From positions 2,830,703 through 2,894,702 of the forward strand of contig CP070777.1 of NCBI GenBank assembly GCA_020346225.1: a stretch of 64,000 bases of DNA. Reading direction: 5' to 3'. Under the pieces are notes generated by a model. The model saw nothing but the letters and a program-made list of their open reading frames with translations. It had not been told where the DNA came from and did no database searches. The translations under genes and the position numbers were made by a program. Origin of the DNA: Candidatus Zixiibacteriota bacterium. GTDB taxonomy: Bacteria > Zixibacteria > MSB-5A5 > GN15 > FEB-12. Shown piece by piece: positions 1-64,000 of the stretch (positions are counted from its first letter, which is position 1; every line of letters starts with the position of its first letter).

Positions 1-1
1 C

Positions 2-1123
2 GAGCTGACCATCGGCCGGGCCGTGTTGACCACTACCGTGCCGTCCGAGCGCCGGACCTACCGCGACCCTTTTGATATCTTCGGCGATGTCTTCGGGCGC
101 GGGGAAGAAGTCGTGCTGCGCAGCAGCCCCATGACGATCAATGTGAAATCTCTGCCGATGCAGGGCCGGCCCAAGGATTTCACCGGTTCCATAGGCAGCT
201 TCAGAATCTCGGCCGAACCCAATAAAACCCGTGTCGATGTCAACCAGCCGGTCACGGTCACCATCGAAATCAACGGCTCCGGCAACATCAAGTCCATCGC
301 CGATCCCATCATCCCGGAGTCCGACGATTTCCGCGTCTACCGCGCCTCCTCCAACGAGAGCGTGGCGAAAGTCAACGACCGCATCACCGGCACCAAGGTT
401 TATGAGGAAGTCTTTATACCGAAAACGCCCGGGCAGCTCGAGATTCCCGCCATCGCCTTCAACTATTTCGAACCGGGCAGGGACACTTACAAAGAAATCG
501 CCACGCCGCCGATAAAGCTGGACGTGGCGCGGCCCGAGGGGTACGTTGCTTCCCCCGAAGCCGCCTACGTTGCCCCCGATTTCACCATCGGCAGCGAAAC
601 CCGCGATATCCGATATATTAAGGAAAACCTCGGCGCCCTCAAACCGGTCGGCCAGATAGTCTTCCGAAGTCCTTTTTATCTGGCTTTTAACATCCTGCCG
701 CTCGTTATCCTGGCTGCCGCGGTGGTGTGGCGACGTCGCCGCGAGAAACTGGCCGGCGATATCGGCTATGCCCGTTCCCGGGCGGCCCTGAAGATGGCGC
801 GCCGGCGACTCGCTCGCGCCCGCAGCATGGCCGACACTGAAAAGGCCGCCGAGTTCTATGCCGAAATATATTTGGCCCTGACTTCCTTTATCGCCGACAA
901 GATGAATATTTCTCCCCACGGTCTCACCACCGACAGGATCGGACTTGTCCTCGGCGGTAAAACCGCCGGCCCGTCGCTGTCGGAGGCCATCACCGCCCTT
1001 ATGCAGAAGTGCGACTTTGCCCGCTACGCCCCGTCGTCGGTGACCGGCGAAGATATCGCCGCCTCGCTCAAGCAGGCGGAGGAAATCATGGTTGCTCTTG
1101 AGGGGGTGTCTTTCGATGACTAA
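2..1123 (+). CDS. BatD-like protein, 5' end outside the window
   Basis: The C-terminal part of a BatD-type protein; the frame is already open at base 2, so the start lies upstream. BatD proteins are membrane-anchored, mostly periplasmic Ig-like proteins of the Bacteroides aerotolerance (Bat) operon, found beside MoxR ATPases and von Willebrand proteins. The visible part has repeated beta-sandwich segments (SFRISAEPNKTRVDVNQPVTV, EVFIPKTPGQLEIPAIAF are typical BatD wording), then one membrane helix near residues 220-236 followed by a basic stop-transfer stretch (WRRRREK) and a cytoplasmic helical tail. The next gene is a BatE-like TPR protein whose start overlaps this stop by 8 nt, which supports the Bat assignment. 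The exact substrate or role is not known for the family. Confidence 0.85.
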   Translation, partial: ELTIGRAVLTTTVPSERRTYRDPFDIFGDVFGRGEEVVLRSSPMTINVKSLPMQGRPKDFTGSIGSFRISAEPNKTRVDVNQPVTVTIEINGSGNIKSIADPIIPESDDFRVYRASSNESVAKVNDRITGTKVYEEVFIPKTPGQLEIPAIAFNYFEPGRDTYKEIATPPIKLDVARPEGYVASPEAAYVAPDFTIGSETRDIRYIKENLGALKPVGQIVFRSPFYLAFNILPLVILAAAVVWRRRREKLAGDIGYARSRAALKMARRRLARARSMADTEKAAEFYAEIYLALTSFIADKMNISPHGLTTDRIGLVLGGKTAGPSLSEAITALMQKCDFARYAPSSVTGEDIAASLKQAEEIMVALEGVSFDD

Positions 1124-1874
1124 ACGCTGCTGCATGATTGCACTGTTGCTGCTGGTCGTCTCTGCGGCCGGAGTTTCGGCGGATGCGGTCGACGATGAGT
1201 TTTCGTCCGCCAACCGCTTCTACGAAAAGAAAGACTACGCCAGCGCCATCCGCCTCTACCGCAGCATCCTCGTTCAGGGCGGAGAATCCGCCGCGCTTTA
1301 TTTCAATCTCGGCAACGCTTACTTCAAAAGCGGCGATATCGGCCGCGCCGTGCTCTACTACATGAAAGCGCGACGCCTCGACCCCACCGATCGCGACATT
1401 ATCGACAACCTCGCTTTTGCCCGTCGCTTCTCGCGGGTACAGATGGAGGGAGTGCAGCTTAATCCCATCAACTCGTTCTTTGTCTCCCTCGTTGACGAAT
1501 ACCGCCTCGCCGACCTCGCTTGGCTGTCATCGGCGGTTTTCGTGCTCCTCATGCTTCTTTTGATTGCCCGCTTCGGTTTTGCCGTCGCCGGCCCGATGAT
1601 AAGAATGTCCCTGGTCGTGGCTGTCGTCCTGCTGGTGGCCGCCGCGACGCTCACCGCCTTCAAGTACCGCCACGACTACCTCACGCGACGCGCTGTCGTT
1701 ATCGCCGAGGAAAGTCCCGTTTACACCGGCCCGTCGCCGCGGTCTGACGTTGAACTGCAGGGTGCCCCCGGCCTGGTGGTGGAAATAATCGAGGACTCCG
1801 GCGATTACTACAACGTCCTGTTCGAGAACAAACGTCGCGGATGGATCGAGAAAGAGTTCGTCGCGGAAATATAG
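1116..1874 (+). CDS. BatE-like TPR/SH3 membrane protein
   Basis: A protein of about 252 aa with an N-terminal signal peptide (residues 1-22), one or two TPR units (FNLGNAYFKSGDIGRAVLYY near residues 65-85), two membrane helices around residues 135-195 and a C-terminal SH3-like domain ending in GWIEKEFVAEI. This is the BatE architecture and it directly follows BatD. The ATG at 1116 was chosen because a GAGGGGGTG ribosome site sits just upstream and the signal peptide starts there; an in-frame TTG at 1092 is less likely. It probably acts at the inner membrane with BatD. The stop is TAG, showing that TAG is a normal stop codon in this genome. Confidence 0.8.
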   Translation: MTKRCCMIALLLLVVSAAGVSADAVDDEFSSANRFYEKKDYASAIRLYRSILVQGGESAALYFNLGNAYFKSGDIGRAVLYYMKARRLDPTDRDIIDNLAFARRFSRVQMEGVQLNPINSFFVSLVDEYRLADLAWLSSAVFVLLMLLLIARFGFAVAGPMIRMSLVVAVVLLVAAATLTAFKYRHDYLTRRAVVIAEESPVYTGPSPRSDVELQGAPGLVVEIIEDSGDYYNVLFENKRRGWIEKEFVAEI

Positions 1875-1907
1875 CCGCCGGCGGCCGAACGCGTCCCGTT
1901 TATTTAA

Positions 1908-1936
1908 TTGACACCCCCCGAACCAGGGTCTATCTT
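1908..1936 (+). promoter_or_regulatory. Sigma70-type promoter for the flippase-like gene
   Basis: TTGACA at 1908-1913, a 17-nt spacer and TATCTT at 1931-1936. Predicted +1 is about 1943, giving a 34-nt leader before the ATG at 1977. It lies in the gap after the Bat genes. The -10 variant TATCTT recurs upstream of the TetR and smg genes in this window. Confidence 0.7.
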
Positions 1937-1976
1937 TAAAGCCAACTTTAGGTTAGTCCCGATCTCGCGCACCGGC

Positions 1977-3023
1977 ATGATTTTGAAGAAGAAACAATTC
2001 TGGGGCGGCATTATCGCCATCTTGCTCCTGGGGTACTGTGTCAAGGACATCCGTCTGGCCGATATACATGTTCTTTCCGAGCGGCTCGACCTCACTTACC
2101 TGATTCCTTCGCTGGTGTGCACCTTCATTTTCATCGGGGCCAAGGCGTGGCGCTGGCGCCTCATGGCCTCGCAACAGAAGCCGATAAAACGCTCGCGCGT
2201 GCTCACTCTGTACTCGGCCGGACAGATCCTCAATATTATCATGCCGGCGCTGACCGGTCAGGTCGGTCGCCTTTTCCTTTTTGCCCGGAGCGAAGGCTTG
2301 CGCAAGACGTTCATATTCTCGACCATCGTCCTGGAAGTTCTCTTCGATGCCATCAGTCTTATTGTCATTCTCATCCTCACCTCGCTCGCCTTCGTCTTTC
2401 CCGAACAGTACCGCTCGGCCGGCTACGTCATCTCCGCGGTCGTGGTGGTGGTTCTTGTCCTTTTGTATCTGATGCTGCACTACCAGCATCGCCTTGAGGA
2501 TTTCGGCCGGCACCGCTTCCGCGACCGCTGGCCCGGCTTCTATATCGGCCTGAGAAAGTTCATCCGCTCCTTCGTCCAGGGAATCAACCTGCTTCGCTCG
2601 AGCCAGCACTTCATCGGCAGCATGATTTATTCCGTCATCTGCTGGATCGCCCACATCCTGGTCATTTACTTCCTGTTGATGTCGTTCGGGTTCGATCTTC
2701 CCATTGCCGCCGCTGCCGCCGTCATGATCATAAATACCCTCGCCCTGCTGGTGCCCGTGACACCGGGCAACGCCGGGACCTTCGAGGTCGCCGTCAGCAC
2801 CTCCCTGGCGGCCTTTTCGGTCGGGCGCACCGACGCCGTCCTGTTCGCGCTGGCCCTTCACCTCATCGACCTCCTCCCGATAACCCTGCTGGGCTTTATC
2901 TTCCTGCGTTCCGAGCGGGTTTCCATAAGGGAGATCAAGACCAAGCACGAGGACGAGGATATTCTCGACCGCGTTTCCGAGGAGGGTACGCTGATTGAGG
3001 AAGAGGAAAGGGAAAAGGTATGA
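1977..3023 (+). CDS. Flippase-like integral membrane protein (UPF0104/LPG synthase TM family)
   Basis: About 348 aa with eight or so hydrophobic segments, belonging to the family of the membrane part of lysylphosphatidylglycerol synthase (AglD/YbhN type). Family-typical stretches are the GQILNIIMPALTGQVGRLF segment early on and the late LLVPVTPGNAGTFE segment, both characteristic of the lipid-flipping core. The soluble aminoacyl-transfer domain of MprF is absent, so this is a stand-alone membrane domain; known homologues move or modify lipids or polyprenyl-linked sugars. ATG 1977 was taken because the promoter occupies the upstream in-frame TTG at 1908. The C-terminus is acidic (EDEDILDRVSEEG). 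It overlaps corA by 4 nt (ATGA), so the two are co-transcribed. Substrate unknown. Confidence 0.8.
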   Translation: MILKKKQFWGGIIAILLLGYCVKDIRLADIHVLSERLDLTYLIPSLVCTFIFIGAKAWRWRLMASQQKPIKRSRVLTLYSAGQILNIIMPALTGQVGRLFLFARSEGLRKTFIFSTIVLEVLFDAISLIVILILTSLAFVFPEQYRSAGYVISAVVVVVLVLLYLMLHYQHRLEDFGRHRFRDRWPGFYIGLRKFIRSFVQGINLLRSSQHFIGSMIYSVICWIAHILVIYFLLMSFGFDLPIAAAAAVMIINTLALLVPVTPGNAGTFEVAVSTSLAAFSVGRTDAVLFALALHLIDLLPITLLGFIFLRSERVSIREIKTKHEDEDILDRVSEEGTLIEEEEREKV

Positions 3024-3988
3024 TCAGGTCCTTTCACTATATTCCTCATGAGGGCGTCCGGATAATCGAAGGTATCGCCGATTTCGACCGCCTCTGCGCC
3101 GTCGAGAACTCGCGCCTGTGGGTCGACCTGTGCAAACCGACCGATGAAGAATCCTATATCCTCACCCATGACTTCAAATTCCACCCCCTCGCCATCGAAG
3201 ACGTGATTTCGGAGAAACCCCGCACCAAGCTCGACGTTTACGAAACCTACCTTTTCATGGTCTTCCAGGTGGTCGATTACATCGGCCAGGAGGAGGGCCT
3301 CAAGATGGGGGAGATCGACCTTTTCCTCAGCCACAACTCCCTGGTCAGCGTCCACTACGACGAGCACCGCATTTTCGACTACCTCTACCATCGCGCCGAG
3401 CGTGACGAACGCCTCATGGAGCGCGGCGCCGACTTCCTTTTTCACGCCGTCATCGATACCATCGTCGACAACTATAACACTACCCTCGATATTCTCGAGT
3501 ATGAAGTCGACCAGATAGAAGAGGATGTCCTGGGCGCCCCGGATGCCGATACCGTCAAGACCATCTTCACCCTCAGGCGGGACATCGTTCATCTGAAACG
3601 TATCGTCCTGCCGCAGAAAGAGGTTCTTCACCGGCTGACCCGCGAACAGTTCAAACCGATCAGCAAAAAGGCCGCTTTCTATTTCTCCGACATCCACGAC
3701 CACCTCATCCGCATTAACGATATCGCCGATTTCCACCGCGAAATCCTTAACTCGTCGCTCGAGGTCTATTATTCCTCGGTTTCCACCAAGACCAACGAAA
3801 TCATCAAGTTCCTGACCATTTTTACGGTCCTGTTCATCCCGCCCACTTTCTTGGTCGGGCTCTGGGGTATGAATTTCGAGTTTATGCCGGAATTGCGCTG
3901 GCAATACGGCTACCTCTTTGCCGGCGCCGTTATGCTCGTCGTCTTCGTCAGCCTGCTTACCTTTTTTCGCCGCAAAAAGTGGATTTAA
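3020..3988 (+). CDS. corA: CorA-family magnesium/cobalt transporter
   Basis: A 322-aa protein with the CorA plan: a large N-terminal cytoplasmic alpha/beta domain, a long helical stalk (residues about 140-265) and two C-terminal membrane helices. The loop between the helices carries the signature GMN inside LWGMNFEFMPEL near residue 283, the selectivity motif of the family. The protein ends with a basic tail (FFRRKKWI), also typical. CorA forms a homopentameric inner-membrane channel for Mg2+ and sometimes Co2+ or Ni2+. Its start overlaps the preceding flippase-like gene. Length is normal for the family. Confidence 0.95.
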   Translation: MIRSFHYIPHEGVRIIEGIADFDRLCAVENSRLWVDLCKPTDEESYILTHDFKFHPLAIEDVISEKPRTKLDVYETYLFMVFQVVDYIGQEEGLKMGEIDLFLSHNSLVSVHYDEHRIFDYLYHRAERDERLMERGADFLFHAVIDTIVDNYNTTLDILEYEVDQIEEDVLGAPDADTVKTIFTLRRDIVHLKRIVLPQKEVLHRLTREQFKPISKKAAFYFSDIHDHLIRINDIADFHREILNSSLEVYYSSVSTKTNEIIKFLTIFTVLFIPPTFLVGLWGMNFEFMPELRWQYGYLFAGAVMLVVFVSLLTFFRRKKWI

Positions 3989-4043
3989 GTTCGAGGCCCG
4001 CATTTATTTCGCAACTTTTCCCGCCCCCGCCGTATAATTCCTA

Positions 4044-4071
4044 TTGACAGACCCCCGGCCCCGGTTATCTT
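4044..4071 (+). promoter_or_regulatory. Promoter of the tetR-efflux-bsh operon
   Basis: TTGACA at 4044-4049, a 16-nt spacer and TATCTT at 4066-4071. Predicted +1 is about 4078, inside the first palindrome described next, so a bound repressor would block initiation. No other convincing promoter was seen between here and 13.8 kb. Confidence 0.7.
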
Positions 4072-4073
4072 AC

Positions 4074-4112
4074 ATACCTACCCGTAGGTATCTTGGAGAT
4101 ACCGGACGGTAT
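4074..4112 (+). promoter_or_regulatory. Tandem palindromic operators, probably for the TetR regulator
   Basis: Two perfect inverted repeats lie between the -10 box and the tetR ribosome site. The first is ATACCTAC-CC-GTAGGTAT at 4074-4091; the second is ATACCG-GA-CGGTAT at 4099-4112. Both share the outer half-sites ATACC/GGTAT with a 2-nt centre, and their centres are 23 bp apart. They overlap and follow the predicted transcription start, the usual place for an autorepressing TetR-family protein. Confidence 0.7.
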
Positions 4113-4133
4113 GTTAGGAGGAAAACGAAACCT

Positions 4134-4751
4134 ATGGTGCCACGCAAAATAAGGCAGAGCCCGAAACTCCCGGCCGAAAAACGGCGCGAGCAGTTGCTGG
4201 GCTCGGCCCGCAGGCTGTTTACCAAAAACGGCTACCGCGAAACCACCACCGAGCAGATAGCGCTCAGCGCCGGACTGACCAAGGGCGCCCTGTACCACCA
4301 TTTCAAGAGTAAGGAAAATATTCTCTTTGAGCTGGTCAAGGAGGTGACCGAGCGGCATTTCGCCAGGCTGGATGAGGTTCTCGGCCGGGCCAAAGCACCG
4401 GCCCGGGTTCTGGACATCCTGTTGGAGCAAAGCGAGTCGCATTCCCAATGCAGCCTCCGCGATAATGTCGACTTCTGGATCCAGGCGATGCGCGTGCCCC
4501 GGATCAAACGCTACCTGAATCGTCGCTTCCGGGAAATGGTCGACCGGTTTGCCGGCTCCGTGGACACCCGGTACGGGAACAAAACGCAACGTAATCATCT
4601 GGCCGTGTTCACTTTCTCCCTTTTTCACGGACTGAGAATACGCAATGTCCTGGACCCCAGGGTGGTCAGCTTACCGGCCCAGATAAAACTTTACGGGGAG
4701 CTTCTGGACAGTAAATTCGGGAGAATTGCATCAGGGAAAGGAAGAAAATGA
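4134..4751 (+). CDS. TetR/AcrR-family transcriptional regulator
   Basis: A 205-aa protein with an N-terminal basic arm and the TetR helix-turn-helix at residues about 20-65 (REQLLGSARRLFTKNGYRET, then IALSAGLTKGALYHHFKSKE). The remaining helical domain would bind an unknown ligand and dimerise. ATG 4134 follows AGGAGG at 4116-4121; the longer in-frame reading from 4044 starts inside the -35 box and is rejected. The gene overlaps the TolC gene by 4 nt (ATGA). Regulators of this type usually repress the adjacent efflux genes and are released by pump substrates; here the bacillithiol genes appear to lie in the same transcript. The ligand is not predictable from sequence. Confidence 0.9.
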   Translation: MVPRKIRQSPKLPAEKRREQLLGSARRLFTKNGYRETTTEQIALSAGLTKGALYHHFKSKENILFELVKEVTERHFARLDEVLGRAKAPARVLDILLEQSESHSQCSLRDNVDFWIQAMRVPRIKRYLNRRFREMVDRFAGSVDTRYGNKTQRNHLAVFTFSLFHGLRIRNVLDPRVVSLPAQIKLYGELLDSKFGRIASGKGRK

Positions 4752-6115
4752 GTCAACCTCGTGTAAGTCAACCCCGCTGGAAAACAATACCCGGGCTGGC
4801 CGTGCCGCTGGCATGGGTTTGTCTCATCATATTTTCTGCCGTTTCTGGCGGTCGGGCCGAAACGCCGCTTACCGTTGAGGACGTGCGGCGCATGGCTCTG
4901 GAGTTTAACCGCACTTACCTGGCTGCCGAGGAAGATGTGGTCAAAGCCCGGTCCGACGTCACCACCGCCCGGGCCGGGGCCTTGCCGGAGATCACTCTCA
5001 ACGGCTCGTACAACCGCAACATCGAGCTGCCCTCCTTCTTTTTGAATCCCGAGGGGCAGGAGGCGGTCGAGTTCAAGGTCGGTTTCAAGAATGACTTCGG
5101 CGCGTCGCTGTCGGCCCGGCAATCGATCTGGAAAGGCGGCAAAGTCTTCAGCGCCCTGCGGATCGCCAAACTCTACCGAAAATATGCCGACGAGATCAAG
5201 GCGCAGGTCAGGACCGAAGTGATCTACAACGCCGAGCTGCTTTTCTACCAGGCGATTCTCGAGCTGTCCAACCTGCAGGTTCTGAATAAAGCCTTCGAGG
5301 CCAACTCCTTCAATCTGGAAACGGTGGAGAAATCCTATTCCCAGGGAATGGTCAGCGAATACGAGCTTCTGCGGGCGCGCGTGGAGAAGTCGAATCTCAT
5401 ACCTCAGATTCTCGCCGGTGAATCGGCCAAAAAACTGGCCGAGAAGCGTCTTAAATCCTTCATCGGTCTGGACCTGAGCGAACCGGTCACCCTTATCGAG
5501 TCTGAGGACGACACCACCCTCGCCGCGCTGCTGCCCTTGCCGTCGCTTACCGAGACTGCCCTGACCGGCAGGCCGGAGATGAAGGCCGCCGACTATCTCA
5601 CCGAGATCACCAAAAAAGCGGTCAGGGTCGCCCGGGGCGGGTATTTCCCGGAGCTGGAAGCCGTGTCGAACTACTCTTGGTCGGCCCAGTCCGACGCCTT
5701 CACGCTAAGCGACAACGTCACCAGGAGCTGGTCGGCCGGATTGAACCTCACTTTTCCTCTATTCAAGGGCGGTGCTACCCGCGGCGAAGTAAAGCGGGCT
5801 CATGCCGACCACCAGAAAGCCGTGCTGGCCGCCCGCCAGGTCCGTGATGATATCCGTCTCGAAGTGGAGCAGTCATATGACCGGATGCTTCAGGCCAAGA
5901 AGACACTCGACATACAGGAAATGACTATCGCGCAGGCCGAGGAAGGCCTGAAGATCGCCAACCTCAGGTATCAGTCGGGCGTGGGCACACAACTCGAAGT
6001 GCTCTCGGCCCAGGCGGCCCTGACGCAGGCGCGGAACTCTCTGGCCCTGGCCCGGTTTGTATTCAGGCAGGCCAAGGCCCAACTAAAGAAAGCTACCACC
6101 GTTGAAATACTATAA
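4748..6115 (+). CDS. TolC-family outer-membrane efflux protein
   Basis: A 455-aa protein starting with a signal peptide (about residues 1-37, cleavage after the GGRAE region). The body is the duplicated TolC fold: two long coiled-coil halves, with the second half carrying LNLTFPLFKGGATRGEVKRA and a final helix LRYQSGVGTQLEVLSAQAAL, both classic outer-membrane efflux protein motifs. It would trimerise into the outer-membrane duct of the RND pump encoded by the next two genes. It overlaps tetR by 4 nt and its end overlaps the region just ahead of the adaptor gene. Length is normal. Confidence 0.93.
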   Translation: MSQPRVSQPRWKTIPGLAVPLAWVCLIIFSAVSGGRAETPLTVEDVRRMALEFNRTYLAAEEDVVKARSDVTTARAGALPEITLNGSYNRNIELPSFFLNPEGQEAVEFKVGFKNDFGASLSARQSIWKGGKVFSALRIAKLYRKYADEIKAQVRTEVIYNAELLFYQAILELSNLQVLNKAFEANSFNLETVEKSYSQGMVSEYELLRARVEKSNLIPQILAGESAKKLAEKRLKSFIGLDLSEPVTLIESEDDTTLAALLPLPSLTETALTGRPEMKAADYLTEITKKAVRVARGGYFPELEAVSNYSWSAQSDAFTLSDNVTRSWSAGLNLTFPLFKGGATRGEVKRAHADHQKAVLAARQVRDDIRLEVEQSYDRMLQAKKTLDIQEMTIAQAEEGLKIANLRYQSGVGTQLEVLSAQAALTQARNSLALARFVFRQAKAQLKKATTVEIL

Positions 6116-6134
6116 AGACAGGAATTTTCAGGTA

Positions 6135-7175
6135 ATGAAGAAACGCCACGCTCTTTTCGCATATCTCGCGCTGACGGCCGCCCTGATAGTATCGTGCGGC
6201 CAGAGCGAAACCTCGGACGCGCCGCAGGCCGAGCGCGCCATTTCCGTCAAGGCCGAGCTGGTCAGGCCCCATGATGTCCAGGTCACGCGTACTTTCACCG
6301 GCTCCCTTGAAGGGGAGAGGCAGGCGGTCCTTTATGCCAAAATCGCCGAGGCCGTCCAGACTGTTAATGTCAGCCAGGGCCGGCCTGTGACCGCCAACAC
6401 GGTGCTGGTTACGCTCGACAAAACCGGCCCCAGCTCCAATTACCTGCCAAGCAAATCGCTCTATGCCAACGCGGAGAAGAACTATAAGAAGATGGAGTAT
6501 CTGTTTAACGAGGGTGCCGTTAGTGAGTCTCAATACGACGCCGCCAGGACCGATTACGAAGTTCGAAAGGCCTCGTTCGATGCTGCTTCACAGCTCGTGG
6601 AAATCCGCACCCCCATCAGCGGCCTGGTGACTTCGGTCGACGTCTCGGAAGGTGATTTCGTCCGGGTCGGCCAGAAGCTCGCGACCGTGGCCTCGACCGG
6701 TCGGCTCCGCGTCAAGTTCGGGGTCAACTCGGCGGATATAGCCTACTTTGACGTGGGTGCGGATGTGACGATATCGTCCGACGTGGTGGCGGAGCCCCTT
6801 TCAGGGAGGGTCGTTGCTATCGCCAATTCCGCCGACCCCGTTACCCGCGCCTTCGAGGTCGAGGTGCTGGCCGATAACGCCGCCGGACTTTATAAACCGG
6901 GTATGTTTGTCCGTATAAGTATTGTTCTGGAAGACCTGATAGGTGCGGTGGCCGTGCCGCGTAAGGCCGTCCTTACGCTGGACGACAAACCAACCGTGTT
7001 TGTCGCCTCGGGCGGCATCGCCAAAAAGACCACGGTGACGCTCGGTCCGGAAATCGACGGGCGGATTGTCGTAACATCCGGACTGAGCTTCGGCGATTCT
7101 CTGGTAACTCTGGGACAGGACTATCTTGATGAAGGCTTCGAAGTGACCATAACAACTCTGAGCGAAGGCCAGTAA
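6135..7175 (+). CDS. RND efflux periplasmic adaptor (membrane fusion lipoprotein)
   Basis: A 346-aa HlyD/AcrA-type adaptor. It begins with a lipoprotein signal whose lipobox IVSC puts the lipidated cysteine at residue 21. Next come a lipoyl-like half-motif (AEAVQTVNVSQGRPVTANTV), a short helical hairpin (NAEKNYKKMEYLFNEGAVSE), the returning lipoyl half (IRTPISGLVTSVDVSEGDFV) and beta-barrel plus membrane-proximal domains (GMFVRISIVL, VPRKAVLTLDDKPTVFV). The helical hairpin is short compared with AcrA. ATG 6135 gives the full lipoprotein signal; an in-frame TTG at 6102 would overlap the TolC gene. The stop overlaps the next start in TAATG. It links the inner-membrane pump to TolC. Confidence 0.93.
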   Translation: MKKRHALFAYLALTAALIVSCGQSETSDAPQAERAISVKAELVRPHDVQVTRTFTGSLEGERQAVLYAKIAEAVQTVNVSQGRPVTANTVLVTLDKTGPSSNYLPSKSLYANAEKNYKKMEYLFNEGAVSESQYDAARTDYEVRKASFDAASQLVEIRTPISGLVTSVDVSEGDFVRVGQKLATVASTGRLRVKFGVNSADIAYFDVGADVTISSDVVAEPLSGRVVAIANSADPVTRAFEVEVLADNAAGLYKPGMFVRISIVLEDLIGAVAVPRKAVLTLDDKPTVFVASGGIAKKTTVTLGPEIDGRIVVTSGLSFGDSLVTLGQDYLDEGFEVTITTLSEGQ

Positions 7176-10100
7176 TGAAAATATCAGAAGTCTCGATAAA
7201 GCGACCTGTATTTGCCACCATGATGATTGGCGCCCTGCTGGTCATCGGTGCCTTTTCGTATTACGGGCTGCCGGTGGAACTCATGCCCAATGTCGACTTC
7301 CCGTTTGTGATTGTGCAGACGGTGTACCCCGGTGCTTCCGCCGAATCGGTCGAAACCGATGTGACCAAGAACATCGAAGAAGTCATCAATCAGATTTCCG
7401 GCGTGCGCCACATCCAGTCCGTCTCAAGGGAAGGTTTCTCTCAGGTTTTCGTCGAGTTTCAGCTCGAGAAGGAAGGGGCCGAGGCCGCCCAGGACGTCCG
7501 CGAGAAAGTCGCCACCATCCGGGGCACTTTGCCCGAAGACATCGAGGATCCCATCATCACCCAGTTTGACAACGACGCTTTCCCGATCCTCTCGGTTGCC
7601 ATTACCGGCAGCCGTTCCCTGCGCGATGTCACTCAACTGGCCAAGGACCGCATCAAACCGCGCCTGGAGATTATCCCCGGCATCGGCAACGTGGAAATCG
7701 TGGGTGGTTACGAACGCGAGATTCTCATAGGTCTTGACCCGCAGAAAATGGAATCGTTCGGTATCGCCATAGATGACGTGACCGAAGCGGTCGCCGCCGC
7801 CAACATGGAGGTTCCCGGCGGGCGCATCGACGAGTCCCGGCGGGAGTACCTCGTGCGTCTCATGGGCCGCCTGGGGCGCGTCGCCGACTTTGACAATATT
7901 ATCGTCAAAAATGTGGCCGGAACCCCGGTGTATCTCAGCCAGATCGCCGCTGTATCGGACACCATCGCCGAACAGCGCTCCCTGTCCCGTTATAACGGCA
8001 CGCCGTCGATCGGCCTGAGCATTATCAAGCAATCCGGTGCCAACGTCGTCGAAATGGCCGAGCAGGCCCGCCAGACCATCGCCGATCTAAGAGCCGAATT
8101 GCCGCCCGACATCAAAATGGACATCGTCAGCGACAACTCCACCTTCATCACCGACTCCATTCACGAGATCCTGTTCAACATCCGCGTCGGCACACTGCTC
8201 GCCGTTCTGGTGATTTTCCTTTTCCTGCTCGACTTCCGCCCGACCATCATAACCGGACTGTCCATTCCGATATCGATTATCGCCACCTTCACCCTGCTCA
8301 AGTTTCTCGGTTTCACCATTAATATAATGACCCTGCTGGGCCTGTCGCTGTCGGTGGGTATTCTCATCGACGACGCCATCGTGGTCATCGAAAACATCTA
8401 TCGCCACCTGAGCGAGGGGAAGTCGCCTTGGAAGGCGGCTTTTGAAGGAACCAAAGAAATCGGCCTGGCCGTCATGGCGACTACCTTCACCATCATGGTT
8501 GTCTTTCTGCCGGTGGCCTTCATGGAGGGAATCGTCGGCCGGTTCTTCTACCAGTTCGGCATGACGGTGGCCTTCGCTGTGCTCATATCGCTGCTGGTGG
8601 CGTTTTCATTGACGCCGATGCTCTCGTCGCGCTGGCTGAAGAAAAACCATAATGCCGAAAGCCAATCGGCCGACCCGGCCCGAAAGCCTTCCGGATTGAG
8701 ATCATTCTGGCAGAGAATCCTCGGGATTCTCGGCCTGTGGAACCGGACCTTCGATGCCACCAAGCCCTCGTACGAGCGACTGCTGGCCTTCTCGCTGAGA
8801 CATCGCTGGCTGGTCATGCTGGTGGCCGTAGCCGCCTTTGCCGGCGCTCTGGTGCTCGTGCCCCTGCTCGGCGTCGAGTTCTTCCCCAGAACCGATGAAG
8901 GCCAGATGATAGTGACCGTTGACACCCCGCCCGGCACCACGCTCCAGGAAACGGCCCAGCGCATGACCCTCATCGAGGACATTGTCCGGGAGATGCCCGA
9001 GGTCACGTCCTCGCTGGTTACCATCGGCGCCGGCAACAGCGCCGTTACCCAGGGCAGCATCCTGTTTCTTCTGACCGACGCTTCTGAGCGTGAACTCTCC
9101 GCCCTGCAGGTGATCGATTCCGTTCGCGGTCTTTTGACCACCGTTCCCGGCATCAAGTTCTCGGTCGGCACCGAAGAACATCGCGGGGGCGGCGGCAAGC
9201 CGATTGTTCTGTCCATCAGAGGCGATGACCGCGACGAACTCACCCGCCTGGCTCATCGCGTACAGGATATAGCCGGTCAGGTTTACGGCGCTATTGATGT
9301 CGACAACACTCTTGAAGAGGGCAAACCGGAAGTCCAGATCGATGTCGATCGCAAGGCGGCCGATGATCTGGGCCTGTCACTGGCGGTTATTCCCCTGACC
9401 GTTCGCCATCTGGTAGAGGGGGACGTTGTCACCAGGTACAAAGATGGCGACGAGGAATACGATGTTCGTGTTAAGCTCGATCAGCGCTTCCGCTCCTCGG
9501 CCGATCAGATCGGCCGCATTCTCGTCAAAAGCGACAAGAAAATTCCGGGGCAGGAGACCTTCCTCGTTCCGCTCGACCGGGTCGCCCGCCTGAACAAGCA
9601 GACGTCCATAGGCGAATTCCGGCGCTTCGACCGCCAGAGCGAGGTGCGTGTCAACGCCAACGTTCTCAGTGGTTCCTTTGCCGGTAATGTCACCACGAGC
9701 ATTATGGAAGAAGTCTCGCAGGTTCCCCTGCCGCCCGGCTACAGTATAACCCCGACCGGCGAGCAGGAGTGGATGGTAGAGTCCTTCATTAATATCTTCA
9801 AAGCCCTGGCCCTGGCCATTATCTTCATCTATCTGGTGCTGGCCTCGCAGTACGAATCATTCTGGGACCCCCTCTCCATCATGTTCTCGCTGCCCCTCTC
9901 ACTGGTGGGCGCCATTCTCGGTTTGCTTCTGACCGGGTCATCCATATCGATTATGTCGCTCATAGGCATTGTCATGTTGATGGGGTTGGTGACGAAAAAC
10001 GCCATTCTGCTCATAGATTTCGTGAAACAACAACGCCGAAAAGGCGTTCCAAGATTTGATGCCGTGCTTATCGCCGGCCCCATAAGATTGAGACCGATTC

Positions 10101-10369
10101 TTATGACCACCTTCGCCACTGTCTTCGGAATGCTGCCTTTGGCCCTCGGTATCGGTCCCGGCGCCGAATTGAGGGCACCCATGGCCCGTGCCGCTATCGG
10201 CGGCATCATCTCCTCGACTCTGCTGACGCTGGTGGTCGTGCCGATCGTGTATACTTTGATTGACGATTTCGTAGGGCTGTTCAGAAGACTGAGGAAAGTG
10301 GAGACCGCCGTGAGAGACGGCACCGCCCTGCAAGAGCAAGTTGATGAGCAATTTAATCGCGCCAAGTAA
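7175..10369 (+). CDS. RND-family efflux pump, inner-membrane permease (HAE1/AcrB type)
   Basis: A 1064-aa proton-driven multidrug pump. It starts with KRPVFATMMIGALLVIGAFS, the first membrane helix of the family, and has twelve membrane helices in two halves, each with a large periplasmic porter loop. The proton-relay aspartate pair of helix 4 is present as GILIDDAIVVIENI near residues 398-399. The second half contains GIVMLMGLVTKNAILLIDF, also conserved. It would trimerise and pair with the adaptor and TolC protein encoded just upstream. The 3' end overlaps the bshC start by 26 nt, which ties the bacillithiol genes to this transcript. Substrate range cannot be read from sequence. Confidence 0.95.
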   Translation: MKISEVSIKRPVFATMMIGALLVIGAFSYYGLPVELMPNVDFPFVIVQTVYPGASAESVETDVTKNIEEVINQISGVRHIQSVSREGFSQVFVEFQLEKEGAEAAQDVREKVATIRGTLPEDIEDPIITQFDNDAFPILSVAITGSRSLRDVTQLAKDRIKPRLEIIPGIGNVEIVGGYEREILIGLDPQKMESFGIAIDDVTEAVAAANMEVPGGRIDESRREYLVRLMGRLGRVADFDNIIVKNVAGTPVYLSQIAAVSDTIAEQRSLSRYNGTPSIGLSIIKQSGANVVEMAEQARQTIADLRAELPPDIKMDIVSDNSTFITDSIHEILFNIRVGTLLAVLVIFLFLLDFRPTIITGLSIPISIIATFTLLKFLGFTINIMTLLGLSLSVGILIDDAIVVIENIYRHLSEGKSPWKAAFEGTKEIGLAVMATTFTIMVVFLPVAFMEGIVGRFFYQFGMTVAFAVLISLLVAFSLTPMLSSRWLKKNHNAESQSADPARKPSGLRSFWQRILGILGLWNRTFDATKPSYERLLAFSLRHRWLVMLVAVAAFAGALVLVPLLGVEFFPRTDEGQMIVTVDTPPGTTLQETAQRMTLIEDIVREMPEVTSSLVTIGAGNSAVTQGSILFLLTDASERELSALQVIDSVRGLLTTVPGIKFSVGTEEHRGGGGKPIVLSIRGDDRDELTRLAHRVQDIAGQVYGAIDVDNTLEEGKPEVQIDVDRKAADDLGLSLAVIPLTVRHLVEGDVVTRYKDGDEEYDVRVKLDQRFRSSADQIGRILVKSDKKIPGQETFLVPLDRVARLNKQTSIGEFRRFDRQSEVRVNANVLSGSFAGNVTTSIMEEVSQVPLPPGYSITPTGEQEWMVESFINIFKALALAIIFIYLVLASQYESFWDPLSIMFSLPLSLVGAILGLLLTGSSISIMSLIGIVMLMGLVTKNAILLIDFVKQQRRKGVPRFDAVLIAGPIRLRPILMTTFATVFGMLPLALGIGPGAELRAPMARAAIGGIISSTLLTLVVVPIVYTLIDDFVGLFRRLRKVETAVRDGTALQEQVDEQFNRAK

Positions 10370-11966
10370 GGCCCTGGGATACTCGAGCATCTTTCTGGAT
10401 TTCCTCAGCGGCTCCGGGGTGGCAAAAGATTTTTATCCGGCGACGGACCCCGCCGACGTCGCCCGTCGGCTCGATGCCGTTGCGTACCGGCGCGACCATA
10501 TAGTCGCCATCCTCGAAAAACAAAATAGTCTCTACGGCGCTTCCGATAAAACGCTCGCCAACATCGAAAAACTCAAAGACCCCCTTGCCGTTTGTCTCTT
10601 TGCCGGTCAGCAGGCCATTCTCTTCGGCGGGCCCATGCTCATTATGTACAAGGCTCTCTCCCTGGTAAAGGCGGCACATGCTTACACCGAGAAGCTGGGC
10701 CGACCGGTTATCCCGGTCTTCTGGATTGCCGCTGACGACCATGATTTCGAGGAAGTCAACCATACCTATGTTCTGAGTCGGTCGTCCGAGCTGACGAAGA
10801 TTTGTTATGAAACTCCTCCGACTGTGGAACTGCCTATTTCTGAAGTACGTCTTTCCGATTCCACCGGCCTGGACAAGGCCAGAAACACTCTGCAGGCGGC
10901 CCTGGGGCAAACCGACTTCACTTCCGATCTCTATGCGCTGATTGAACGTTGCTATACTCCCGAGGATACTTTCGTCACCGCCTTCGGCAAATTCATGGCC
11001 GCTCTTACCGCCGACCTCGGCCTGGTGTTCTTCTCGCCGGGTGACCCCGACGCCAAGCGCCTCGCCGCGCCCCTTTTCAAAGACATCGTAAGCCGCGGCC
11101 ATGACCTTCAGCAAATGCTGAGTGAAACCAATCTGAAAATCAGGGACTCCGGCTATCACATCCAGGTGGAGAAGGCCGAAGATGCCACCCATCTGTTCTA
11201 CAATCTCGACGGCCGCAGTCCCGTTCACCGGCAGGGCGACGGCTATGTAGCGGGGGAGGCCCGGCTGAGCCGAGATGATCTGATGGCACGCATCGATGAA
11301 CATCCGGAGCGCTTCTCGCCCGATGTCATGACCCGTCCTGTCATGCAGTCGTATCTCTTTCCCGTCGTCAGCCAGAAAGGCGGCGCCGCCGAGATAGCCT
11401 ACCTGGCCCAGGTCCATCGCATCTTCGATCTCTTCGGCTTGGTCACGCCGTACTATCGCTCCCGGCCGACCATGACGGTGATAGAGAAACGCTTCGAAAG
11501 ACTCATGACCGAGCACGCTATAACGTTTGAACAACTGACGGGCGATATTGAACAGGTCATCAACCGCGTTCTGACCGAATCGTTTCCGGATGACATCGAA
11601 GATCGCTTCGGCGAGTTTCGTGCTGAGCTCACCGATCACTTCGCGCGGCTCACCACGCGAGCGCTCGAGTTCGACCCGTCGCTGTCGGACCTGGCCGAAA
11701 AAACCAAAGGTAAGATAGATTTTGTCGTGAAGGCGCTCGAGAACAAGGTGTTCTCGTCTCACAAGAAGAAATCCAGCGAAACGCGCGAGCGCATTTACCG
11801 TCTCCACGCCGCCCTGTATCCCAATCGCAACTTCCAGGAGCGCTCGCTGAACATCTCGTATTTCCTTTCCAAGTACGGCCCGGGCTTCATACCTTACCTT
11901 TTTGAGGCCATGGATTGTCGTGAGAAAGCGCACCAGCTTATCTATCTCTCGGAGTACGAAGTGTAA
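10344..11966 (+). CDS. bshC: Bacillithiol biosynthesis cysteine-adding enzyme BshC
   Basis: A 540-aa protein matching BshC along its length, including CLFAGQQAILFGGPMLIMYK and VIPVFWIAADDHDFEEVNHT near the N-terminus, a central nucleotide-binding-like core, and a long C-terminal coiled coil (residues about 430-490) that mediates dimerisation in known BshC. BshC adds L-cysteine to glucosaminyl-malate, the last step of bacillithiol synthesis. The ATG at 10344 lies inside the RND gene; a TTG directly before it is the alternative start. The next gene, bshA, begins immediately after its stop. Length matches family members of about 540 aa. Confidence 0.93.
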   Translation: MSNLIAPSKALGYSSIFLDFLSGSGVAKDFYPATDPADVARRLDAVAYRRDHIVAILEKQNSLYGASDKTLANIEKLKDPLAVCLFAGQQAILFGGPMLIMYKALSLVKAAHAYTEKLGRPVIPVFWIAADDHDFEEVNHTYVLSRSSELTKICYETPPTVELPISEVRLSDSTGLDKARNTLQAALGQTDFTSDLYALIERCYTPEDTFVTAFGKFMAALTADLGLVFFSPGDPDAKRLAAPLFKDIVSRGHDLQQMLSETNLKIRDSGYHIQVEKAEDATHLFYNLDGRSPVHRQGDGYVAGEARLSRDDLMARIDEHPERFSPDVMTRPVMQSYLFPVVSQKGGAAEIAYLAQVHRIFDLFGLVTPYYRSRPTMTVIEKRFERLMTEHAITFEQLTGDIEQVINRVLTESFPDDIEDRFGEFRAELTDHFARLTTRALEFDPSLSDLAEKTKGKIDFVVKALENKVFSSHKKKSSETRERIYRLHAALYPNRNFQERSLNISYFLSKYGPGFIPYLFEAMDCREKAHQLIYLSEYEV

Positions 11967-13097
11967 ATGGTTATCGGTATCACATGCTACCCGGTCGCGG
12001 GCGGTTCCGGCATCGTCGCCACCGAACTGGGCCAGCAACTGGCCCTGAGGGGTCATCAGGTACACTTCATCGCCTATGCCCTCCCGTTTCGCCTTGACCG
12101 CTACCAGGCCAACGTCATGTATCACGGCGTGGAAACCACCGCTTACCCGCTGTTCAAGTACCCGCCGTATACGCTGACCCTTGCCGCCCGTATGGCCGAA
12201 GTCGTGCGCAGCTACGATTTGGACCTGCTGCACGTACACTACGCCATCCCTCATGCCGCCTGCGCTTACCTCGCCCGGCAGCTTCTTGCGGCCGACGGTG
12301 CCCCCTGTCCGAAAGTGATCACGACCCTTCACGGCACCGATATCACTCTGGTCGGTTCCGACCCTTCCTATTACGACATCACCCGCTTCTCCATTCTCTC
12401 CTCTGACGGCATCACCGCCGTGTCGAAGTATCTGGCCGATGAAACGAGCCAGGTTTTCAGGGTCGACAAGGAAATTCGCGTCATTCACAATTTCGTCGAT
12501 AACCATCGCTTCCGCCCGACCGAAAAGCAGTGCGAGCGCACCGAATTCGTCGCTCATGATGAGTTCCTGATCGCCCATGTTTCCAATTTCCGCCCCGTCA
12601 AACGCACCCTCGACGTCATCGACGTATTCGAGCGCATCAGCGCCGAGCTGCCCGCGAAACTGTTGCTCATCGGGGAAGGGCCCGACACCATTCTGGCTCG
12701 CCGGCAGATAAACAAGAAGCACCTCAGCGACCGGGTCATGTTCCTCGGCAACCAGAACCGCATCGAGGCCGTCCTGCCCTGCGCCGACCTGTTCCTGCTG
12801 CCCTCCGAAGAGGAGTCTTTCGGCCTGGCCGCACTGGAGGCCCTTGCCTGCGGCGTGCCGGTGATCGGCACCTCCGGCACCGGCCTGGTGGAAGTTGTCG
12901 ATGATTTCAAGAACGGCTTTCTCCTGCCTATCGGGGATACCGCGGCCATGGCCCGCGCCGGAATCTCGCTCCTGCGCGACAAGGGTCGCCTCGCCGAGTT
13001 CAAGGCACAGGCCTCGCGCTCGGCGCTCGAGAAATTCGGGGCCGACAGGATAGTCGGCCAGTATGAACAGTATTACCGGGAGGTACTCGGTGGTTAA
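11967..13097 (+). CDS. bshA: N-acetyl-alpha-D-glucosaminyl L-malate synthase BshA
   Basis: A 376-aa GT4-family retaining glycosyltransferase with the BshA N-terminus IGITCYPVAGGSGIVATELG and the VHFIAYALPFRL segment. The C-terminal domain has LLPSEEESFGLAALEALACGVPVIG, the sugar-nucleotide binding EX7E motif of GT4 enzymes. It transfers GlcNAc from UDP-GlcNAc to L-malate, the first step of bacillithiol synthesis. The ATG abuts the bshC stop with no gap, and its own end overlaps the bshB1 start. The gene order C-A-B1 places all three pathway steps in one transcript. Confidence 0.95.
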   Translation: MVIGITCYPVAGGSGIVATELGQQLALRGHQVHFIAYALPFRLDRYQANVMYHGVETTAYPLFKYPPYTLTLAARMAEVVRSYDLDLLHVHYAIPHAACAYLARQLLAADGAPCPKVITTLHGTDITLVGSDPSYYDITRFSILSSDGITAVSKYLADETSQVFRVDKEIRVIHNFVDNHRFRPTEKQCERTEFVAHDEFLIAHVSNFRPVKRTLDVIDVFERISAELPAKLLLIGEGPDTILARRQINKKHLSDRVMFLGNQNRIEAVLPCADLFLLPSEEESFGLAALEALACGVPVIGTSGTGLVEVVDDFKNGFLLPIGDTAAMARAGISLLRDKGRLAEFKAQASRSALEKFGADRIVGQYEQYYREVLGG

Positions 13098-13812
13098 GCC
13101 GGCTGAACTCGATATCCTGGCCGTGGCCGCGCATCCCGATGACATCGAGATCACCTGCGGCGGCTTGCTGATCAAAATGGTAAAGAAGGGTTACGCCGTC
13201 GGTGCCCTGGATCTCACCCGGGGCGAGATGGGTTCCTACGGCGATGAAGACGACCGTGACGCCGAAGCCGACGCCGCCGCCCGGCTCATGGGCCTGGCGT
13301 ACCGTGGTAACCTGGCGCTAAAGGACGCCGGTGTCGAAGTTAGCCAGGAAAACAAGCTCAAACTGGCCGCTGTCATCCGCGAAACCAGACCTCAGCTTGT
13401 CGTTTTGCCTCACTGGGAGCAGCGCCACCCCGACCACCGCGCCTGCCACCGGCTCGGGTACGACGCCTGCTTTCTGTCCGGTTTGAAGAAAATCGACATC
13501 GAAGGTGAGCCCCACCGGCCGCGCAAGATCATCTATGTGACGTATTTCCGCAATGCCGACTACTCTTTCCTCGTCGATATCTCCGACGAGTTCGAGCAGA
13601 AATGCGCCGCCGTGGCGGCCTATAAGTCACAGTTTGACGACCCCGAAACCGCCCGGAGAATCTTCCAGCCCGGTATCGATATTTTCGAGTTCATGCGCGT
13701 CCGTGCCCGTCAACTGGGGCAGCTGGCCGGCGTTCAGTACGCCGAGGCTTATACCGTCAAGGAACATATTCTTATCGACGACCCTCTGCTCATGCCGATA
13801 AGCTCGATGTAA
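13090..13812 (+). CDS. bshB1: Bacillithiol biosynthesis deacetylase BshB1
   Basis: A 240-aa PIG-L/LmbE-family zinc deacetylase. The metal-binding motif AAHPDDIE is near residues 13-20 and the third ligand is in RHPDHRACH near residue 117. DLTRGEMGSYGDEDDRDAEA is the segment characteristic of the BshB1 subgroup. It removes the acetyl group from GlcNAc-malate to give GlcN-malate, the BshC substrate. GTG 13090 was chosen because GGGAGG sits 7 nt upstream; an in-frame ATG at 13063 inside bshA has no ribosome site. It is the last gene of the run; a gap with a separate -10 box follows. Confidence 0.93.
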   Translation: MVKPAELDILAVAAHPDDIEITCGGLLIKMVKKGYAVGALDLTRGEMGSYGDEDDRDAEADAAARLMGLAYRGNLALKDAGVEVSQENKLKLAAVIRETRPQLVVLPHWEQRHPDHRACHRLGYDACFLSGLKKIDIEGEPHRPRKIIYVTYFRNADYSFLVDISDEFEQKCAAVAAYKSQFDDPETARRIFQPGIDIFEFMRVRARQLGQLAGVQYAEAYTVKEHILIDDPLLMPISSM

Positions 13813-13850
13813 CGCCTTTAATTTTTACTTTTCTTGCCCGCCCGGCGCCA

Positions 13851-13856
13851 TATATT
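13851..13856 (+). promoter_or_regulatory. Putative -10 element for the CDF transporter gene
   Basis: TATATT at 13851-13856 in the gap after bshB1, with predicted +1 near 13863. The expected -35 position (about 13828) reads CTTTTC, so the -35 is poor and the call rests on the -10 alone. Confidence 0.4.
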
Positions 13857-13920
13857 AGTATCAGGATCCTGTCAAGACCAGCCGCACGCGATCGCTGTAG
13901 TTATTGGGAGCACCAGCGTT

Positions 13921-14838
13921 TTGGAAGCAACTGGCCGCGTCGACGAACATACCCGTGATGGCCTGAAAGCCGGGCTCAGGGTCACCTGGGCCGGTATCGT
14001 CGCCAACATCCTGCTCTTCTTCCTTAAGCTGCTGACCGGCCTGCTGGGACGAAGCCAGGCGCTTATTGCCGATGCCGTTCACTCCCTGTCCGACCTCTTC
14101 AGTGATTTCGTCGTCCTGCTCGGACTCAAGCTCGGACGTAAGGAGGAAGACGAGGACCACCCCTTCGGCCATGCCCGCATCGAAACCCTGTCGGGAATGA
14201 TGGTCGGCGCCATACTGGTCATTGTTGGTATCGCCATCGCCTACAACGCCGTAATAACTATCTACGAGCATCGTATCTCTCGCCCGGGTCTTTTCACTGT
14301 CGTGGCCGCTTTTGTCAGCATCGTCGTCAAGGAAGGGCTGTATCAGTACACCGTCACCGTCGGCCGCCGCATCAAGAGTCTCGCCGTCGTTGCCAACGCC
14401 TGGCACCATCGCACCGACGCTTTTTCTTCGGTAGCCGTCCTCATCGGTGTCACCGCCGCCTACCTTAATCCGGCATGGCATCTGGCCGATGCCCTGGCGG
14501 CTATCGTCGTCGTGTTCTTCATCGCCAAGGTGGGGGCGGCGCTGGCCTGGGAAGGATTCAAACAGGTTATCGACACCGCTCCCGACCGCCGCATCCTCGA
14601 CCGGCTGGTCGAAACCGCCCAGGCCGTTAAGGGCGTCTGGCAGGTACATGATGTCCGCGCCCGGTACTCCGGCTCCCAGATTTTTGTCGAGATGCACATC
14701 GTCGTCGATGCCGAGCTGACCGTTCGCGAAGGACACCGCATCGCCGATGAAGTGCGCAACCACGTTGTCAACGAGGTCGATGATGTAACTTATGTGATCG
14801 TGCACGTCGACCCGGAAGACGATGCCGACCGGGTATAA
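13921..14838 (+). CDS. Cation diffusion facilitator (CDF) family metal transporter
   Basis: About 305 aa with six membrane helices and a C-terminal cytoplasmic ferredoxin-like domain. The metal-site helix motif is present as ADAVHSLSDLFSDF near residues 50-63, with the matching HHRTDAFSS in helix 5 near residues 161-169, giving the H/D-rich tetrahedral site of Zn2+/Fe2+/Mn2+ exporters. The histidine-containing loop DHPFGHARIE is also conserved. TTG 13921 was chosen because GGGAG lies 10 nt upstream and the longer in-frame reading would start before the -10 box. CDF proteins export divalent cations by proton antiport; the ion here cannot be decided. Confidence 0.9.
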   Translation: MEATGRVDEHTRDGLKAGLRVTWAGIVANILLFFLKLLTGLLGRSQALIADAVHSLSDLFSDFVVLLGLKLGRKEEDEDHPFGHARIETLSGMMVGAILVIVGIAIAYNAVITIYEHRISRPGLFTVVAAFVSIVVKEGLYQYTVTVGRRIKSLAVVANAWHHRTDAFSSVAVLIGVTAAYLNPAWHLADALAAIVVVFFIAKVGAALAWEGFKQVIDTAPDRRILDRLVETAQAVKGVWQVHDVRARYSGSQIFVEMHIVVDAELTVREGHRIADEVRNHVVNEVDDVTYVIVHVDPEDDADRV

Positions 14839-14853
14839 GTGCCGGGAAAAAAG

Positions 14854-14878
14854 AGCCGGGGCCTCCTTGGCTCCGGCT
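14854..14878 (+). terminator. Hairpin after the CDF gene
   Basis: AGCCGGGGCC pairs with GGCTCCGGCT (10 bp with one G-U) around a 5-nt loop, 15 nt after the CDF stop. No T-run follows on this strand, whereas an A-run precedes it, so it may terminate weakly here or act on the opposite strand. The rest of 14839-15058 shows no gene or other clear structure. Confidence 0.45.
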
Positions 14879-15058
14879 TAAGATGCTGTCTCGAACCCGG
14901 CCCTGCCTTGGCAGGGTCATTTCATGACCTTTCTTGCAGTTATCGGCAATCACACCGGAAACATAAACCCCTCTGCATACCGCGCTGCCCCGGACGTCCC
15001 TGCCGGACGGCCATGCCAGCCGGGCGTCATCCGTCGTCGAGCGTGATCCAAATGACCG

Positions 15059-15087
15059 TTGCGCCTGCCGCTAGCCGGTTTTATATT
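15059..15087 (+). promoter_or_regulatory. Promoter of the tRNA-Sec gene
   Basis: TTGCGC at 15059-15064, a 17-nt spacer and TATATT at 15082-15087. Counting seven bases from the last -10 base puts +1 at 15094, exactly the first base of the mature tRNA, so the primary transcript would have no 5' leader. Confidence 0.65.
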
Positions 15088-15093
15088 GGACGC

Positions 15094-15187
15094 GGAAGCG
15101 GATGTCGTCTGGTGGCGATCCCGGCCTTCAAAGCCGTGCGGGGGGCAAAGGTCTTGTCCCCGGTGGGTTCGATTCCCACCCCTTCCG
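15094..15187 (+). tRNA. selC: Selenocysteine tRNA (anticodon TCA)
   Basis: The anticodon loop is CTTCAAA with anticodon TCA, which reads UGA. The D arm is a 6-bp stem (GTCGTC/GGCGAT, with G-U pairs) closing a 4-nt TGGT loop, a hallmark of bacterial tRNA-Sec. The long variable arm is an 8-bp stem (GGGGGCAA/TTGTCCCC) with a 5-nt loop. The T arm is GTGGG-TTCGATT-CCCAC. The acceptor pairs GGAAGCGG with CCCTTCC, followed by discriminator G at 15187; CCA is not encoded. The 3' acceptor strand is one base shorter than the 5' strand, leaving C15099 bulged or mispaired, so acceptor plus T stem is 12 bp rather than the usual 13. selA and selB are 10 kb downstream. Confidence 0.9.
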
Positions 15188-15231
15188 CTTTTATTATCCG
15201 GTGTGACCCGACCGGCGCTACCACTTTGTAA

Positions 15232-15260
15232 TTGACTTCGCGCCTTCGAAACCCCAGACT
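15232..15260 (+). promoter_or_regulatory. Putative promoter of recG
   Basis: TTGACT at 15232-15237, a 17-nt spacer and CAGACT at 15255-15260, a weak -10. Predicted +1 is 15267, the G of the recG GTG codon, which would give a leaderless mRNA. No ribosome-binding sequence precedes the GTG. Confidence 0.4.
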
Positions 15261-15266
15261 TAGCCT

Positions 15267-17348
15267 GTGGCCGATATACGACTGAATTCACCCCTTCAGT
15301 ACCTCAAGGGCGTCGGCCCCAGGCGGGCCGAAGCTCTGGCCGGACTCGGCATGAACGAGGTGCGCGACCTTCTTTTTTACTTCCCCCGCCATTATCTTGA
15401 CCGCAGCCGGGTGATATCCATCGCCGACCTGAGGCAGGGGGAATCCGCCACCATCATCGGCGTCGTCAAAGCCCACGGCGTTCTTCACGGCCGACGCCGT
15501 CGCTACGAGGTCATCCTCGAAGATGACACCGGCGCCATCAGCCTCGTCTGGTTTCAGGGCATTCGCTACTGGGAAAGAATCTTCGAAAAAAACCAGAAAT
15601 TCGCCGCCACCGGCATCGTCAGCTACTTCATGGGTCACCAGATGATTCACCCCGACCTCGAACGCCTCGAGGAAGATACCGACCGCATGATTCACGCCGG
15701 ACGCATCATCCCCGTGTACCCCCAGACCGCCGAACTCAACCGGGTCGGCCTGAGCAGTAAGGGTATTCGCAAGCTCACCACGTTCATACTGGACAATATC
15801 TCCGAGGAATTGCCGGACTACCTTCCCGCTGATGTTCGCGACGGGCAAAACCTGCTTGCGCTCAATGAGGCCGTTCGCAGCCTACATTATCCGCAGCAGC
15901 CGGATGACATTGAAACCAGCCGCCGGCGCCTCGCTTTTGATGAGTTGCTCGCTTTTTTGTTTCTGGTTTTTCGCAACCGAAGCCTCAAGACTTCCGCGGT
16001 CAAAAGGCATGCCTATGACAGGCCCGGCGACAGGTTGACGACGTTTCTGGAGGCCCTGCCGTTCGAGTTTACCGAGGGACAGAAGGCAGCCTCCCGCGAG
16101 ATATTCACCGACCTTCGCAGCAAATATCCCATGTCGCGTCTCCTTCAGGGTGATGTGGGTTGCGGTAAGACGGCGGTCGCCGTAACCGCCGCCGCCTACG
16201 CCGCCGAGAACGGTCATCAGACCGCCTTCATGGCGCCCACTGAAATCTTGGCCGAACAACACTTCCGCGTCTGGGAGAAACCGCTGGGCGATATCGGCAT
16301 CGTCTCCGCGCTCCTTACCTCGAGTCTCAAACCAGCCGCCAAGAAAGAGGTCGCGCGTCTGTGCCAGAGTGGTGACATTCACGTTCTGTTCGGCACTCAT
16401 GCTCTGATTTACGATTATGTCAACTTCGACAGGCTCGGCCTGGTCGTCATCGACGAACAGCACCGCTTCGGTGTCGAGCAGCGCAGCCGTCTCCACGCCA
16501 AAGGGGATAACCCCGACCTGCTCGTCATGACCGCCACCCCGATACCGCGAACCCTGGCCCTGACTCTTTACGGTGACCTGGACGTCTCCACCATAAGGGA
16601 CATGCCGGCCGGCCGCAAACCGATCCGCACCGTCTGGCGAACACACGAAGTCCGCGACAAGGTTTACGAATTCGTCATCGACGATATCCGTCGCGGCGGG
16701 CAGACCTACATCGTCTATCCGCTCATCGAAAAATCCGAGCAGGTGGAACTGGAAAATGTCGAGGATGCTTTCGCGCTGCTGAGCGCGGGCGCCTTCAAAG
16801 AGGTGCGGGTCGGCCTGGTGCACGGCCGCGTTCCCGCCAGGGAGCGCGATGACGTGTTGCGGAAGTTCCGCGACGGCGACATCGACGTTCTGCTGACCAC
16901 CACCGTTATCGAAGTCGGTATCGACAATCCTAACGCCACCATCATGATCATCGAGCACGCCGAGAGGTTCGGCCTGGCCCAGCTCCATCAACTCCGGGGC
17001 CGCATCGGCCGCGGCGCGAAACAGGCCACTCTGGTGGCTGTCGCCCACCTGCCCATTTCGGATATCGGCCGGCAGCGCCTGGAGTATTTCGCTTCCAATG
17101 CCGATGGTTTCAAAATCGCCGAGGCCGACCTCGAAATGCGCGGACCGGGAGAAATGTTCGGCCTGCGCCAATCCGGGTTGCCGCAGTTCCGTACCGCCCG
17201 CATTGCGCAGGACCGGGATTTAATTGAAGCCTGCCGCAATCTGCTCGCGACACTTTTCGAGCCGTACAACGGTCTTGACTTGAACCGTCAAAAATTGTAT
17301 AACTACCTGAATTCCAGAGCCGCGCGGGCGCCTGTGGGGGGCGCCTGA
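15267..17348 (+). CDS. recG: ATP-dependent DNA helicase RecG
   Basis: A 693-aa protein with the RecG plan: N-terminal helix-hairpin-helix-like LKGVGPRRAEALAGLG, a wedge OB domain (residues about 60-150), then two RecA-like helicase domains. Walker A is LLQGDVGCGKTAVA near residues 290-304, the DExH box is VVIDEQHRFG, and motif III is TATPIPRTLALTLYGDLD. The C-terminal LRGRIGRG is motif VI. RecG remodels stalled replication forks and Holliday junctions. It starts at GTG 15267 without a Shine-Dalgarno sequence. Length is standard for the family. Confidence 0.96.
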   Translation: MADIRLNSPLQYLKGVGPRRAEALAGLGMNEVRDLLFYFPRHYLDRSRVISIADLRQGESATIIGVVKAHGVLHGRRRRYEVILEDDTGAISLVWFQGIRYWERIFEKNQKFAATGIVSYFMGHQMIHPDLERLEEDTDRMIHAGRIIPVYPQTAELNRVGLSSKGIRKLTTFILDNISEELPDYLPADVRDGQNLLALNEAVRSLHYPQQPDDIETSRRRLAFDELLAFLFLVFRNRSLKTSAVKRHAYDRPGDRLTTFLEALPFEFTEGQKAASREIFTDLRSKYPMSRLLQGDVGCGKTAVAVTAAAYAAENGHQTAFMAPTEILAEQHFRVWEKPLGDIGIVSALLTSSLKPAAKKEVARLCQSGDIHVLFGTHALIYDYVNFDRLGLVVIDEQHRFGVEQRSRLHAKGDNPDLLVMTATPIPRTLALTLYGDLDVSTIRDMPAGRKPIRTVWRTHEVRDKVYEFVIDDIRRGGQTYIVYPLIEKSEQVELENVEDAFALLSAGAFKEVRVGLVHGRVPARERDDVLRKFRDGDIDVLLTTTVIEVGIDNPNATIMIIEHAERFGLAQLHQLRGRIGRGAKQATLVAVAHLPISDIGRQRLEYFASNADGFKIAEADLEMRGPGEMFGLRQSGLPQFRTARIAQDRDLIEACRNLLATLFEPYNGLDLNRQKLYNYLNSRAARAPVGGA

Positions 17349-17400
17349 TATTGGGAAAGCAAGTGCCGGATACCCGGCGTGAATCAGATGAGGTGCCGAC

Positions 17401-17781
17401 ATGAATAATGTGCCCGAAAAAATTGACCTTCACCTTATGCAACTGGTGCTCTCCCTTCAGGCCGGGGCTATGCAACAACTGGGCAAGGTCGTTTCGCCTT
17501 TCACCGGAAAAGTCGAACGCGACCTGACCATGGCCAAACATACCATCGACATCCTCGGCATGCTTGAAACGAAAATGAAGGGCAATCTTTCCGAGGATGA
17601 GCAGAAATTCCTTGGCCATGTGCTGTACGAACTTCGTCTCAACTATGTGGACGAGTCGAAGAAACCCGAGCCCGCCCCGGAGCAGGAATCGGCAAAAGAG
17701 GCCGCTGGAAAGGAGTCCGAGTCCGGCCCGAATGACGCCCCTGAAGACGACGGCCGTGACAACAGCGAGTCTGACAAGTAA
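17401..17781 (+). CDS. DUF1844 domain protein
   Basis: A 126-aa cytoplasmic protein. Residues 5-85 match the DUF1844 family (VLSLQAGAMQQLGKVVSP, then AKHTIDILGMLETKMKGNLS and the LYELRLNYVDE end). Residues about 86-126 are a low-complexity acidic tail rich in Glu, Asp, Ala and Pro (PAPEQESAKEAAGKESES). The family is helical and has no established function. It follows recG after 52 nt and has a GAGGTG ribosome site. The tail is probably disordered. Confidence 0.85.
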   Translation: MNNVPEKIDLHLMQLVLSLQAGAMQQLGKVVSPFTGKVERDLTMAKHTIDILGMLETKMKGNLSEDEQKFLGHVLYELRLNYVDESKKPEPAPEQESAKEAAGKESESGPNDAPEDDGRDNSESDK

Positions 17782-17913
17782 AAAATGACCGTCACCTGGC
17801 AATCTCTACCCGGAAAATTGTATAACCTACTGAAGCGGCAAATCTTACACTTCTGAGTCAGGCTTATTGGGCTTGCCTTTTCGGGCTCAGGAGAGTATAT
17901 AAGGTTGACTAAA

Positions 17914-18861
17914 ATGGTTGGAAAATCAGCAGTTAGCCCCAATATCCCCCGCTCGACGGTGCGCGAGGCCTTGGGCCCGAAGGTTCAGTTCGACCGGCCT
18001 CTGGCGCCCCTGACAAGTTATCGGACCGGCGGCCCGGCAAAGTACTTCATCCCGGCCGGTACGCCCGAGGAGCTGACCGCCGCCGTCACCGCCGCTAACC
18101 GCCTCAGGATTCCCTTCTTCATAATCGGCGGCGGATCCAACCTGCTTGTTTCCGACCGTGGCTATGACGGGCTGATTATAAGAGTCGAAATCAGGGGCAT
18201 GAACCTCGTCGATGAGACCGTCGTAACCTGCGGCGCCGGTGAAGACTTGATGGCCCTGGTAAACTTTGCCGCCGAATGCTCTCTCACCGGCCTTGAGTTC
18301 GCGGCCGGTATCTGGGGTACCGTCGGCGGTGCTCTTTACGGCAACGCCGGTGCCTATGGCGGCGAAATGAAAGATATTGTCCGCCGTGTCACCCTGGTGG
18401 ATAGCGCGGGGTACGGGAAAACTGTCGACAACGAATATTGCCGCTTCGGTTATCGTGACTCCTGCTTCAAGGTAACCGGCGATATCATCATTGAAGCCAC
18501 CTTTCAGCTCAGGAAAGGAGACAAGGTCGCGATAGGAAGCCGGGTCGACGAAATCCTGGCGTTGCGGGCGCGCCGGCACCCCGGCGAGGGGAATTCCGCG
18601 GGCTGCTTCTTCAAGAACATCCCCGACCCCGACCAGGAGCACGGCAAGTTGCCGGCCGGGCGTCTGCTTGAAGAGGCCGGTGTGAAAGGCCTTTCCGTCG
18701 GCGGCGCCGCCGTTTATCCGGATCATGCCAACATCATCGTCAACACCGGCCATGCCACCTCGAAAGATATCCGCGACCTTGCCGATATTATGAAAGAGAA
18801 AGTACGCGAGAAATTCGCTATTCTGCTCGAGGAAGAAGTTATTCAGCTGGGTGAATTTTGA
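17914..18861 (+). CDS. murB: UDP-N-acetylenolpyruvoylglucosamine reductase MurB
   Basis: A protein of about 315 aa with the MurB FAD-binding motif FFIIGGGSNLLVSDRGYDGL near residues 70-89 and the second flavin/substrate segment FAAGIWGTVGGALYGNAGAY. The substrate-binding part contains GNSAGCFFKN, with the conserved serine that protonates the enolpyruvyl product. It reduces UDP-GlcNAc-enolpyruvate to UDP-MurNAc with NADPH, the second step of peptidoglycan precursor synthesis. ATG 17914 is preferred; an in-frame TTG at 17905 is possible. The gene is isolated from other mur genes, between DUF1844 and the SprA homologue. Confidence 0.95.
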   Translation: MVGKSAVSPNIPRSTVREALGPKVQFDRPLAPLTSYRTGGPAKYFIPAGTPEELTAAVTAANRLRIPFFIIGGGSNLLVSDRGYDGLIIRVEIRGMNLVDETVVTCGAGEDLMALVNFAAECSLTGLEFAAGIWGTVGGALYGNAGAYGGEMKDIVRRVTLVDSAGYGKTVDNEYCRFGYRDSCFKVTGDIIIEATFQLRKGDKVAIGSRVDEILALRARRHPGEGNSAGCFFKNIPDPDQEHGKLPAGRLLEEAGVKGLSVGGAAVYPDHANIIVNTGHATSKDIRDLADIMKEKVREKFAILLEEEVIQLGEF

Positions 18862-18888
18862 CGTCGAAAGGAGGCACTATCGTATAAT
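18858..18888 (+). promoter_or_regulatory. Putative promoter of the sprA homologue
   Basis: TTGACG at 18858-18863 overlaps the murB stop; a consensus TATAAT lies at 18883-18888 with a long 19-nt spacer. Predicted +1 is about 18895. The -10 is the best consensus match in the window. Confidence 0.5.
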
Positions 18889-18920
18889 TCTATAAAGAGT
18901 TAAGTTAACACCTGGATTTT

Positions 18921-21900
18921 TTGGTTGTGAACTCTTTCCGAAGCAGAATACGTGTTCTCGTCATCTCGCTGCTGACGCTGGCCTTGGCGCCGTCCGCCAT
19001 CGGTCAGATCGGCTTTCAGGCCGGTCTGGCTGCACCGTCCGGTCAGGTCACCTCCTACAAGGACGCTTTTGAGCAATTCTCCGTCGCTCGCTACCCCCGC
19101 TCGAAAATTATCCTGTCCGACCGCATGGCTTACACCGTCCTGTCCAATTACTCCAATTTCGAGGAAGGCTCGATCAGGCTGACCTACGAGTTCTACAACC
19201 GGAAAGGACACATCGCCGGTCTCGTTCCCGTTTCGGTTGATGCCCGCAGCTATTACGACTATCGCATCAACGAGTGGGTCCGGCGCGCCTTGCTCGAAGG
19301 CGCCTACCGAATCCTCAACGATCCCGGACGACGTGGTCGCGGCGGCCTCGCCTTCAGGGTCGGGCTGCCCAAAAGATTCGACCGCATCTTCGGCGAGGGC
19401 GGGGCCGGACTGAAGGTGGCCGGTTTCCGCAGAATCACCTTTGCCGGACGTTCCCAGTGGACCGATGCCGCCGAATCGGAAACTTACCGGCAGAACAAGT
19501 TCCCGTCGCTTCGCATGGAACAGATCTCGCGCTTTGAGATCACCGGTACCATCGGCTCCAAGATTTCGGTTAAGGTCTCACAGGACAGCCAGACCGACAT
19601 TCCCCTCGCCAACCGTATCCAGATTCGGTACAAGGGCGACGATGACGACATCCTCAGGGCGATCGAGGCCGGCAACACGACCCTGTCGCTTCCCAATACG
19701 CAGTTCGTGGGCTATTCCTCGCGAATCCAGGGGCTCTTCGGCATCAAGACTGAAGCTCAAATCGGACAGCTCAACCTCACCGCCATCGCCTCTCAGGAAA
19801 AAGGCTCCACCGAACGCTCCTCGTTTACCGCCACCGGTGAGGAGAACGCCGAGTACGTTCGCGATTACGAATACCTCGAGCGCCGCGTCTTTGACCTCGG
19901 TCTGCCCGGAGAACTGGAGCGTGATGACGAGATCATCGAACTGTACGTGTACGAAACCGACGATCCGTACCGGCCCAGCCCCGATGCCGTTGAGGCCAAT
20001 GTCTGGGTCGACCCGGACAATCCGGGCACCTACCCCGGCGAGGATGTCGAAAGCAGCGGCAACCACGAGGTCGTACAGATACCGGTGGAGCAGTACGATT
20101 TCTTTGACGATAAAGACCGCAATCTGCACTACGTGGTATTCAGCCGCTCACGCGACAGGGACAAGAACCTGGGGTATTACATGAAGGTGCTTCGGGGCAG
20201 CGACACCGTGGAATTCGGCAACATCTCCAACCCCAGCCTCCTTGAGCTCAAGCTTCTCGCCCTGCCGACTCAGAAGGCCACGCCCGACCTCAAGACGTGG
20301 GACCTTATGTGGCGCAACTGCTACTCCATTCCCCAGGGAATTTCGATCGATGACATCAATATCAAGGTTTACCGGGGACTGGATGGCACCGAGATGAACC
20401 CGGCCAACAAGGATTACCAGGAAACCGACGAGGGGACCACCTTCTACATGGAGATACTCGGTCTCGATCAGCGCAACACGGCCGATATGGTGATACCGGA
20501 CGGTCTTCTCGACGGCTACCAGGACGTTTTCCGCCCCGAATGGGGCCTGCTCATGTTCCCGAACCGTCGCCCCTTCGATACGGACACGACCTATACCGAT
20601 GCCAACGGCATCTCCACGCCCCAGCTTGCCGTCACGGTACCCAACATCTACGAATATGAATCGCCGGCCAGGAAAACCGAGAAGAGTGAGTACTACCTGA
20701 AAATCATCACGAAAACGCGCAGCACCAAGATAAAGCTCAACCGTGCCAATATCATCGAGGGATCCGAGACGATCAAAATCAACGGCCGCACCCTCGCCCG
20801 CGGCACCGATTACCAGATCAACTACGACATCGGCCAGATCACCCTTCTCACTGAAGAAGCGGCCGACCCCAACTCCGAAATCAGTATCGACTATGAGTAC
20901 GCTCCTTTCTTCGCCGTCCAGAAGAAGACCCTCTTCGGGGCCAGGGCCGAATACGAATGGAGCAAGGATTTCAGGTTCGGCTCGACCGTTCTGTACAAGT
21001 CCGACAAAACCCAGGAGCGCAAACCCAAGGTGGGCCAGGAAACGGCCCGCATGACCGTTCTCGATGCCGACATGAGCCTGAAGCTGCACCCCAATTTTCT
21101 CACCAAGGTGGTTGACGCGCTGCCCTTCGTCGAAACCGAAACGAGTTCCAATATCGGCGTTGTGGCCGAAGTGGCCCAGTCGCACCCTAATCCCAATATC
21201 AACGATGTCGCCTACGTGGACGATTTCGAATCGGCCCAGGATCGCCTCTCTCTGGGTACCTCGCGCACCCGCTGGACGGAAGCGGCGCCGCCTTTCCCGG
21301 CGGCCAGTCAGGCCTTTCAGCGCGGTAAGATGCTCTGGCACACACCGCGCGAACTGCGCCGTGTCGAGGAAGTGTACGACCGCGAGGTCGCCGCCGGTGA
21401 GGGCTCCATCCGCACCCTCCGGCTCATCTACCGACCCAGCGCCTTCTTGGGAGATGGTGACGGCGTCTCGGAGAGCTGGGCGGGTATTATGCGGTATTTC
21501 GGCGCCTCGGTCGATGCCAAACGGGCGCAACTCTTTGAGGTGCGCCTGAAAGTCTATGACAGCATAGGCGCCAAACTGCACTTCGACTTCGGCCGCATCA
21601 ACGAGGACGTTAACAGCGACGGGTTCGCTTTTACTGAAGATATTAACGATAACAAAGCTGTGGATGAAAGCGAGGACGTCGGTCTCGACGGCCTCCCCGA
21701 CGAACAGGAACCCGGCTATGACCCCGTGACCAACCCCGATCCCAGCGGCGACAACTGGTTTTTCCAGGGAGAAGGCGATTGCCCGGTGCCCGGCGGCTGC
21801 GGTCAGATTGACTGGGAAAGCGACGAGTGGTTCTACGAGTACCTTAACGGCACCGAAGGTAACCGTCGCGACCCCGGGGTGACCGGCCTGCCCGATCAGG

Positions 21901-24854
21901 AGGCCCTGTCGCGGGGTCTCGGCTTCGAAACCGTTGACGCCTATTTCTCCTTTGTCCTCGACCTCACCAACAACCCCGACTCCTTCCGGGTCGAAAACTC
22001 CGAGAAAAACGGCTGGGTCACCTATCGCATCCCCATCCGCGATTCGCTGGCCGTCGATGACTTCGTCACTTCCTCGGCCGTTCTTCGCCCGTCCTGGGAC
22101 AAGATTACTCACGTTCGCATCTGGTTTGAATCCGATCCGGCCCAGTCCGACCCCGACACGGTCGAGATCGCCGACTGGTATTTCGTCCAGTCCAACTGGC
22201 AGGATTCGGTGATATTCGGCCCCGACTCCGCCAGCAGCTATACCCGCTTCGTCGTGGCCGAAGTGAGCGACGATGAAAACGTCAACTTCGTGCCGCCGCC
22301 GGGGGTCGAGGCCTACCGCGATCCGACCACCAACATCACCGAGGCGCAGCGCGCCCTGCTTCTGGATTTTGAGGACCTCCACCACGGCGACTCCTGCCTG
22401 GCCACCAAGGACCTCCTCACCGTCGACCGCTACTCCGGCTATCGCCGCATGGAGATGTACGTTCACGGCGACTATGCCGACCCGACCGATGAAGGCAATA
22501 TCAAGTTCTTCTTCCGCATCGGGCAGGACGCTGCCAACTACTACGAGTACTATACCGACATTTATCAGGGCTGGGACGAACGGAATTACATCAATATTGA
22601 CTTCAATGAAATCACCGCCTTGAAGGACAGCGCCCAGAAGGCCCAGAAAACCGGTTTCGAGGTCGATGTTGACGACGGTGTGCGCTATCGCGTCTTCGGT
22701 AATCCCGATGTCAACAAGGTTCGCTATTTTGCCTCCGGGCTGATCAATAACCATCCCGACAGCACCCGTGACATCACCGGCCAGGTGTGGGTCGATGAGT
22801 TGCGTGTGACCGAGGTCCGCAAGGACGTCGGCACCGCCGGCCGCGTCACCCTCACCGGCAATTTGGCCGACCTGTTCAATTACAGCCTGTCCTTCGAATC
22901 AAGGGACCCTTATTTCCGCGGTCTGTCGGCGGCCACCCGGGGCGGTTCCACCGACAACCTCGGCAGCGGCGAAACCAGAACCGTCTATGGCTTCCGCGTG
23001 ACGATGAATATGAGCAAGTTCCTGCCTCGCTCGTGGGGCGCCGCTCTGCCCGTTACCTTCTCCTATGACAAGGCCATCCGAACGCCGCTCCTGCGCGCCA
23101 ACTCCGATATCGTGCTGCCCGACGATATTCGTCAGCAGGAGCAATCCGTCAACGAGTCCCGCGGCTTCTCCGTCAACTCTTCCTTCAACCGGAAAGGACG
23201 CAACCCTGTCTTCAATATCCTGCTGAATCGGGTCCGGTCGTCCTTCTCTTACCGTCGCTTCACCCAGCGCTCCGTCACCACGCCGTACAGCTTCGGTGAA
23301 AGCTACAATGTCCGCTCTAATTTCGACTTCTCCGTCAGCAAGGTGCCAACCCTGCCCATCTTCTTCTGGACGAAACCGATTCCGGTGCTTAAGAAAACTT
23401 CCGGCTCGACCCTCGGGCTGTATCCGGAGAAGTGGACCGCCTCGGCTAATTTCAACCGCAGCCTTTCCGTCAGTGACGACATCAATTTTAACCGACGTTC
23501 TTCCAACCAGCGCAATTTCGACGGCCGGATGGATATGACCTATCGCGTTTTTGAAAACCTCAAGGCCATTCTCTCCTACTCCACCAATCGTGACCTGAGC
23601 GATCCCGACCTGGTGAGAATATCGCTCAAGGACCCCAAGCTGGGTCTGGAGAAGAACTTCGCCCAGAACGTCAGCGTCACCTACAACCCGCACCTCATCA
23701 GTATCTTCCGGATGGGCTTCTCGTACAAGGCAAACTACTCCGATATGTGGCTGCGCCAGTACCGCGCCCGCAGTTCCGTTCTGACCCGGAGCGCCGGTGT
23801 CAGCGGCCAGTTTGATCACACCAAGCTCCTCCGCAAACGTACCACCCGGCGCGGCTCCCGGCGGCGCGGGGCGGACCAGCAGCGACCAGTCTATGCTCCC
23901 GTGCTCGACGCCCTCAATACGCTCGGCTCCTGGATCGAGCCGCTCAATTACTCCTACACCGAATCGTACAGCAACTCCCTGCCCGGAATGGCCTTGCGGC
24001 CCAGCCTGGCCTATCGGTTCGGACTCAGGGATGAAGCCGAAGTCGCTTCCGTCGAGGATGTCGTCGGCACCCGGACCACCAAGGAAAGCGTCCGTTACGA
24101 ACTCATCTCCGGTTTCAACCTGTTCGGCGGAATCGGCACCCGCGTCAAGTTCGCCGAGTCGGTCGGCAAGGACCTGTATCGACAGGGCGCGCGGAGCGAG
24201 GACAAATCGACCATCTGGCCCGATCTCACCATTCGCATACAGCAATTCAAGACCTTCCCGGTCTTCAAGAACGTTCTGAACAAGTTCATTGATATCTTCG
24301 CCCCGCGCACCGGCTACTCGCGGCAAAGCCGCGAATCGAGAAACCTCGACACCGGTATCCTTACCTCGAGCAGCGTCGACAAAGATTTCCGACCCCTCCT
24401 CCAAGTGAGTTTCCGGCTCATTCGGTCCCTGTCGTTGACCGTCGCTTATACCGTCGCCAAGGGCGAGCGGAAATCTTATAACCTCGACACCGGTGAAATC
24501 CAGTCCGAAACGCACAAAACCAAAAAGACCCTCGCCTTCACCTCAAAGTACTCGTTCACCTCGCCCAAGGGCATCTCCGTCCCCTTCTTCGGCCGCATGA
24601 AATTCAAATCTACGGTGGACATCGAGGCCTCCGTTCGCATGAATTCGGACGTCTCCGAAACCTCCCAGGCCGGCGGGCCTTTCGTCATTCAGACCGACAA
24701 ATCCGATTTCATGTTCACTCCTGTTATTTCGTATACCTTCAGTCAGGCGGTCAAGGGCGGCCTCACCCTGCGATGGCAGGACGTCAACGACAACCACCGC
24801 GGCCGCAAGAATCACACCCGCGAAGTGCAGATCTGGACCGAGATCAGCTTCTGA
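18921..24854 (+). CDS. sprA: SprA homologue, giant outer-membrane translocon protein (type IX secretion)
   Basis: A 1977-aa secreted protein with a signal peptide (residues about 1-29, ending SAIGQ). SprA-type repeats include EGSETIKINGRTLARGTDYQ near residue 615 followed by ITLLTEEA, and the signature VAYVDDFESAQDRLSLGTSR near residue 763. An Asp-rich stretch (residues about 890-945, e.g. NEDVNSDGFAFTEDINDNKA) resembles calcium-binding loops. The C-terminal half is alternating beta-barrel sequence and ends in Phe, as outer-membrane proteins do. In Bacteroidota, SprA is the 36-strand outer-membrane pore of type IX secretion. This version is shorter than the roughly 2400-aa Flavobacterium protein. 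Start is uncertain: TTG 18921 or GTG 18927, neither with a ribosome site. Confidence 0.88.
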   Translation: MVVNSFRSRIRVLVISLLTLALAPSAIGQIGFQAGLAAPSGQVTSYKDAFEQFSVARYPRSKIILSDRMAYTVLSNYSNFEEGSIRLTYEFYNRKGHIAGLVPVSVDARSYYDYRINEWVRRALLEGAYRILNDPGRRGRGGLAFRVGLPKRFDRIFGEGGAGLKVAGFRRITFAGRSQWTDAAESETYRQNKFPSLRMEQISRFEITGTIGSKISVKVSQDSQTDIPLANRIQIRYKGDDDDILRAIEAGNTTLSLPNTQFVGYSSRIQGLFGIKTEAQIGQLNLTAIASQEKGSTERSSFTATGEENAEYVRDYEYLERRVFDLGLPGELERDDEIIELYVYETDDPYRPSPDAVEANVWVDPDNPGTYPGEDVESSGNHEVVQIPVEQYDFFDDKDRNLHYVVFSRSRDRDKNLGYYMKVLRGSDTVEFGNISNPSLLELKLLALPTQKATPDLKTWDLMWRNCYSIPQGISIDDINIKVYRGLDGTEMNPANKDYQETDEGTTFYMEILGLDQRNTADMVIPDGLLDGYQDVFRPEWGLLMFPNRRPFDTDTTYTDANGISTPQLAVTVPNIYEYESPARKTEKSEYYLKIITKTRSTKIKLNRANIIEGSETIKINGRTLARGTDYQINYDIGQITLLTEEAADPNSEISIDYEYAPFFAVQKKTLFGARAEYEWSKDFRFGSTVLYKSDKTQERKPKVGQETARMTVLDADMSLKLHPNFLTKVVDALPFVETETSSNIGVVAEVAQSHPNPNINDVAYVDDFESAQDRLSLGTSRTRWTEAAPPFPAASQAFQRGKMLWHTPRELRRVEEVYDREVAAGEGSIRTLRLIYRPSAFLGDGDGVSESWAGIMRYFGASVDAKRAQLFEVRLKVYDSIGAKLHFDFGRINEDVNSDGFAFTEDINDNKAVDESEDVGLDGLPDEQEPGYDPVTNPDPSGDNWFFQGEGDCPVPGGCGQIDWESDEWFYEYLNGTEGNRRDPGVTGLPDQEALSRGLGFETVDAYFSFVLDLTNNPDSFRVENSEKNGWVTYRIPIRDSLAVDDFVTSSAVLRPSWDKITHVRIWFESDPAQSDPDTVEIADWYFVQSNWQDSVIFGPDSASSYTRFVVAEVSDDENVNFVPPPGVEAYRDPTTNITEAQRALLLDFEDLHHGDSCLATKDLLTVDRYSGYRRMEMYVHGDYADPTDEGNIKFFFRIGQDAANYYEYYTDIYQGWDERNYINIDFNEITALKDSAQKAQKTGFEVDVDDGVRYRVFGNPDVNKVRYFASGLINNHPDSTRDITGQVWVDELRVTEVRKDVGTAGRVTLTGNLADLFNYSLSFESRDPYFRGLSAATRGGSTDNLGSGETRTVYGFRVTMNMSKFLPRSWGAALPVTFSYDKAIRTPLLRANSDIVLPDDIRQQEQSVNESRGFSVNSSFNRKGRNPVFNILLNRVRSSFSYRRFTQRSVTTPYSFGESYNVRSNFDFSVSKVPTLPIFFWTKPIPVLKKTSGSTLGLYPEKWTASANFNRSLSVSDDINFNRRSSNQRNFDGRMDMTYRVFENLKAILSYSTNRDLSDPDLVRISLKDPKLGLEKNFAQNVSVTYNPHLISIFRMGFSYKANYSDMWLRQYRARSSVLTRSAGVSGQFDHTKLLRKRTTRRGSRRRGADQQRPVYAPVLDALNTLGSWIEPLNYSYTESYSNSLPGMALRPSLAYRFGLRDEAEVASVEDVVGTRTTKESVRYELISGFNLFGGIGTRVKFAESVGKDLYRQGARSEDKSTIWPDLTIRIQQFKTFPVFKNVLNKFIDIFAPRTGYSRQSRESRNLDTGILTSSSVDKDFRPLLQVSFRLIRSLSLTVAYTVAKGERKSYNLDTGEIQSETHKTKKTLAFTSKYSFTSPKGISVPFFGRMKFKSTVDIEASVRMNSDVSETSQAGGPFVIQTDKSDFMFTPVISYTFSQAVKGGLTLRWQDVNDNHRGRKNHTREVQIWTEISF

Positions 24855-24863
24855 TATTTTCGG

Positions 24864-24891
24864 TTGACTTGACTCGCCCTTTCGGTCTAAT
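24864..24891 (+). promoter_or_regulatory. Putative promoter of the M28 gene
   Basis: TTGACT at 24864-24869, a 16-nt spacer and TCTAAT at 24886-24891. Predicted +1 is 24898, one base before the ATG at 24899, so the mRNA would be essentially leaderless. There is no ribosome-binding sequence. Confidence 0.5.
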
Positions 24892-24898
24892 TAACCGC

Positions 24899-25837
24899 AT
24901 GCGGTCGTCTCCTGCCTCATTCGTTATCCTTATCCTTGTTGGCTCTTGCGTTTGCTGCGGACAGGCGCCCCGCGTTCAGCCGCCGCTTTTCGACGGTAAC
25001 CGGGCCTTTACCTACCTGCGCACCCAGGTAGAGTTCGGTCCCCGCGTGCCCGGTTCCGACGCTTCCGCCCGCTGCCGCGATTATATCTATGACCACTTCC
25101 GCGGCCTCGGTCTGGTCGTTGATTCGCAGGTCTTCGTCTTTCGTGACCCCTATTCCGACGCCGATGTTCGCATGGTCAACGTTGTTGGCTCATATGACCC
25201 CGCCAATGTATCCGCGGCCGCCCGCATCGTGCTCATGGCCCACTATGACAGCCGTCCCCGGGCCGAATATGCCCGCGACCCGAACCTGGCCGGTGAACCG
25301 ATCGACGGCGCCAATGACGGCGCCTCCGGCACCGCGGTGCTGATGGAAATGGCCAACCTCATCGCCCGGGACGCCCCGCCCGGCGCGGTCGATCTGGTGC
25401 TCGTCGATGGAGAGGACTGGGGGGTGACGGGAGACCACGAGCGCTATATGCTCGGCTCCCGGCACTTCGCCCGTCAGGGCATCAGGGGCAAATACCGCTT
25501 CGGCATCGTCGTGGATATGGTCGGCGATATCGACCAGCGCATCCTGCGTGAAGGGTACTCCGAGATCTACGGCAAATCGCTCAATGATATGGTCTGGCGG
25601 TCCGCCCGCGAACTCGGCATCGACGCTTTCTATGATTCCATCGGCGACTCGGTGCTCGACGACCATCTCTCGCTCAATGTCGGCGGTGTGCCCAGCATCA
25701 ACATTATCGATTTCGACTATCCATACTGGCACACCGAATTTGATACTCCCGACAAGTGCTCCGGCCTGTCGCTGGCCAATGTCGGGCGCGTGCTGACCGA
25801 AATAATTTATAACCCGTCGCTATGGCCCGAAAAGTAA
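24899..25837 (+). CDS. M28-family zinc enzyme, glutaminyl-peptide cyclotransferase-like
   Basis: A 312-aa exported protein with a short signal peptide ending at GSCVCCGQ, which may be a lipoprotein signal. The M28 metal ligands appear in order: LMAHYDSRP (His), GANDGASG (bridging Asp), LVDGEDWG (Glu pair), VVDMVGD (Asp) and YWHTEFDTPDK (His). The overall length and single catalytic domain fit glutaminyl cyclases of the M28 fold as well as aminopeptidases. In Bacteroidota such cyclases cap N-terminal Gln of exported proteins. The gene lies directly after the sprA homologue and overlaps selA by 16 nt. Cyclase versus peptidase cannot be settled by eye. Confidence 0.8.
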   Translation: MRSSPASFVILILVGSCVCCGQAPRVQPPLFDGNRAFTYLRTQVEFGPRVPGSDASARCRDYIYDHFRGLGLVVDSQVFVFRDPYSDADVRMVNVVGSYDPANVSAAARIVLMAHYDSRPRAEYARDPNLAGEPIDGANDGASGTAVLMEMANLIARDAPPGAVDLVLVDGEDWGVTGDHERYMLGSRHFARQGIRGKYRFGIVVDMVGDIDQRILREGYSEIYGKSLNDMVWRSARELGIDAFYDSIGDSVLDDHLSLNVGGVPSINIIDFDYPYWHTEFDTPDKCSGLSLANVGRVLTEIIYNPSLWPEK

Positions 25838-27198
25838 TTAAACAACTGCGCGATTTTCCGTCCGTGGAACAGGTCCTGCAACAGCGGCGCCTGGCGTCCG
25901 CTGTGTCGTCCGTTCCGCGACCGCTCGCGGCCGGGATCGTCAAGCAGGTCATCTCGGAATACAAAGAGACCTTCCGAAAAAAAACCGGGCCCGTTACGCA
26001 CGAGGAAATCATGGGGGAGATCACCCGGCGGCTGGCCGCCTGCAAAAGCGGCGAGATCGGTAAAGTCATCAATGCTACCGGTATCGTCGTTCACACCAAC
26101 CTCGGGCGGGCGCCATTATCGGAAGCTCTGTTCGATGCCGTCAGGAAAACCGTCACCGGCTACGGCAACATCGAATTCGATATCCCGACCGGGTCGCGCG
26201 GCCGTCGCGGTCAGGCCTGTGAGAAATACCTCGCCCTGCTGTCCGGTGCCGCGGCCGGCACCGTCGTCAATAATTGCGCCGCCGCCCTGATGATAACTCT
26301 CAACACTCTTGCCAACCGCAGGAAAGTCATCATTTCGCGCGGCGAGCTGGTGCAGATCGGCGGCGGTTTTCGTATCCCCGACATTCTCAAAAAATCCGGG
26401 GCCCGCCTGTGCGAGGTCGGCACCACCAACATCACCACCGTGGCCGACTACGAAAACAGTATCGACCGCGCCACCGGTCTCATTCTCAGGGTGCACCAGA
26501 GCAACTTCATCCAGCGCGGCTTCACCCAGCAGATTGACCTGGCGCCGCTGGTTGCCCTGGGCCGCAAGCACAATTTGCCGGTCGTCAATGACCTCGGCAG
26601 CGGCGTCTTTATTCCCACCCGGCCGCTGTTGGGCTACCGCGAGCCGACCGTCCAGCAGTCCGTCCGTGACGGCGCCGACGTTACCTGTTTTTCGGGTGAC
26701 AAGATGCTCGGCGGCTGTCAGGCCGGGCTGATCGTCGGCTCCACCGAAACCATCGACAGAATCAAGCGCAACCCCCTCTTTCGCACCGTCCGGGTGGACA
26801 AAATCGTTTTCTCGATCCTGGAAAAGATGCTCGGTTATTATCTGGACGGTCGCTGGCAGTCCGAGATCAAGCTCTGGGCGATTCTTGCCGTCACCGAATC
26901 CGAACTCTACCGGCGCGGCAAACAGCTCGTCAAGAACCTGGGTAATCCCTCCGGCCTATCGGTCGAGGCCACCCGCGCCTACGTCGGCGGCGGGGCCCTG
27001 CCCGAAGCCTCCATTCCGTCGGTCGGCATCGTCTTCTCGGCCGCTTACAAAGCCGCCGCTCTTATGAAGAAGCTCCGCGCCATGCCGGTGCCCGTAATCG
27101 GCCGCGTCGAGGACGACCGCCTCGTTCTCGACCTCAAAGCCGTCGACGAAACCGACCTTGTTTACCTTCAGCGAACCATCAAAAAAATCCTGACCTGA
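25822..27198 (+). CDS. selA: L-seryl-tRNA(Sec) selenium transferase SelA
   Basis: A 458-aa fold-type I PLP enzyme. The N-terminal tRNA-binding part begins [12 protein letters not shown], typical of SelA. The catalytic lysine lies in [14 protein letters not shown] at residue 294, and [20 protein letters not shown] and [10 protein letters not shown] are family signatures. It converts Ser-tRNA(Sec) to Sec-tRNA(Sec) with selenophosphate and works as a homodecamer in known cases. The start overlaps the M28 gene; selB follows after 11 nt. The tRNA substrate is encoded at 15.1 kb. selD is not in the window. Confidence 0.96.
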
Positions 27199-27209
27199 GT
27201 CTGCAAGTT

Positions 27210-29099
27210 ATGATAGTAATTGGCACGGCCGGCCATATCGACCACGGCAAATCATCCATTGTCAAGAGGCTCACCGGAACCGACCCCGACCGCCTCCCCG
27301 AAGAACAGACCCGGGGTATGACCATTGACCTCGGCTTCGCTTTCTATCAGACGCCCGACAGCGACACCATCGCCTTTGTCGATGTTCCCGGCCATGAGCG
27401 TTTCGTCAAGAACATGGTGGCCGGTGTCGGCGCTATCGACGCCGTTATGCTCGTTGTCGCCGCCGACGACGGCTGGATGCCGCAGAGCGAAGAACATTTT
27501 CAGATTGTCCGCCTCCTCGGCGTCAGGCGGGGCTTCATCGTCATCAACAAGGCCGACCTGGCCGAGCCCGACTGGCTGGCCCTGCTCAGGGATGAGATCA
27601 GGGAAAAAACCACGCGTACTTTCCTGGCCGACGCCCCCGTCTTCACCGTTTCTGCCGAGACGGGCGCCGGTTTCGACGAACTAACCGCGCATCTCGACAC
27701 CCTTACCAGTGTCATCGAGCCGCGCCGCGATATCGGTAAGGCCCGTCTCTACAATGACCGCTCCTTCGTCCGGCCCGGAATTGGAGGTGTCGTCACCGGC
27801 ACCCTGCGCGGCGGCAGTCTCTCGGTCGGCCAGTCCGTTTCCGTCTGGCCGTCGCTGCGGACGGCCAAAATCCGCTCGCTGCATTCCAACAACCGCGACG
27901 TCGTCACCGCTGTCCCCGGTCAGCGTACCGCCGTTTCCTTCACCGGACTGGACAAGGAGCTGCTTGTCCGCGGTGGTGTTGTCTCGGCCCGGAGCGATTT
28001 GGCCATCTTCAGGGAAAACCCGATCCTGGCTCTGTCGGTAGAGTTGCTCGGCGACGCCGCTGTTTCCATCACCGACCGTCGGCGCGTTCTCATAATACTG
28101 GGTACCACCGAAACCGAAGGCGAGATCCGCCTCTACCACTCGCGCGAAATCAAGCCGGGGGAGAGGGGCGTCGCCTTCTTCAAGCCTGATCGACCACTTT
28201 ACGGTCTGGTGGCCGATCACTTCATCCTGCGTCTGCCGACGCCCATGGTGACCATCGGCGGCGGCCGGCTTCTCGACCACCTGCCTTATCTGCCCCGGAA
28301 GAAGAACCTCGAGCACTACCGTTACCTCGAAATGCGCTGCCCTCCGACGCTGGCCAACTTGGTCGTCTCCGAACTTCACAAGCAGCCCATCGTTTCGCTA
28401 AAGCACCTTCTGGTCGAATCCGATTTCTCGGCGGCCGATATTGAAGCCGCCGTCAAAAAGGCCTGGCGGGACAAAACCTTCGGGCTGTTCGAGGGCTGCG
28501 TTTACCACGTCAGGTATCTTGCCGAGGCGGCACAGCGGTTCGAAAAAAAGTTGACCGCTTACCTCGAAGAACACTCGCACCTGACCGGCCTTTCCCTTGA
28601 ACAGATTGCCCGCGTCACCGGCTATCCCGCCTCGCAGGCGGCGCTTATCGTCAGGTACCTGGTTTCCGAAGGTGTTATGCAAAAAGTGAAAGACCAGTAC
28701 AGCTTTGCCGGCCGCGGCTTGGCTCTCAAGGGACCCATCAAGGCCGCCCACGACGACATCATCGCGGCTCTCACCGAAAACCGCTTCGACCCCCCCACCC
28801 TTTCGTCCCTGGCCGCTCGCGGAAAAATCCATAAAGATGCCATCAAGGTCATCCTCGATACCGGTCGCGGCTATAAGTGCGGTTCCGATTTTATCTTCTC
28901 GTCCGAAGCTTGGCAGGAAATCATCGCTTTCATAAAGGAAAAGATATCGCGCGACAACAAACTCATCGTGGCCGACCTGCGCGACAAGTTCGGCATCTCC
29001 CGCAAGTTCTGCATTCCCATCCTCGAAGAAACCGACCGCATCAGGCTCACCCGGCGCGACGGTGACATCCGCGTGAAAGGGGAGAGCTTTGAAAGCTAA
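27210..29099 (+). CDS. selB: Selenocysteine-specific elongation factor SelB
   Basis: A 629-aa translational GTPase. G1 is [12 protein letters not shown] at residues 5-16, with the [11 protein letters not shown] effector motif, [12 protein letters not shown] (G3) and INKADL (G4). Three beta-barrel domains follow, and the C-terminal third (residues about 370-629) is four winged-helix units that bind the SECIS hairpin in bacterial SelB (for example [22 protein letters not shown]). It delivers Sec-tRNA(Sec) to UGA codons. It is in an operon with selA, and its last 11 nt overlap the following amidohydrolase. Length is normal. Confidence 0.96.
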
Positions 29100-30672
29100 G
29101 ACCCTTCTCTACGGCGGCAGGATTCTGACCCAGGCTGACGGCCTGGCTGTCGATTCCATGGCCGTCAATCGCGGCCTCATCGTTGCCGTCGGCAACAGTC
29201 TTCAGCATGACCCCGATCTCAAGAACTACTACCGCATCGATCTCAAAAAGCGCACCGTTGTGCCCGGTTTTGTCGATGCCCACACGCACTTTCATTATTT
29301 CGCCCGCTCCCTGGGCATGGTCGATCTCGTCGGTCTTGATTCCATTGAGAAATGCCTCGCCCGCATAAAAAAGTTCGCCGCCGGCCTGCCCCGGCGGGGC
29401 TGGATTGTCGGTGGCGGCTACTCTCCCGACCGCTTCAAAAAGCGCCTCGAACCGGACCGCCGCATGCTCGATCGCATCTGCGGCGGCCGTCCCGCTTTCC
29501 TCTTTTCGAAAGACCAGCATACCGCTTGGGTCAACAGTCGTGCCCTCGAGCTTGCCGGTGTAACCGCGAAGACGCCCGACCCGGACGGCGGCCACATCGA
29601 CCGCGACCTACGCGGCGAGCCGACCGGCGTCCTCCGTGAAACCGCCTATCGGTTGGTCTATACCCGTATCCCGGCCGTATCGGAAACCAGCCTGCGCCGC
29701 CTCTATCGCCAAGCACTTGATATCGCCTATCGCCGCGGTGTCACGGGCGTGCATTCAGTCGACGGCCCGGCCGGGTTCACTTTCTTCTCGAAACTCGCCG
29801 AAACCGGCTCGCTCGGTCTTCGCATCAATTATTACTTTCCGGCCGAAGTCTTGCCCGAACTGCACCGAAACAGAATTCGCTACGGGGCCGGTGATGACTT
29901 TCTCAGAGTCGCCGGTGTCAAGGTATTTACCGACGGTTCCCTGGGCAGCCAGTCGGCGCTGTGCTTCAACAAGTACCTCGGCTCCGCCGCCAACTATGGC
30001 ATCGAGACCACACCGGTGAAGGAAATAGCGCGCATCATCAAATCGGCGGCCCGGCTGGGCCTGCCCTGCGCCATACACGCCATCGGCGACCGGGCTGTCG
30101 CCAACGTTCTGGACGCGATAGAACAAACGTCGCCGCTTAAGTCCGGGGCCAGGCACCGCATTGAACATCTCCAGCTCGTCCGCCGCAAGGATCTGGCCCG
30201 CCTGAAAAGGCTGCGGGTGGTGGCCTCTATGCAGCCCTCGCACTGCCCGTCCGATATCAAGCTCCTTCGCAGGTACTGGGGCAAAAGAGGCGCCAATGCT
30301 TTCATCTTTCGAACCCTCATTGACCGCGGCATCGACCTTGCCTTCGGCTCCGACGCTCCCATCGAGCCGCTCGATCCCATCGCCGGCATCGCCGCCGCCG
30401 TGCGCCGGGCGCGACCTCAAAGCCGCGACACATTCTATCCTGAACAACGCATCACTGCCGCCGAGGCGCTCTATCGTTTCACCGTCGGGCCCGCCGTCGC
30501 GGTCGGTCAGGAGCATTGCCGGGGCTATCTCCTGCCCGGTTATCCGGCTGACTTTGCCGTACTCTCGCACGATATAACCCAACTGCCTCCCGCACGCATA
30601 GGAGGCACCGGCGTACTTGCCACGGTTCTGGACGGAAAAGTGAAGTATGCTCATCATTCTCTGGTTCTCTGA
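29089..30672 (+). CDS. YtcJ-like metal-dependent amidohydrolase
   Basis: A 527-aa amidohydrolase-superfamily protein. The first metal motif is [15 protein letters not shown] near residues 59-73, followed by later conserved His and Asp motifs [27 protein letters not shown] and [13 protein letters not shown]. The N- and C-terminal strands form the usual composite beta-sandwich ([11 protein letters not shown]). The wording fits the YtcJ/exoenzyme-regulatory AepA group, which acts on amides of unknown nature. TTG 29089 has GGGGAGAG upstream and overlaps selB by 11 nt, so it is probably translationally coupled to selB. A link to selenium metabolism is not established. Confidence 0.87.
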
Positions 30673-30699
30673 TCCCGGCGGCTGAGCCGCCAAAAAGGT

Positions 30700-30728
30700 T
30701 TGACATCAATTAGATAAGCGGACATATT
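30700..30728 (+). promoter_or_regulatory. Promoter of nfeD-slipin, leaderless
   Basis: Perfect TTGACA at 30700-30705, a 17-nt spacer and CATATT at 30723-30728. Predicted +1 is 30735, the A of the nfeD ATG. No ribosome-binding sequence precedes the ATG. Confidence 0.6.
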
Positions 30729-30734
30729 ATAACC

Positions 30735-32084
30735 ATGCGTACAAAGAGCTACATAATCCTCACCTTCTTCGCCCTTCTTCTGATAAGCCCCGTCGTCTCT
30801 TTCACCATCAGGGCGACTGTCGCGGCCGACAGTACCGACACCGCCGAAAGCGAGTCGGAGGAGTACTACGACCGCATCCCTGCCATAGTGTACCGGATGG
30901 TGATCGATGGCGCCATTGGTGCGGTTACCGACGAACGCATTGAGGACGCTATTGATGAGGCTCGAGAGAACAACGCCGAGCTGCTGGTCATCTTCCTGGA
31001 TACGCCCGGCGGGTTCTCCAAACCGACCTGGTCAATCTGCAAGAACATCCTCAATTCCTACGTGCCGGTCTGCGTCTATATAGCCCCTTCGGGCGCCCGG
31101 GCCGGTTCCGCCGGTGTCTACATGACATACTCCGCCCATTTTGCCGCCATGGCCCCGTCCACCAATATCGGGGCGGCGCATCCGGTCGGTGCCGGCGGTA
31201 AAGAGGTAGACTCGGTTATGAATGAGAAGGTCACCAACGACGCCGTGGCCCAGATTCGCGCCGCCGCCGAAAAGCGCGGCCGCAACGCCGACTGGGCCGA
31301 AAGCGCCGTACGTGAATCCGTGTCGATTACCGATAACGAAGCCCTGGAGCAAAACGTTATCGACCTTCGCGCCGAAAATCTCGACCACCTGCTCGAGCAG
31401 ATCGACGGCCGGGAGACCGACGTACCTTCCGGCAAGAAGACCATGTGGCTCAAAAAGCACGTCGTCCGGGAAATCAAAACCACTTTCGTGCACCGGGTGC
31501 TCGAGGTCATCACCCAGCCCGATATCGCTTTTATCCTTATGTCCATCGGCGGCCTCGGTGTTCTCCTCGAACTCTACAACCCCGGCTCCATCCTCCCCGG
31601 TGTCGTCGGGGCCATCTGCCTGATCCTCGCTTTCTACTCGTTTCAGACCCTGCCCATTAACTATGCCGGGCTGGCCCTGATCCTTTTGGCCGTCATCTTA
31701 TTCATAGCCGAGGTGAAAGTCGTCAGCCACGGTTTGCTCACGCTCGGCGGACTGGTTTCCTTCTTCTTTGGAGGTCTTATGTTGATCGATACCGTTGACC
31801 CCAATCTGCAGATTTCCAAATCCGTCCTGGTCACGACGGTGATATGCGTGGCCGTCATCGTCTTTGGCGTGTCATGGATGGTGATAAGGGCCCATCGTCG
31901 GCAACCTTTTGCGGGCAGCGAAGGAATGACCGGTAAAATCGCCGAGGTTCGCACCGGCGGCATGGTCTATGTTGACGGCGCCCTGTGGAAAGCCGTCAGC
32001 GACGACGAGCTGGCACCGGGCGACAAAGTGGAAGTCATAGCCGTTGATAAATTGACATTGAAAGTCAAGAAAACCAATACATAA
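30735..32084 (+). CDS. NfeD-family membrane serine protease (ClpP-class, long NfeD1b form)
   Basis: A 449-aa protein with a signal peptide or anchor (residues 1-31), a ClpP-like protease domain with the catalytic serine in SGARAGSAGVYM near residue 130 and a lysine in VMNEKVTND near residue 165, then four membrane helices (residues about 255-385) and a C-terminal NfeD OB-fold (MTGKIAEVRTGGMVYVDGAL). Long NfeD proteins cleave the C-terminal tail of their SPFH partner, which in this window is the slipin encoded 15 nt downstream. The pair is thought to influence membrane organisation and quality control. Confidence 0.93.
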   Translation: MRTKSYIILTFFALLLISPVVSFTIRATVAADSTDTAESESEEYYDRIPAIVYRMVIDGAIGAVTDERIEDAIDEARENNAELLVIFLDTPGGFSKPTWSICKNILNSYVPVCVYIAPSGARAGSAGVYMTYSAHFAAMAPSTNIGAAHPVGAGGKEVDSVMNEKVTNDAVAQIRAAAEKRGRNADWAESAVRESVSITDNEALEQNVIDLRAENLDHLLEQIDGRETDVPSGKKTMWLKKHVVREIKTTFVHRVLEVITQPDIAFILMSIGGLGVLLELYNPGSILPGVVGAICLILAFYSFQTLPINYAGLALILLAVILFIAEVKVVSHGLLTLGGLVSFFFGGLMLIDTVDPNLQISKSVLVTTVICVAVIVFGVSWMVIRAHRRQPFAGSEGMTGKIAEVRTGGMVYVDGALWKAVSDDELAPGDKVEVIAVDKLTLKVKKTNT

Positions 32085-32099
32085 CTCCGGGGGGAAATT

Positions 32100-32879
32100 A
32101 TGCCTCTGCCAGCAATAGCTGTCATCGTCTTTTTCGGTTTCATAATCCTCGCCAACGCCATCCGTATTCTGAAAGAATACGAACGCGGCGTTATCTTTCG
32201 TCTCGGTCGCCTCATCGGCGCCAAGGGCCCCGGCCTTATCCTTCTTATCCCCATCGTCGATAAGATGGTCAAGGTCGACCTCCGCGTTTTGACCTACGAC
32301 GTCCCCTCGCAGGACGTCATCACCAAGGACAACGTCTCCGTTAAGGTCAACGCCGTGCTCTATTTCCAGGTTCTCGACCCCAACAAGGCCATCGTGTCGG
32401 TGGCCAACTACTTCGAGGCCACTTCCCAGATCGCCCAGACCACCCTCCGCTCGGTCCTGGGCCAGGTCGAACTCGACGACCTGCTGGCCAACCGTGAGAA
32501 AATCAACGCCGAGCTGCAGCATATTATCGATGACCAGACCGAACCCTGGGGCATTAAGGTCTCGGTGGTCGAAGTCAAGAACGTTGACCTGCCCGTCGAA
32601 ATGATTCGCGCCATCGCCCGCCAGGCCGAAGCCGAGCGTGAGCGGCGGTCGAAAGTTATTCACGCCGACGGTGAGTTCCAGGCCGCCCAGAAGCTCGCCG
32701 ATGCCGCCACGGTCATCGCCAAGGCGCCCCAGGCGATGAACCTGCGGTTTCTGCAGACTCTGGTCGAAGTGTCCGCCGAGAAATCGTCAACTCTGATATT
32801 CCCCGTGCCGGTCGACCTTTTGCAGTCGCTGAAAAACTTCATGGATCTGCAAGCTGCCGACCAGCTCGGTAAGTCCTGA
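32100..32879 (+). CDS. Slipin/stomatin-type SPFH membrane protein
   Basis: A 259-aa protein with an N-terminal hairpin-type hydrophobic segment (residues about 3-22), an SPFH domain starting [20 protein letters not shown] and a helical C-terminal region ([20 protein letters not shown]). The stretch [20 protein letters not shown] is typical of bacterial slipins. It oligomerises on the inner membrane and is the expected partner and substrate of the upstream NfeD protease. A GGGGG ribosome site precedes the ATG. A strong intrinsic terminator follows, closing a two-gene operon. Confidence 0.94.
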
Positions 32880-32907
32880 AGCCGACAGGTCTGGCAGGGA
32901 AGACTCT

Positions 32908-32942
32908 AAAGGCAGAACCCCGGGAGGTTCTGCCTTTCTCTT
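32908..32942 (+). terminator. Intrinsic terminator after slipin
   Basis: A perfect 12-bp stem, AAAGGCAGAACC with GGTTCTGCCTTT, closes a 6-nt loop and is followed by a T-rich TCTCTT. It lies 28 nt after the slipin stop. Confidence 0.85.
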
Positions 32943-32987
32943 GCGCCGGCGTGCATGATTATCCTTTTTCTACCCCGTCGATTTGCT

Positions 32988-32993
32988 TATATT
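32988..32993 (+). promoter_or_regulatory. -10 element of the dCMP deaminase gene
   Basis: TATATT at 32988-32993 just after the slipin terminator. Predicted +1 is about 33000, leaving only 4 nt before the ATG at 33004. The -35 position (TTTTTC, 32965-32970) is poor. Confidence 0.45.
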
Positions 32994-33003
32994 CAGCCTC
33001 GTA

Positions 33004-33516
33004 ATGAAAGCCAAACGTTCCGATTATATCAGCTGGGAAGAGTACTTCATGGCCATCGCCCAGCTCTCCGCCCAGCGCTCCAAGGACCCGGCTACCCAGG
33101 TCGGTGCCTGCATCGTCAATAAAAGCAAGCGCATCATCGGCATCGGCTACAACGGTTTCCCCACCGGCTGCTCCGATGACGAGCTTCCCTGGGACCGCCA
33201 CGGCGACTTCCTCCAGACCAAATACCCCTATGTCTGCCACGCCGAGATGAACGCCATCACCAATGCCTCCAACAAGCCCGAACTCGAGGGCGCCACCATG
33301 TATGTCTCACTTTTTCCTTGCAATGAGTGCGCCAAACTCATTGTGCAGGTTGGGATTAAACAGGTGGTATTCCTCTCGAATAAGTACAACGACGACCCTG
33401 TTTTCGTCGCCGCGCGCAGGATCTTCGACATGGCCGGCGTCAAATACCGCCGCCTGGATCCGGCCCACCGCGCCATAAATCTGTCCCTTGAGCTGGACCG
33501 GGACGCCGCCGACTGA
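33004..33516 (+). CDS. dCMP/cytidine deaminase family protein (ComEB-like)
   Basis: A 170-aa zinc deaminase. The zinc and catalytic motifs are CHAEMNAI (His, catalytic Glu) near residues 78-85 and PCNECAKLI (two Cys) near residues 103-111. The N-terminal [20 protein letters not shown] and [17 protein letters not shown] are typical of dCMP deaminases, which supply dUMP for thymidylate synthesis. The gene stands alone between terminators and promoters of its neighbours. No ribosome site precedes ATG 33004; the predicted transcript has almost no leader. Confidence 0.93.
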
Positions 33517-33574
33517 CAGACTTTCCCTCCCGCCCAAAAAATGGGCCGGTCAATCAAACTTTTTCGATTAAAAG

Positions 33575-33602
33575 TTGTTGTTATGACCTAACAGGCTATA
33601 TT
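33575..33602 (+). promoter_or_regulatory. Promoter region of glnA
   Basis: TATATT at 33597-33602 with TTGTTG at 33575-33580 (16-nt spacer). Predicted +1 is about 33609, giving a 54-nt leader that holds a clear GGAGG before ATG 33663. No sigma54 GG-N10-GC pattern was noticed. Confidence 0.5.
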
Positions 33603-33662
33603 AGCCGCTTATCGCAATATAGCAGCACGAAATATGGGTTTATCCGTGGAGGAACCTGGCCG

Positions 33663-34988
33663 ATGACCAAGACCAAAGAAGATATTCTGCGCATTATCGA
33701 CGAGGCTGGTGTGCGCTACATACGACTCTGTTTCACCGATATCCTCGGCAAAATCAAAGGCATGTCCATCACCCGGGCCGAGATCGAGCAGGTGCTCGAA
33801 GAGGGGCAGGGGTTTGACGGCTCCTCGGTCGAAGGCTTCGCCCGCATCGAAGAATCCGATCTCATGGCCATGCCTGACCCGGTTACGTTCCGCATCATCC
33901 CGTGGGAGATCGCCGGCGAGAAAGTCGCCATCATGTTCTGCGACATCCAGAATCCCGACGGCACGCCTTACGAAGGCGACCCGCGCTGGGCGCTTAAGCG
34001 AAACCTCGCCCGGCTCGTCGACAACGGCTGGACCTTTTATATAGGCCCCGAGATTGAGTACTTCTACTTCGAAGACAGCAAAGATACGCGTATTCTCGAC
34101 CAGGCCGGTTACTTCGACTATGAATCCGTTGATATCGGCACCCGCGTGCGCAAAGAAACCGTCCGCGCCCTCGAGCAGATGGAAATTCCGGTGGAGTGCT
34201 CCCATCATGAGGTCGCCCCGAGTCAGCATGAAATCGACCTGAAATACCAGGAAGCCCTCGTCATGGCCGACTTCGCCCAGCTTTACAAGTTCGTGGTAAA
34301 AGAAGTCGCCATGGACAACGACCTGTACGCGACCTTCATGCCCAAGCCTATCTTCGCCGAGAACGGCTCCGGTATGCACTGCCACATGTCCCTGTTCAAC
34401 AAAAGCAAGAACCTGTTCTTTGACCCGAAAGGTGAGTATAACCTCTCCAAGATCGGCAGACAGTTCACGGCCGGCATCCTGCGCCATGTCAAGGAGTTTA
34501 CCCTGGTCAACAACCAGTGGGTCAATTCCTACAAGCGACTCGTGCCCGGCTACGAAGCCCCGGTGTATATCACCTGGGGACGCCGCAATCGCTCCAGCAT
34601 GGTGCGCGTGCCCATGTACCGCCAGGGTAAGGAACAGGCCACCCGTATCGAGCTCCGCTCCCCCGACCCGGCCGCCAATCCGTACTTGGCCTTTGCCTGT
34701 ATGCTTTCTGCCGGGCTTAAGGGTATTGAGGAGAGCTACCAGCTCCCCGAACCGGTCGAGGAAAACATCTTTCACATGACCGATGAGCAGAAGCAGGGCG
34801 TTAACATCGATGTCCTCCCCAACTCGCTGGAAAACGCCGTCAATGAGTTCGAGAAATCCGAGCTGGTCAGAGAGACTCTCGGCGAGCACATCTTCGAGAA
34901 ACTGATCGCCAACAAACGGATCGAGTGGGACCGATACCGCATCCACGTCAGCCAATTCGAAACCGACAAATACCTGCCCATGCTTTAG
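33663..34988 (+). CDS. glnA: Type I glutamine synthetase
   Basis: A 441-aa GSI enzyme. The active-site motifs are GQGFDGSSVEGFARI near residues 53-67, the metal site GPEIEYFYF, the ATP/ammonium region NGSGMHCHMSLF and the glutamate-binding VPGYEAPVYITWGRRNRS. The length and absence of the adenylylation loop (no NLYDLPPEE-like segment) place it with the GSI-alpha type of Thermotoga and Bacillus, not the adenylylated enterobacterial type. It makes glutamine from glutamate, ammonia and ATP as a dodecamer. It is monocistronic, with its own promoter and a strong terminator. Confidence 0.96.
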   Translation: MTKTKEDILRIIDEAGVRYIRLCFTDILGKIKGMSITRAEIEQVLEEGQGFDGSSVEGFARIEESDLMAMPDPVTFRIIPWEIAGEKVAIMFCDIQNPDGTPYEGDPRWALKRNLARLVDNGWTFYIGPEIEYFYFEDSKDTRILDQAGYFDYESVDIGTRVRKETVRALEQMEIPVECSHHEVAPSQHEIDLKYQEALVMADFAQLYKFVVKEVAMDNDLYATFMPKPIFAENGSGMHCHMSLFNKSKNLFFDPKGEYNLSKIGRQFTAGILRHVKEFTLVNNQWVNSYKRLVPGYEAPVYITWGRRNRSSMVRVPMYRQGKEQATRIELRSPDPAANPYLAFACMLSAGLKGIEESYQLPEPVEENIFHMTDEQKQGVNIDVLPNSLENAVNEFEKSELVRETLGEHIFEKLIANKRIEWDRYRIHVSQFETDKYLPML

Positions 34989-35012
34989 CGGCGCCGCCCT
35001 GCGTGCGATTTT

Positions 35013-35047
35013 GGGGGTGAGCCTGAAGGTTCGCTCCCTTTTTGTTT
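35013..35047 (+). terminator. Intrinsic terminator after glnA
   Basis: GGGGGTGAGCC pairs with GGTTCGCTCCC (11 bp including three G-U pairs) around a TGAA loop, followed by TTTTTGTTT. Confidence 0.85.
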
Positions 35048-35062
35048 GGCCCAAGTTTGTCC

Positions 35063-35091
35063 TTGTCCGCCGCTCGATCCCTGCGTATCTA
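35063..35091 (+). promoter_or_regulatory. Promoter of the radical SAM gene, leaderless
   Basis: TTGTCC at 35063-35068, a 17-nt spacer and TATCTA at 35086-35091. Predicted +1 is 35098, one base before ATG 35099. No ribosome-binding sequence is present. Confidence 0.5.
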
Positions 35092-35098
35092 TTGAGCC

Positions 35099-36493
35099 AT
35101 GGCCCGCGTGCTCCTCATCGACCCGCCCTTCTCCGCCTTCATGGGCTTTTCCCGGTGGTTTTTCCCTATGGGTCCCGCTGTCCTGGCCGATTTCCTGATA
35201 GGGCGCGGCCACGACGTGCTCGTCTACGATGCCGACCACATCGACTCCGATGTCAGCTACACCTACCGCGAAATGCTGACCGTGTTCGAAAACTACCGTC
35301 AAAGTGTCGATGACCTGTCGCATCCCGCCTACAAGCAAATAGCCGAGACCGCCGCTTCCTTCCGGCCCCATCTGGTCGGAATCACCTGCATGTCCGTCAA
35401 GACCCCGGCCGTTCTGGCCGTAGCTCAGACGATTAAAAGCGTCACCGACGCTCCGGTGGCGTGCGGCGGTCCCCATGCTACCGCCATGCCCGAACACCTT
35501 CTGCAGTCACCGTACATCGATTATGTCATCCGCGAGAGCGGCCTGGCCGCTATTGACTTGCTGGTCGACCATATCACTGACCCGGCATCGGTAAATCTCA
35601 CCGATATCCCTAACCTGTCCTGCCGGTCATCCGACGATGAATATACCCACAACCCCGCCGCTCACAGAAACTGGGACGCTATGTCCTGGTCGCCGGCCCG
35701 CTCCTGCCTCCGCGCTCCCGCTCCGTACAGCGCCTCCGACCTGAGCATGGTCATGGCCTCAATCGGCTGCCCCTTCAAGTGCCGCTTCTGTTCCAAAACC
35801 TTCGGCAACCAGATTGTCCACCGTCAGATCGGCTGTCTCGCCCGCGAAGTGGAAGACCTCACCAAAAGCTACGGCGTTTCGTTTCTTCACTTCAAGGACG
35901 ACACCATGGGCACCGACCGTGCCCGATTTGAGGCGATTTGTGACCTTATTGCCGGTTGCGATGCCGTCGCCGGGTGGGAGTGCCTGACCCGGATCGATGT
36001 CGCCGACGACCGCATGCTGGCACGGCTTCGCCGCTCGAAATGCTCCCGCATCAAAGTAGGCGTCGAAAGCGGCAGCCCGCGCATCCTCGATAAGCTCGAT
36101 AAGAGAATCACTCCGGCCGACGTCGTCGACTTCTCAAAAAGGGCGGAAGAGCACGGCCTTCACTGGTCGGCCTTCTACATGATCGGCTTGCCCGACGAAA
36201 CCCCCCAAGATATCAGAATGACGCTCGATCTTATCGAGCAATCCCGCCCCGACCACGTTTCCATCAGTATCTTCACCCCGTATCCCGGCTCACATTTCTA
36301 TGACCGGCTAAAACGCGAGAACCGGATGACCGAGCCGGTCGACTGGGCCGCCCTTGACCCGTTTTCACTCGCTCCCCAGTTTGAGCGCGCCATTCCCCAC
36401 GATGAATTTGTCGCCCTGGCCCTGGAAACGGCCGCCTTTGTCGACCACTATAACCAGGCTTCGACCTGGGCCGACCGCGCCCAATCCGGCTGA
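35099..36493 (+). CDS. B12-binding domain radical SAM protein
   Basis: A 464-aa protein with an N-terminal Rossmann-like cobalamin-binding domain (residues about 1-140, LLIDPPFSAFMGF, ending at ACGGPHATAMPEHLL) and a radical SAM TIM-barrel domain. The iron-sulfur motif is CPFKCRFC, cysteines 224, 228 and 231. GVESGSPRILDKLDKRIT and YMIGLPDETPQDI are typical of this superfamily. The cobalamin DxHxxG motif is not seen, so base-off binding is possible. Such proteins methylate or rearrange unactivated carbons; the substrate is unknown and neighbours give no hint. It is monocistronic with a near-leaderless start. Confidence 0.88.
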   Translation: MARVLLIDPPFSAFMGFSRWFFPMGPAVLADFLIGRGHDVLVYDADHIDSDVSYTYREMLTVFENYRQSVDDLSHPAYKQIAETAASFRPHLVGITCMSVKTPAVLAVAQTIKSVTDAPVACGGPHATAMPEHLLQSPYIDYVIRESGLAAIDLLVDHITDPASVNLTDIPNLSCRSSDDEYTHNPAAHRNWDAMSWSPARSCLRAPAPYSASDLSMVMASIGCPFKCRFCSKTFGNQIVHRQIGCLAREVEDLTKSYGVSFLHFKDDTMGTDRARFEAICDLIAGCDAVAGWECLTRIDVADDRMLARLRRSKCSRIKVGVESGSPRILDKLDKRITPADVVDFSKRAEEHGLHWSAFYMIGLPDETPQDIRMTLDLIEQSRPDHVSISIFTPYPGSHFYDRLKRENRMTEPVDWAALDPFSLAPQFERAIPHDEFVALALETAAFVDHYNQASTWADRAQSG

Positions 36494-36522
36494 AGCGGCA
36501 AGCTCGTCGTTTGGCTCATGAC

Positions 36523-36550
36523 TTGCCCTCGCTCCCAAATCGCCTATATT
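36523..36550 (+). promoter_or_regulatory. Promoter upstream of the alpha/beta hydrolase
   Basis: TTGCCC at 36523-36528, a 16-nt spacer and TATATT at 36545-36550. Predicted +1 is 36557, the A of an ATG that opens a short upstream reading frame. Confidence 0.55.
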
Positions 36551-36556
36551 CCCTCC

Positions 36557-36616
36557 ATGCTCGCCCGACAACTCGATAGAATTCTGAACGGAGGCTGTCT
36601 CCCGTGGCCTACCTGA
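36557..36616 (+). CDS. Possible 19-residue upstream ORF overlapping the hydrolase start
   Basis: ATG 36557, at the predicted +1, opens a 19-codon frame (MLARQLDRILNGGCLPWPT) ending in TGA at 36616. The hydrolase GTG at 36604 and its GGAGG site lie inside this frame. If translated, the peptide could couple or control hydrolase translation. There is no protein-level support, so it may be chance. Confidence 0.25.
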   Translation: MLARQLDRILNGGCLPWPT

Positions 36617-37416
36617 CCATCGGCGACTACCGTCTTTACTACGAGGATTTTCCGCCTCGAACCGCCGGCACGTCAAAACACCCGGTAGTCTTTCTGCACG
36701 GATTCACCCTCGACCATCGCTTGTGGTCTGGCGACGCCGCCCATTTCAGCCGCTCTTACCGAGTTCTGGTGCTCGACTCGAAAGGACACGGTCTGTCCGA
36801 CACTCCTCCGACTGGTTACAGCCGCGACGACCGCGTAGAGGACCTTGTTTCCCTCGTGAACAACCTCGGCATTAATAAAGCCCACATAGTGGGCCTCTCC
36901 ATGGGCGGTTCCACGGCCATCGGTTTGGCGCTGAAATACTCCGAGCGCATGGCCTCCATGACCTTGGTCAGCACCGGCGCGGCGGGGTTCGATGTCGGTC
37001 CCAAGATTCGCGGTATCGACCGCTTGGCCCGTGAGAAGGGGATTGAAAGCGCCCGCGACAAATGGCTCAGGGTCAGCCTGATGTGGTACAAGAAGGATAA
37101 GAAACACATCCGCGACCTTGTCGAAAAAATGATCCGCGAGCACTCCGGCGCTGTCTGGAAAGACCCCATGCGCGGTAGGTACCCGCGCCGGTATGATCTT
37201 GATGACGCCCACCGCATCACCGTCCCGACACTGATTCTTGCCGGCCGGCTCGATAAGATCTTCCTGGAACTGTCCCGCAAGCTCCACGAGCGCATCCCCG
37301 GCTCGCGCCTTAGCGTCTTTGAGTCCGTCGGCCACGTGCTCAATCTCGAAGCTCCCGACCGCTTCCGAAAACAGCTGGAGAGCTTTCTGGAGACTGTCGA
37401 GGCAAACGGCGACTGA
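36604..37416 (+). CDS. Alpha/beta-fold hydrolase
   Basis: A 270-aa alpha/beta hydrolase. The oxyanion region is VVFLHGFTLDHRLWSGDAAH, the nucleophile elbow is GLSMGGST with Ser99, the acid is in LAGRLDKIF and the histidine is in SVGHVLNLEAPDRF. This is a complete catalytic triad in the usual order. The cap region (residues about 135-195) is rich in basic residues. GTG 36604 follows GGAGG at 36590-36594. Family members include esterases, haloperoxidase-like and lactone hydrolases; the substrate cannot be named. No operon partner is evident. Confidence 0.88.
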   Translation: MAYLTIGDYRLYYEDFPPRTAGTSKHPVVFLHGFTLDHRLWSGDAAHFSRSYRVLVLDSKGHGLSDTPPTGYSRDDRVEDLVSLVNNLGINKAHIVGLSMGGSTAIGLALKYSERMASMTLVSTGAAGFDVGPKIRGIDRLAREKGIESARDKWLRVSLMWYKKDKKHIRDLVEKMIREHSGAVWKDPMRGRYPRRYDLDDAHRITVPTLILAGRLDKIFLELSRKLHERIPGSRLSVFESVGHVLNLEAPDRFRKQLESFLETVEANGD

Positions 37417-37711
37417 TTACAGGCTTATGACCATCTGGCCATCCGCCAGTAAGATATTGTTTGATAAAGTATTGAGCCAATACGCTAAACTAACACATGA
37501 ATCTACGCGGGTCGATGGTCGTGTCGCCGGGCGTCAATAGCCGGGCATCGGGACCGGTGTTTCTTCCGGGCCGTCAGCCGCGAGCCGTCTCGAAAACCGC
37601 CTCACCAAGTTGGTTGACACCGGCCAAAGACCTGCCCTTATTGTCGGAGAAAAGAACCTGATTCGGGGGATAGCCGCCGCTGTCCTTTCGGAGAAGCATC
37701 GGGAGAAGCAA
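37417..37711 (+). other. Intergenic region before purN
   Basis: About 295 nt without a supported gene. It holds a small hairpin (CTGGC/GCCAG) soon after the hydrolase stop, a weak promoter-like TTGATA at 37461 with TAAACT at 37486, and TTGACA at 37614 with no good -10. A 54-codon frame from ATG 37497 has no recognisable features. No purine riboswitch consensus was recognised. Confidence 0.5.
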
Positions 37712-38329
37712 TTGCACGACAGAAAACTGGCCAATGTCGCCGTGTTCGTCTCCGGCTCGGGCAGCAACCTGCAGGCGCTTATCGACGCCACCAAAGCCGG
37801 CATCCTGTCGGCCAAAATAGTCCTTGTAGTATCGAACCGTCGAGACGCCTACGGCCTCCAGCGAGCCGCCGGCGAGAACATCGACACATTCGTATTCAAG
37901 ACCAAAAAATACGATACCCCTGAAGACGCCGGGCAGGCGCTGCTTGACCGGCTCGGCGCATATCAGGTTGACTACATCGCCCTGGCCGGATATCTTAGAC
38001 TGCTTCCGGCCGAGGTGGTCAGGGCATATCGCCACCGCATCGTGAACATACATCCGGCCCTGCTGCCTGAATATGGCGGCAAGGGTATGTACGGGCATTT
38101 TGTGCACGAGGCCGTGCTCGCCAGCGGTGACAAAGAATCCGGTGTCTCGGTGCACCTTGTCGATGAGATATATGACCACGGCCACGTCCTCGAGCAGGTT
38201 AAAGTGCCCGTGATGCCCGACGACACCCCGGAGACACTGGCCGCAAGGGTGCTCAAGCACGAGCATAAGATCTATGCGCGAGTATTGGAAAAACTGATAA
38301 AAGGGGAATATGAAATCAATAATGGGTAA
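37712..38329 (+). CDS. purN: Phosphoribosylglycinamide formyltransferase PurN
   Basis: A 205-aa enzyme with the N-terminal VAVFVSGSGSNLQALIDA phosphate-binding motif, the active-site stretch HRIVNIHPALLPEYGG (Asn and His) and the HLVDEIYDHGHVLEQ segment with the catalytic Asp region. It transfers the formyl group of 10-formyl-THF to GAR in purine synthesis. TTG 37712 was chosen because GGGAG lies 6 nt upstream and the length is then normal; an in-frame TTG at 37610 would add 34 unmatched residues. It overlaps purC by 20 nt. Confidence 0.93.
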   Translation: MHDRKLANVAVFVSGSGSNLQALIDATKAGILSAKIVLVVSNRRDAYGLQRAAGENIDTFVFKTKKYDTPEDAGQALLDRLGAYQVDYIALAGYLRLLPAEVVRAYRHRIVNIHPALLPEYGGKGMYGHFVHEAVLASGDKESGVSVHLVDEIYDHGHVLEQVKVPVMPDDTPETLAARVLKHEHKIYARVLEKLIKGEYEINNG

Positions 38330-39218
38330 CGTCGTGTTACAGACAGACATTAAAGAGTACCCCATGATAACCAGGGGGAAAGTCCGTGATATATATGATC
38401 TGGGTGATTCGCTTCTGTTTATAGCCTCGGATAGAATCTCGGCCTTCGATGTCGTTATGCCCAACGGCATTCCCGGCAAGGGCGGCGTGCTTACGGCCAT
38501 GTCGCTGTTCTGGTTCGACTTTCTCAAGGATATCGTCGAGAACCACCTCATCACGGCCGATGTCGACCAATACCCCCGGCCGCTTAGGCCGTATCGCGAT
38601 ATTCTCGAGGGCCGCTCCATGATTGTCATCAAGGCCCGGCGCGTTGAATGCGAATGTATCGTTCGCGGCTACATTTCCGGGTCGATGTGGAAAGAACTCG
38701 AGCAGGCCCGAAAAAAGGGCTCCAACACCGTCCACGGTTTCGAGTTTCCGCCCGACCTGAAGGAATCGCAGAAACTGCTCGAAACGCTCTTCACGCCTTC
38801 GTCAAAAAACGATCTCGGCCACGATGAAAACATAAGCTACCGGCAGCTGGTCGACCTCATTGGCGAAGGGACGGCGGCCCTGTGCCGGGATAAATCGCTG
38901 GCCATTTATCAGAAGGCGGCCGACTACGCCCTGTCCAAAGGCATCATCATCGCCGACACCAAGTTCGAATTCGGCTTTGTCGATGAACGTTTTATTCTCA
39001 TCGACGAGGTCCTTTCACCGGACTCCAGCCGCTTCTGGCCGGTCGACCAGTACCAGGTCGGGCGAGGTCAGCCCTCGTTTGACAAACAGCCGATTCGCGA
39101 CTATCTGCACCAGACCGGATGGAACAAGAAACCGCCCGCGCCGGCCCTTCCCGACGAGGTTGTCAGGGCTTCCTCCGAGCGATACCTGCGGGCGCAGCAA
39201 CTACTGACAGGAAAGTGA
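38310..39218 (+). CDS. purC: SAICAR synthetase PurC
   Basis: A 302-aa ATP-dependent ligase. Family motifs are ITRGKVRDIYDLGDSLLFIA (nucleotide site) at residues about 20-39, ISAFDVVMPNGIPGKG, the VECIVRGYISGSMWKE-like core and the FGFVDERFILIDEVLSPDSS end with the metal-binding acids. It joins CAIR and aspartate. The long form (about 300 aa) is typical of this phylogenetic range. It starts inside purN and is followed by purH with a 2-nt gap, so the three genes form one operon. Confidence 0.95.
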   Translation: MKSIMGNVVLQTDIKEYPMITRGKVRDIYDLGDSLLFIASDRISAFDVVMPNGIPGKGGVLTAMSLFWFDFLKDIVENHLITADVDQYPRPLRPYRDILEGRSMIVIKARRVECECIVRGYISGSMWKELEQARKKGSNTVHGFEFPPDLKESQKLLETLFTPSSKNDLGHDENISYRQLVDLIGEGTAALCRDKSLAIYQKAADYALSKGIIIADTKFEFGFVDERFILIDEVLSPDSSRFWPVDQYQVGRGQPSFDKQPIRDYLHQTGWNKKPPAPALPDEVVRASSERYLRAQQLLTGK

Positions 39219-39220
39219 AC

Positions 39221-40792
39221 ATGTCCGACATCGTGCACATCAAGAGAGCTCTCATCTCCGTCTCCGACAAATCCGGTATCGTCGACCTGGCCTCGGCCCT
39301 CGCCAAACGGGGCGTGGAAATCATCTCCACCGGCGGTACCCTCAGAAAGATCAAAGAAGCCGGCGTTCACGCCATTTCCGTATCCACTTTTACGGGTGCC
39401 CCCGAAATCCTGGGCGGCCGCGTGAAAACCCTTCATCCCCGCATCCACGCCGGCATTCTCTATCGTCGCGATAATCAGGATGATGTCGAACAGATCAGCC
39501 GGTCCGATTTCCGCTCCATCGATCTCGTCGTTGTGAATCTTTATCCCTTCGCGCAGACAGTCGCCCGTTCGGGCAGCAGCTATATCGAGATCATCGAGAA
39601 CATCGATATCGGCGGACCCTCCATGCTCCGTGCCGCGGCCAAAAACCATGCCAGCGTCACCGTGGTTACCGACCCCGACGACTACCCCCGGCTCCTCCAG
39701 CAACTCGACAAACATGATTGCGGCACCGACCGGACTTTCCGAAACGAATGTGCCGCGAAGGCTTTTGCCCTTTCTGCCCGATACGACGCCGCCGTCGCCG
39801 GGTTCTTCCGCGTCGGCAAACCCCAGGCATCGGAGACTTTTCCGGCTCAACTCTCCCTGACCTTTAACCGCCGGTCGTCTCTGCGCTACGGCGAGAACCC
39901 GCATCAGCAGGCCTCCCTGTATGCCTCCGATTCCTTTACCGGCCCCACCTTGCTCAGTGCCGAACAGCTGTCCGGCAAGGAGCTGTCCTATAATAACTAC
40001 AACGACCTCGATGCCTGTCTCGATATGCTTCTGGATTTTGACAAACCCTTCGCCTGCGTGCTCAAGCATACCAACCCCTGCGGAGCCGCCATAGGCAAGA
40101 GCCTCGCCGAGGCATACAAGAAAGCTTACGAAAGTGACCCCCTGTCCGCCTACGGTTCGATAATCGGCCTCAACCGCGAAGTCGATATGAACACGGCCGA
40201 ACTGCTCCGTGAGACGCCTTTCGTCGAATGCATCCTGGCGCCGTCGTTTGCCGCCGATGCCCTGGCCCTGCTCAAACGCAAGAAAGCGCGACGTATCCTG
40301 GCCCTGCCGGCCATAAGCGACGGCCGCCCGTCCGGTGAGATTACCTTACGCTTTATCCGGGGTGGGCTGCTGGTGCAGACGGCTGATGACCGCCGGACCG
40401 ATGACGCCGAACTGACCGTGGTCACCAAACGCAAACCCGCCAAAAAAGAGATTCAGGACCTGATGTTCGGCTGGAAGGTGGTCAAGCACACCAAATCCAA
40501 CGCCATTGTTTTGGTCAAAGACGGTGCCACTGTCGGCATCGGCATGGGGCAGACCTCTCGTGTCGATTCCGGCTTCATGGCCGTCAAGCGAGCCGGGGAG
40601 AGGGCCGCCGGAGCCGTGATGGCCTCCGATGCGTTCTTCCCGATGCCCGATGGGATAGAGGTAGCCACCGATGCCGGGGTTACCGCCATTATCCAGCCGG
40701 GCGGCTCCAAGGGCGACGAGCAGGCTATCGAAGCCGCCGATAAAGCCGGCGCTGCCATGGTCTTCACCGGCATCAGGCATTTCAAACACTGA
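39221..40792 (+). CDS. purH: Bifunctional AICAR formyltransferase/IMP cyclohydrolase PurH
   Basis: A 523-aa bifunctional enzyme finishing IMP synthesis. The N-terminal MGS-like cyclohydrolase domain (KRALISVSDKSGIVDLASAL, RVKTLHPRIHAGIL) spans residues 1-190; the C-terminal formyltransferase domain holds LRYGENPHQQASLYA, LKHTNPCGAAIGKSL with the catalytic Lys-His pair, and VKHTKSNAIVLVKDG. ATG 39221 has AGGAAAG upstream; the frame is open further 5' but overlaps purC. Length is normal. A weak terminator-like region follows. Confidence 0.97.
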   Translation: MSDIVHIKRALISVSDKSGIVDLASALAKRGVEIISTGGTLRKIKEAGVHAISVSTFTGAPEILGGRVKTLHPRIHAGILYRRDNQDDVEQISRSDFRSIDLVVVNLYPFAQTVARSGSSYIEIIENIDIGGPSMLRAAAKNHASVTVVTDPDDYPRLLQQLDKHDCGTDRTFRNECAAKAFALSARYDAAVAGFFRVGKPQASETFPAQLSLTFNRRSSLRYGENPHQQASLYASDSFTGPTLLSAEQLSGKELSYNNYNDLDACLDMLLDFDKPFACVLKHTNPCGAAIGKSLAEAYKKAYESDPLSAYGSIIGLNREVDMNTAELLRETPFVECILAPSFAADALALLKRKKARRILALPAISDGRPSGEITLRFIRGGLLVQTADDRRTDDAELTVVTKRKPAKKEIQDLMFGWKVVKHTKSNAIVLVKDGATVGIGMGQTSRVDSGFMAVKRAGERAAGAVMASDAFFPMPDGIEVATDAGVTAIIQPGGSKGDEQAIEAADKAGAAMVFTGIRHFKH

Positions 40793-40821
40793 TGGGTACA
40801 AGCCGACCGGGCTTTAGTTTA

Positions 40822-40843
40822 CGCCGCGCGGCGCGTCTTTTTT
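40822..40843 (+). terminator. Probable terminator after purH
   Basis: A short GC hairpin (CGCC/GGCG with GCGC loop) is followed by CGTC and a run of six T. Another small hairpin, AAGCC/GGCTT, precedes it at 40800-40814. Stems are short, so the call is tentative. Confidence 0.45.
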
Positions 40844-40865
40844 GAAGGTGCCGTGAAATCTGTTG

Positions 40866-40894
40866 TTGCAAAGTGATAAAACTGAGATTATCTT
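40866..40894 (+). promoter_or_regulatory. Promoter of smg
   Basis: TTGCAA at 40866-40871, a 17-nt spacer and TATCTT at 40889-40894. Predicted +1 is about 40901, 24 nt before ATG 40925. No obvious ribosome site lies in that leader. Confidence 0.6.
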
Positions 40895-40924
40895 ACGGGA
40901 AAGCTGTTTGGACAACTGCTCCCG

Positions 40925-41398
40925 ATGAGAAACCGAATTCTTGAAATTGTTGTCTTCCTTATGGACTATATGCGCGATGCGCATGAGCACCAGTCCGAAG
41001 CCGACGACGTATCCGCCGCCCTCCGAAACCTGGGCTACTCCGATCAGGAAATCTCGGCCGCCTATAACTGGTTTCTGGAGCAGTTCAAAGGCGCTCCCGA
41101 GCAGTTCTTCAGCAAGTTTCCCAAAGACCGCTCCTCGCAAAGGGTCCTCACGAATACGGAGAGGGCCTTCATCTCACCGGAAGCCCACGGTTTCCTTATC
41201 AAACTGCTTCATGGCCGTGTGATTACCGAGGAGCAAATGGAAGCGATTATCGAAAAATCCGCCTTTTTTGCCTCTGAGCCTATCAGCATCGAACAGATAA
41301 AGATTATTTCTTCAGCGGTTGTCTTCAATGAAACCGATGACCTTGAAAGCCCGGCTATACTGAGCCCGGCCGAAGACCGCTCCCGTCTGGTCAACTGA
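40925..41398 (+). CDS. smg: Smg/DUF494 family protein
   Basis: A 157-aa protein matching Smg (DUF494): RNRILEIVVFLMDYM at the start, LRNLGYSDQEISAAYNWFLE, and the second half FISPEAHGFLIKLLHGRVIT. In proteobacteria smg sits between dprA and topA and has no firm function. Here it precedes coaBC with a 6-nt gap, so it is probably co-transcribed with coaBC, udg and dnaB. Length is normal. Confidence 0.88.
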   Translation: MRNRILEIVVFLMDYMRDAHEHQSEADDVSAALRNLGYSDQEISAAYNWFLEQFKGAPEQFFSKFPKDRSSQRVLTNTERAFISPEAHGFLIKLLHGRVITEEQMEAIIEKSAFFASEPISIEQIKIISSAVVFNETDDLESPAILSPAEDRSRLVN

Positions 41399-41404
41399 TT
41401 TCCC

Positions 41405-42613
41405 ATGTCGTTAAAAGATAAGCGAATTCTTATAGGCCTCACCGGCGGTATCGCCTGCTACAAAATACCGTACCTGGTCCGCTATCTCTGGCGTGAAAAG
41501 GCCGAAATCAGAACCATCATGACCGAAAACGCCACCCGTTTCATCACACCCCTCACCCTGGAAAGCGTCTCCAACAACCCTGTCGCCACCGACCTTTTCC
41601 CTCCCAACCGGTTTGCCGGCACCCATCACATCGACCTCGCCCGGTGGCCCGACCTTATTATGGTTGCGCCGGCCACCGCTAACTTCATGGGCAAGATCGC
41701 CTCCGGCATTTCCGATGACCTGCTCACCACGGTCATCTGTGCTACGCCCAAACCGGTTATGATCGCCCCGGCCATGAACCCCCAGATGTGGCTCAACAAG
41801 GTCACCCAGCGCAACCACGATATTCTGGGGAACCTCGGCTATATTTTTATCGAACCCGACGAGGGCTACACCGCCTGCGACCACTATGGCGTCGGACGCA
41901 TGGCCGAGCCGCAGGAACTATTTGAAGCCGTAAAACAGTTTTTTTTTGACAGGGCCAAAGGCTCAAAAAAAACGCTGACCGGCAAAAAAATTGTCGTAAC
42001 CGCCGGGCCCACCCGCGAAGCCGTTGACCCCGTTCGCTTTCTAACTAATCGTTCATCCGGGAAAATGGGTTATGCCCTGGCCGAAGCGGCCGCATCCCTT
42101 GGCGCCCAAACCACCCTCATCTCCGGCCCGGTGAATATTCCGCCCCCCCTGGGCGTTCACCTCATCAGGATCGAGTCCACCGACGAGCTGCATGCCGCCG
42201 TGAAAAAAGCGTTCGCTTCGTGTGACTGTCTTATCATGGCTGCTGCTCCCGCCGATTTCTCACCGGCTCAGAGTCTTGAAACTAAAATCAAAAGAGCGGC
42301 TTCAGATCTCAGTCTCAACCTCAAGCCCACCAAAGATATTCTCAAGGAAGTGGCCCGGCGCAAAAAAGCCGGACAAATTGTTGTCGGTTTCGCTCTGGAA
42401 ACGGATGACGCTCTGGCCAATGCTCGCAAGAAGCTCTCCGAGAAGAAACTCGACATGGTTGTTGTCAACACTCCCGGAGAGGATACCGGTTTCGACCACG
42501 ACACCAACGAAGTCACCCTGCTGGTGCCGAAGAAGCGACCGGTCAAACTCGCTCTCGCATCAAAATCAGAAATATCGTATCACATACTTGACCGGGTCTC
42601 CGCTTTGCTTTAA
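41405..42613 (+). CDS. coaBC: Bifunctional phosphopantothenoylcysteine decarboxylase/synthetase CoaBC
   Basis: A 402-aa fusion. The N-terminal flavoprotein CoaC domain (residues 1-180) has LTGGIACYKIPYLVRYL, the catalytic His in THHIDLARWPDL, ASGISDDLLTT and PAMNPQMW. The C-terminal CoaB domain starts TGKKIVVTAGPTREAVDPVR near residue 195 and contains LTNRSSGKMGYALAEAA and GFALETDD. It makes 4'-phosphopantetheine from phosphopantothenate in two steps toward CoA. Both catalytic halves look complete. Confidence 0.96.
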   Translation: MSLKDKRILIGLTGGIACYKIPYLVRYLWREKAEIRTIMTENATRFITPLTLESVSNNPVATDLFPPNRFAGTHHIDLARWPDLIMVAPATANFMGKIASGISDDLLTTVICATPKPVMIAPAMNPQMWLNKVTQRNHDILGNLGYIFIEPDEGYTACDHYGVGRMAEPQELFEAVKQFFFDRAKGSKKTLTGKKIVVTAGPTREAVDPVRFLTNRSSGKMGYALAEAAASLGAQTTLISGPVNIPPPLGVHLIRIESTDELHAAVKKAFASCDCLIMAAAPADFSPAQSLETKIKRAASDLSLNLKPTKDILKEVARRKKAGQIVVGFALETDDALANARKKLSEKKLDMVVVNTPGEDTGFDHDTNEVTLLVPKKRPVKLALASKSEISYHILDRVSALL

Positions 42614-42639
42614 TATGCAAGCCAGTAATACCCGTACCT

Positions 42640-43392
42640 ATGAAAGATAACAACGGCAGCCTATCCGATCTGATTCGCCGTGCACTTGCGTCGCAGATTG
42701 ACCTTGGCCTGGGCGAAGCTATCGTCGGCAGAACGAGAAGCAGTGCTGCCGAAATGTCATTCGGACAACCACAGGTTTCAAAGGTCGTATCGGTCGTGGA
42801 CCTTTTTGATAAACCCGCCGCTCAAAGTGCTCCGCAGTTTCCTTCGCTCACGGCGCACCGCGAGGCCGTGTGCAACTGTCAGTTGTGCCCGCTCGGACAG
42901 ACCCGCAATAAGTTCGTCTACGGTGTCGGCCATGACAGGGCCGAAGTTATGTTCATAGGCGAGGCGCCGGGGGCCGAGGAGGACCGCCTGGGAGAACCGT
43001 TTGTCGGACGCGCCGGGCAGCTGCTCGACAAAATCCTGGCCGCGATTCAACTCTCCCGGCAGCAGGTTTACATCGCCAACATCCTCAAGTGCCGTCCGCC
43101 CGGCAATCGCGACCCCATCCCCGATGAAATGAACAAATGCTTTCCGTATCTTAAGGAACAGATAAGAATAATCAGGCCGAAGATAATCTGCGCCCTCGGA
43201 CGCGTCGCCGCGCAGGCCCTGCTGGGCACCTCGACTCCGCTGGGCAAACTTCGCAAGCGCTGGCACGAGTACGAAGGCGTGCCGATGATTATAACCTACC
43301 ACCCGGCGGCCCTGCTGAGGTTTCCCGCGTACAAGAAAGATACCTGGGAAGATGTCCAGATGCTCAGGGCCCGCCTCGACGAGTTGAAATAA
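42640..43392 (+). CDS. Family 4 (iron-sulfur) uracil-DNA glycosylase
   Basis: A 250-aa UDG-superfamily enzyme. Motif A is [19 protein letters not shown] near residues 105-123 and motif B is [15 protein letters not shown] near residue 220. The iron-sulfur ligands of family 4 are visible: CNCQLC near residue 75 and the later cysteines in NILKCRPPG and MNKCFPYL. The N-terminal 60 residues are variable. It removes uracil from DNA to start base excision repair. It ends exactly at the dnaB start (TAA then ATG), so the two genes are coupled. Confidence 0.93.
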
Positions 43393-44826
43393 ATGGCTCA
43401 GAGGGCTCCCTATACAAAAGAGGTAACCGACCTCCAGCCGCCGCAGTCGCTCGATGCCGAGCAGGCCGTGCTCGGGTCTATGCTGAAGGACCCCGATGCC
43501 GTCTATCAGGCCATCGAAATTCTCGACGGCCCCGAGGATTTCTACTATCCCAAGCACCAGCTCATCTACGCCGCGGTCATTGGCCTGAGCGAGAAGTCGG
43601 AACCCTGCGATATTACCACCGTTGCCGACGCCCTCTTGCAGCAGGGTTCGCTGGAAAGAATCGGCGGGCGGGTTTACCTGGTCGAGTTGGCCGAAGGCGT
43701 CGCGTCAACGGCCAACGTCGCCTCGCACTGCAATATCGTCCTGGAGAAATCCCTCCTGCGTCGCCTCATCCGAACCTCCAACGAGATCGTGCGCAGCGCC
43801 TATTCCTTCGATCAGCCCGTTGACCACCTGCTCGACCTGGCCGAGGCCAACATCTTCAATATTTCCGAAAGCCGCCTGAGAAAAGGTTTTGCTTCCATCA
43901 AGGACCTCATGCCCTCGACCTTTGAACAGATCGAGAATCTCCAGTCCGATGATTCCGCTCTGGTCGGCCTCAAAACCGGTTTCCCCGACCTTGACACCAT
44001 GACCAACGGCCTGCACCGCGGCGACCTGGTTATCGTCGCCGGGCGGCCGTCCATGGGCAAATCGGCGCTCGTTATGAATATGGCCGAGAATGTCGCCGTC
44101 AAGCAGGGCAAAGGCGTCGGCCTTTTCTCTATCGAGATGTCCAGCGAGGCCCTCGCCCTGCGCATGCTCTGCGGCCGGGCCAAAGTATCGCAGCAAAAAC
44201 TCCGGGCTGGTAAGCTCAAGAAAGACGAATGGCCCAAGCTCACCGTGGCCGGCGGGTCGCTTTCCGAAGCGCCCATCTTCATCGATGACTCCCCCAGCCT
44301 CAGCTCGCTCGAAATGCGGGCCAAGGCGCGGCGCCTCAAGGCCCAGCACGATATCGGCCTGATAGTCGTCGACTATATCCAGATGATGCACGCCTCCGGC
44401 CGCCACGAAAACCGCCAGCAGGAAATCGCTTCCATCTCGCGCAATCTCAAGGTGCTGGCTAAGGAGCTCGATATTCCGGTGGTCGCCTGCTCCCAGCTCT
44501 CGCGTATGGTCGAGCAGCGCGGCGGCGAGAAAAGGCCCCAGCTCTCCGACCTGAGGGAATCCGGCGCCATCGAGCAGGACGCCGATGTCGTCATGTTCGT
44601 CTATCGCCCGGAGCACTATCTCTCGCATCTCGAAAGGACCGACCCCAGGTTTCAGGAAGTCGAGGGAAAAGCCGAAATCATCGTTGCCAAACAGCGCAAC
44701 GGTCCCACCGGCGTTGTCAATCTAACCTTCATCAAGGAATTCGCCCGCTTTGAAAGCGTCGCCGCCGGGTTCCGGGAACTTCCGCCCGGGGCCGAACCGG
44801 TGACCGACGATAACATCCCTTTCTAA
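43393..44826 (+). CDS. dnaB: Replicative DNA helicase DnaB
   Basis: A 477-aa hexameric helicase. The N-terminal primase-interacting domain begins PQSLDAEQAVLGSMLKD. The RecA-like domain has Walker A VIVAGRPSMGKSALVMNMAE near residues 214-233, Walker B DIGLIVVDYIQMMH, the LSRMVEQRGGEKRPQLSDLR motif and the arginine finger region KQRNGPTGVVNLTF. No intein or DnaC-like insert is seen. It is translationally adjacent to the glycosylase gene and 8 nt ahead of mlaE. Confidence 0.97.
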   Translation: MAQRAPYTKEVTDLQPPQSLDAEQAVLGSMLKDPDAVYQAIEILDGPEDFYYPKHQLIYAAVIGLSEKSEPCDITTVADALLQQGSLERIGGRVYLVELAEGVASTANVASHCNIVLEKSLLRRLIRTSNEIVRSAYSFDQPVDHLLDLAEANIFNISESRLRKGFASIKDLMPSTFEQIENLQSDDSALVGLKTGFPDLDTMTNGLHRGDLVIVAGRPSMGKSALVMNMAENVAVKQGKGVGLFSIEMSSEALALRMLCGRAKVSQQKLRAGKLKKDEWPKLTVAGGSLSEAPIFIDDSPSLSSLEMRAKARRLKAQHDIGLIVVDYIQMMHASGRHENRQQEIASISRNLKVLAKELDIPVVACSQLSRMVEQRGGEKRPQLSDLRESGAIEQDADVVMFVYRPEHYLSHLERTDPRFQEVEGKAEIIVAKQRNGPTGVVNLTFIKEFARFESVAAGFRELPPGAEPVTDDNIPF

Positions 44827-44834
44827 GGTAGCCA

Positions 44835-45614
44835 ATGGCGAACGGATTACTGGAACTCGGCAGACACGGTGTTAGCTTCGTTCGCACTATCGGCGGTATC
44901 TTCATCCTGCTGGGGAGGCTGATCGCATCCCTCAAGGAGCTGCATCGCTCCCTGGGCCTGTTTGTCGAACAACTCTATGTGCTCGGCGTCAGGTCGCTGC
45001 CTCTCATCGTCATTATTTCCATTTTTGTCGGTGCCGTGTCCGCCTGGCAGGCGGCCTACCAGTTCAAGTTCATCGGCGCTCCGCTCCGGTTCCTCGGTCA
45101 GGCGGTCGGCAAGGCTGTCGTTATCGAACTGGCGCCGGTTCTGTCGGCCATTGTTTTCGCCGGTCGGGTCGGAGCCGGTATCACCGCCGAGATGGGCACC
45201 ATGAAAGTCACCGAGCAGATCGATGCCCTTGAATCGATGGGCATAAGTCCTGTACGCTATCTCGTCCTGCCCCGGGTCCTGGCCTGTCTGTTCATGGTCC
45301 CTTTCCTGGTCATCTTTGCCAACTTCGTGGCCATCGTCGGCGCTCTCGTTGTTTCCATCATCGGCGTACAGATCTCCTCGGAAACTTTCCTTTACGGCTT
45401 TCGTGATTCTTTTCAGCTCTCCGACTTCGTCAACGGCCTCATCAAGGCCGCCGTCTTCGGCTTCATCATCGGTCTGGTCGGATGTTACCAGGGTTTCAAC
45501 ACCTATGGCGGCGCGCAGGGGGTGGGACGGGCCACCACCGCTTCGGTCGTTATCTCGACCGTGCTGATTCTCATTTTCAATTTCGTTTTTGCCGTCATAT
45601 TGTTCAGGATTTGA
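44835..45614 (+). CDS. mlaE: MlaE-family lipid ABC transporter permease
   Basis: A 259-aa inner-membrane protein with five or six hydrophobic segments. Family motifs are GAVSAWQAAYQFKFIGA, VFAGRVGAGITAEMGTMKVTEQIDALESMG (the cytoplasmic coupling helix) and GCYQGFNTYGGAQGVGRATT. MlaE works with the MlaF ATPase and normally a substrate-binding MlaD (MCE) protein to move phospholipids between the membranes. The ATPase follows directly, but no MCE protein is in this window. Confidence 0.93.
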   Translation: MANGLLELGRHGVSFVRTIGGIFILLGRLIASLKELHRSLGLFVEQLYVLGVRSLPLIVIISIFVGAVSAWQAAYQFKFIGAPLRFLGQAVGKAVVIELAPVLSAIVFAGRVGAGITAEMGTMKVTEQIDALESMGISPVRYLVLPRVLACLFMVPFLVIFANFVAIVGALVVSIIGVQISSETFLYGFRDSFQLSDFVNGLIKAAVFGFIIGLVGCYQGFNTYGGAQGVGRATTASVVISTVLILIFNFVFAVILFRI

Positions 45615-45615
45615 T

Positions 45616-46371
45616 ATGGATACCCCTCTGATACAGATTGAAAACCTTTGTAAGAGCTTTGACGGTCACGAGGTTCTCAGCGGCGTCAGCATCGATATAC
45701 CGCGCGGCGACTCCATTGTCGTCATCGGTCAGTCCGGTTGCGGCAAATCAGTCCTGATTAAGCATCTCATCCGCCTCCTTGAGCCGGATAGCGGCCGCGT
45801 CCTTTTTGACGGGGAGGATATCAGCCGCCTCAAGACCGGCGAGCTTACCCGTCTGCGCCAGCGTTTCGGTATGCTCTTTCAGTCGGCCGCCCTGTTCGAC
45901 TCGCTCACCGTCGCCGAAAACGTTGGCCTCGGCCTCAAAGAATCGCGGCGCCACTCCGCCGCCGAAGTAGAAGATATCGTCAGCGAAAAACTCGATCTCG
46001 TCGGCCTCTCCGACGCCGCTGACAAAAGCCCGGCCGAGCTTTCCGGCGGCATGCGCAAACGTGCCGGTCTGGCCCGGGCCATCGCCGCTTCACCCGACGT
46101 GCTCCTCTACGACGAACCGACCACCGGCCTCGACCCCGTCACCGGCGACATGATCAATCAACTTATTGTCGATCTCCGCGAGAAACTCTCCGTGACCTCC
46201 GTTGCCGTCACTCATGACCTCACCTCCGCCTATCGCATCGCCGACCGCATTGTTATGCTCTATAACGGCCGCGTGCAGTTTGCGGGCACGCCCGATGAAA
46301 TCAAATCGTCAACCGACCCGGTGGTAAAGCAGTTCATCAGCGGCAGCGCCACCGGCCCGATTCAGGTGTAA
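45616..46371 (+). CDS. mlaF: MlaF-family ABC transporter ATPase
   Basis: A 251-aa ABC ATPase. Walker A is VIGQSGCGKSVLIKHL near residues 37-52, the signature is ELSGGMRKRAGLARAI, and Walker B is VLLYDEPTTGLDP. The GMRKR form of the signature is typical of MlaF/Mkl ATPases. ATG 45616 follows one base after the mlaE stop (TGATATG). It would energise the MlaE permease. radA starts 3 nt after its stop. Confidence 0.94.
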   Translation: MDTPLIQIENLCKSFDGHEVLSGVSIDIPRGDSIVVIGQSGCGKSVLIKHLIRLLEPDSGRVLFDGEDISRLKTGELTRLRQRFGMLFQSAALFDSLTVAENVGLGLKESRRHSAAEVEDIVSEKLDLVGLSDAADKSPAELSGGMRKRAGLARAIAASPDVLLYDEPTTGLDPVTGDMINQLIVDLREKLSVTSVAVTHDLTSAYRIADRIVMLYNGRVQFAGTPDEIKSSTDPVVKQFISGSATGPIQV

Positions 46372-46374
46372 GCG

Positions 46375-47739
46375 GTGGCAACCTCCCGAAAGAGTAAAAC
46401 CGCCTTTTTCTGCACGCGGTGCGGCGCCGAGCATCCCCGCTGGCAGGGCCAGTGCCGCGAGTGCGGCGAGTGGAACTGCCTGGCCGAAGAAAAACTCGCA
46501 CCCCGCCAAAGCAAGACCGGCCGCGTGACCGCCTCTAAACCGATTCCCGTCGCTCGCATTACCGGCGACACCGCCGCCGGCTTTGTCACCGGCATCAACG
46601 AACTCGACCGCGTCCTTGGCGGCCGTCTCCTGCCTGGTATGACCGTCCTGCTCGGCGGCGAGCCGGGTATCGGTAAATCCACCCTCGTGCTCCAGGCCGC
46701 CGAGGCTTACTCCGCCGCCGGCCTGCCTGTTCTCTATGCCACCGGCGAGGAATCACCTTCCCAGCTCAAGATGCGTGCCGCCCGGCTCGGCGTTACCGGC
46801 GACAGAGTATCAGTTCTCAATACCACCAGCCTCGACGAGACTCTCGATGCCCTCGCATCCGGTGAGTATCGCATTATCATCGTCGATTCCATTCAGACCA
46901 TGGCCACCGACGAACTCGATTCACCCCCCGGCACCGTGGCCCAAGTGCGCGAGGTCAGCTACCGCCTGATAAATCACGCTAAAGCCGCCGGCACCGGCCT
47001 GTTCTTGATCGGCCACGTTACCAAGGACGGCATGGTGGCTGGCCCCAAGCTGCTGGAACATATGGTCGATACCGTCATCTACTTCGAAGGCGACAGCACT
47101 CATCTGTACCGTATGCTCCGTGCCACCAAAAACCGTTTCGGTTCGGTGTCGGAAATCGGCCTGTTTGAAATGCAGCCGGACGGTCTGATCGAGGTCGCCA
47201 ATCCGTCGACTCTCTTTCTCTCCGACCAGGCCCAGGCCCCCCGCTCCGGCTCGGTCGTTGCGGCCATCTGCGAGGGCAACCGTCCCATCCTTGTCGAGCT
47301 GCAGGCGCTTGTCACCGCTGCCAGCTACGGCACCCCCCAGCGGGTGGCCGGCGGGATCGACCAGAAGCGGCTGGCCCTGCTTCTTGCTATCCTTGAAAAG
47401 CGGTGCGGCTATCCGATGGGCACCAACGACGTCTTCGCGTCGGTGGCCGGCGGTCTGAGGCTTTCCGAGCCGGCTCTTGACCTGCCCCTGATAGCGGCCA
47501 TCGTATCATCGCTGCTCAACAAACCGCTCGACGCGCGTACCGCCGTTGTGGGCGAGGTCGGCCTTTCGGGCGAAGTACGGGGTGTCGCTATGGCCGACCG
47601 TCGAGTCTCCGAGGCCGCCCGCCTCGGCTTCAAAAGAATGCTGATTCCCCGTGTCAACGCCGACAAACTCTCCGGCGCCGAGCTCGAAATAACCGGCGTC
47701 GATAACATCCAGACCGCCTTGGATATTGTCCTTGGATAA
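46375..47739 (+). CDS. radA: DNA repair protein RadA/Sms
   Basis: A 454-aa protein with an N-terminal zinc ribbon ([19 protein letters not shown], four cysteines), a RecA-like core with Walker [19 protein letters not shown], the RadA-specific KNRFG motif in [18 protein letters not shown], and a C-terminal Lon-protease-like domain ([20 protein letters not shown]). RadA drives branch migration in recombination. GTG 46375 is the start; the 3' end overlaps tgt by 14 nt. Confidence 0.96.
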
Positions 47740-48871
47740 GATCTTTACCCTGCATAACACCGACCAGAGCGCCCGGCGCGGCGACGTCACCACCCCTCAC
47801 GGTGTCTTCCGGACTCCCGCCTTCATGCCGGTCGGCACCTCGGGCGCCGTTAAAGCGCTTACCGCCGAAGACCTCGAACAGATGGGCGCCGACATCATGC
47901 TCGCCAACACCTACCATCTGTACCTGCGGCCCGGCCACGAAATCATCAAGTCCCAGGGCGGCCTGGCGGCGTTCACCGGCTGGAACAAACCCACCCTTAC
48001 CGACAGCGGCGGTTACCAGGTTTTCTCCCTGCAGGATATATCGAAAATCTCCGACGACGGCGTCCGTTTTCAATCGCATCACGACGGTTCCTATCACATG
48101 TTCACGCCCGAAAAAGTCATCTAGATTCAGCACGCGATAGGCGCCGATATCATCATGGCCCTCGACCAGTGCGTCCCCTATCCCGCCGACAAAAAGCTAG
48201 CCGCCACCGGCGTCGCCCGTACCTTCGATTGGGCCGGGCGCTGCTTGGATCGCCACAACACGCTGAAGGTGGAAAGCAACAAGCACGGCGGGCCACTCAT
48301 GTTCGGCATCATACAGGGTTCCGTCTACAACGACCTGCGCACTCAATCGGCCGAGCAGATCTTGTCGCTCGATTTCCCTGGCAACGCCATCGGCGGCCTG
48401 TCGGTGGGGGAGAGCAAGCAGGAGATGGAGGACACCCTGACCCACGCCATTCAATACCTGCCCGCCGAAAAGCCGCGCTATCTGATGGGCGTCGGCTATC
48501 CCGAGGATATCCTCATGGCCGTATCCTGTGGTGTCGACATGTTCGACTGTGTTTTGCCCACCCGCAATGCCCGCACCGGTAATGTTTTCACTTCGCGTGG
48601 TCAGATAACTTACCGCAATGCCGACTTCGCCGATGACAACCGCCCTCTCGACCCCGACTGCGACTGCAAAGTCTGTCGGCGTTACAGCCGCGCCTACATA
48701 AGGCATCTTTATAACCAGTCGGAGATAACCGGCATGGGTCTGGCTTCATACCATTCCAGTTACTTTTACCAGAATCTCATGAGAAGTATCAGGAAAGCTG
48801 TCGAGGAAAATCGATTCGAGCAGTTCCGCCGCGAGTTTCTTGACACTTACCGGGCCGGGCCTGACGCCTGA
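47726..48871 (+). pseudogene. tgt: Queuine tRNA-ribosyltransferase, interrupted by an in-frame TAG
   Basis: Two consecutive pieces in one frame together make a full-length Tgt of about 381 codons. The TAG at 48122-48124 (codon 133) falls in TPEKVI-stop-IQHAIGAD, where homologues carry a Glu or Gln, one base change from TAG. Everything else is intact: Asp in [10 protein letters not shown] (about residue 93), nucleophile Asp274 in VDMFDCVLPTRNARTG, and the zinc site CDCKVC with a distal His. Tgt inserts preQ1 into tRNA wobble position 34. Start is TTG 47726 or TTG 47732. TAG is a regular stop elsewhere here (1874, 34988), so this is a nonsense mutation, a read error, or a suppressed codon. If translation restarts, only the C-terminal piece (from about 48155) is made. 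Confidence 0.85.
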
Positions 48872-48876
48872 ACCCG

Positions 48877-49491
48877 TCACATCTTCAGCGTGAACAGATA
48901 ACCCACCGTCACCCGAAAATCGTTGAACCGGAATCTCTGACCCGCCAGCGAAAAACGGTCCGGCGACAGCTGGCTGTAGTAAATGTACTTCGGATTCGTT
49001 TCGGTGATGCCGATTTCGATCGAGTACGATCTCAATATCCTCAGCCCCGCCGTTATGCGAAAACCCACGGCATCGCTCACACTGACATCGGTAATGCCAA
49101 AGTTCGTCAGGAGCGAATCTGCCGTGGCCGGCGACGGCGTGAAGTGATTCAGCGACCAGACGATGCCGACACCCAGATACCCGGTGAGCCGGTCGGTCCC
49201 ACGGTAGTACAGCCATTCGCCTGACAGAATGGCCCGGTGCATGTCCCCATCGGGAAAAGTAGCCGAGCTGACCTCGCCGTAACGGTAGTCCAGCGCCGCC
49301 CTCAGCACGAACGGGTGGTTGAACAGCATCTCGTACTTGACCGTCAGCTCCGGCCCCCCTGAAACGACCGAACTCGGCCCGTTCATACCGGCCGTCACGT
49401 GCAGGTTCATGTGGTTCAGCGTATCCTGTACCGTCGGATTTAGCGGATAGAGGGGAAGACTCATGAGCGCGGCCAAAGCCAGTGCTGTCAA
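48877..49491 (-). CDS. Small outer-membrane beta-barrel-like protein
   Basis: A 204-aa protein on the minus strand, convergent with tgt and separated from it by 5 nt. It begins with a signal-like hydrophobic segment (TALALAALMSLPLYPL) and continues as alternating beta strands (FVLRAALDYRYGEVSSATF, LTGYLGVGIVWSLNHF, DFRVTVGYLFTLKM), consistent with an 8- to 10-strand barrel. TTG 49491 was chosen because AAGGAG lies 8 nt upstream. It matches no family I can name, and its neighbours give no functional clue. Confidence 0.65.
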   Translation of the reverse strand: MTALALAALMSLPLYPLNPTVQDTLNHMNLHVTAGMNGPSSVVSGGPELTVKYEMLFNHPFVLRAALDYRYGEVSSATFPDGDMHRAILSGEWLYYRGTDRLTGYLGVGIVWSLNHFTPSPATADSLLTNFGITDVSVSDAVGFRITAGLRILRSYSIEIGITETNPKYIYYSQLSPDRFSLAGQRFRFNDFRVTVGYLFTLKM

Positions 49492-49829
49492 AAGAATACT
49501 CCTTCTAAGTGTCCTTACTTATATAACGTATAGAGGCAACGGAAAGGTAATTTTATTTATCCACGTTTCAAACATTGTGCGGCCACCGGGCTTTTCCGGC
49601 CGGGAAAAAACCGGCTAAAATGGATGCCGGAATCACCGAACTCCACGCTTCGGCCGGCCCCGGTAAGTCATTGAACCACAAGAGAACAATCTTGGTTTTT
49701 GAGCCTGAAAGCGGTTGACATCGGGGCATAATCCAGTATATTAGGTGTTTTGTTTGCTGGCTGTGAATAAATTCACAAAGGAATGAGACTAATAAGGCTA
49801 TATGTCAAAATAACTTAATGGAGTTACCT
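49492..49829. other. Divergent intergenic region
   Basis: About 340 nt between the minus-strand barrel gene and the aldehyde dehydrogenase. It holds the plus-strand promoter at 49715-49742 and, on the minus strand, an AT-rich TATATA near 49520-49525 that may be the -10 of the barrel gene. An imperfect palindrome, TTTTCCGG-CCGGGAAAA, lies at 49592-49609. No gene is seen. Confidence 0.5.
49715..49742 (+). promoter_or_regulatory. Promoter of the aldehyde dehydrogenase gene
   Basis: Perfect TTGACA at 49715-49720, a 16-nt spacer and TATATT at 49737-49742. Predicted +1 is about 49749, leaving an 80-nt leader that ends in GGAG before ATG 49830. Confidence 0.7.
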
Positions 49830-51323
49830 ATGAGCGATCCCAAAGTCTTTAAGAATTTCATAAACGGCCGGTGGGTCGAATCGAAATCAGGACAGACCTT
49901 TGAAAACCGCAACCCCGCGGACACCGATGACCTCGTTGGTATCTTCCAGAAATCCACTCCCGACGATGTGAACATGGCCATTGAAGCCGCCGCCGAAGCT
50001 CATAAAAAATGGCGGCTGGTCCCGGCTCCCAAAAGAGGCGAGCTTCTTTACCGGGTCGCCGATCGACTCTTTAAGGAAAAAGAAGCCATCTCCCGGCAGA
50101 TGACGCGCGAAATGGGCAAGATCATCAAGGAGACTCGCGGCGATACCCAGGAAGCTATCGACATGACTTACTACATGGCCGGCGAGGGACGGCGCCTCTT
50201 CGGTATGACGACACCTTCCGAAATGACCAACAAATTCAATATGACTATCCGGCAGCCGCTCGGTGTCTGCTGTTTCATCACGCCTTGGAACTTCCCCATC
50301 GCCATCCCTTCGTGGAAGATGATGCCCGCCCTGATATGCGGCAACACTATCGTTATCAAGCCGGCCACCGATACTCCGGCCTCGGTCGCCTACCTGATGA
50401 AGGTGTGCGAGGAGGAAGGCGTTCCGCCGGGAGTCGTCAACATGGTCACCGGTTCCGGCGGCGCCCTCGGTGATGCCCTCATTAAGCATCCCGCCGTAAA
50501 AGTCGTTTCCTTCACCGGCTCTACGGAAGTCGGGCGTAAAGTCTCCGAAGGCTGTGCCGGGACGTTTAAGCACTCCTGCCTGGAAATGGGCGGCAAGAAC
50601 GTGCAGATAGTTATGGACGACGCCGACCTCGACCTGGCTGTTGACGGCGCCCTGTGGGGCGCGTTCGGCACTACCGGACAGCGCTGCACCGCTACCAGCC
50701 GCCTTATCGTGCACAAGGACGTGGTCGCGAAAATGACTTCGATGCTGGTGGAACGGGCCAGCAATCTGAAGGTCGGCAACGGCCTTGATGAATCGGTCGA
50801 GATGGGACCCTGCATCAACAAGGGCCAGCTCGAAACCGTTCTCGGCTATATCGAGATCGGCAAGAAAGAAGGCGCCAGGCTCGAAACCGGCGGCGAAGAG
50901 CTTAAGGGCGGCGCGTACGATAAAGGTTTCTTCCTGCAACCCACCATCTTCTCCGGTGTCACGCAGAAGATGCGTATCTGGAAAGAGGAAATCTTCGGCC
51001 CGGTGCTCAGTATCGCCGCTTTTGATTCTTTCGAGCAGGCCGTCGAGATGGCCAACGATACCGTCTACGGTCTCTCGGCCTCTATTTACACGCGTGACAT
51101 TAACAAGGCTTATGTCGCTATGCGCGACGTATACACGGGTATCTTTTACGTTAACGCTCCGACGATCGGCGCCGAAACCCATTTGCCGTTCGGCGGCACC
51201 AAGGAAACCGGCAACGGCCACCGCGAAGCGGCCACGGCCGCTCTCGATGTCTTCAGCGAGTGGAAATCGGTCTATGTCGATTTCTCCGGTACCCTGCAGA
51301 GAGCGCAAATCGATAACGCCTGA
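49830..51323 (+). CDS. NAD(P)-dependent aldehyde dehydrogenase
   Basis: A 497-aa ALDH-superfamily enzyme. The cofactor/active-site motifs are [26 protein letters not shown], the general base in [18 protein letters not shown] and the catalytic cysteine in [13 protein letters not shown]. The end ([20 protein letters not shown]) resembles semialdehyde dehydrogenases. It oxidises an aldehyde to an acid; the substrate is not clear from sequence. ATG 49830 has GGAG 6 nt upstream. A 184-nt gap separates it from the P-loop protein downstream; that gap has no T-run terminator, so read-through is possible. Confidence 0.93.
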
Positions 51324-51507
51324 GCCCGTCAGATGCGGTGGAGTGAATTCATGGTACCAGATATGTATTCCGCTTGTCGTGAAACCGGCTTCAGGTTGTG
51401 GTATCTGATTCTGTTTATCTGGATGTCTTCATCGATATGACTCTCCGAGATGATTGATGCTACTGACCGTGAACAGCTGACATGAACAAAATTACCCGGA
51501 GATAACA

Positions 51508-52857
51508 ATGGCAAGGAATCGCAAGAAAATAATCATCATGGGAGCGGCCGGAAGAGACTTCCACAATTTCAACGTTCTGTACCGCGATAACAGAAACGTT
51601 GAGGTGGTTGCTTTCACCGCCGCCCAGATTCCCGATATCGAGGGCCGCCGCTACCCGGCCAAACTGGCCGGCAAACTCTATCCGAAGGGAATTCCGATTC
51701 ACGAAGAGGCGAAACTCCTCGACCTCATCAAGAAACACGGTGTCGATGAAGTGGTCTTTTCGTATTCCGATGTCCCGTATCAGTACGTCATGGAGCGCGC
51801 CGCCTATGTCATGACGGCCGGTGCCCGCTTTTCGGTCGAGAGCGGCGATGCCACCATGGTCAGGTCCAAAAAGCCGGTCGTGGCCGTCTGCGCCGTCCGA
51901 ACCGGCTGCGGCAAGTCGCAGACGACTCGCAAGGTGGCCGAGGTGCTCCAGTCGATGGGCAAGAAAGTGGTCGCCATACGTCATCCCATGCCCTACGGCG
52001 ACCTGGCCAAACAGGCCTGCCAGCGTTTTGCCACCCTGGCCGACCTGGACAAGAACAAATGCACTATCGAGGAGCGCGAGGAATACGAACCCCACATCAA
52101 CCGCGGCATCGTGGTTTATGCCGGCGTCGACTATGAGATGATTGTCCGCCAGGCCGAAAAGGAAGCCGACATCATCCTCTGGGACGGCGGCAACAACGAC
52201 ATGTCCTTCTACAAAGCCGACCTCTATATCACCGTCGTTGACCCCCACCGGCCCGGCCACGAACTGTCCTACTATCCGGGACAGAACAATCTCCTTCTGG
52301 CTGATGTGATTGTCATAAACAAGATCGACTCGGCCGACCCCGACGGCGTCGCCGAAGTGCGGGAGAACATCGCCGCTTATAATCCCGGGGCGACTGTCAT
52401 CGACGCCGCTTCACCGCTCGCCGTCGACAAACCCGAACGGATTCGGGGCAAGAAGGTGCTGGTCGTCGAGGATGGCCCCACGCTGACGCATGGCGAGATG
52501 GCTTACGGCGCCGGCGTTGTCGCCGCCCAGAAATACGGCGCCGCCGAGCTGGTCGACCCCCGGCCTTACACCGTCAAGTCCATCAGTGAGACCTACGAAA
52601 AGTACCCCGAAATCGGTGTCCTTCTTCCGGCCATGGGCTACGGGGACCAGCAGGTCAGGGACCTCGAAACCACCATAAATCGCACCAGGTGCGACCTGGT
52701 CGTCGTGGCCACGCCTATCGACCTCACCCGCATCATCAACATAAAGAAACCCAGCGTGCGCGTGTACTATAACCTGCAGGAAATCGGCAGCCCCGATCTC
52801 ACCGACGTGCTGGGTGACTTTGTCGCGGGTATGAAGAAAGGCAAGAAAAAAAAGTAG
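51508..52857 (+). CDS. Cyclic 2,3-diphosphoglycerate synthetase-like P-loop protein
   Basis: A 449-aa protein. The N-terminal 120 residues form a Rossmann-like domain (KIIIMGAAGRDFHNFNVLYR), followed by a P-loop domain with AVRTGCGKSQTTRKVAEVL near residues 130-148 and the NKIDSAD nucleotide-specificity motif near residue 272. The layout matches the cyclic 2,3-diphosphoglycerate synthetase family known from thermophilic methanogens, where it makes a thermolyte, but bacterial homologues are largely uncharacterised. The tail is Lys-rich (KKGKKKK). The carbamate kinase gene follows at once. An ATG 51508 with GGAGATAAC upstream is clear. Confidence 0.85.
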   Translation: MARNRKKIIIMGAAGRDFHNFNVLYRDNRNVEVVAFTAAQIPDIEGRRYPAKLAGKLYPKGIPIHEEAKLLDLIKKHGVDEVVFSYSDVPYQYVMERAAYVMTAGARFSVESGDATMVRSKKPVVAVCAVRTGCGKSQTTRKVAEVLQSMGKKVVAIRHPMPYGDLAKQACQRFATLADLDKNKCTIEEREEYEPHINRGIVVYAGVDYEMIVRQAEKEADIILWDGGNNDMSFYKADLYITVVDPHRPGHELSYYPGQNNLLLADVIVINKIDSADPDGVAEVRENIAAYNPGATVIDAASPLAVDKPERIRGKKVLVVEDGPTLTHGEMAYGAGVVAAQKYGAAELVDPRPYTVKSISETYEKYPEIGVLLPAMGYGDQQVRDLETTINRTRCDLVVVATPIDLTRIINIKKPSVRVYYNLQEIGSPDLTDVLGDFVAGMKKGKKKK

Positions 52858-52907
52858 ACTGAAACGCGCGGGCGGTGTGCGGCACCCCCCGCCTGAGAGA
52901 TAGCCAG

Positions 52908-53858
52908 ATGTCCCTTAAGAAAACAGCGGTTGTCGCCCTCGGCGGCAATGCCATCACCCGGGCCGGTGAGGAAGACACCATTTATCGGCAGTTTGCCAAT
53001 ACGAGAAAATCCCTCGATGGCATTGTCGAGTTGATTCGCGAGGGTTATAACCTGGTCATCACTCACGGCAACGGCCCTCAGGTCGGCAACGCCCTGTTGC
53101 GCTGCGAGCTCGCCCGCGATAAGGCGCCTTATCTGCCGCTGGGCGTTCTGGTCGCCGATACCGAAGGCGGCATGGGTTACATGATTGAACAATCGCTGCA
53201 AAACCGCTTGCGCGCCGAGGGTATCAACCGACCCGTCGTCACCATCATTACCCAGATGCTCTGCGACGAAAAGGACCCGGCCACGCATAACCCGACCAAG
53301 TTCATCGGCCAGTTCTATAACGAACAGCAGGCCAAAGAATACTCCGAGACCCGGGGTTGGCAGATGAGAACCGATGCCGACCGCGGCTGGCGGCGCGTGG
53401 TACCGTCGCCGGTGCCGTACCGGGCGGTCGAGTCCGAAACCATAAAGACCCTGGTCGAAGCCGGTACTATTGTCATCGCGGCCGGCGGCGGCGGAATCCC
53501 TATTTACATCGATGAAAAGGGCAACTACGAGGGTATTGACGCCGTCATTGACAAGGACCTCGGCTCGGCCGTGGTGGCCTCAGAAATCGGCGCCGAAATC
53601 CTGTCCATCCTGACACCGGTCAGCAACGTTTTCATAAACTTCGGCAAACCCGACCAGAAAGCGCTGGAGCGGGTAACCCTGTCTGAAGTGAAGGCCCATT
53701 ACGGCCAGGGTCAGTTTCCGGCCGGCTCGATGGGACCGAAAATCAGAGCGGCCATCCGGTTTCTTGAAGGCGGCGGCAAACTGGTAACCATTACTTCACT
53801 TGAGAATGCGCTCACGGCCATTTGCGGCAAAGCGGGAACGAGGATCGTACCGGATTGA
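52908..53858 (+). CDS. arcC: Carbamate kinase
   Basis: A 316-aa amino-acid kinase family enzyme. Motifs include VVALGGNAITRAGEE at residues about 7-21, ITHGNGPQVGNALL, IVIAAGGGGIPIYID and GIDAVIDKDLGSAVVASEIG, which are carbamate-kinase signatures. It normally makes ATP from carbamoyl phosphate. The usual arginine deiminase partners (deiminase, ornithine carbamoyltransferase) are not in the window; its neighbours are the cDPGS-like protein and a CCA-adding enzyme. ATG 52908 was chosen over an upstream in-frame ATG at 52875. It ends 2 nt before the next gene. Confidence 0.93.
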   Translation: MSLKKTAVVALGGNAITRAGEEDTIYRQFANTRKSLDGIVELIREGYNLVITHGNGPQVGNALLRCELARDKAPYLPLGVLVADTEGGMGYMIEQSLQNRLRAEGINRPVVTIITQMLCDEKDPATHNPTKFIGQFYNEQQAKEYSETRGWQMRTDADRGWRRVVPSPVPYRAVESETIKTLVEAGTIVIAAGGGGIPIYIDEKGNYEGIDAVIDKDLGSAVVASEIGAEILSILTPVSNVFINFGKPDQKALERVTLSEVKAHYGQGQFPAGSMGPKIRAAIRFLEGGGKLVTITSLENALTAICGKAGTRIVPD

Positions 53859-53860
53859 TA

Positions 53861-55249
53861 ATGTGTAAACTGTCTCAGGAAGCAATCGAAGATATCCTGC
53901 GTAGCGGTCGCATCTTCGAGGTAGGCGGCGCCGTCCGGGACCGTTTCCTTTTCGAAGGACGGTCCGCCAAGGACCGCGACTACCTCGTGACCGGCGTCCC
54001 CTACGACGACCTCACTGCCATTCTCAAGACCCACGGTCGCGTCGACCTGGTCGGGCGCAGCTTCGGCGTAATCAAGTTCACCCAGCACGTAAAGGGCGTG
54101 CCCCACACCTTCGATATTACCCTGCCGCGCAAGGAACATTCCACCGGCATCGGCCACAAGGACTTCCGGGTCGATTTCGACCCCCACCTGAGTGTCGAAG
54201 ATGACCTGCGGCGACGTGATTTTACCATCAACGCCATGGCCTTCGCCCTGGACAATGACGAACTCGTCGACCCGCTGGGCGGCCGCCTCGACCTCAAGAA
54301 TCGGCAGTTGCGCATGGTTTACGAGCAATCGTTTCGGGATGACCCCCTGCGCATGCTGCGTGCCGTTCAGTTCGCCGCCCGCTTCAAATTCATTATCGAG
54401 CCGCAAACGTACCAGGCCCTGCGCGATAACGCCGCCCTTATCAAAACCGTATCGGCCGAGCGCATCGCCGAGGAACTGGACAAACTCCTCGAACTGGCGC
54501 CGGCCCCGTCGGAAGGCCTCCGCCTCATGCAGACGGTCGGTCTTATGAAGGAAATCCTGCCCGAGTTGGAAGAAGGCATCGGCGTCGACCAGCCCGGCGG
54601 CTTTCACAAATATGACGTCTACGAACACACCCTGCGCGTTATTGACGCCTGCCCCCCCGACCTGCTGCTGCGCATGGCCGCCCTCTTCCACGATATAACC
54701 AAACCCCAGCACCGTCAGCTCACCGATACCGGCGCTTCCTTCTACGGTCATGAAAGAACTGGGGCCAGGACTGCCCGGCGCGTTCTCAGCCGGCTGCGCT
54801 ACCCCGGCGATTTCACCCGCGATGTCAGCACCCTCGTTGAGCGCCATATGTTTACCACCGGCGTCACCGATAAGGGCCTGCGGCGCCTGGTCAGGAGAGT
54901 CGGCCTCAAACTTATCTTCCCGCTGCTTGACCTCCGCCGCGCCGACGTCGTCGGCCAGGGCATGGGCGGCTCCACCGACGATGTTGACCGCTTCGAAACG
55001 GATATCAAGGCCGAGCTTGACAAAAAGCCGCCTTTCACTTTTTCTGATTTGGCCGTTGACGGCCACGAGATTATGCGCCTGTTTGGTATCGAACCGGGAG
55101 AAGATGTCGGTCGCATCCTCAGCTACCTGCTGGAATGTGTCCTCGATGATCCCGCCCTTAACGAGAAAGAAAAACTGCAGCAACTTGCTTCGCAATACTA
55201 TCAGCAAAACATAGCCAACAAAAATAGCAACGAGGAATCTGACCAATGA
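53861..55249 (+). CDS. cca: CCA-adding enzyme/tRNA nucleotidyltransferase (class II) with HD domain
   Basis: A 462-aa protein. The class II nucleotidyltransferase head has FEVGGAVRDRFL and KDRDYLVTG (metal Asp pair) in residues 15-50 and DLRRRDFTINAMA near residue 115, then the neck/body RMLRAVQFAARFKF. The C-terminal half is an HD phosphohydrolase-like domain (AALFHDITKPQHR near residue 270). It builds or repairs the CCA end of tRNAs; the tRNA-Sec gene here lacks an encoded CCA. Some family members are poly(A) polymerases, which cannot be excluded. Its stop overlaps the sucC start (ATGA). Confidence 0.92.
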   Translation: MCKLSQEAIEDILRSGRIFEVGGAVRDRFLFEGRSAKDRDYLVTGVPYDDLTAILKTHGRVDLVGRSFGVIKFTQHVKGVPHTFDITLPRKEHSTGIGHKDFRVDFDPHLSVEDDLRRRDFTINAMAFALDNDELVDPLGGRLDLKNRQLRMVYEQSFRDDPLRMLRAVQFAARFKFIIEPQTYQALRDNAALIKTVSAERIAEELDKLLELAPAPSEGLRLMQTVGLMKEILPELEEGIGVDQPGGFHKYDVYEHTLRVIDACPPDLLLRMAALFHDITKPQHRQLTDTGASFYGHERTGARTARRVLSRLRYPGDFTRDVSTLVERHMFTTGVTDKGLRRLVRRVGLKLIFPLLDLRRADVVGQGMGGSTDDVDRFETDIKAELDKKPPFTFSDLAVDGHEIMRLFGIEPGEDVGRILSYLLECVLDDPALNEKEKLQQLASQYYQQNIANKNSNEESDQ

Positions 55250-56379
55250 AAATCCACGAGTATCAGGCCAAAGAGATTTTCGCCGACGCTAAAATACCCG
55301 TGCCGGCCGGTGAAGTCGCCACGACGCCGGTGGAAGCGTTCGAAATCGCCCAGAGACTCAACCGGCCGGTTATGGTCAAATCTCAGGTGCACGTCGGCGG
55401 ACGCGGCAAGGCCGGCGGCATCAAGTACGCTGAGAATGCCGAGGCGGCCAAGGTCCTCGCCCACCAGATCCTGGGCATGGACATCAAGGGGCTCAAGGTC
55501 AAGAAAGTGCTTGTCACCGTGGCCGAGGACATCATCTCCGAATCATACGTGGGCATAATCCTCGACCGCGCCACCAAGAATCCCGTTATTATGGTCTCGC
55601 CCGCCGGCGGTGTCGACATCGAAGAAGTCGCCGCCAAAACCCCGGAGAAGATATTCAAGCTCTATGTCGACCCGGTTGAGGGCCTCCAGGCGTACCAGGC
55701 GCGCAACCTCGCCTACAAACTCTACCGTGATATCGGCCAGGTCCGCAAGGCCGCCGATATCATCATGAAGCTGTACGGCATCTACTGGGACGTCGATGCC
55801 TCCCTCGTCGAGATCAATCCCCTCATCACCAACACCGGGGGAGAGGTGATTGCCCTCGACGCCAAGCTCAACGTCGACGATAACGGTCTCTACCGCCAGC
55901 CGCAGGTGGCCGCCATGCGCGATCTCGATGCCGAAGACCCCTACGAGGTGCAGGCCCGCGAGGGCGACCTGTCCTTTGTCAAGCTCGACGGCAACATCGG
56001 CTGTATCGTCAACGGCGCCGGCCTGGCCATGGCCACCATGGACCTGGTCAAACGTTACGGCGGCGAACCGGCCAACTTCCTCGATATCGGCGGCTCTTCC
56101 AACCCGGAAAAGGTCGTCACCGCCATGCGTATCATTCTGTCCGACCCGAAAGTAAAGGCCATACTGATTAACATATTCGGCGGCATAACCAGGTGTGACG
56201 ACGTTGCCAACGGCATCGTGGCCGCTTTCAAACAGCTCAGCCCCTCCGTGCCGGTGGTGGTGCGCCTCACCGGAACCAACGAAAAGCAGGCTTACGAAAT
56301 CCTGAAATCCGTCAACCTGCCGTCCGCCGATACGCTGGACAATGTCGTCAAGAAGGCCATCGAACTGGCCGGAGAATGA
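55246..56379 (+). CDS. sucC: Succinyl-CoA synthetase beta subunit
   Basis: A 377-aa ATP-grasp protein. The start MKIHEYQAKEIF and the motif KSQVHVGGRGKAGGIK are standard for SucC; metal/nucleotide residues are in SLVEINPLI and the C-terminal LVKRYGGEPANFLDIGGSS and INIFGGITRCD bind the alpha subunit phosphohistidine region. With SucD it interconverts succinyl-CoA and succinate with NTP formation. Length is close to the usual 385. It overlaps the cca gene by 4 nt and starts the TCA block. Confidence 0.96.
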   Translation: MKIHEYQAKEIFADAKIPVPAGEVATTPVEAFEIAQRLNRPVMVKSQVHVGGRGKAGGIKYAENAEAAKVLAHQILGMDIKGLKVKKVLVTVAEDIISESYVGIILDRATKNPVIMVSPAGGVDIEEVAAKTPEKIFKLYVDPVEGLQAYQARNLAYKLYRDIGQVRKAADIIMKLYGIYWDVDASLVEINPLITNTGGEVIALDAKLNVDDNGLYRQPQVAAMRDLDAEDPYEVQAREGDLSFVKLDGNIGCIVNGAGLAMATMDLVKRYGGEPANFLDIGGSSNPEKVVTAMRIILSDPKVKAILINIFGGITRCDDVANGIVAAFKQLSPSVPVVVRLTGTNEKQAYEILKSVNLPSADTLDNVVKKAIELAGE

Positions 56380-56407
56380 AAAACCATACAGCTTGAGGAT
56401 TTGAAAA

Positions 56408-57526
56408 ATGTCAGTCTTCATAAATAAGAAAACCAAAGTCGTCGTTCAGGGAATTACCGGACGCGACGGCTCTTTCCACGCCGGACAGATGAAAGCCTAC
56501 GGTACCAAGGTGGTCGGCGGCGTCACTCCCGGCAAAGGCGGCACCAGGGTCAACGGCGTTCCCGTGTTCAACACTATGGAAGAAGCGGTGGCCAAAACCG
56601 GCGCCAACACCTCGGTCATCTATGTCCCGCCGGCCTTCGCCGTCGACGCCATCTATGAAGCGGTGGACGCCGGTATCAAAACCATCGTGTGTATCACCGA
56701 GGGCGTCCCGGCCAACGACATGATGAAAGTCTACCCCTACCTGAAGAAAAACGGGGCCCGCCTGGTCGGCCCCAACTGCCCCGGTCTCATCTCGCCCGAC
56801 GAATCGAAGGTCGGTATTATGCCCGGCAGCATCGTCAAGAAGGGCCCCGTCGGCGTCGTCTCGCGCTCAGGGACTTTGACCTACGAGGCCATCTGGGCGC
56901 TCACCTGCGAGGGTTTGGGCCAGACCACCTGCATCGGCATCGGTGGTGACCAGGTCATCGGCACCAATTTCATCGACTGCCTCGAGGCTTTCCAGACCGA
57001 CCCGGCCACCAAGGCCATTGTCATGATCGGTGAGATTGGCGGCAGCGATGAGGAAGAGGCCGCCCGGTTCATCAAAAAGAAGGTCACCAAACCGGTGGTT
57101 GCCTTCATTGCCGGGCAGACCGCCCCGCCCGGCAAGCGTATGGGTCATGCCGGCGCTATCATTTCCGGCGGCACCGGTACCGCCGCCGAGAAAATCGCCG
57201 CCCTCAACAAGGTCGGTATTCCCGTCGCCGCGTCGCCAACCGAAATTCCCGGCCTGATGAAGGAGTTGATGGGCAGGTCCACAAAGAAAGTGGCCGTCAA
57301 AAAGGTGAAAAAGACGGCTCGGAAACCCACTCCGAAGAAGAAAACGGGCGGCAAGAAAAAAACCGCCGCCAGAAAGCCGGCCGCGAAAAAAACGACCGGG
57401 AAAACCAGGGCGACCAAAACAACCCGGCTGACTTCCCTTAAGAAGGCGGCCAAGAAATCAAAAACCAAGACGACCGGTGCCAAGAAGAAAACCGCTCGTA
57501 AAACCGGAAAGTCGAAGAAAGCGTGA
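56408..57526 (+). CDS. sucD: Succinyl-CoA synthetase alpha subunit with Lys-rich tail
   Basis: A 372-aa protein. Residues 1-289 are an ordinary Suc[21 protein letters not shown] (CoA site), [32 protein letters not shown] and the catalytic phosphohistidine in [18 protein letters not shown] normal SucD ends near PGLMKELMG, residue 289. Residues 290-372 are an extra 83-residue tail with 31 Lys, no Asp or Glu, and histone H1-like wording ([34 protein letters not shown]). Two runs of seven A occur in the tail coding sequence (57356-57362 and 57386-57392). The tail is probably disordered and could bind nucleic acid or another polyanion. Confidence 0.94.
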
Positions 57527-57564
57527 CTGCCCTTGAAGGCGCTCGTTAACATCAAGGATTCGCT

Positions 57565-57822
57565 ATGACTGATACCGATCGGGTCGACGCCTCCGGCGCC
57601 AGACCCAAAAGCAAGTATGATTACTCTCAGGGTCCGCCGCCCCTGAACATAAACCTGTCCTGGTGCAAGGCATGCAACCTGTGTATTGCCCTCTGTCCCC
57701 AGCAGGTCTTTGAACCGGATCGCGACGGTAAACCCGTTCAGGCGCGGCCCGACAACTGCACCCAGTGTACTATCTGCTGGGTGCACTGTCCTGATTTCGC
57801 GATAACATCCAATTATAAGTGA
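57565..57822 (+). CDS. korD: 2-oxoacid:ferredoxin oxidoreductase, delta (ferredoxin) subunit
   Basis: An 85-aa protein with two 4Fe-4S motifs, CKACNLCIALCP near residues 34-45 and CTQCTICWVHCP near residues 66-77. The N-terminal 25 residues are polar. It would carry electrons from the catalytic subunits to free ferredoxin. It precedes the alpha, beta and gamma subunits in the order D-A-B-C. Confidence 0.92.
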   Translation: MTDTDRVDASGARPKSKYDYSQGPPPLNINLSWCKACNLCIALCPQQVFEPDRDGKPVQARPDNCTQCTICWVHCPDFAITSNYK

Positions 57823-57841
57823 GGTTAAACAGATCAATAAA

Positions 57842-58978
57842 ATGGATAGGCCAACAAAGAGACTGCTTCAGGGAAACGGAGCCTGCGTTGAAGGAGCCAT
57901 TTATGCCGGCATGCGCTTCTACGCCGGCTACCCCATCACTCCCTCCACCGAGATCGCCGAACTCTGTGCTCGCCAGTTGCCCCGAATAGGCGGCCGCTTT
58001 ATCCAGATGGAAGACGAAATCGCTTCCATGGCGGCCATCGTGGGGGCATCCGTGTCCGGACTGAAAACGATGACGGCTACCAGCGGACCCGGATACTCTC
58101 TCATGCAGGAAAACATCGGCTATGCGTATATGACGGAAACCCCCTGCGTCATCGTCAACGTCCAGCGGGGCGGGCCGTCCACCGGCCTGCCGACCAAGGT
58201 CAGCCAGTCCGATACCATGCAGGCCCGCTGGGGAACTCACGGCGACTACAACGCTATCGCTGTCGCCCCTTCCTCCGTCGGCGATACCGTTCCCGAAACC
58301 ATTCGTGCTTTCAACCTGGCCGAAAGGTTCCGCACCCCTGTCACGCTGCTGCTGGACGAAGTTATCGGGCACATGCGCGAGATGGTCACCCTGCCTCAGC
58401 CCGGCGAGTATGAAGTGTTCAACCGCGTAAAACCGACCGCCAGGCCCGAAGACTTTGTCCCCTTCGAATTGACCCCCAATCTCGTTTCGCCCATGCCGGC
58501 CTACCGCGAAGGCTATCGGTACAACGTCACCGGCCTGACCCACGACCCCATGGGCTTCGCCACCAACCGCGCCGACGAGATTGCCGTCAAGCTCGACAAA
58601 CTAACCAATAAAATAGACAATTTTAAGGAAGAGATCTTTAAATCGCGCGCCGAAATGATGGACGATGCCGAAGTTGCCTTTGTCAGCTACGGCTCAGTGT
58701 CCCGCGCCACCCTGCAGGCCGCCTCGCTCGCCCGGCAGGCCGGCTTCAAAGTCGGCTCCATTCAGCTCTACACCATCTGGCCCTTCGATTACGACACCAT
58801 CCGAAAGCTGTGCTCGCGCTGCCGCTGTGTCATCGTGGCGGAACTCAATATGGGACAGATCGTCCACGAGGTGGAGAAGGCTCTTCCTGAGAACGTGGAA
58901 ATTCAGCCGATGCTGCGCTATGACGGTGAGATTATCACACCGGAGCAGCTCCTGGCCCGGCTCGAGGAGGTGATCTGA
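57842..58978 (+). CDS. korA: 2-oxoglutarate:ferredoxin oxidoreductase, alpha subunit
   Basis: A 378-aa subunit. The substrate-domain motif is AGYPITPSTEIAELCARQLP near residue 30, where Pro-Ile-Thr-Pro is typical of the 2-oxoglutarate branch, followed by EDEIASMAAIVGASVSG and NVQRGGPSTGLPTK. The C-terminal domain is the transketolase C-type fold. With KorB, KorC and KorD it converts 2-oxoglutarate and CoA to succinyl-CoA, reducing ferredoxin. The 2-oxoglutarate assignment is supported by adjacent sucCD. Its stop overlaps korB (TGATG). Confidence 0.93.
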   Translation: MDRPTKRLLQGNGACVEGAIYAGMRFYAGYPITPSTEIAELCARQLPRIGGRFIQMEDEIASMAAIVGASVSGLKTMTATSGPGYSLMQENIGYAYMTETPCVIVNVQRGGPSTGLPTKVSQSDTMQARWGTHGDYNAIAVAPSSVGDTVPETIRAFNLAERFRTPVTLLLDEVIGHMREMVTLPQPGEYEVFNRVKPTARPEDFVPFELTPNLVSPMPAYREGYRYNVTGLTHDPMGFATNRADEIAVKLDKLTNKIDNFKEEIFKSRAEMMDDAEVAFVSYGSVSRATLQAASLARQAGFKVGSIQLYTIWPFDYDTIRKLCSRCRCVIVAELNMGQIVHEVEKALPENVEIQPMLRYDGEIITPEQLLARLEEVI

Positions 58979-59817
58979 TGGCTACCGTGGAAAAACAGAA
59001 ATCCGACGTTATGCTCAACTACCTCCGGCCGCGCAAGAAGTTCCCTTCCGTCTGGTGTCCCGGCTGCGGTAACGGCATCGTCATGGGTGCCTTCATTCGC
59101 GCCGTCGACAAACTCGGCTACTCCAAAGATGATATCGCCATGGTCTCCGGTATCGGCTGTACCAGCCGGATGCCCGTCTACATGGACTTCAACTCCCTTC
59201 ACACCACTCACGGGCGCGCCCTGGCTTTCGCCACCGGCGTCAAGTTCGCCCAGCCCGATATGAAGGTGGTCGTTATTACTGGTGACGGCGATGCTCTCGC
59301 CATCGGCGGCAACCATTTCATTCATGCCTGCCGGCGCAACATCGACATCACGACTATCCTGATTAACAATTACATCTACGGCATGACCGGCGGTCAGGGC
59401 TCGCCGACGACCCCCGGCGGCTCTTACTCTACCACCACCCCCTACGGAAACGTCGAGAAGCACTTCGAACCCTGTCACCTGGCTATCGGCGCCGGGGCCT
59501 CCTTTGTCGGACGGGCCACCGTCTACCACTACCCCCAGCTGGAGAAGATGATCATGCAGGCCCTCGAACATAAGGGCTTTTCGCTGGTCGAAGTCATCTC
59601 CAACTGCCACACCTACTTCGGACGGCTCAACCGGCAGGGTGACGCTACCGCCATGCTGCGCTTCTTCAAAGAGCGGTCGGTCACCACCGCGCGCGCCAAA
59701 AACATGACCGCCGAAGAGCTCGAGAACAAGTACGTGATCGGCAACCTGCATGAAGATAACGAAAAGACCGAATTCTGCGACGAGTACCAGAAAGTGGTCG
59801 ACGCGCATAAAGCTTAG
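58978..59817 (+). CDS. korB: 2-oxoglutarate:ferredoxin oxidoreductase, beta subunit
   Basis: A 279-aa TPP-binding subunit. FPSVWCPGCGNGIVMGAF near residue 22 is the conserved start with the cluster-proximal cysteines, and the thiamine diphosphate motif is VITGDGDALAIGGNHF followed by ILINNYIYGMTGGQGSPTTP. It carries the catalytic cofactor of the complex. Overlap with korA by 1 nt indicates coupled translation. Confidence 0.94.
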   Translation: MATVEKQKSDVMLNYLRPRKKFPSVWCPGCGNGIVMGAFIRAVDKLGYSKDDIAMVSGIGCTSRMPVYMDFNSLHTTHGRALAFATGVKFAQPDMKVVVITGDGDALAIGGNHFIHACRRNIDITTILINNYIYGMTGGQGSPTTPGGSYSTTTPYGNVEKHFEPCHLAIGAGASFVGRATVYHYPQLEKMIMQALEHKGFSLVEVISNCHTYFGRLNRQGDATAMLRFFKERSVTTARAKNMTAEELENKYVIGNLHEDNEKTEFCDEYQKVVDAHKA

Positions 59818-59828
59818 GAGACAACGAT

Positions 59829-60404
59829 ATGGCTGGCAAAATCATAGGTAAAGTCGGTATCCCCCAGGACCGTTTCGAGATTCGCCTCTCCGGCTCCGGC
59901 GGCCAGGGCATGATATTCGCATCGGTGGTGCTGTGTGAGGCGATCGGGCGGGCCGGAGGCAAAAACGTCGTCCAGTCCCAGTCCTACGGCCCCGAGGCCC
60001 GCGGCGGCGCCTCCAAGGCCGATATCGTGGTCTCGACCGCCGAGATATACTATCCCAAGGCCATGAAGCTTGATTTGCTTCTGGCCATGACCCAGGAGGC
60101 TCTCGACAAGTACTACCCCGACCTGAAAGACGGCGGCATGCTCATTGTCGATTCCGGTCTGGTAACCGAGGTCCCCACTGAGAAATACTACGGCGTCCCG
60201 TTCACCCGGCTCGCCCGCGAGGAAGCCGGACATATCATGGTGGCCAACGTCATCGCCCTCGGTGCCATCTGCGCCCTGACCGATATCGTCCCGCTTGACA
60301 TTCTGACCGATGCTGTTCTGGCCCGGGCCCCGAAAGGCACCGAAGACCGCAATAAGAAGGCGCTCGAAATCGGATATAACGAGGCCCTCAAACAGAAAAA
60401 GTGA
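59829..60404 (+). CDS. korC: 2-oxoglutarate:ferredoxin oxidoreductase, gamma subunit
   Basis: A 191-aa subunit. The family motif LSGSGGQGMIFASVVLCEAI is at residues about 17-36, followed by SQSYGPEARGGASKADIVVS and DGGMLIVDSGLV. It forms the third core piece of the KGOR complex, downstream of korB with an 11-nt gap and a GGAG ribosome site. Length is normal. Confidence 0.94.
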   Translation: MAGKIIGKVGIPQDRFEIRLSGSGGQGMIFASVVLCEAIGRAGGKNVVQSQSYGPEARGGASKADIVVSTAEIYYPKAMKLDLLLAMTQEALDKYYPDLKDGGMLIVDSGLVTEVPTEKYYGVPFTRLAREEAGHIMVANVIALGAICALTDIVPLDILTDAVLARAPKGTEDRNKKALEIGYNEALKQKK

Positions 60405-60416
60405 ACTGGAGATAAC

Positions 60417-61103
60417 TTGGACCGAACCCTGCTGATCATTAAGCCCGATGCCACCCGCAGGAACCTGGTCGGGCACATCGTGAGCCGCCTCGAGAAAGCC
60501 CGCTTCACTATCACCGCTATGCGCATGGTGAGCCTTACCGAAGAGCAGGCCCGCCGCTTCTACGCCGTCCACGAGGGGAAACCGTTTCTCGATTCGCTGG
60601 TCGAGTTCATGACATCCGGCCCCGTGATTCCGACGGTGCTCGAGAAAGACAACGCCGTCGCCGAGCTGCGCACCCTGGTCGGCGCCACCGACCCGGCCAA
60701 AGCCGATTGCGGCACCATTCGCTACGAAATCGGGCTCAATATCCAGGAGAACTCGGTGCACGCCTCCGATTCCAACGAGAATGCGGCCATCGAGATAGCC
60801 CATTTCTTCGAAGAGTGGAGAAACCCGCCATGCAAATCGAACTGGCCTACGCCGCAGAAAAAATCAAGCTGGAGATTCCCGACCACCTCTCGGTCGATCA
60901 CTATTCTCCGGTGGCGGTGGACGGGCCGGTCGATTTCGCGACGTTCAAAGAGGACTTTCTCGAAGCGGCAGGGAACAGCTTCCTTTCTTCGCAAAAACCT
61001 CTGCTCGTCGTCAACGACGGCCACCGCCCCACCCCGACCCCGACCGTCCTCTCCCACCTCGACCGAATCGACCCCGGCCTTTTGGGCCGCGCCGATATCA
61101 TGA
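60417..61103 (+). CDS. ndk: Nucleoside diphosphate kinase with run-on C-terminus
   Basis: Residues 1-138 are a complete Ndk: DRTLLIIKPDATRRNLVG at the start, the catalytic His in NSVHASDSNENA, and the end EIAHFFEEWRNP. Ndk normally stops here at about 140 aa. No stop occurs, and the frame runs on for 90 more residues (residues 139-228), rich in Ser, Thr, Arg and Pro, overlapping the next gene by about 270 nt. The tail looks like out-of-frame reading of that gene. TTG 60417 has GGAG upstream. The run-on could reflect a lost stop, an assembly base error or a real overlap. Confidence 0.85.
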   Translation: MDRTLLIIKPDATRRNLVGHIVSRLEKARFTITAMRMVSLTEEQARRFYAVHEGKPFLDSLVEFMTSGPVIPTVLEKDNAVAELRTLVGATDPAKADCGTIRYEIGLNIQENSVHASDSNENAAIEIAHFFEEWRNPPCKSNWPTPQKKSSWRFPTTSRSITILRWRWTGRSISRRSKRTFSKRQGTASFLRKNLCSSSTTATAPPRPRPSSPTSTESTPAFWAAPIS

Positions 61104-62047
61104 TTGCGGCCGGCACCCACGGCGAGCCGACCGATAAGCACTATCAGAAAATTTTTTCGGACCACTACCGGCGCGTCAAAGACCGTGTCCGGTGGCACGA
61201 CGCCCACGATTATTCCCGAATGAAAAAAATCGGGGTCGACCGGTTCGGCGGTGAGGTCTGGATCGACCGGGTGGTCTTTGACTATGAAAGAATCATCGCC
61301 ATAAGCTCCGCCGAGCCGCATTACTTCGCCGGCTTCACCGGCGGCCGCAAATCCATCCTGCCCGGCCTGGCCGATTTCGCCTCCGTCGAACGCAACCACA
61401 ACCTCGCCAACTCGCTCGATGCCGCCCCGCTCAGGCTCGAGGGTAATCCCGTCGCCGAGCATATGGCCGAGGTCCTGGAAATGCTTGACCACCGTCACAT
61501 CTTCGGTATCCAGACCGTCATCGACGCCCGGCAGAATCTCGCCGGCGCTTTCTTCGGCGACCTCGTTTCTGCCTTTCAAAATGCCGTGGCCTTCTCCGAA
61601 AAGACCTACGCCCGCCCCGTCCCGCACCGGTACGACACCGTCGTCTGCGAGGTCCTGCCGCCCATCGACGGCAGCCTTTACCAGGTGCAGAAGGCTCTCG
61701 AGAATTGTCAGCCGGCCGTGAAAGACGGCGGGCGCATCGTCCTCGTCTCGGCCTGCCGCAACGGCGTCGGCTCCGAACACTTTTATGAGCTGGCGAAAAT
61801 CTGGGATCGTGAGGCCAATACCGCCGCCGATGGTAAACTCCATTTCGGCTCGCACAAGCTGTCGCGGGTGAACCTCATCGGCCGGCGCATCAGTGTCCGG
61901 TTGTTCTCGACCCTGCCCGATGACGAACCCCGGCAGGTTTTCTACGAACCGCTGGCTGACCTGGCCTCACTGTTTTCGGATAAAATAGATAAAGAACACA
62001 AAATTGCTGTAGTCCGGGACTCCGGAAATACCGTATTGAAAACTTAA
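60830..62047 (+). CDS. LarA-like (DUF2088) protein, probable nickel-pincer 2-hydroxyacid racemase family
   Basis: A 405-aa protein of the LarA family. The N-terminal domain has LLVVNDGHRPTPTPTVLSHL near residues 56-75 and IAAGTHGEPTDKHYQKIF, the LarA nucleotide/cofactor region, then HYFAGFTGGRKSILPG near residue 165, which matches the LarA active-site stretch. LarA racemises lactate with a covalently attached nickel-pincer cofactor; homologues racemise malate and other 2-hydroxyacids. LarB, LarC and LarE are not in the window. Position directly before mdh suggests a malate-related role, as an inference. ATG 60830 was chosen because the upstream frame lies inside ndk. Confidence 0.82.
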   Translation: MQIELAYAAEKIKLEIPDHLSVDHYSPVAVDGPVDFATFKEDFLEAAGNSFLSSQKPLLVVNDGHRPTPTPTVLSHLDRIDPGLLGRADIMIAAGTHGEPTDKHYQKIFSDHYRRVKDRVRWHDAHDYSRMKKIGVDRFGGEVWIDRVVFDYERIIAISSAEPHYFAGFTGGRKSILPGLADFASVERNHNLANSLDAAPLRLEGNPVAEHMAEVLEMLDHRHIFGIQTVIDARQNLAGAFFGDLVSAFQNAVAFSEKTYARPVPHRYDTVVCEVLPPIDGSLYQVQKALENCQPAVKDGGRIVLVSACRNGVGSEHFYELAKIWDREANTAADGKLHFGSHKLSRVNLIGRRISVRLFSTLPDDEPRQVFYEPLADLASLFSDKIDKEHKIAVVRDSGNTVLKT

Positions 62048-62082
62048 ACTCACACAACTTTTATACTCAAGGGAGAGGTGTT

Positions 62083-63009
62083 ATGAACAAGAAGATAGCA
62101 GTTGTCGGCGCTGGTAACGTTGGCGCCAGCACTGCCATGTATCTGGCCGAGGCAAATCTCGCCGACGTCGTCATGGTGGACATCGTTGAGGGTATGCCCC
62201 AGGGCAAAGGGCTTGACCTCAGCCAGGCCGGCCCCGTCCGTGGCTACAACGCCATGGTCACCGGCACCAACAAATGGAGCGACATCAAGGGCGCCGATAT
62301 CGTCATCATGACCGCCGGCCTGCCCCGAAAACCCGGCATGTCCCGCGAGGACCTGCTCAACATGAACGCCGATATCGTCGGCGGTGTCGCCAGGAAGATC
62401 AAGCAGTTCGCCCCCAAGGCCTATGTCATCGTCGTTTCCAACCCGCTCGACCTGATGACCTTCCACATGCAGAAAGTCACCGGTTTTACGAAGAACCGCG
62501 TCTGCGGCCAGGCCGGCATTCTCGACTCCACCCGCTTCCGCACTTTCGTGGCCATGGAGCTCAATGTGGCCATGTCGGAAATCCAGGCTATGGTCCTCGG
62601 CGGCCACGGTGATACCATGGTCCCGCTCCCGCGCTACACCACCGTCGGCGGTATTCCCATCGGCGAGCTGATCCCCAAGGACCGCATCAAGGCCATCTCC
62701 GAGCGTACCCGCGTCGGCGGCGGCGAGATCGTCAAGCTCCTCAAGACCGGTTCGGCCTACTACGCCCCCGCGGCCGCTTCGGTGCAAATGTGCCGCGCCA
62801 TCCTCAATGATGAAAAGCGCATCCTGCCCTGCTCGGCTTATCTCACCGGCCAGTACGGCATCAAGGACATCTACATCGGTGTCCCCATCGTCCTCGGCGC
62901 CGGAGGTGTGGAGCGCATTCTTGAGCTCAAGCTGACCAAGGCCGAACTCACCGCCCTCCAGGGATCGGCCAAAACCTATAAAGAACACCTCAAGGTTCTC
63001 GGCTACTAA
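62083..63009 (+). CDS. mdh: Malate dehydrogenase
   Basis: A 308-aa LDH/MDH-fold enzyme. The NAD motif is [19 protein letters not shown] at residues about 5-23. The substrate-specificity loop [14 protein letters not shown] has Arg where LDHs have Gln, indicating malate. The catalytic His is in [12 protein letters not shown]. It is of the LDH-like MDH group common outside Proteobacteria. A GGGAGAGG ribosome site precedes ATG 62083; icd follows after 13 nt. Confidence 0.95.
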
Positions 63010-63022
63010 AGGAGAAGACTAC

Positions 63023-64000
<978 letters not shown>

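What the first reader, a model, noticed from the sequence alone, without database searches (positions are those of the whole stretch)
15094..15187. tRNA-Sec is one base short in its 3' acceptor strand (12-bp acceptor plus T arm)
The 5' acceptor GGAAGCGG would pair with CCGCTTCC, but the sequence has CCCTTCC, so C15099 is bulged or faces C and the stacked arm is 12 bp rather than the 13 (8+5) typical of bacterial tRNA-Sec. The D arm, variable arm and anticodon are otherwise classic. tRNAs with 8/4-type 12-bp arms have been reported, so this may be a genuine variant affecting SelA and SelB recognition.
Basis: partly seen in the sequence, partly recalled or inferred. Interest (0 to 1): 0.5.

Follow-up and report, generated by a model that had tools for sequence, protein, structure and literature searches.

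The report
Bulged, one-pair-short selenocysteine tRNA
The selenocysteine tRNA of this bacterium really does lack one base in its acceptor stem, but its relatives share the same short, bulged stem, so it is an inherited variant of a kind already described rather than an error.

Summary
The tRNA-Sec at 15094-15187 (+) has an 8-nt 5' acceptor strand (GGAAGCGG) and a 7-nt 3' strand (CCCTTCC), so C15099 has no partner. It is not an assembly error. In the window's phylum (Zixibacteria by record titles) 105 of 132 genomes gave a tRNA-Sec at E<=1e-10. All 105 have the 7-nt 3' strand and a 5-bp T stem; 104 have GGAAG-N-GG. The bulged base is C 50, A 44, U 10, G 0. selA and selB lie in the window and the genome's selD has one in-frame TGA, so the gene is probably functional. 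Bacterial 7/5 tRNA-Sec with a bulge at 3a, 4a or 5a was described in 2017 (PMC5330540), so this is a new member of a known kind, here found throughout a phylum. A bulge kept unpaired as a kink for SelB/EF-Tu discrimination is possible, but untested.

The parts
15094..15187 (+). tRNA-Sec gene (selC), 94 nt with discriminator G15187; CCA is not encoded (CTT follows G15187)
15094..15101 (+). 5' acceptor strand GGAAGCGG (8 nt)
   Evidence: GGAAG[CAT]GG in 104 of 105 phylum genes
15099..15099 (+). bulged nucleotide (position 5a); C, A or U, never G, in 104 genes
15180..15186 (+). 3' acceptor strand CCCTTCC (7 nt)
   Evidence: 7 nt in 105 of 105 (CCCTTCC 99, TCCTTCC 6)
15163..15179 (+). T arm, 5-bp stem GTGGG/CCCAC, loop TTCGATT
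   Evidence: (5 of 5 pairs in 105 of 105)
15104..15119 (+). D arm with 6-bp stem and 4-nt loop, the feature that SelA reads in known systems
   Evidence: role from PMC7609411 section 4
15121..15138 (+). anticodon arm; anticodon TCA at 15128-15130; U15137 bulged if C28 pairs with G45 (like position 43a)
   Evidence: the same 28:45-only pairing in 48 of 105 genes
15141..15161 (+). long variable arm
   Evidence: predicted fold
15082..15087 (+). possible -10 box TATATT (with TTGCGC at 15059-15064, 17-nt spacer), read by eye
   Evidence: the consensus scan found no promoter at its threshold; TANNNT within 15 nt upstream in 88 of 105 genes (no chance control)
25822..27198 (+). selA, selenocysteine synthase
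   Evidence: TIGR00474, 503.1 bits, cut-off 267.9; ORF
27210..29099 (+). selB, Sec-specific elongation factor
   Evidence: TIGR00475, 295.2 bits, cut-off 242.25; ORF

Best explanation
This is the working tRNA-Sec of a Zixibacteria bacterium, of the known 7/5 class: a 7-bp acceptor stem plus a 5-bp T stem, with the extra 5' base (5a) kept as a single-nucleotide bulge because its 3' partner (67a in bacterial numbering; recalled) is absent. Shown: the missing base, its conservation across the phylum, and the presence of selA, selB and a selD with an in-frame TGA. Inferred: SerRS charges it through G73 and the long variable arm, SelA recognises the 6-bp D arm, and SelB rather than EF-Tu takes it, perhaps because the bulge distorts the acceptor arm and stands in for the 13th pair.
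For: 105 of 105 tRNA-Sec genes found at E<=1e-10 in 132 phylum genomes have a 7-nt 3' strand, a 5-bp T stem and G73; 104 of 105 have GGAAG[CAT]GG. On 42 of the 93 distinct sequences the 7/5 acceptor pairs form in 100% of cells, while the sixth pair of an 8/4 fold forms in 0 of 42. The bulge base is C 50, A 44, T 10, G 0 of 104, with roughly 9 to 28 changes on the family/genus hierarchy. In a model minihelix the two pairs after the bulge have probability 1.0 with A, C or U, but 0.52 and 0.67 with G. selA and selB occur in the window. selD carries one in-frame TGA, read as ...SCAG-TGA-AAKLAP.... 100 of 104 genes, the window's included, have none of the three E. coli SelB/anti-EF-Tu pairs named in PMC9976931 (position matching by recalled numbering), so if such a signal is needed here something else must give it.
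Against: The acceptor arm is almost invariant and gives no compensatory evidence: helix 1 has 0 pairs changed on both sides. Folding energy does not separate the 7/5 form (-27.5) from a 6/6 isomer (-27.6), and the full-length minimum-energy fold with CCA added pairs the 5' strand differently. Lack of G is not unique to the bulge: the unpaired base 27 is also never G (C 80, T 25 of 105), so it may reflect other limits. One gene (G103) has a disrupted 5' strand. 26 of 132 genomes gave no tRNA-Sec even with a phylum-specific model; of the 13 of these among the 61 genomes of the relatives search, 11 have selA and 10 have both selA and selB over the cut-off. Most of those are fragmented assemblies, but G031 is one contig. 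No binding or expression data exist here.
Confidence: 0.87

Rival explanations
1. The missing base is a sequencing or assembly error in one genome.
For: The window genome is one assembly; no reads were available here.
Against: The same 7-nt strand is in 105 of 105 phylum tRNA-Sec genes, and the same signature turns up in Spirochaetes metagenome genomes and in named Photobacterium strains.
Confidence: 0.01
2. The arm is 8/4 with a C6xC mismatch.
For: 8/4 tRNA-Sec and 8/4 or 9/3 allo-tRNAs exist (PMC7609411 passages).
Against: The sixth pair forms in 0 of 42 sequences; the 8/4 form is 3.5 kcal/mol worse (-24.0 against -27.5).
Confidence: 0.03
3. 6/6 isomer: the G before the T stem pairs with C15180, leaving C6 and G8 unpaired.
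For: Equal energy; that G is invariant in 105 of 105.
Against: E. coli selC has a G in the same place although its acceptor 3' strand begins with G (sequence printed), so the G needs no such pair.
Confidence: 0.08
4. The bulge is a neutral relic: the 3' partner was lost once and the machinery tolerates 12 bp plus a bulge.
For: 7/5 forms occur in several phyla (PMC5330540). Another unpaired position, base 27, is also never G, so lack of G need not mean a selected kink.
Against: The bulge base changes often (about 9 to 28 times) yet is G in 0 of 104; the crude chance under equal rates is 0.026 for 9 changes and 1e-5 for 28.
Confidence: 0.45

Closest known systems
Bacterial 7/5 tRNA-Sec with a bulged acceptor stem, type 5a (Santesmasses et al. 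2017, PMC5330540; section 10 and passages with the legend of S2 Fig read, figures not seen)
   Same: 12-bp arm, 7 residues between T stem and G73, bulge at 5a, G73, often a bulge at 43a. The exact GGAAG-N-GG signature also occurs in Spirochaetes and Photobacterium, lineages that the paper lists or names
   Different: That section does not list Zixibacteria and says the form was mixed within its lineages; here it is in 105 of 105 genes found
Epsilonproteobacterial 7/5 tRNA-Sec (PMC4607533, passages read)
   Same: 7-bp acceptor stem in a selenocysteine tRNA
   Different: Different lineage; the bulge position was not compared
Canonical 8/5 tRNA-Sec (E. coli selC, L252)
   Same: 6-bp D stem, long variable arm, TCA anticodon, G73, GGAAG start
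   Different: E. coli has 8 full acceptor pairs (13-bp arm); here 7 pairs and a bulge
[quoted passage not shown] seen through PMC7609411 passages)
   Same: 12-bp arms in Sec-like tRNAs
   Different: Not 7/5; other anticodons or identity elements

Membership tests
tRNA-Sec (RF01852) | Covariance-model score above the gathering cut-off | tested here: met
   68.4 bits against 47
tRNA-Sec (RF01852) | UCA anticodon, 6-bp D stem, long variable arm, G73 | tested here: met
tRNA-Sec (RF01852) | selA, selB and a gene with in-frame UGA in the same genome | tested here: met
Canonical bacterial 8/5 tRNA-Sec | 13-bp acceptor plus T arm | tested here: not met
   12 bp plus a bulge
Bacterial 7/5 tRNA-Sec with bulge (PMC5330540) | 7 residues between T stem and G73 | tested here: met
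   window, and 105 of 105 phylum genes
Bacterial 7/5 tRNA-Sec with bulge (PMC5330540) | Bulged nucleotide in the 5' acceptor strand at 3a, 4a or 5a | tested here: met
   after G5, i.e. 5a; a 6/6 isomer of equal energy is not excluded
Bacterial 7/5 tRNA-Sec with bulge (PMC5330540) | Charging with Ser, conversion by SelA, delivery by SelB | not testable with these tools
   needs biochemistry
8/4 tRNA-Sec | 8 acceptor and 4 T-stem pairs | tested here: not met
   sixth pair 0 of 42

The most novel reading that the evidence does not exclude
The 5a bulge is a selected recognition feature, not a relic. Across the phylum its base may be A, C or U but is kept from being G, because G would let the strand slip into an 8/4-like helix. 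The kink at 5a would replace the 13th base pair, and the missing E. coli anti-EF-Tu pairs, as the signal that sends this tRNA to SelB. That would parallel the non-Watson-Crick 5a:67b pair that eukaryotic tRNA-Sec needs (PMC7609411 section 4).
Probability: 0.25. Interest if true: 0.55.

Novelty: new member of a known kind. Interest (0 to 1): 0.3.

Why it matters
Textbook bacterial tRNA-Sec is told from other tRNAs by a 13-bp arm. A phylum whose known tRNA-Sec genes keep 12 bp and a bulge offers a natural test of what SelA, SelB and EF-Tu really read, and programs that assume 13 bp can misplace G73 in such genes (PMC5330540 section 10 reports this for its own tool).

Tried and rejected
Assembly error: rejected, the feature is in 105 of 105 phylum genes. 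8/4 fold: rejected. Promoter and terminator scan: nothing at threshold. Single-sequence folding of the whole tRNA: not decisive. SelA tree of 27 rows (25 records with a SelA match over 400 aa, the window and E. coli): seven Photobacterium SelAs and one Aliivibrio SelA share a branch with ten Spirochaetes SelAs (99/99), away from E. coli SelA, which hints at transfer of the operon. But E. coli is a long branch placed among Zixibacteria and is the only 8/5 control, so I draw no conclusion on one or several origins. G107 and a second G096 copy are not among the 105. The pair counts used 42 of 93 distinct sequences, G103 and G107 not among them. The composition of position 45 (G 55 of 93), which I first took as a control for G at unpaired sites, is not a clean one: that base can pair with base 28 in 71 of 105 genes; it is not used. 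Two other family searches for selenoproteins in the own genome (PF02662, PF00384) showed no in-frame stop, so selD is the only TGA-containing gene I saw. The search of other Spirochaetes genomes for 8/5 and 7/5 forms could not be run. Two papers of 2016 and 2017 on variant tRNA-Sec are not held; their content is known only through reviews or recall. That the form is not in print for Zixibacteria rests on (12 of 3,412 listed; 10 of 13 listed; 16 of 18 listed; 22 of 24 listed) only; some searches gave one paper that, by its passages, names the phylum (PMC8318568), and those passages do not concern its tRNA-Sec.

Full report
What is there. The gene at 15094-15187 on the plus strand is a tRNA-Sec: ARAGORN gives tRNA-SeC with anticodon TCA and Rfam RF01852 gives 68.4 bits against a cut-off of 47. 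Its genome shows no other match over that cut-off. The 5' acceptor strand is GGAAGCGG (8 nt), the T stem GTGGG/CCCAC (5 bp), the 3' acceptor strand CCCTTCC (7 nt), and the discriminator is G15187. C15099 has no partner.

Is it an error? No. The phylum held 132 genomes, of which 105 gave a match at E<=1e-10. I read all 105 (loci; printed, one more located; tallied). All 105 have a 7-nt 3' strand (CCCTTCC 99, TCCTTCC 6), five T-stem pairs and G73. 104 of 105 have GGAAG-N-GG; the exception, G103, has a disrupted 5' strand. A model built from 42 of these sequences found 106 of 132; the extra one, G107, is odd and is told under noticed items.

Which fold? With a 7/5 fold and a bulge after G5, every acceptor pair forms in all 42 aligned sequences, G-U included. 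In an 8/4 register the sixth pair forms in none of the 42 and the energy is 3.5 kcal/mol worse. A 6/6 isomer is as stable on paper and cannot be excluded. The acceptor is too conserved to show compensatory changes.

The bulge base. It is C in 50, A in 44, T in 10 and G in 0 of 104 genes. On the family/genus hierarchy, without a real tree, this needs about 9 changes if polytomies are resolved favourably and 28 if they are not. Under equal rates the chance of never reaching G is 0.026 or 1e-5. In a model minihelix A, C or U leaves the bulge fixed, whereas G lets about half of the molecules slip into an 8/4-like register. Against this, the unpaired base 27 is also never G (C 80, T 25 of 105). Selection to keep the bulge unpaired is therefore suggested, not shown.

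Is it functional? selA (503.1 bits) and selB (295.2 bits) lie in the same window, about 10.6 kb downstream. Among the 61 genomes of the relatives search (the window's own included), selA is over the cut-off in 55, selB in 53 and tRNA-Sec in 48. Of the 13 of these without a match to the phylum model, 11 have selA and 10 have both selA and selB over the cut-off; most are in hundreds of contigs, but G031 is one contig and G048 has 40. The genome's selD has one in-frame TGA at ...SCAG-TGA-AAKLAP..., the usual Sec site of SelD (recalled). selA was found on 29 of the 80 fetched named records, in each within about 1.4 kb of selC: six titled Zixibacteria, one 'bacterium', the rest Spirochaetes, Photobacterium and Aliivibrio.

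How it probably works. In known systems SerRS reads G73 and the variable arm, SelA reads the 6-bp D arm, and SelB binding and EF-Tu rejection depend on the long acceptor stem (PMC7609411 section 4, read), and in E. coli on three pairs C7-G66, G49.U65 and C50-G64 (PMC9976931, passages). Here the features for SerRS and SelA are present. Of the three pairs, 100 of 104 genes have none (position matching by recalled numbering; other 8/5 tRNA-Sec genes were not tested for them). The bulge at 5a is the best candidate for the missing signal; eukaryotic tRNA-Sec needs a non-Watson-Crick pair at 5a:67b (PMC7609411 section 4). This last step is inference.

Known or new. Bacterial tRNA-Sec with a 12-bp arm, most with a bulge in the acceptor stem (3a, 4a or 5a), was described in Gammaproteobacteria, Clostridiales, Spirochaetes and others (PMC5330540 section 10, and passages; its figures were not seen), and a 7/5 form in Epsilonproteobacteria (PMC4607533, passages). 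Zixibacteria are not named in that section. In the held library no paper on tRNA-Sec of that phylum came up (limits of the listings are given under Tried and rejected), and a 2026 review shows no passage on the form (PMC13188914, passages). So this is a new member of a known kind, found throughout a phylum.

Noticed in passing
L287 (G107:C55:4452-4545, minus strand): A tRNA-Sec-like gene about 2 kb upstream of selA, with a selD-like gene in between (as in its relative G106), but with anticodon TTA, a changed acceptor (position 6 can pair) and a damaged D stem (by eye). The selD-like gene still has TGA at its Sec site, so it is not a simple switch to UAA; paralogue, decaying gene or assembly problem.
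   Followed up: partly
L286 (G096:C141:3354-3446, minus strand): A second Sec-like tRNA with a GCA (Cys) anticodon, a T after the acceptor, a 6-bp D stem and a long variable arm (by eye), resembling selC* tRNA-Cys; the review passages read do not list Zixibacteria among its hosts. ARAGORN does not call it, and it lies on a 4.5-kb contig of a metagenome genome, so contamination is possible.
   Followed up: partly
G031 and G048: Genomes with selA and selB but no tRNA-Sec found by RF01852 at 1e-10, by the phylum model (best weak hits 38.1 and 33 bits, not inspected), nor by ARAGORN in 39 kb and 20 kb around selA.
   Followed up: partly
10341-13812: Bacillithiol genes bshC, bshA and bshB1 lie in a row upstream of selC, followed by a CDF-family cation transporter; recG follows selC.
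   Followed up: no
L150, L152, L158 and other Photobacterium loci: Photobacterium SelA groups with Spirochaetes SelA (99/99) rather than with E. coli SelA, hinting at transfer of a bulged selC-selA-selB operon.
   Followed up: partly
L126 (G103:C8): The only one of 105 phylum tRNA-Sec genes with a disrupted 5' acceptor strand; decay or local assembly error.
   Followed up: no
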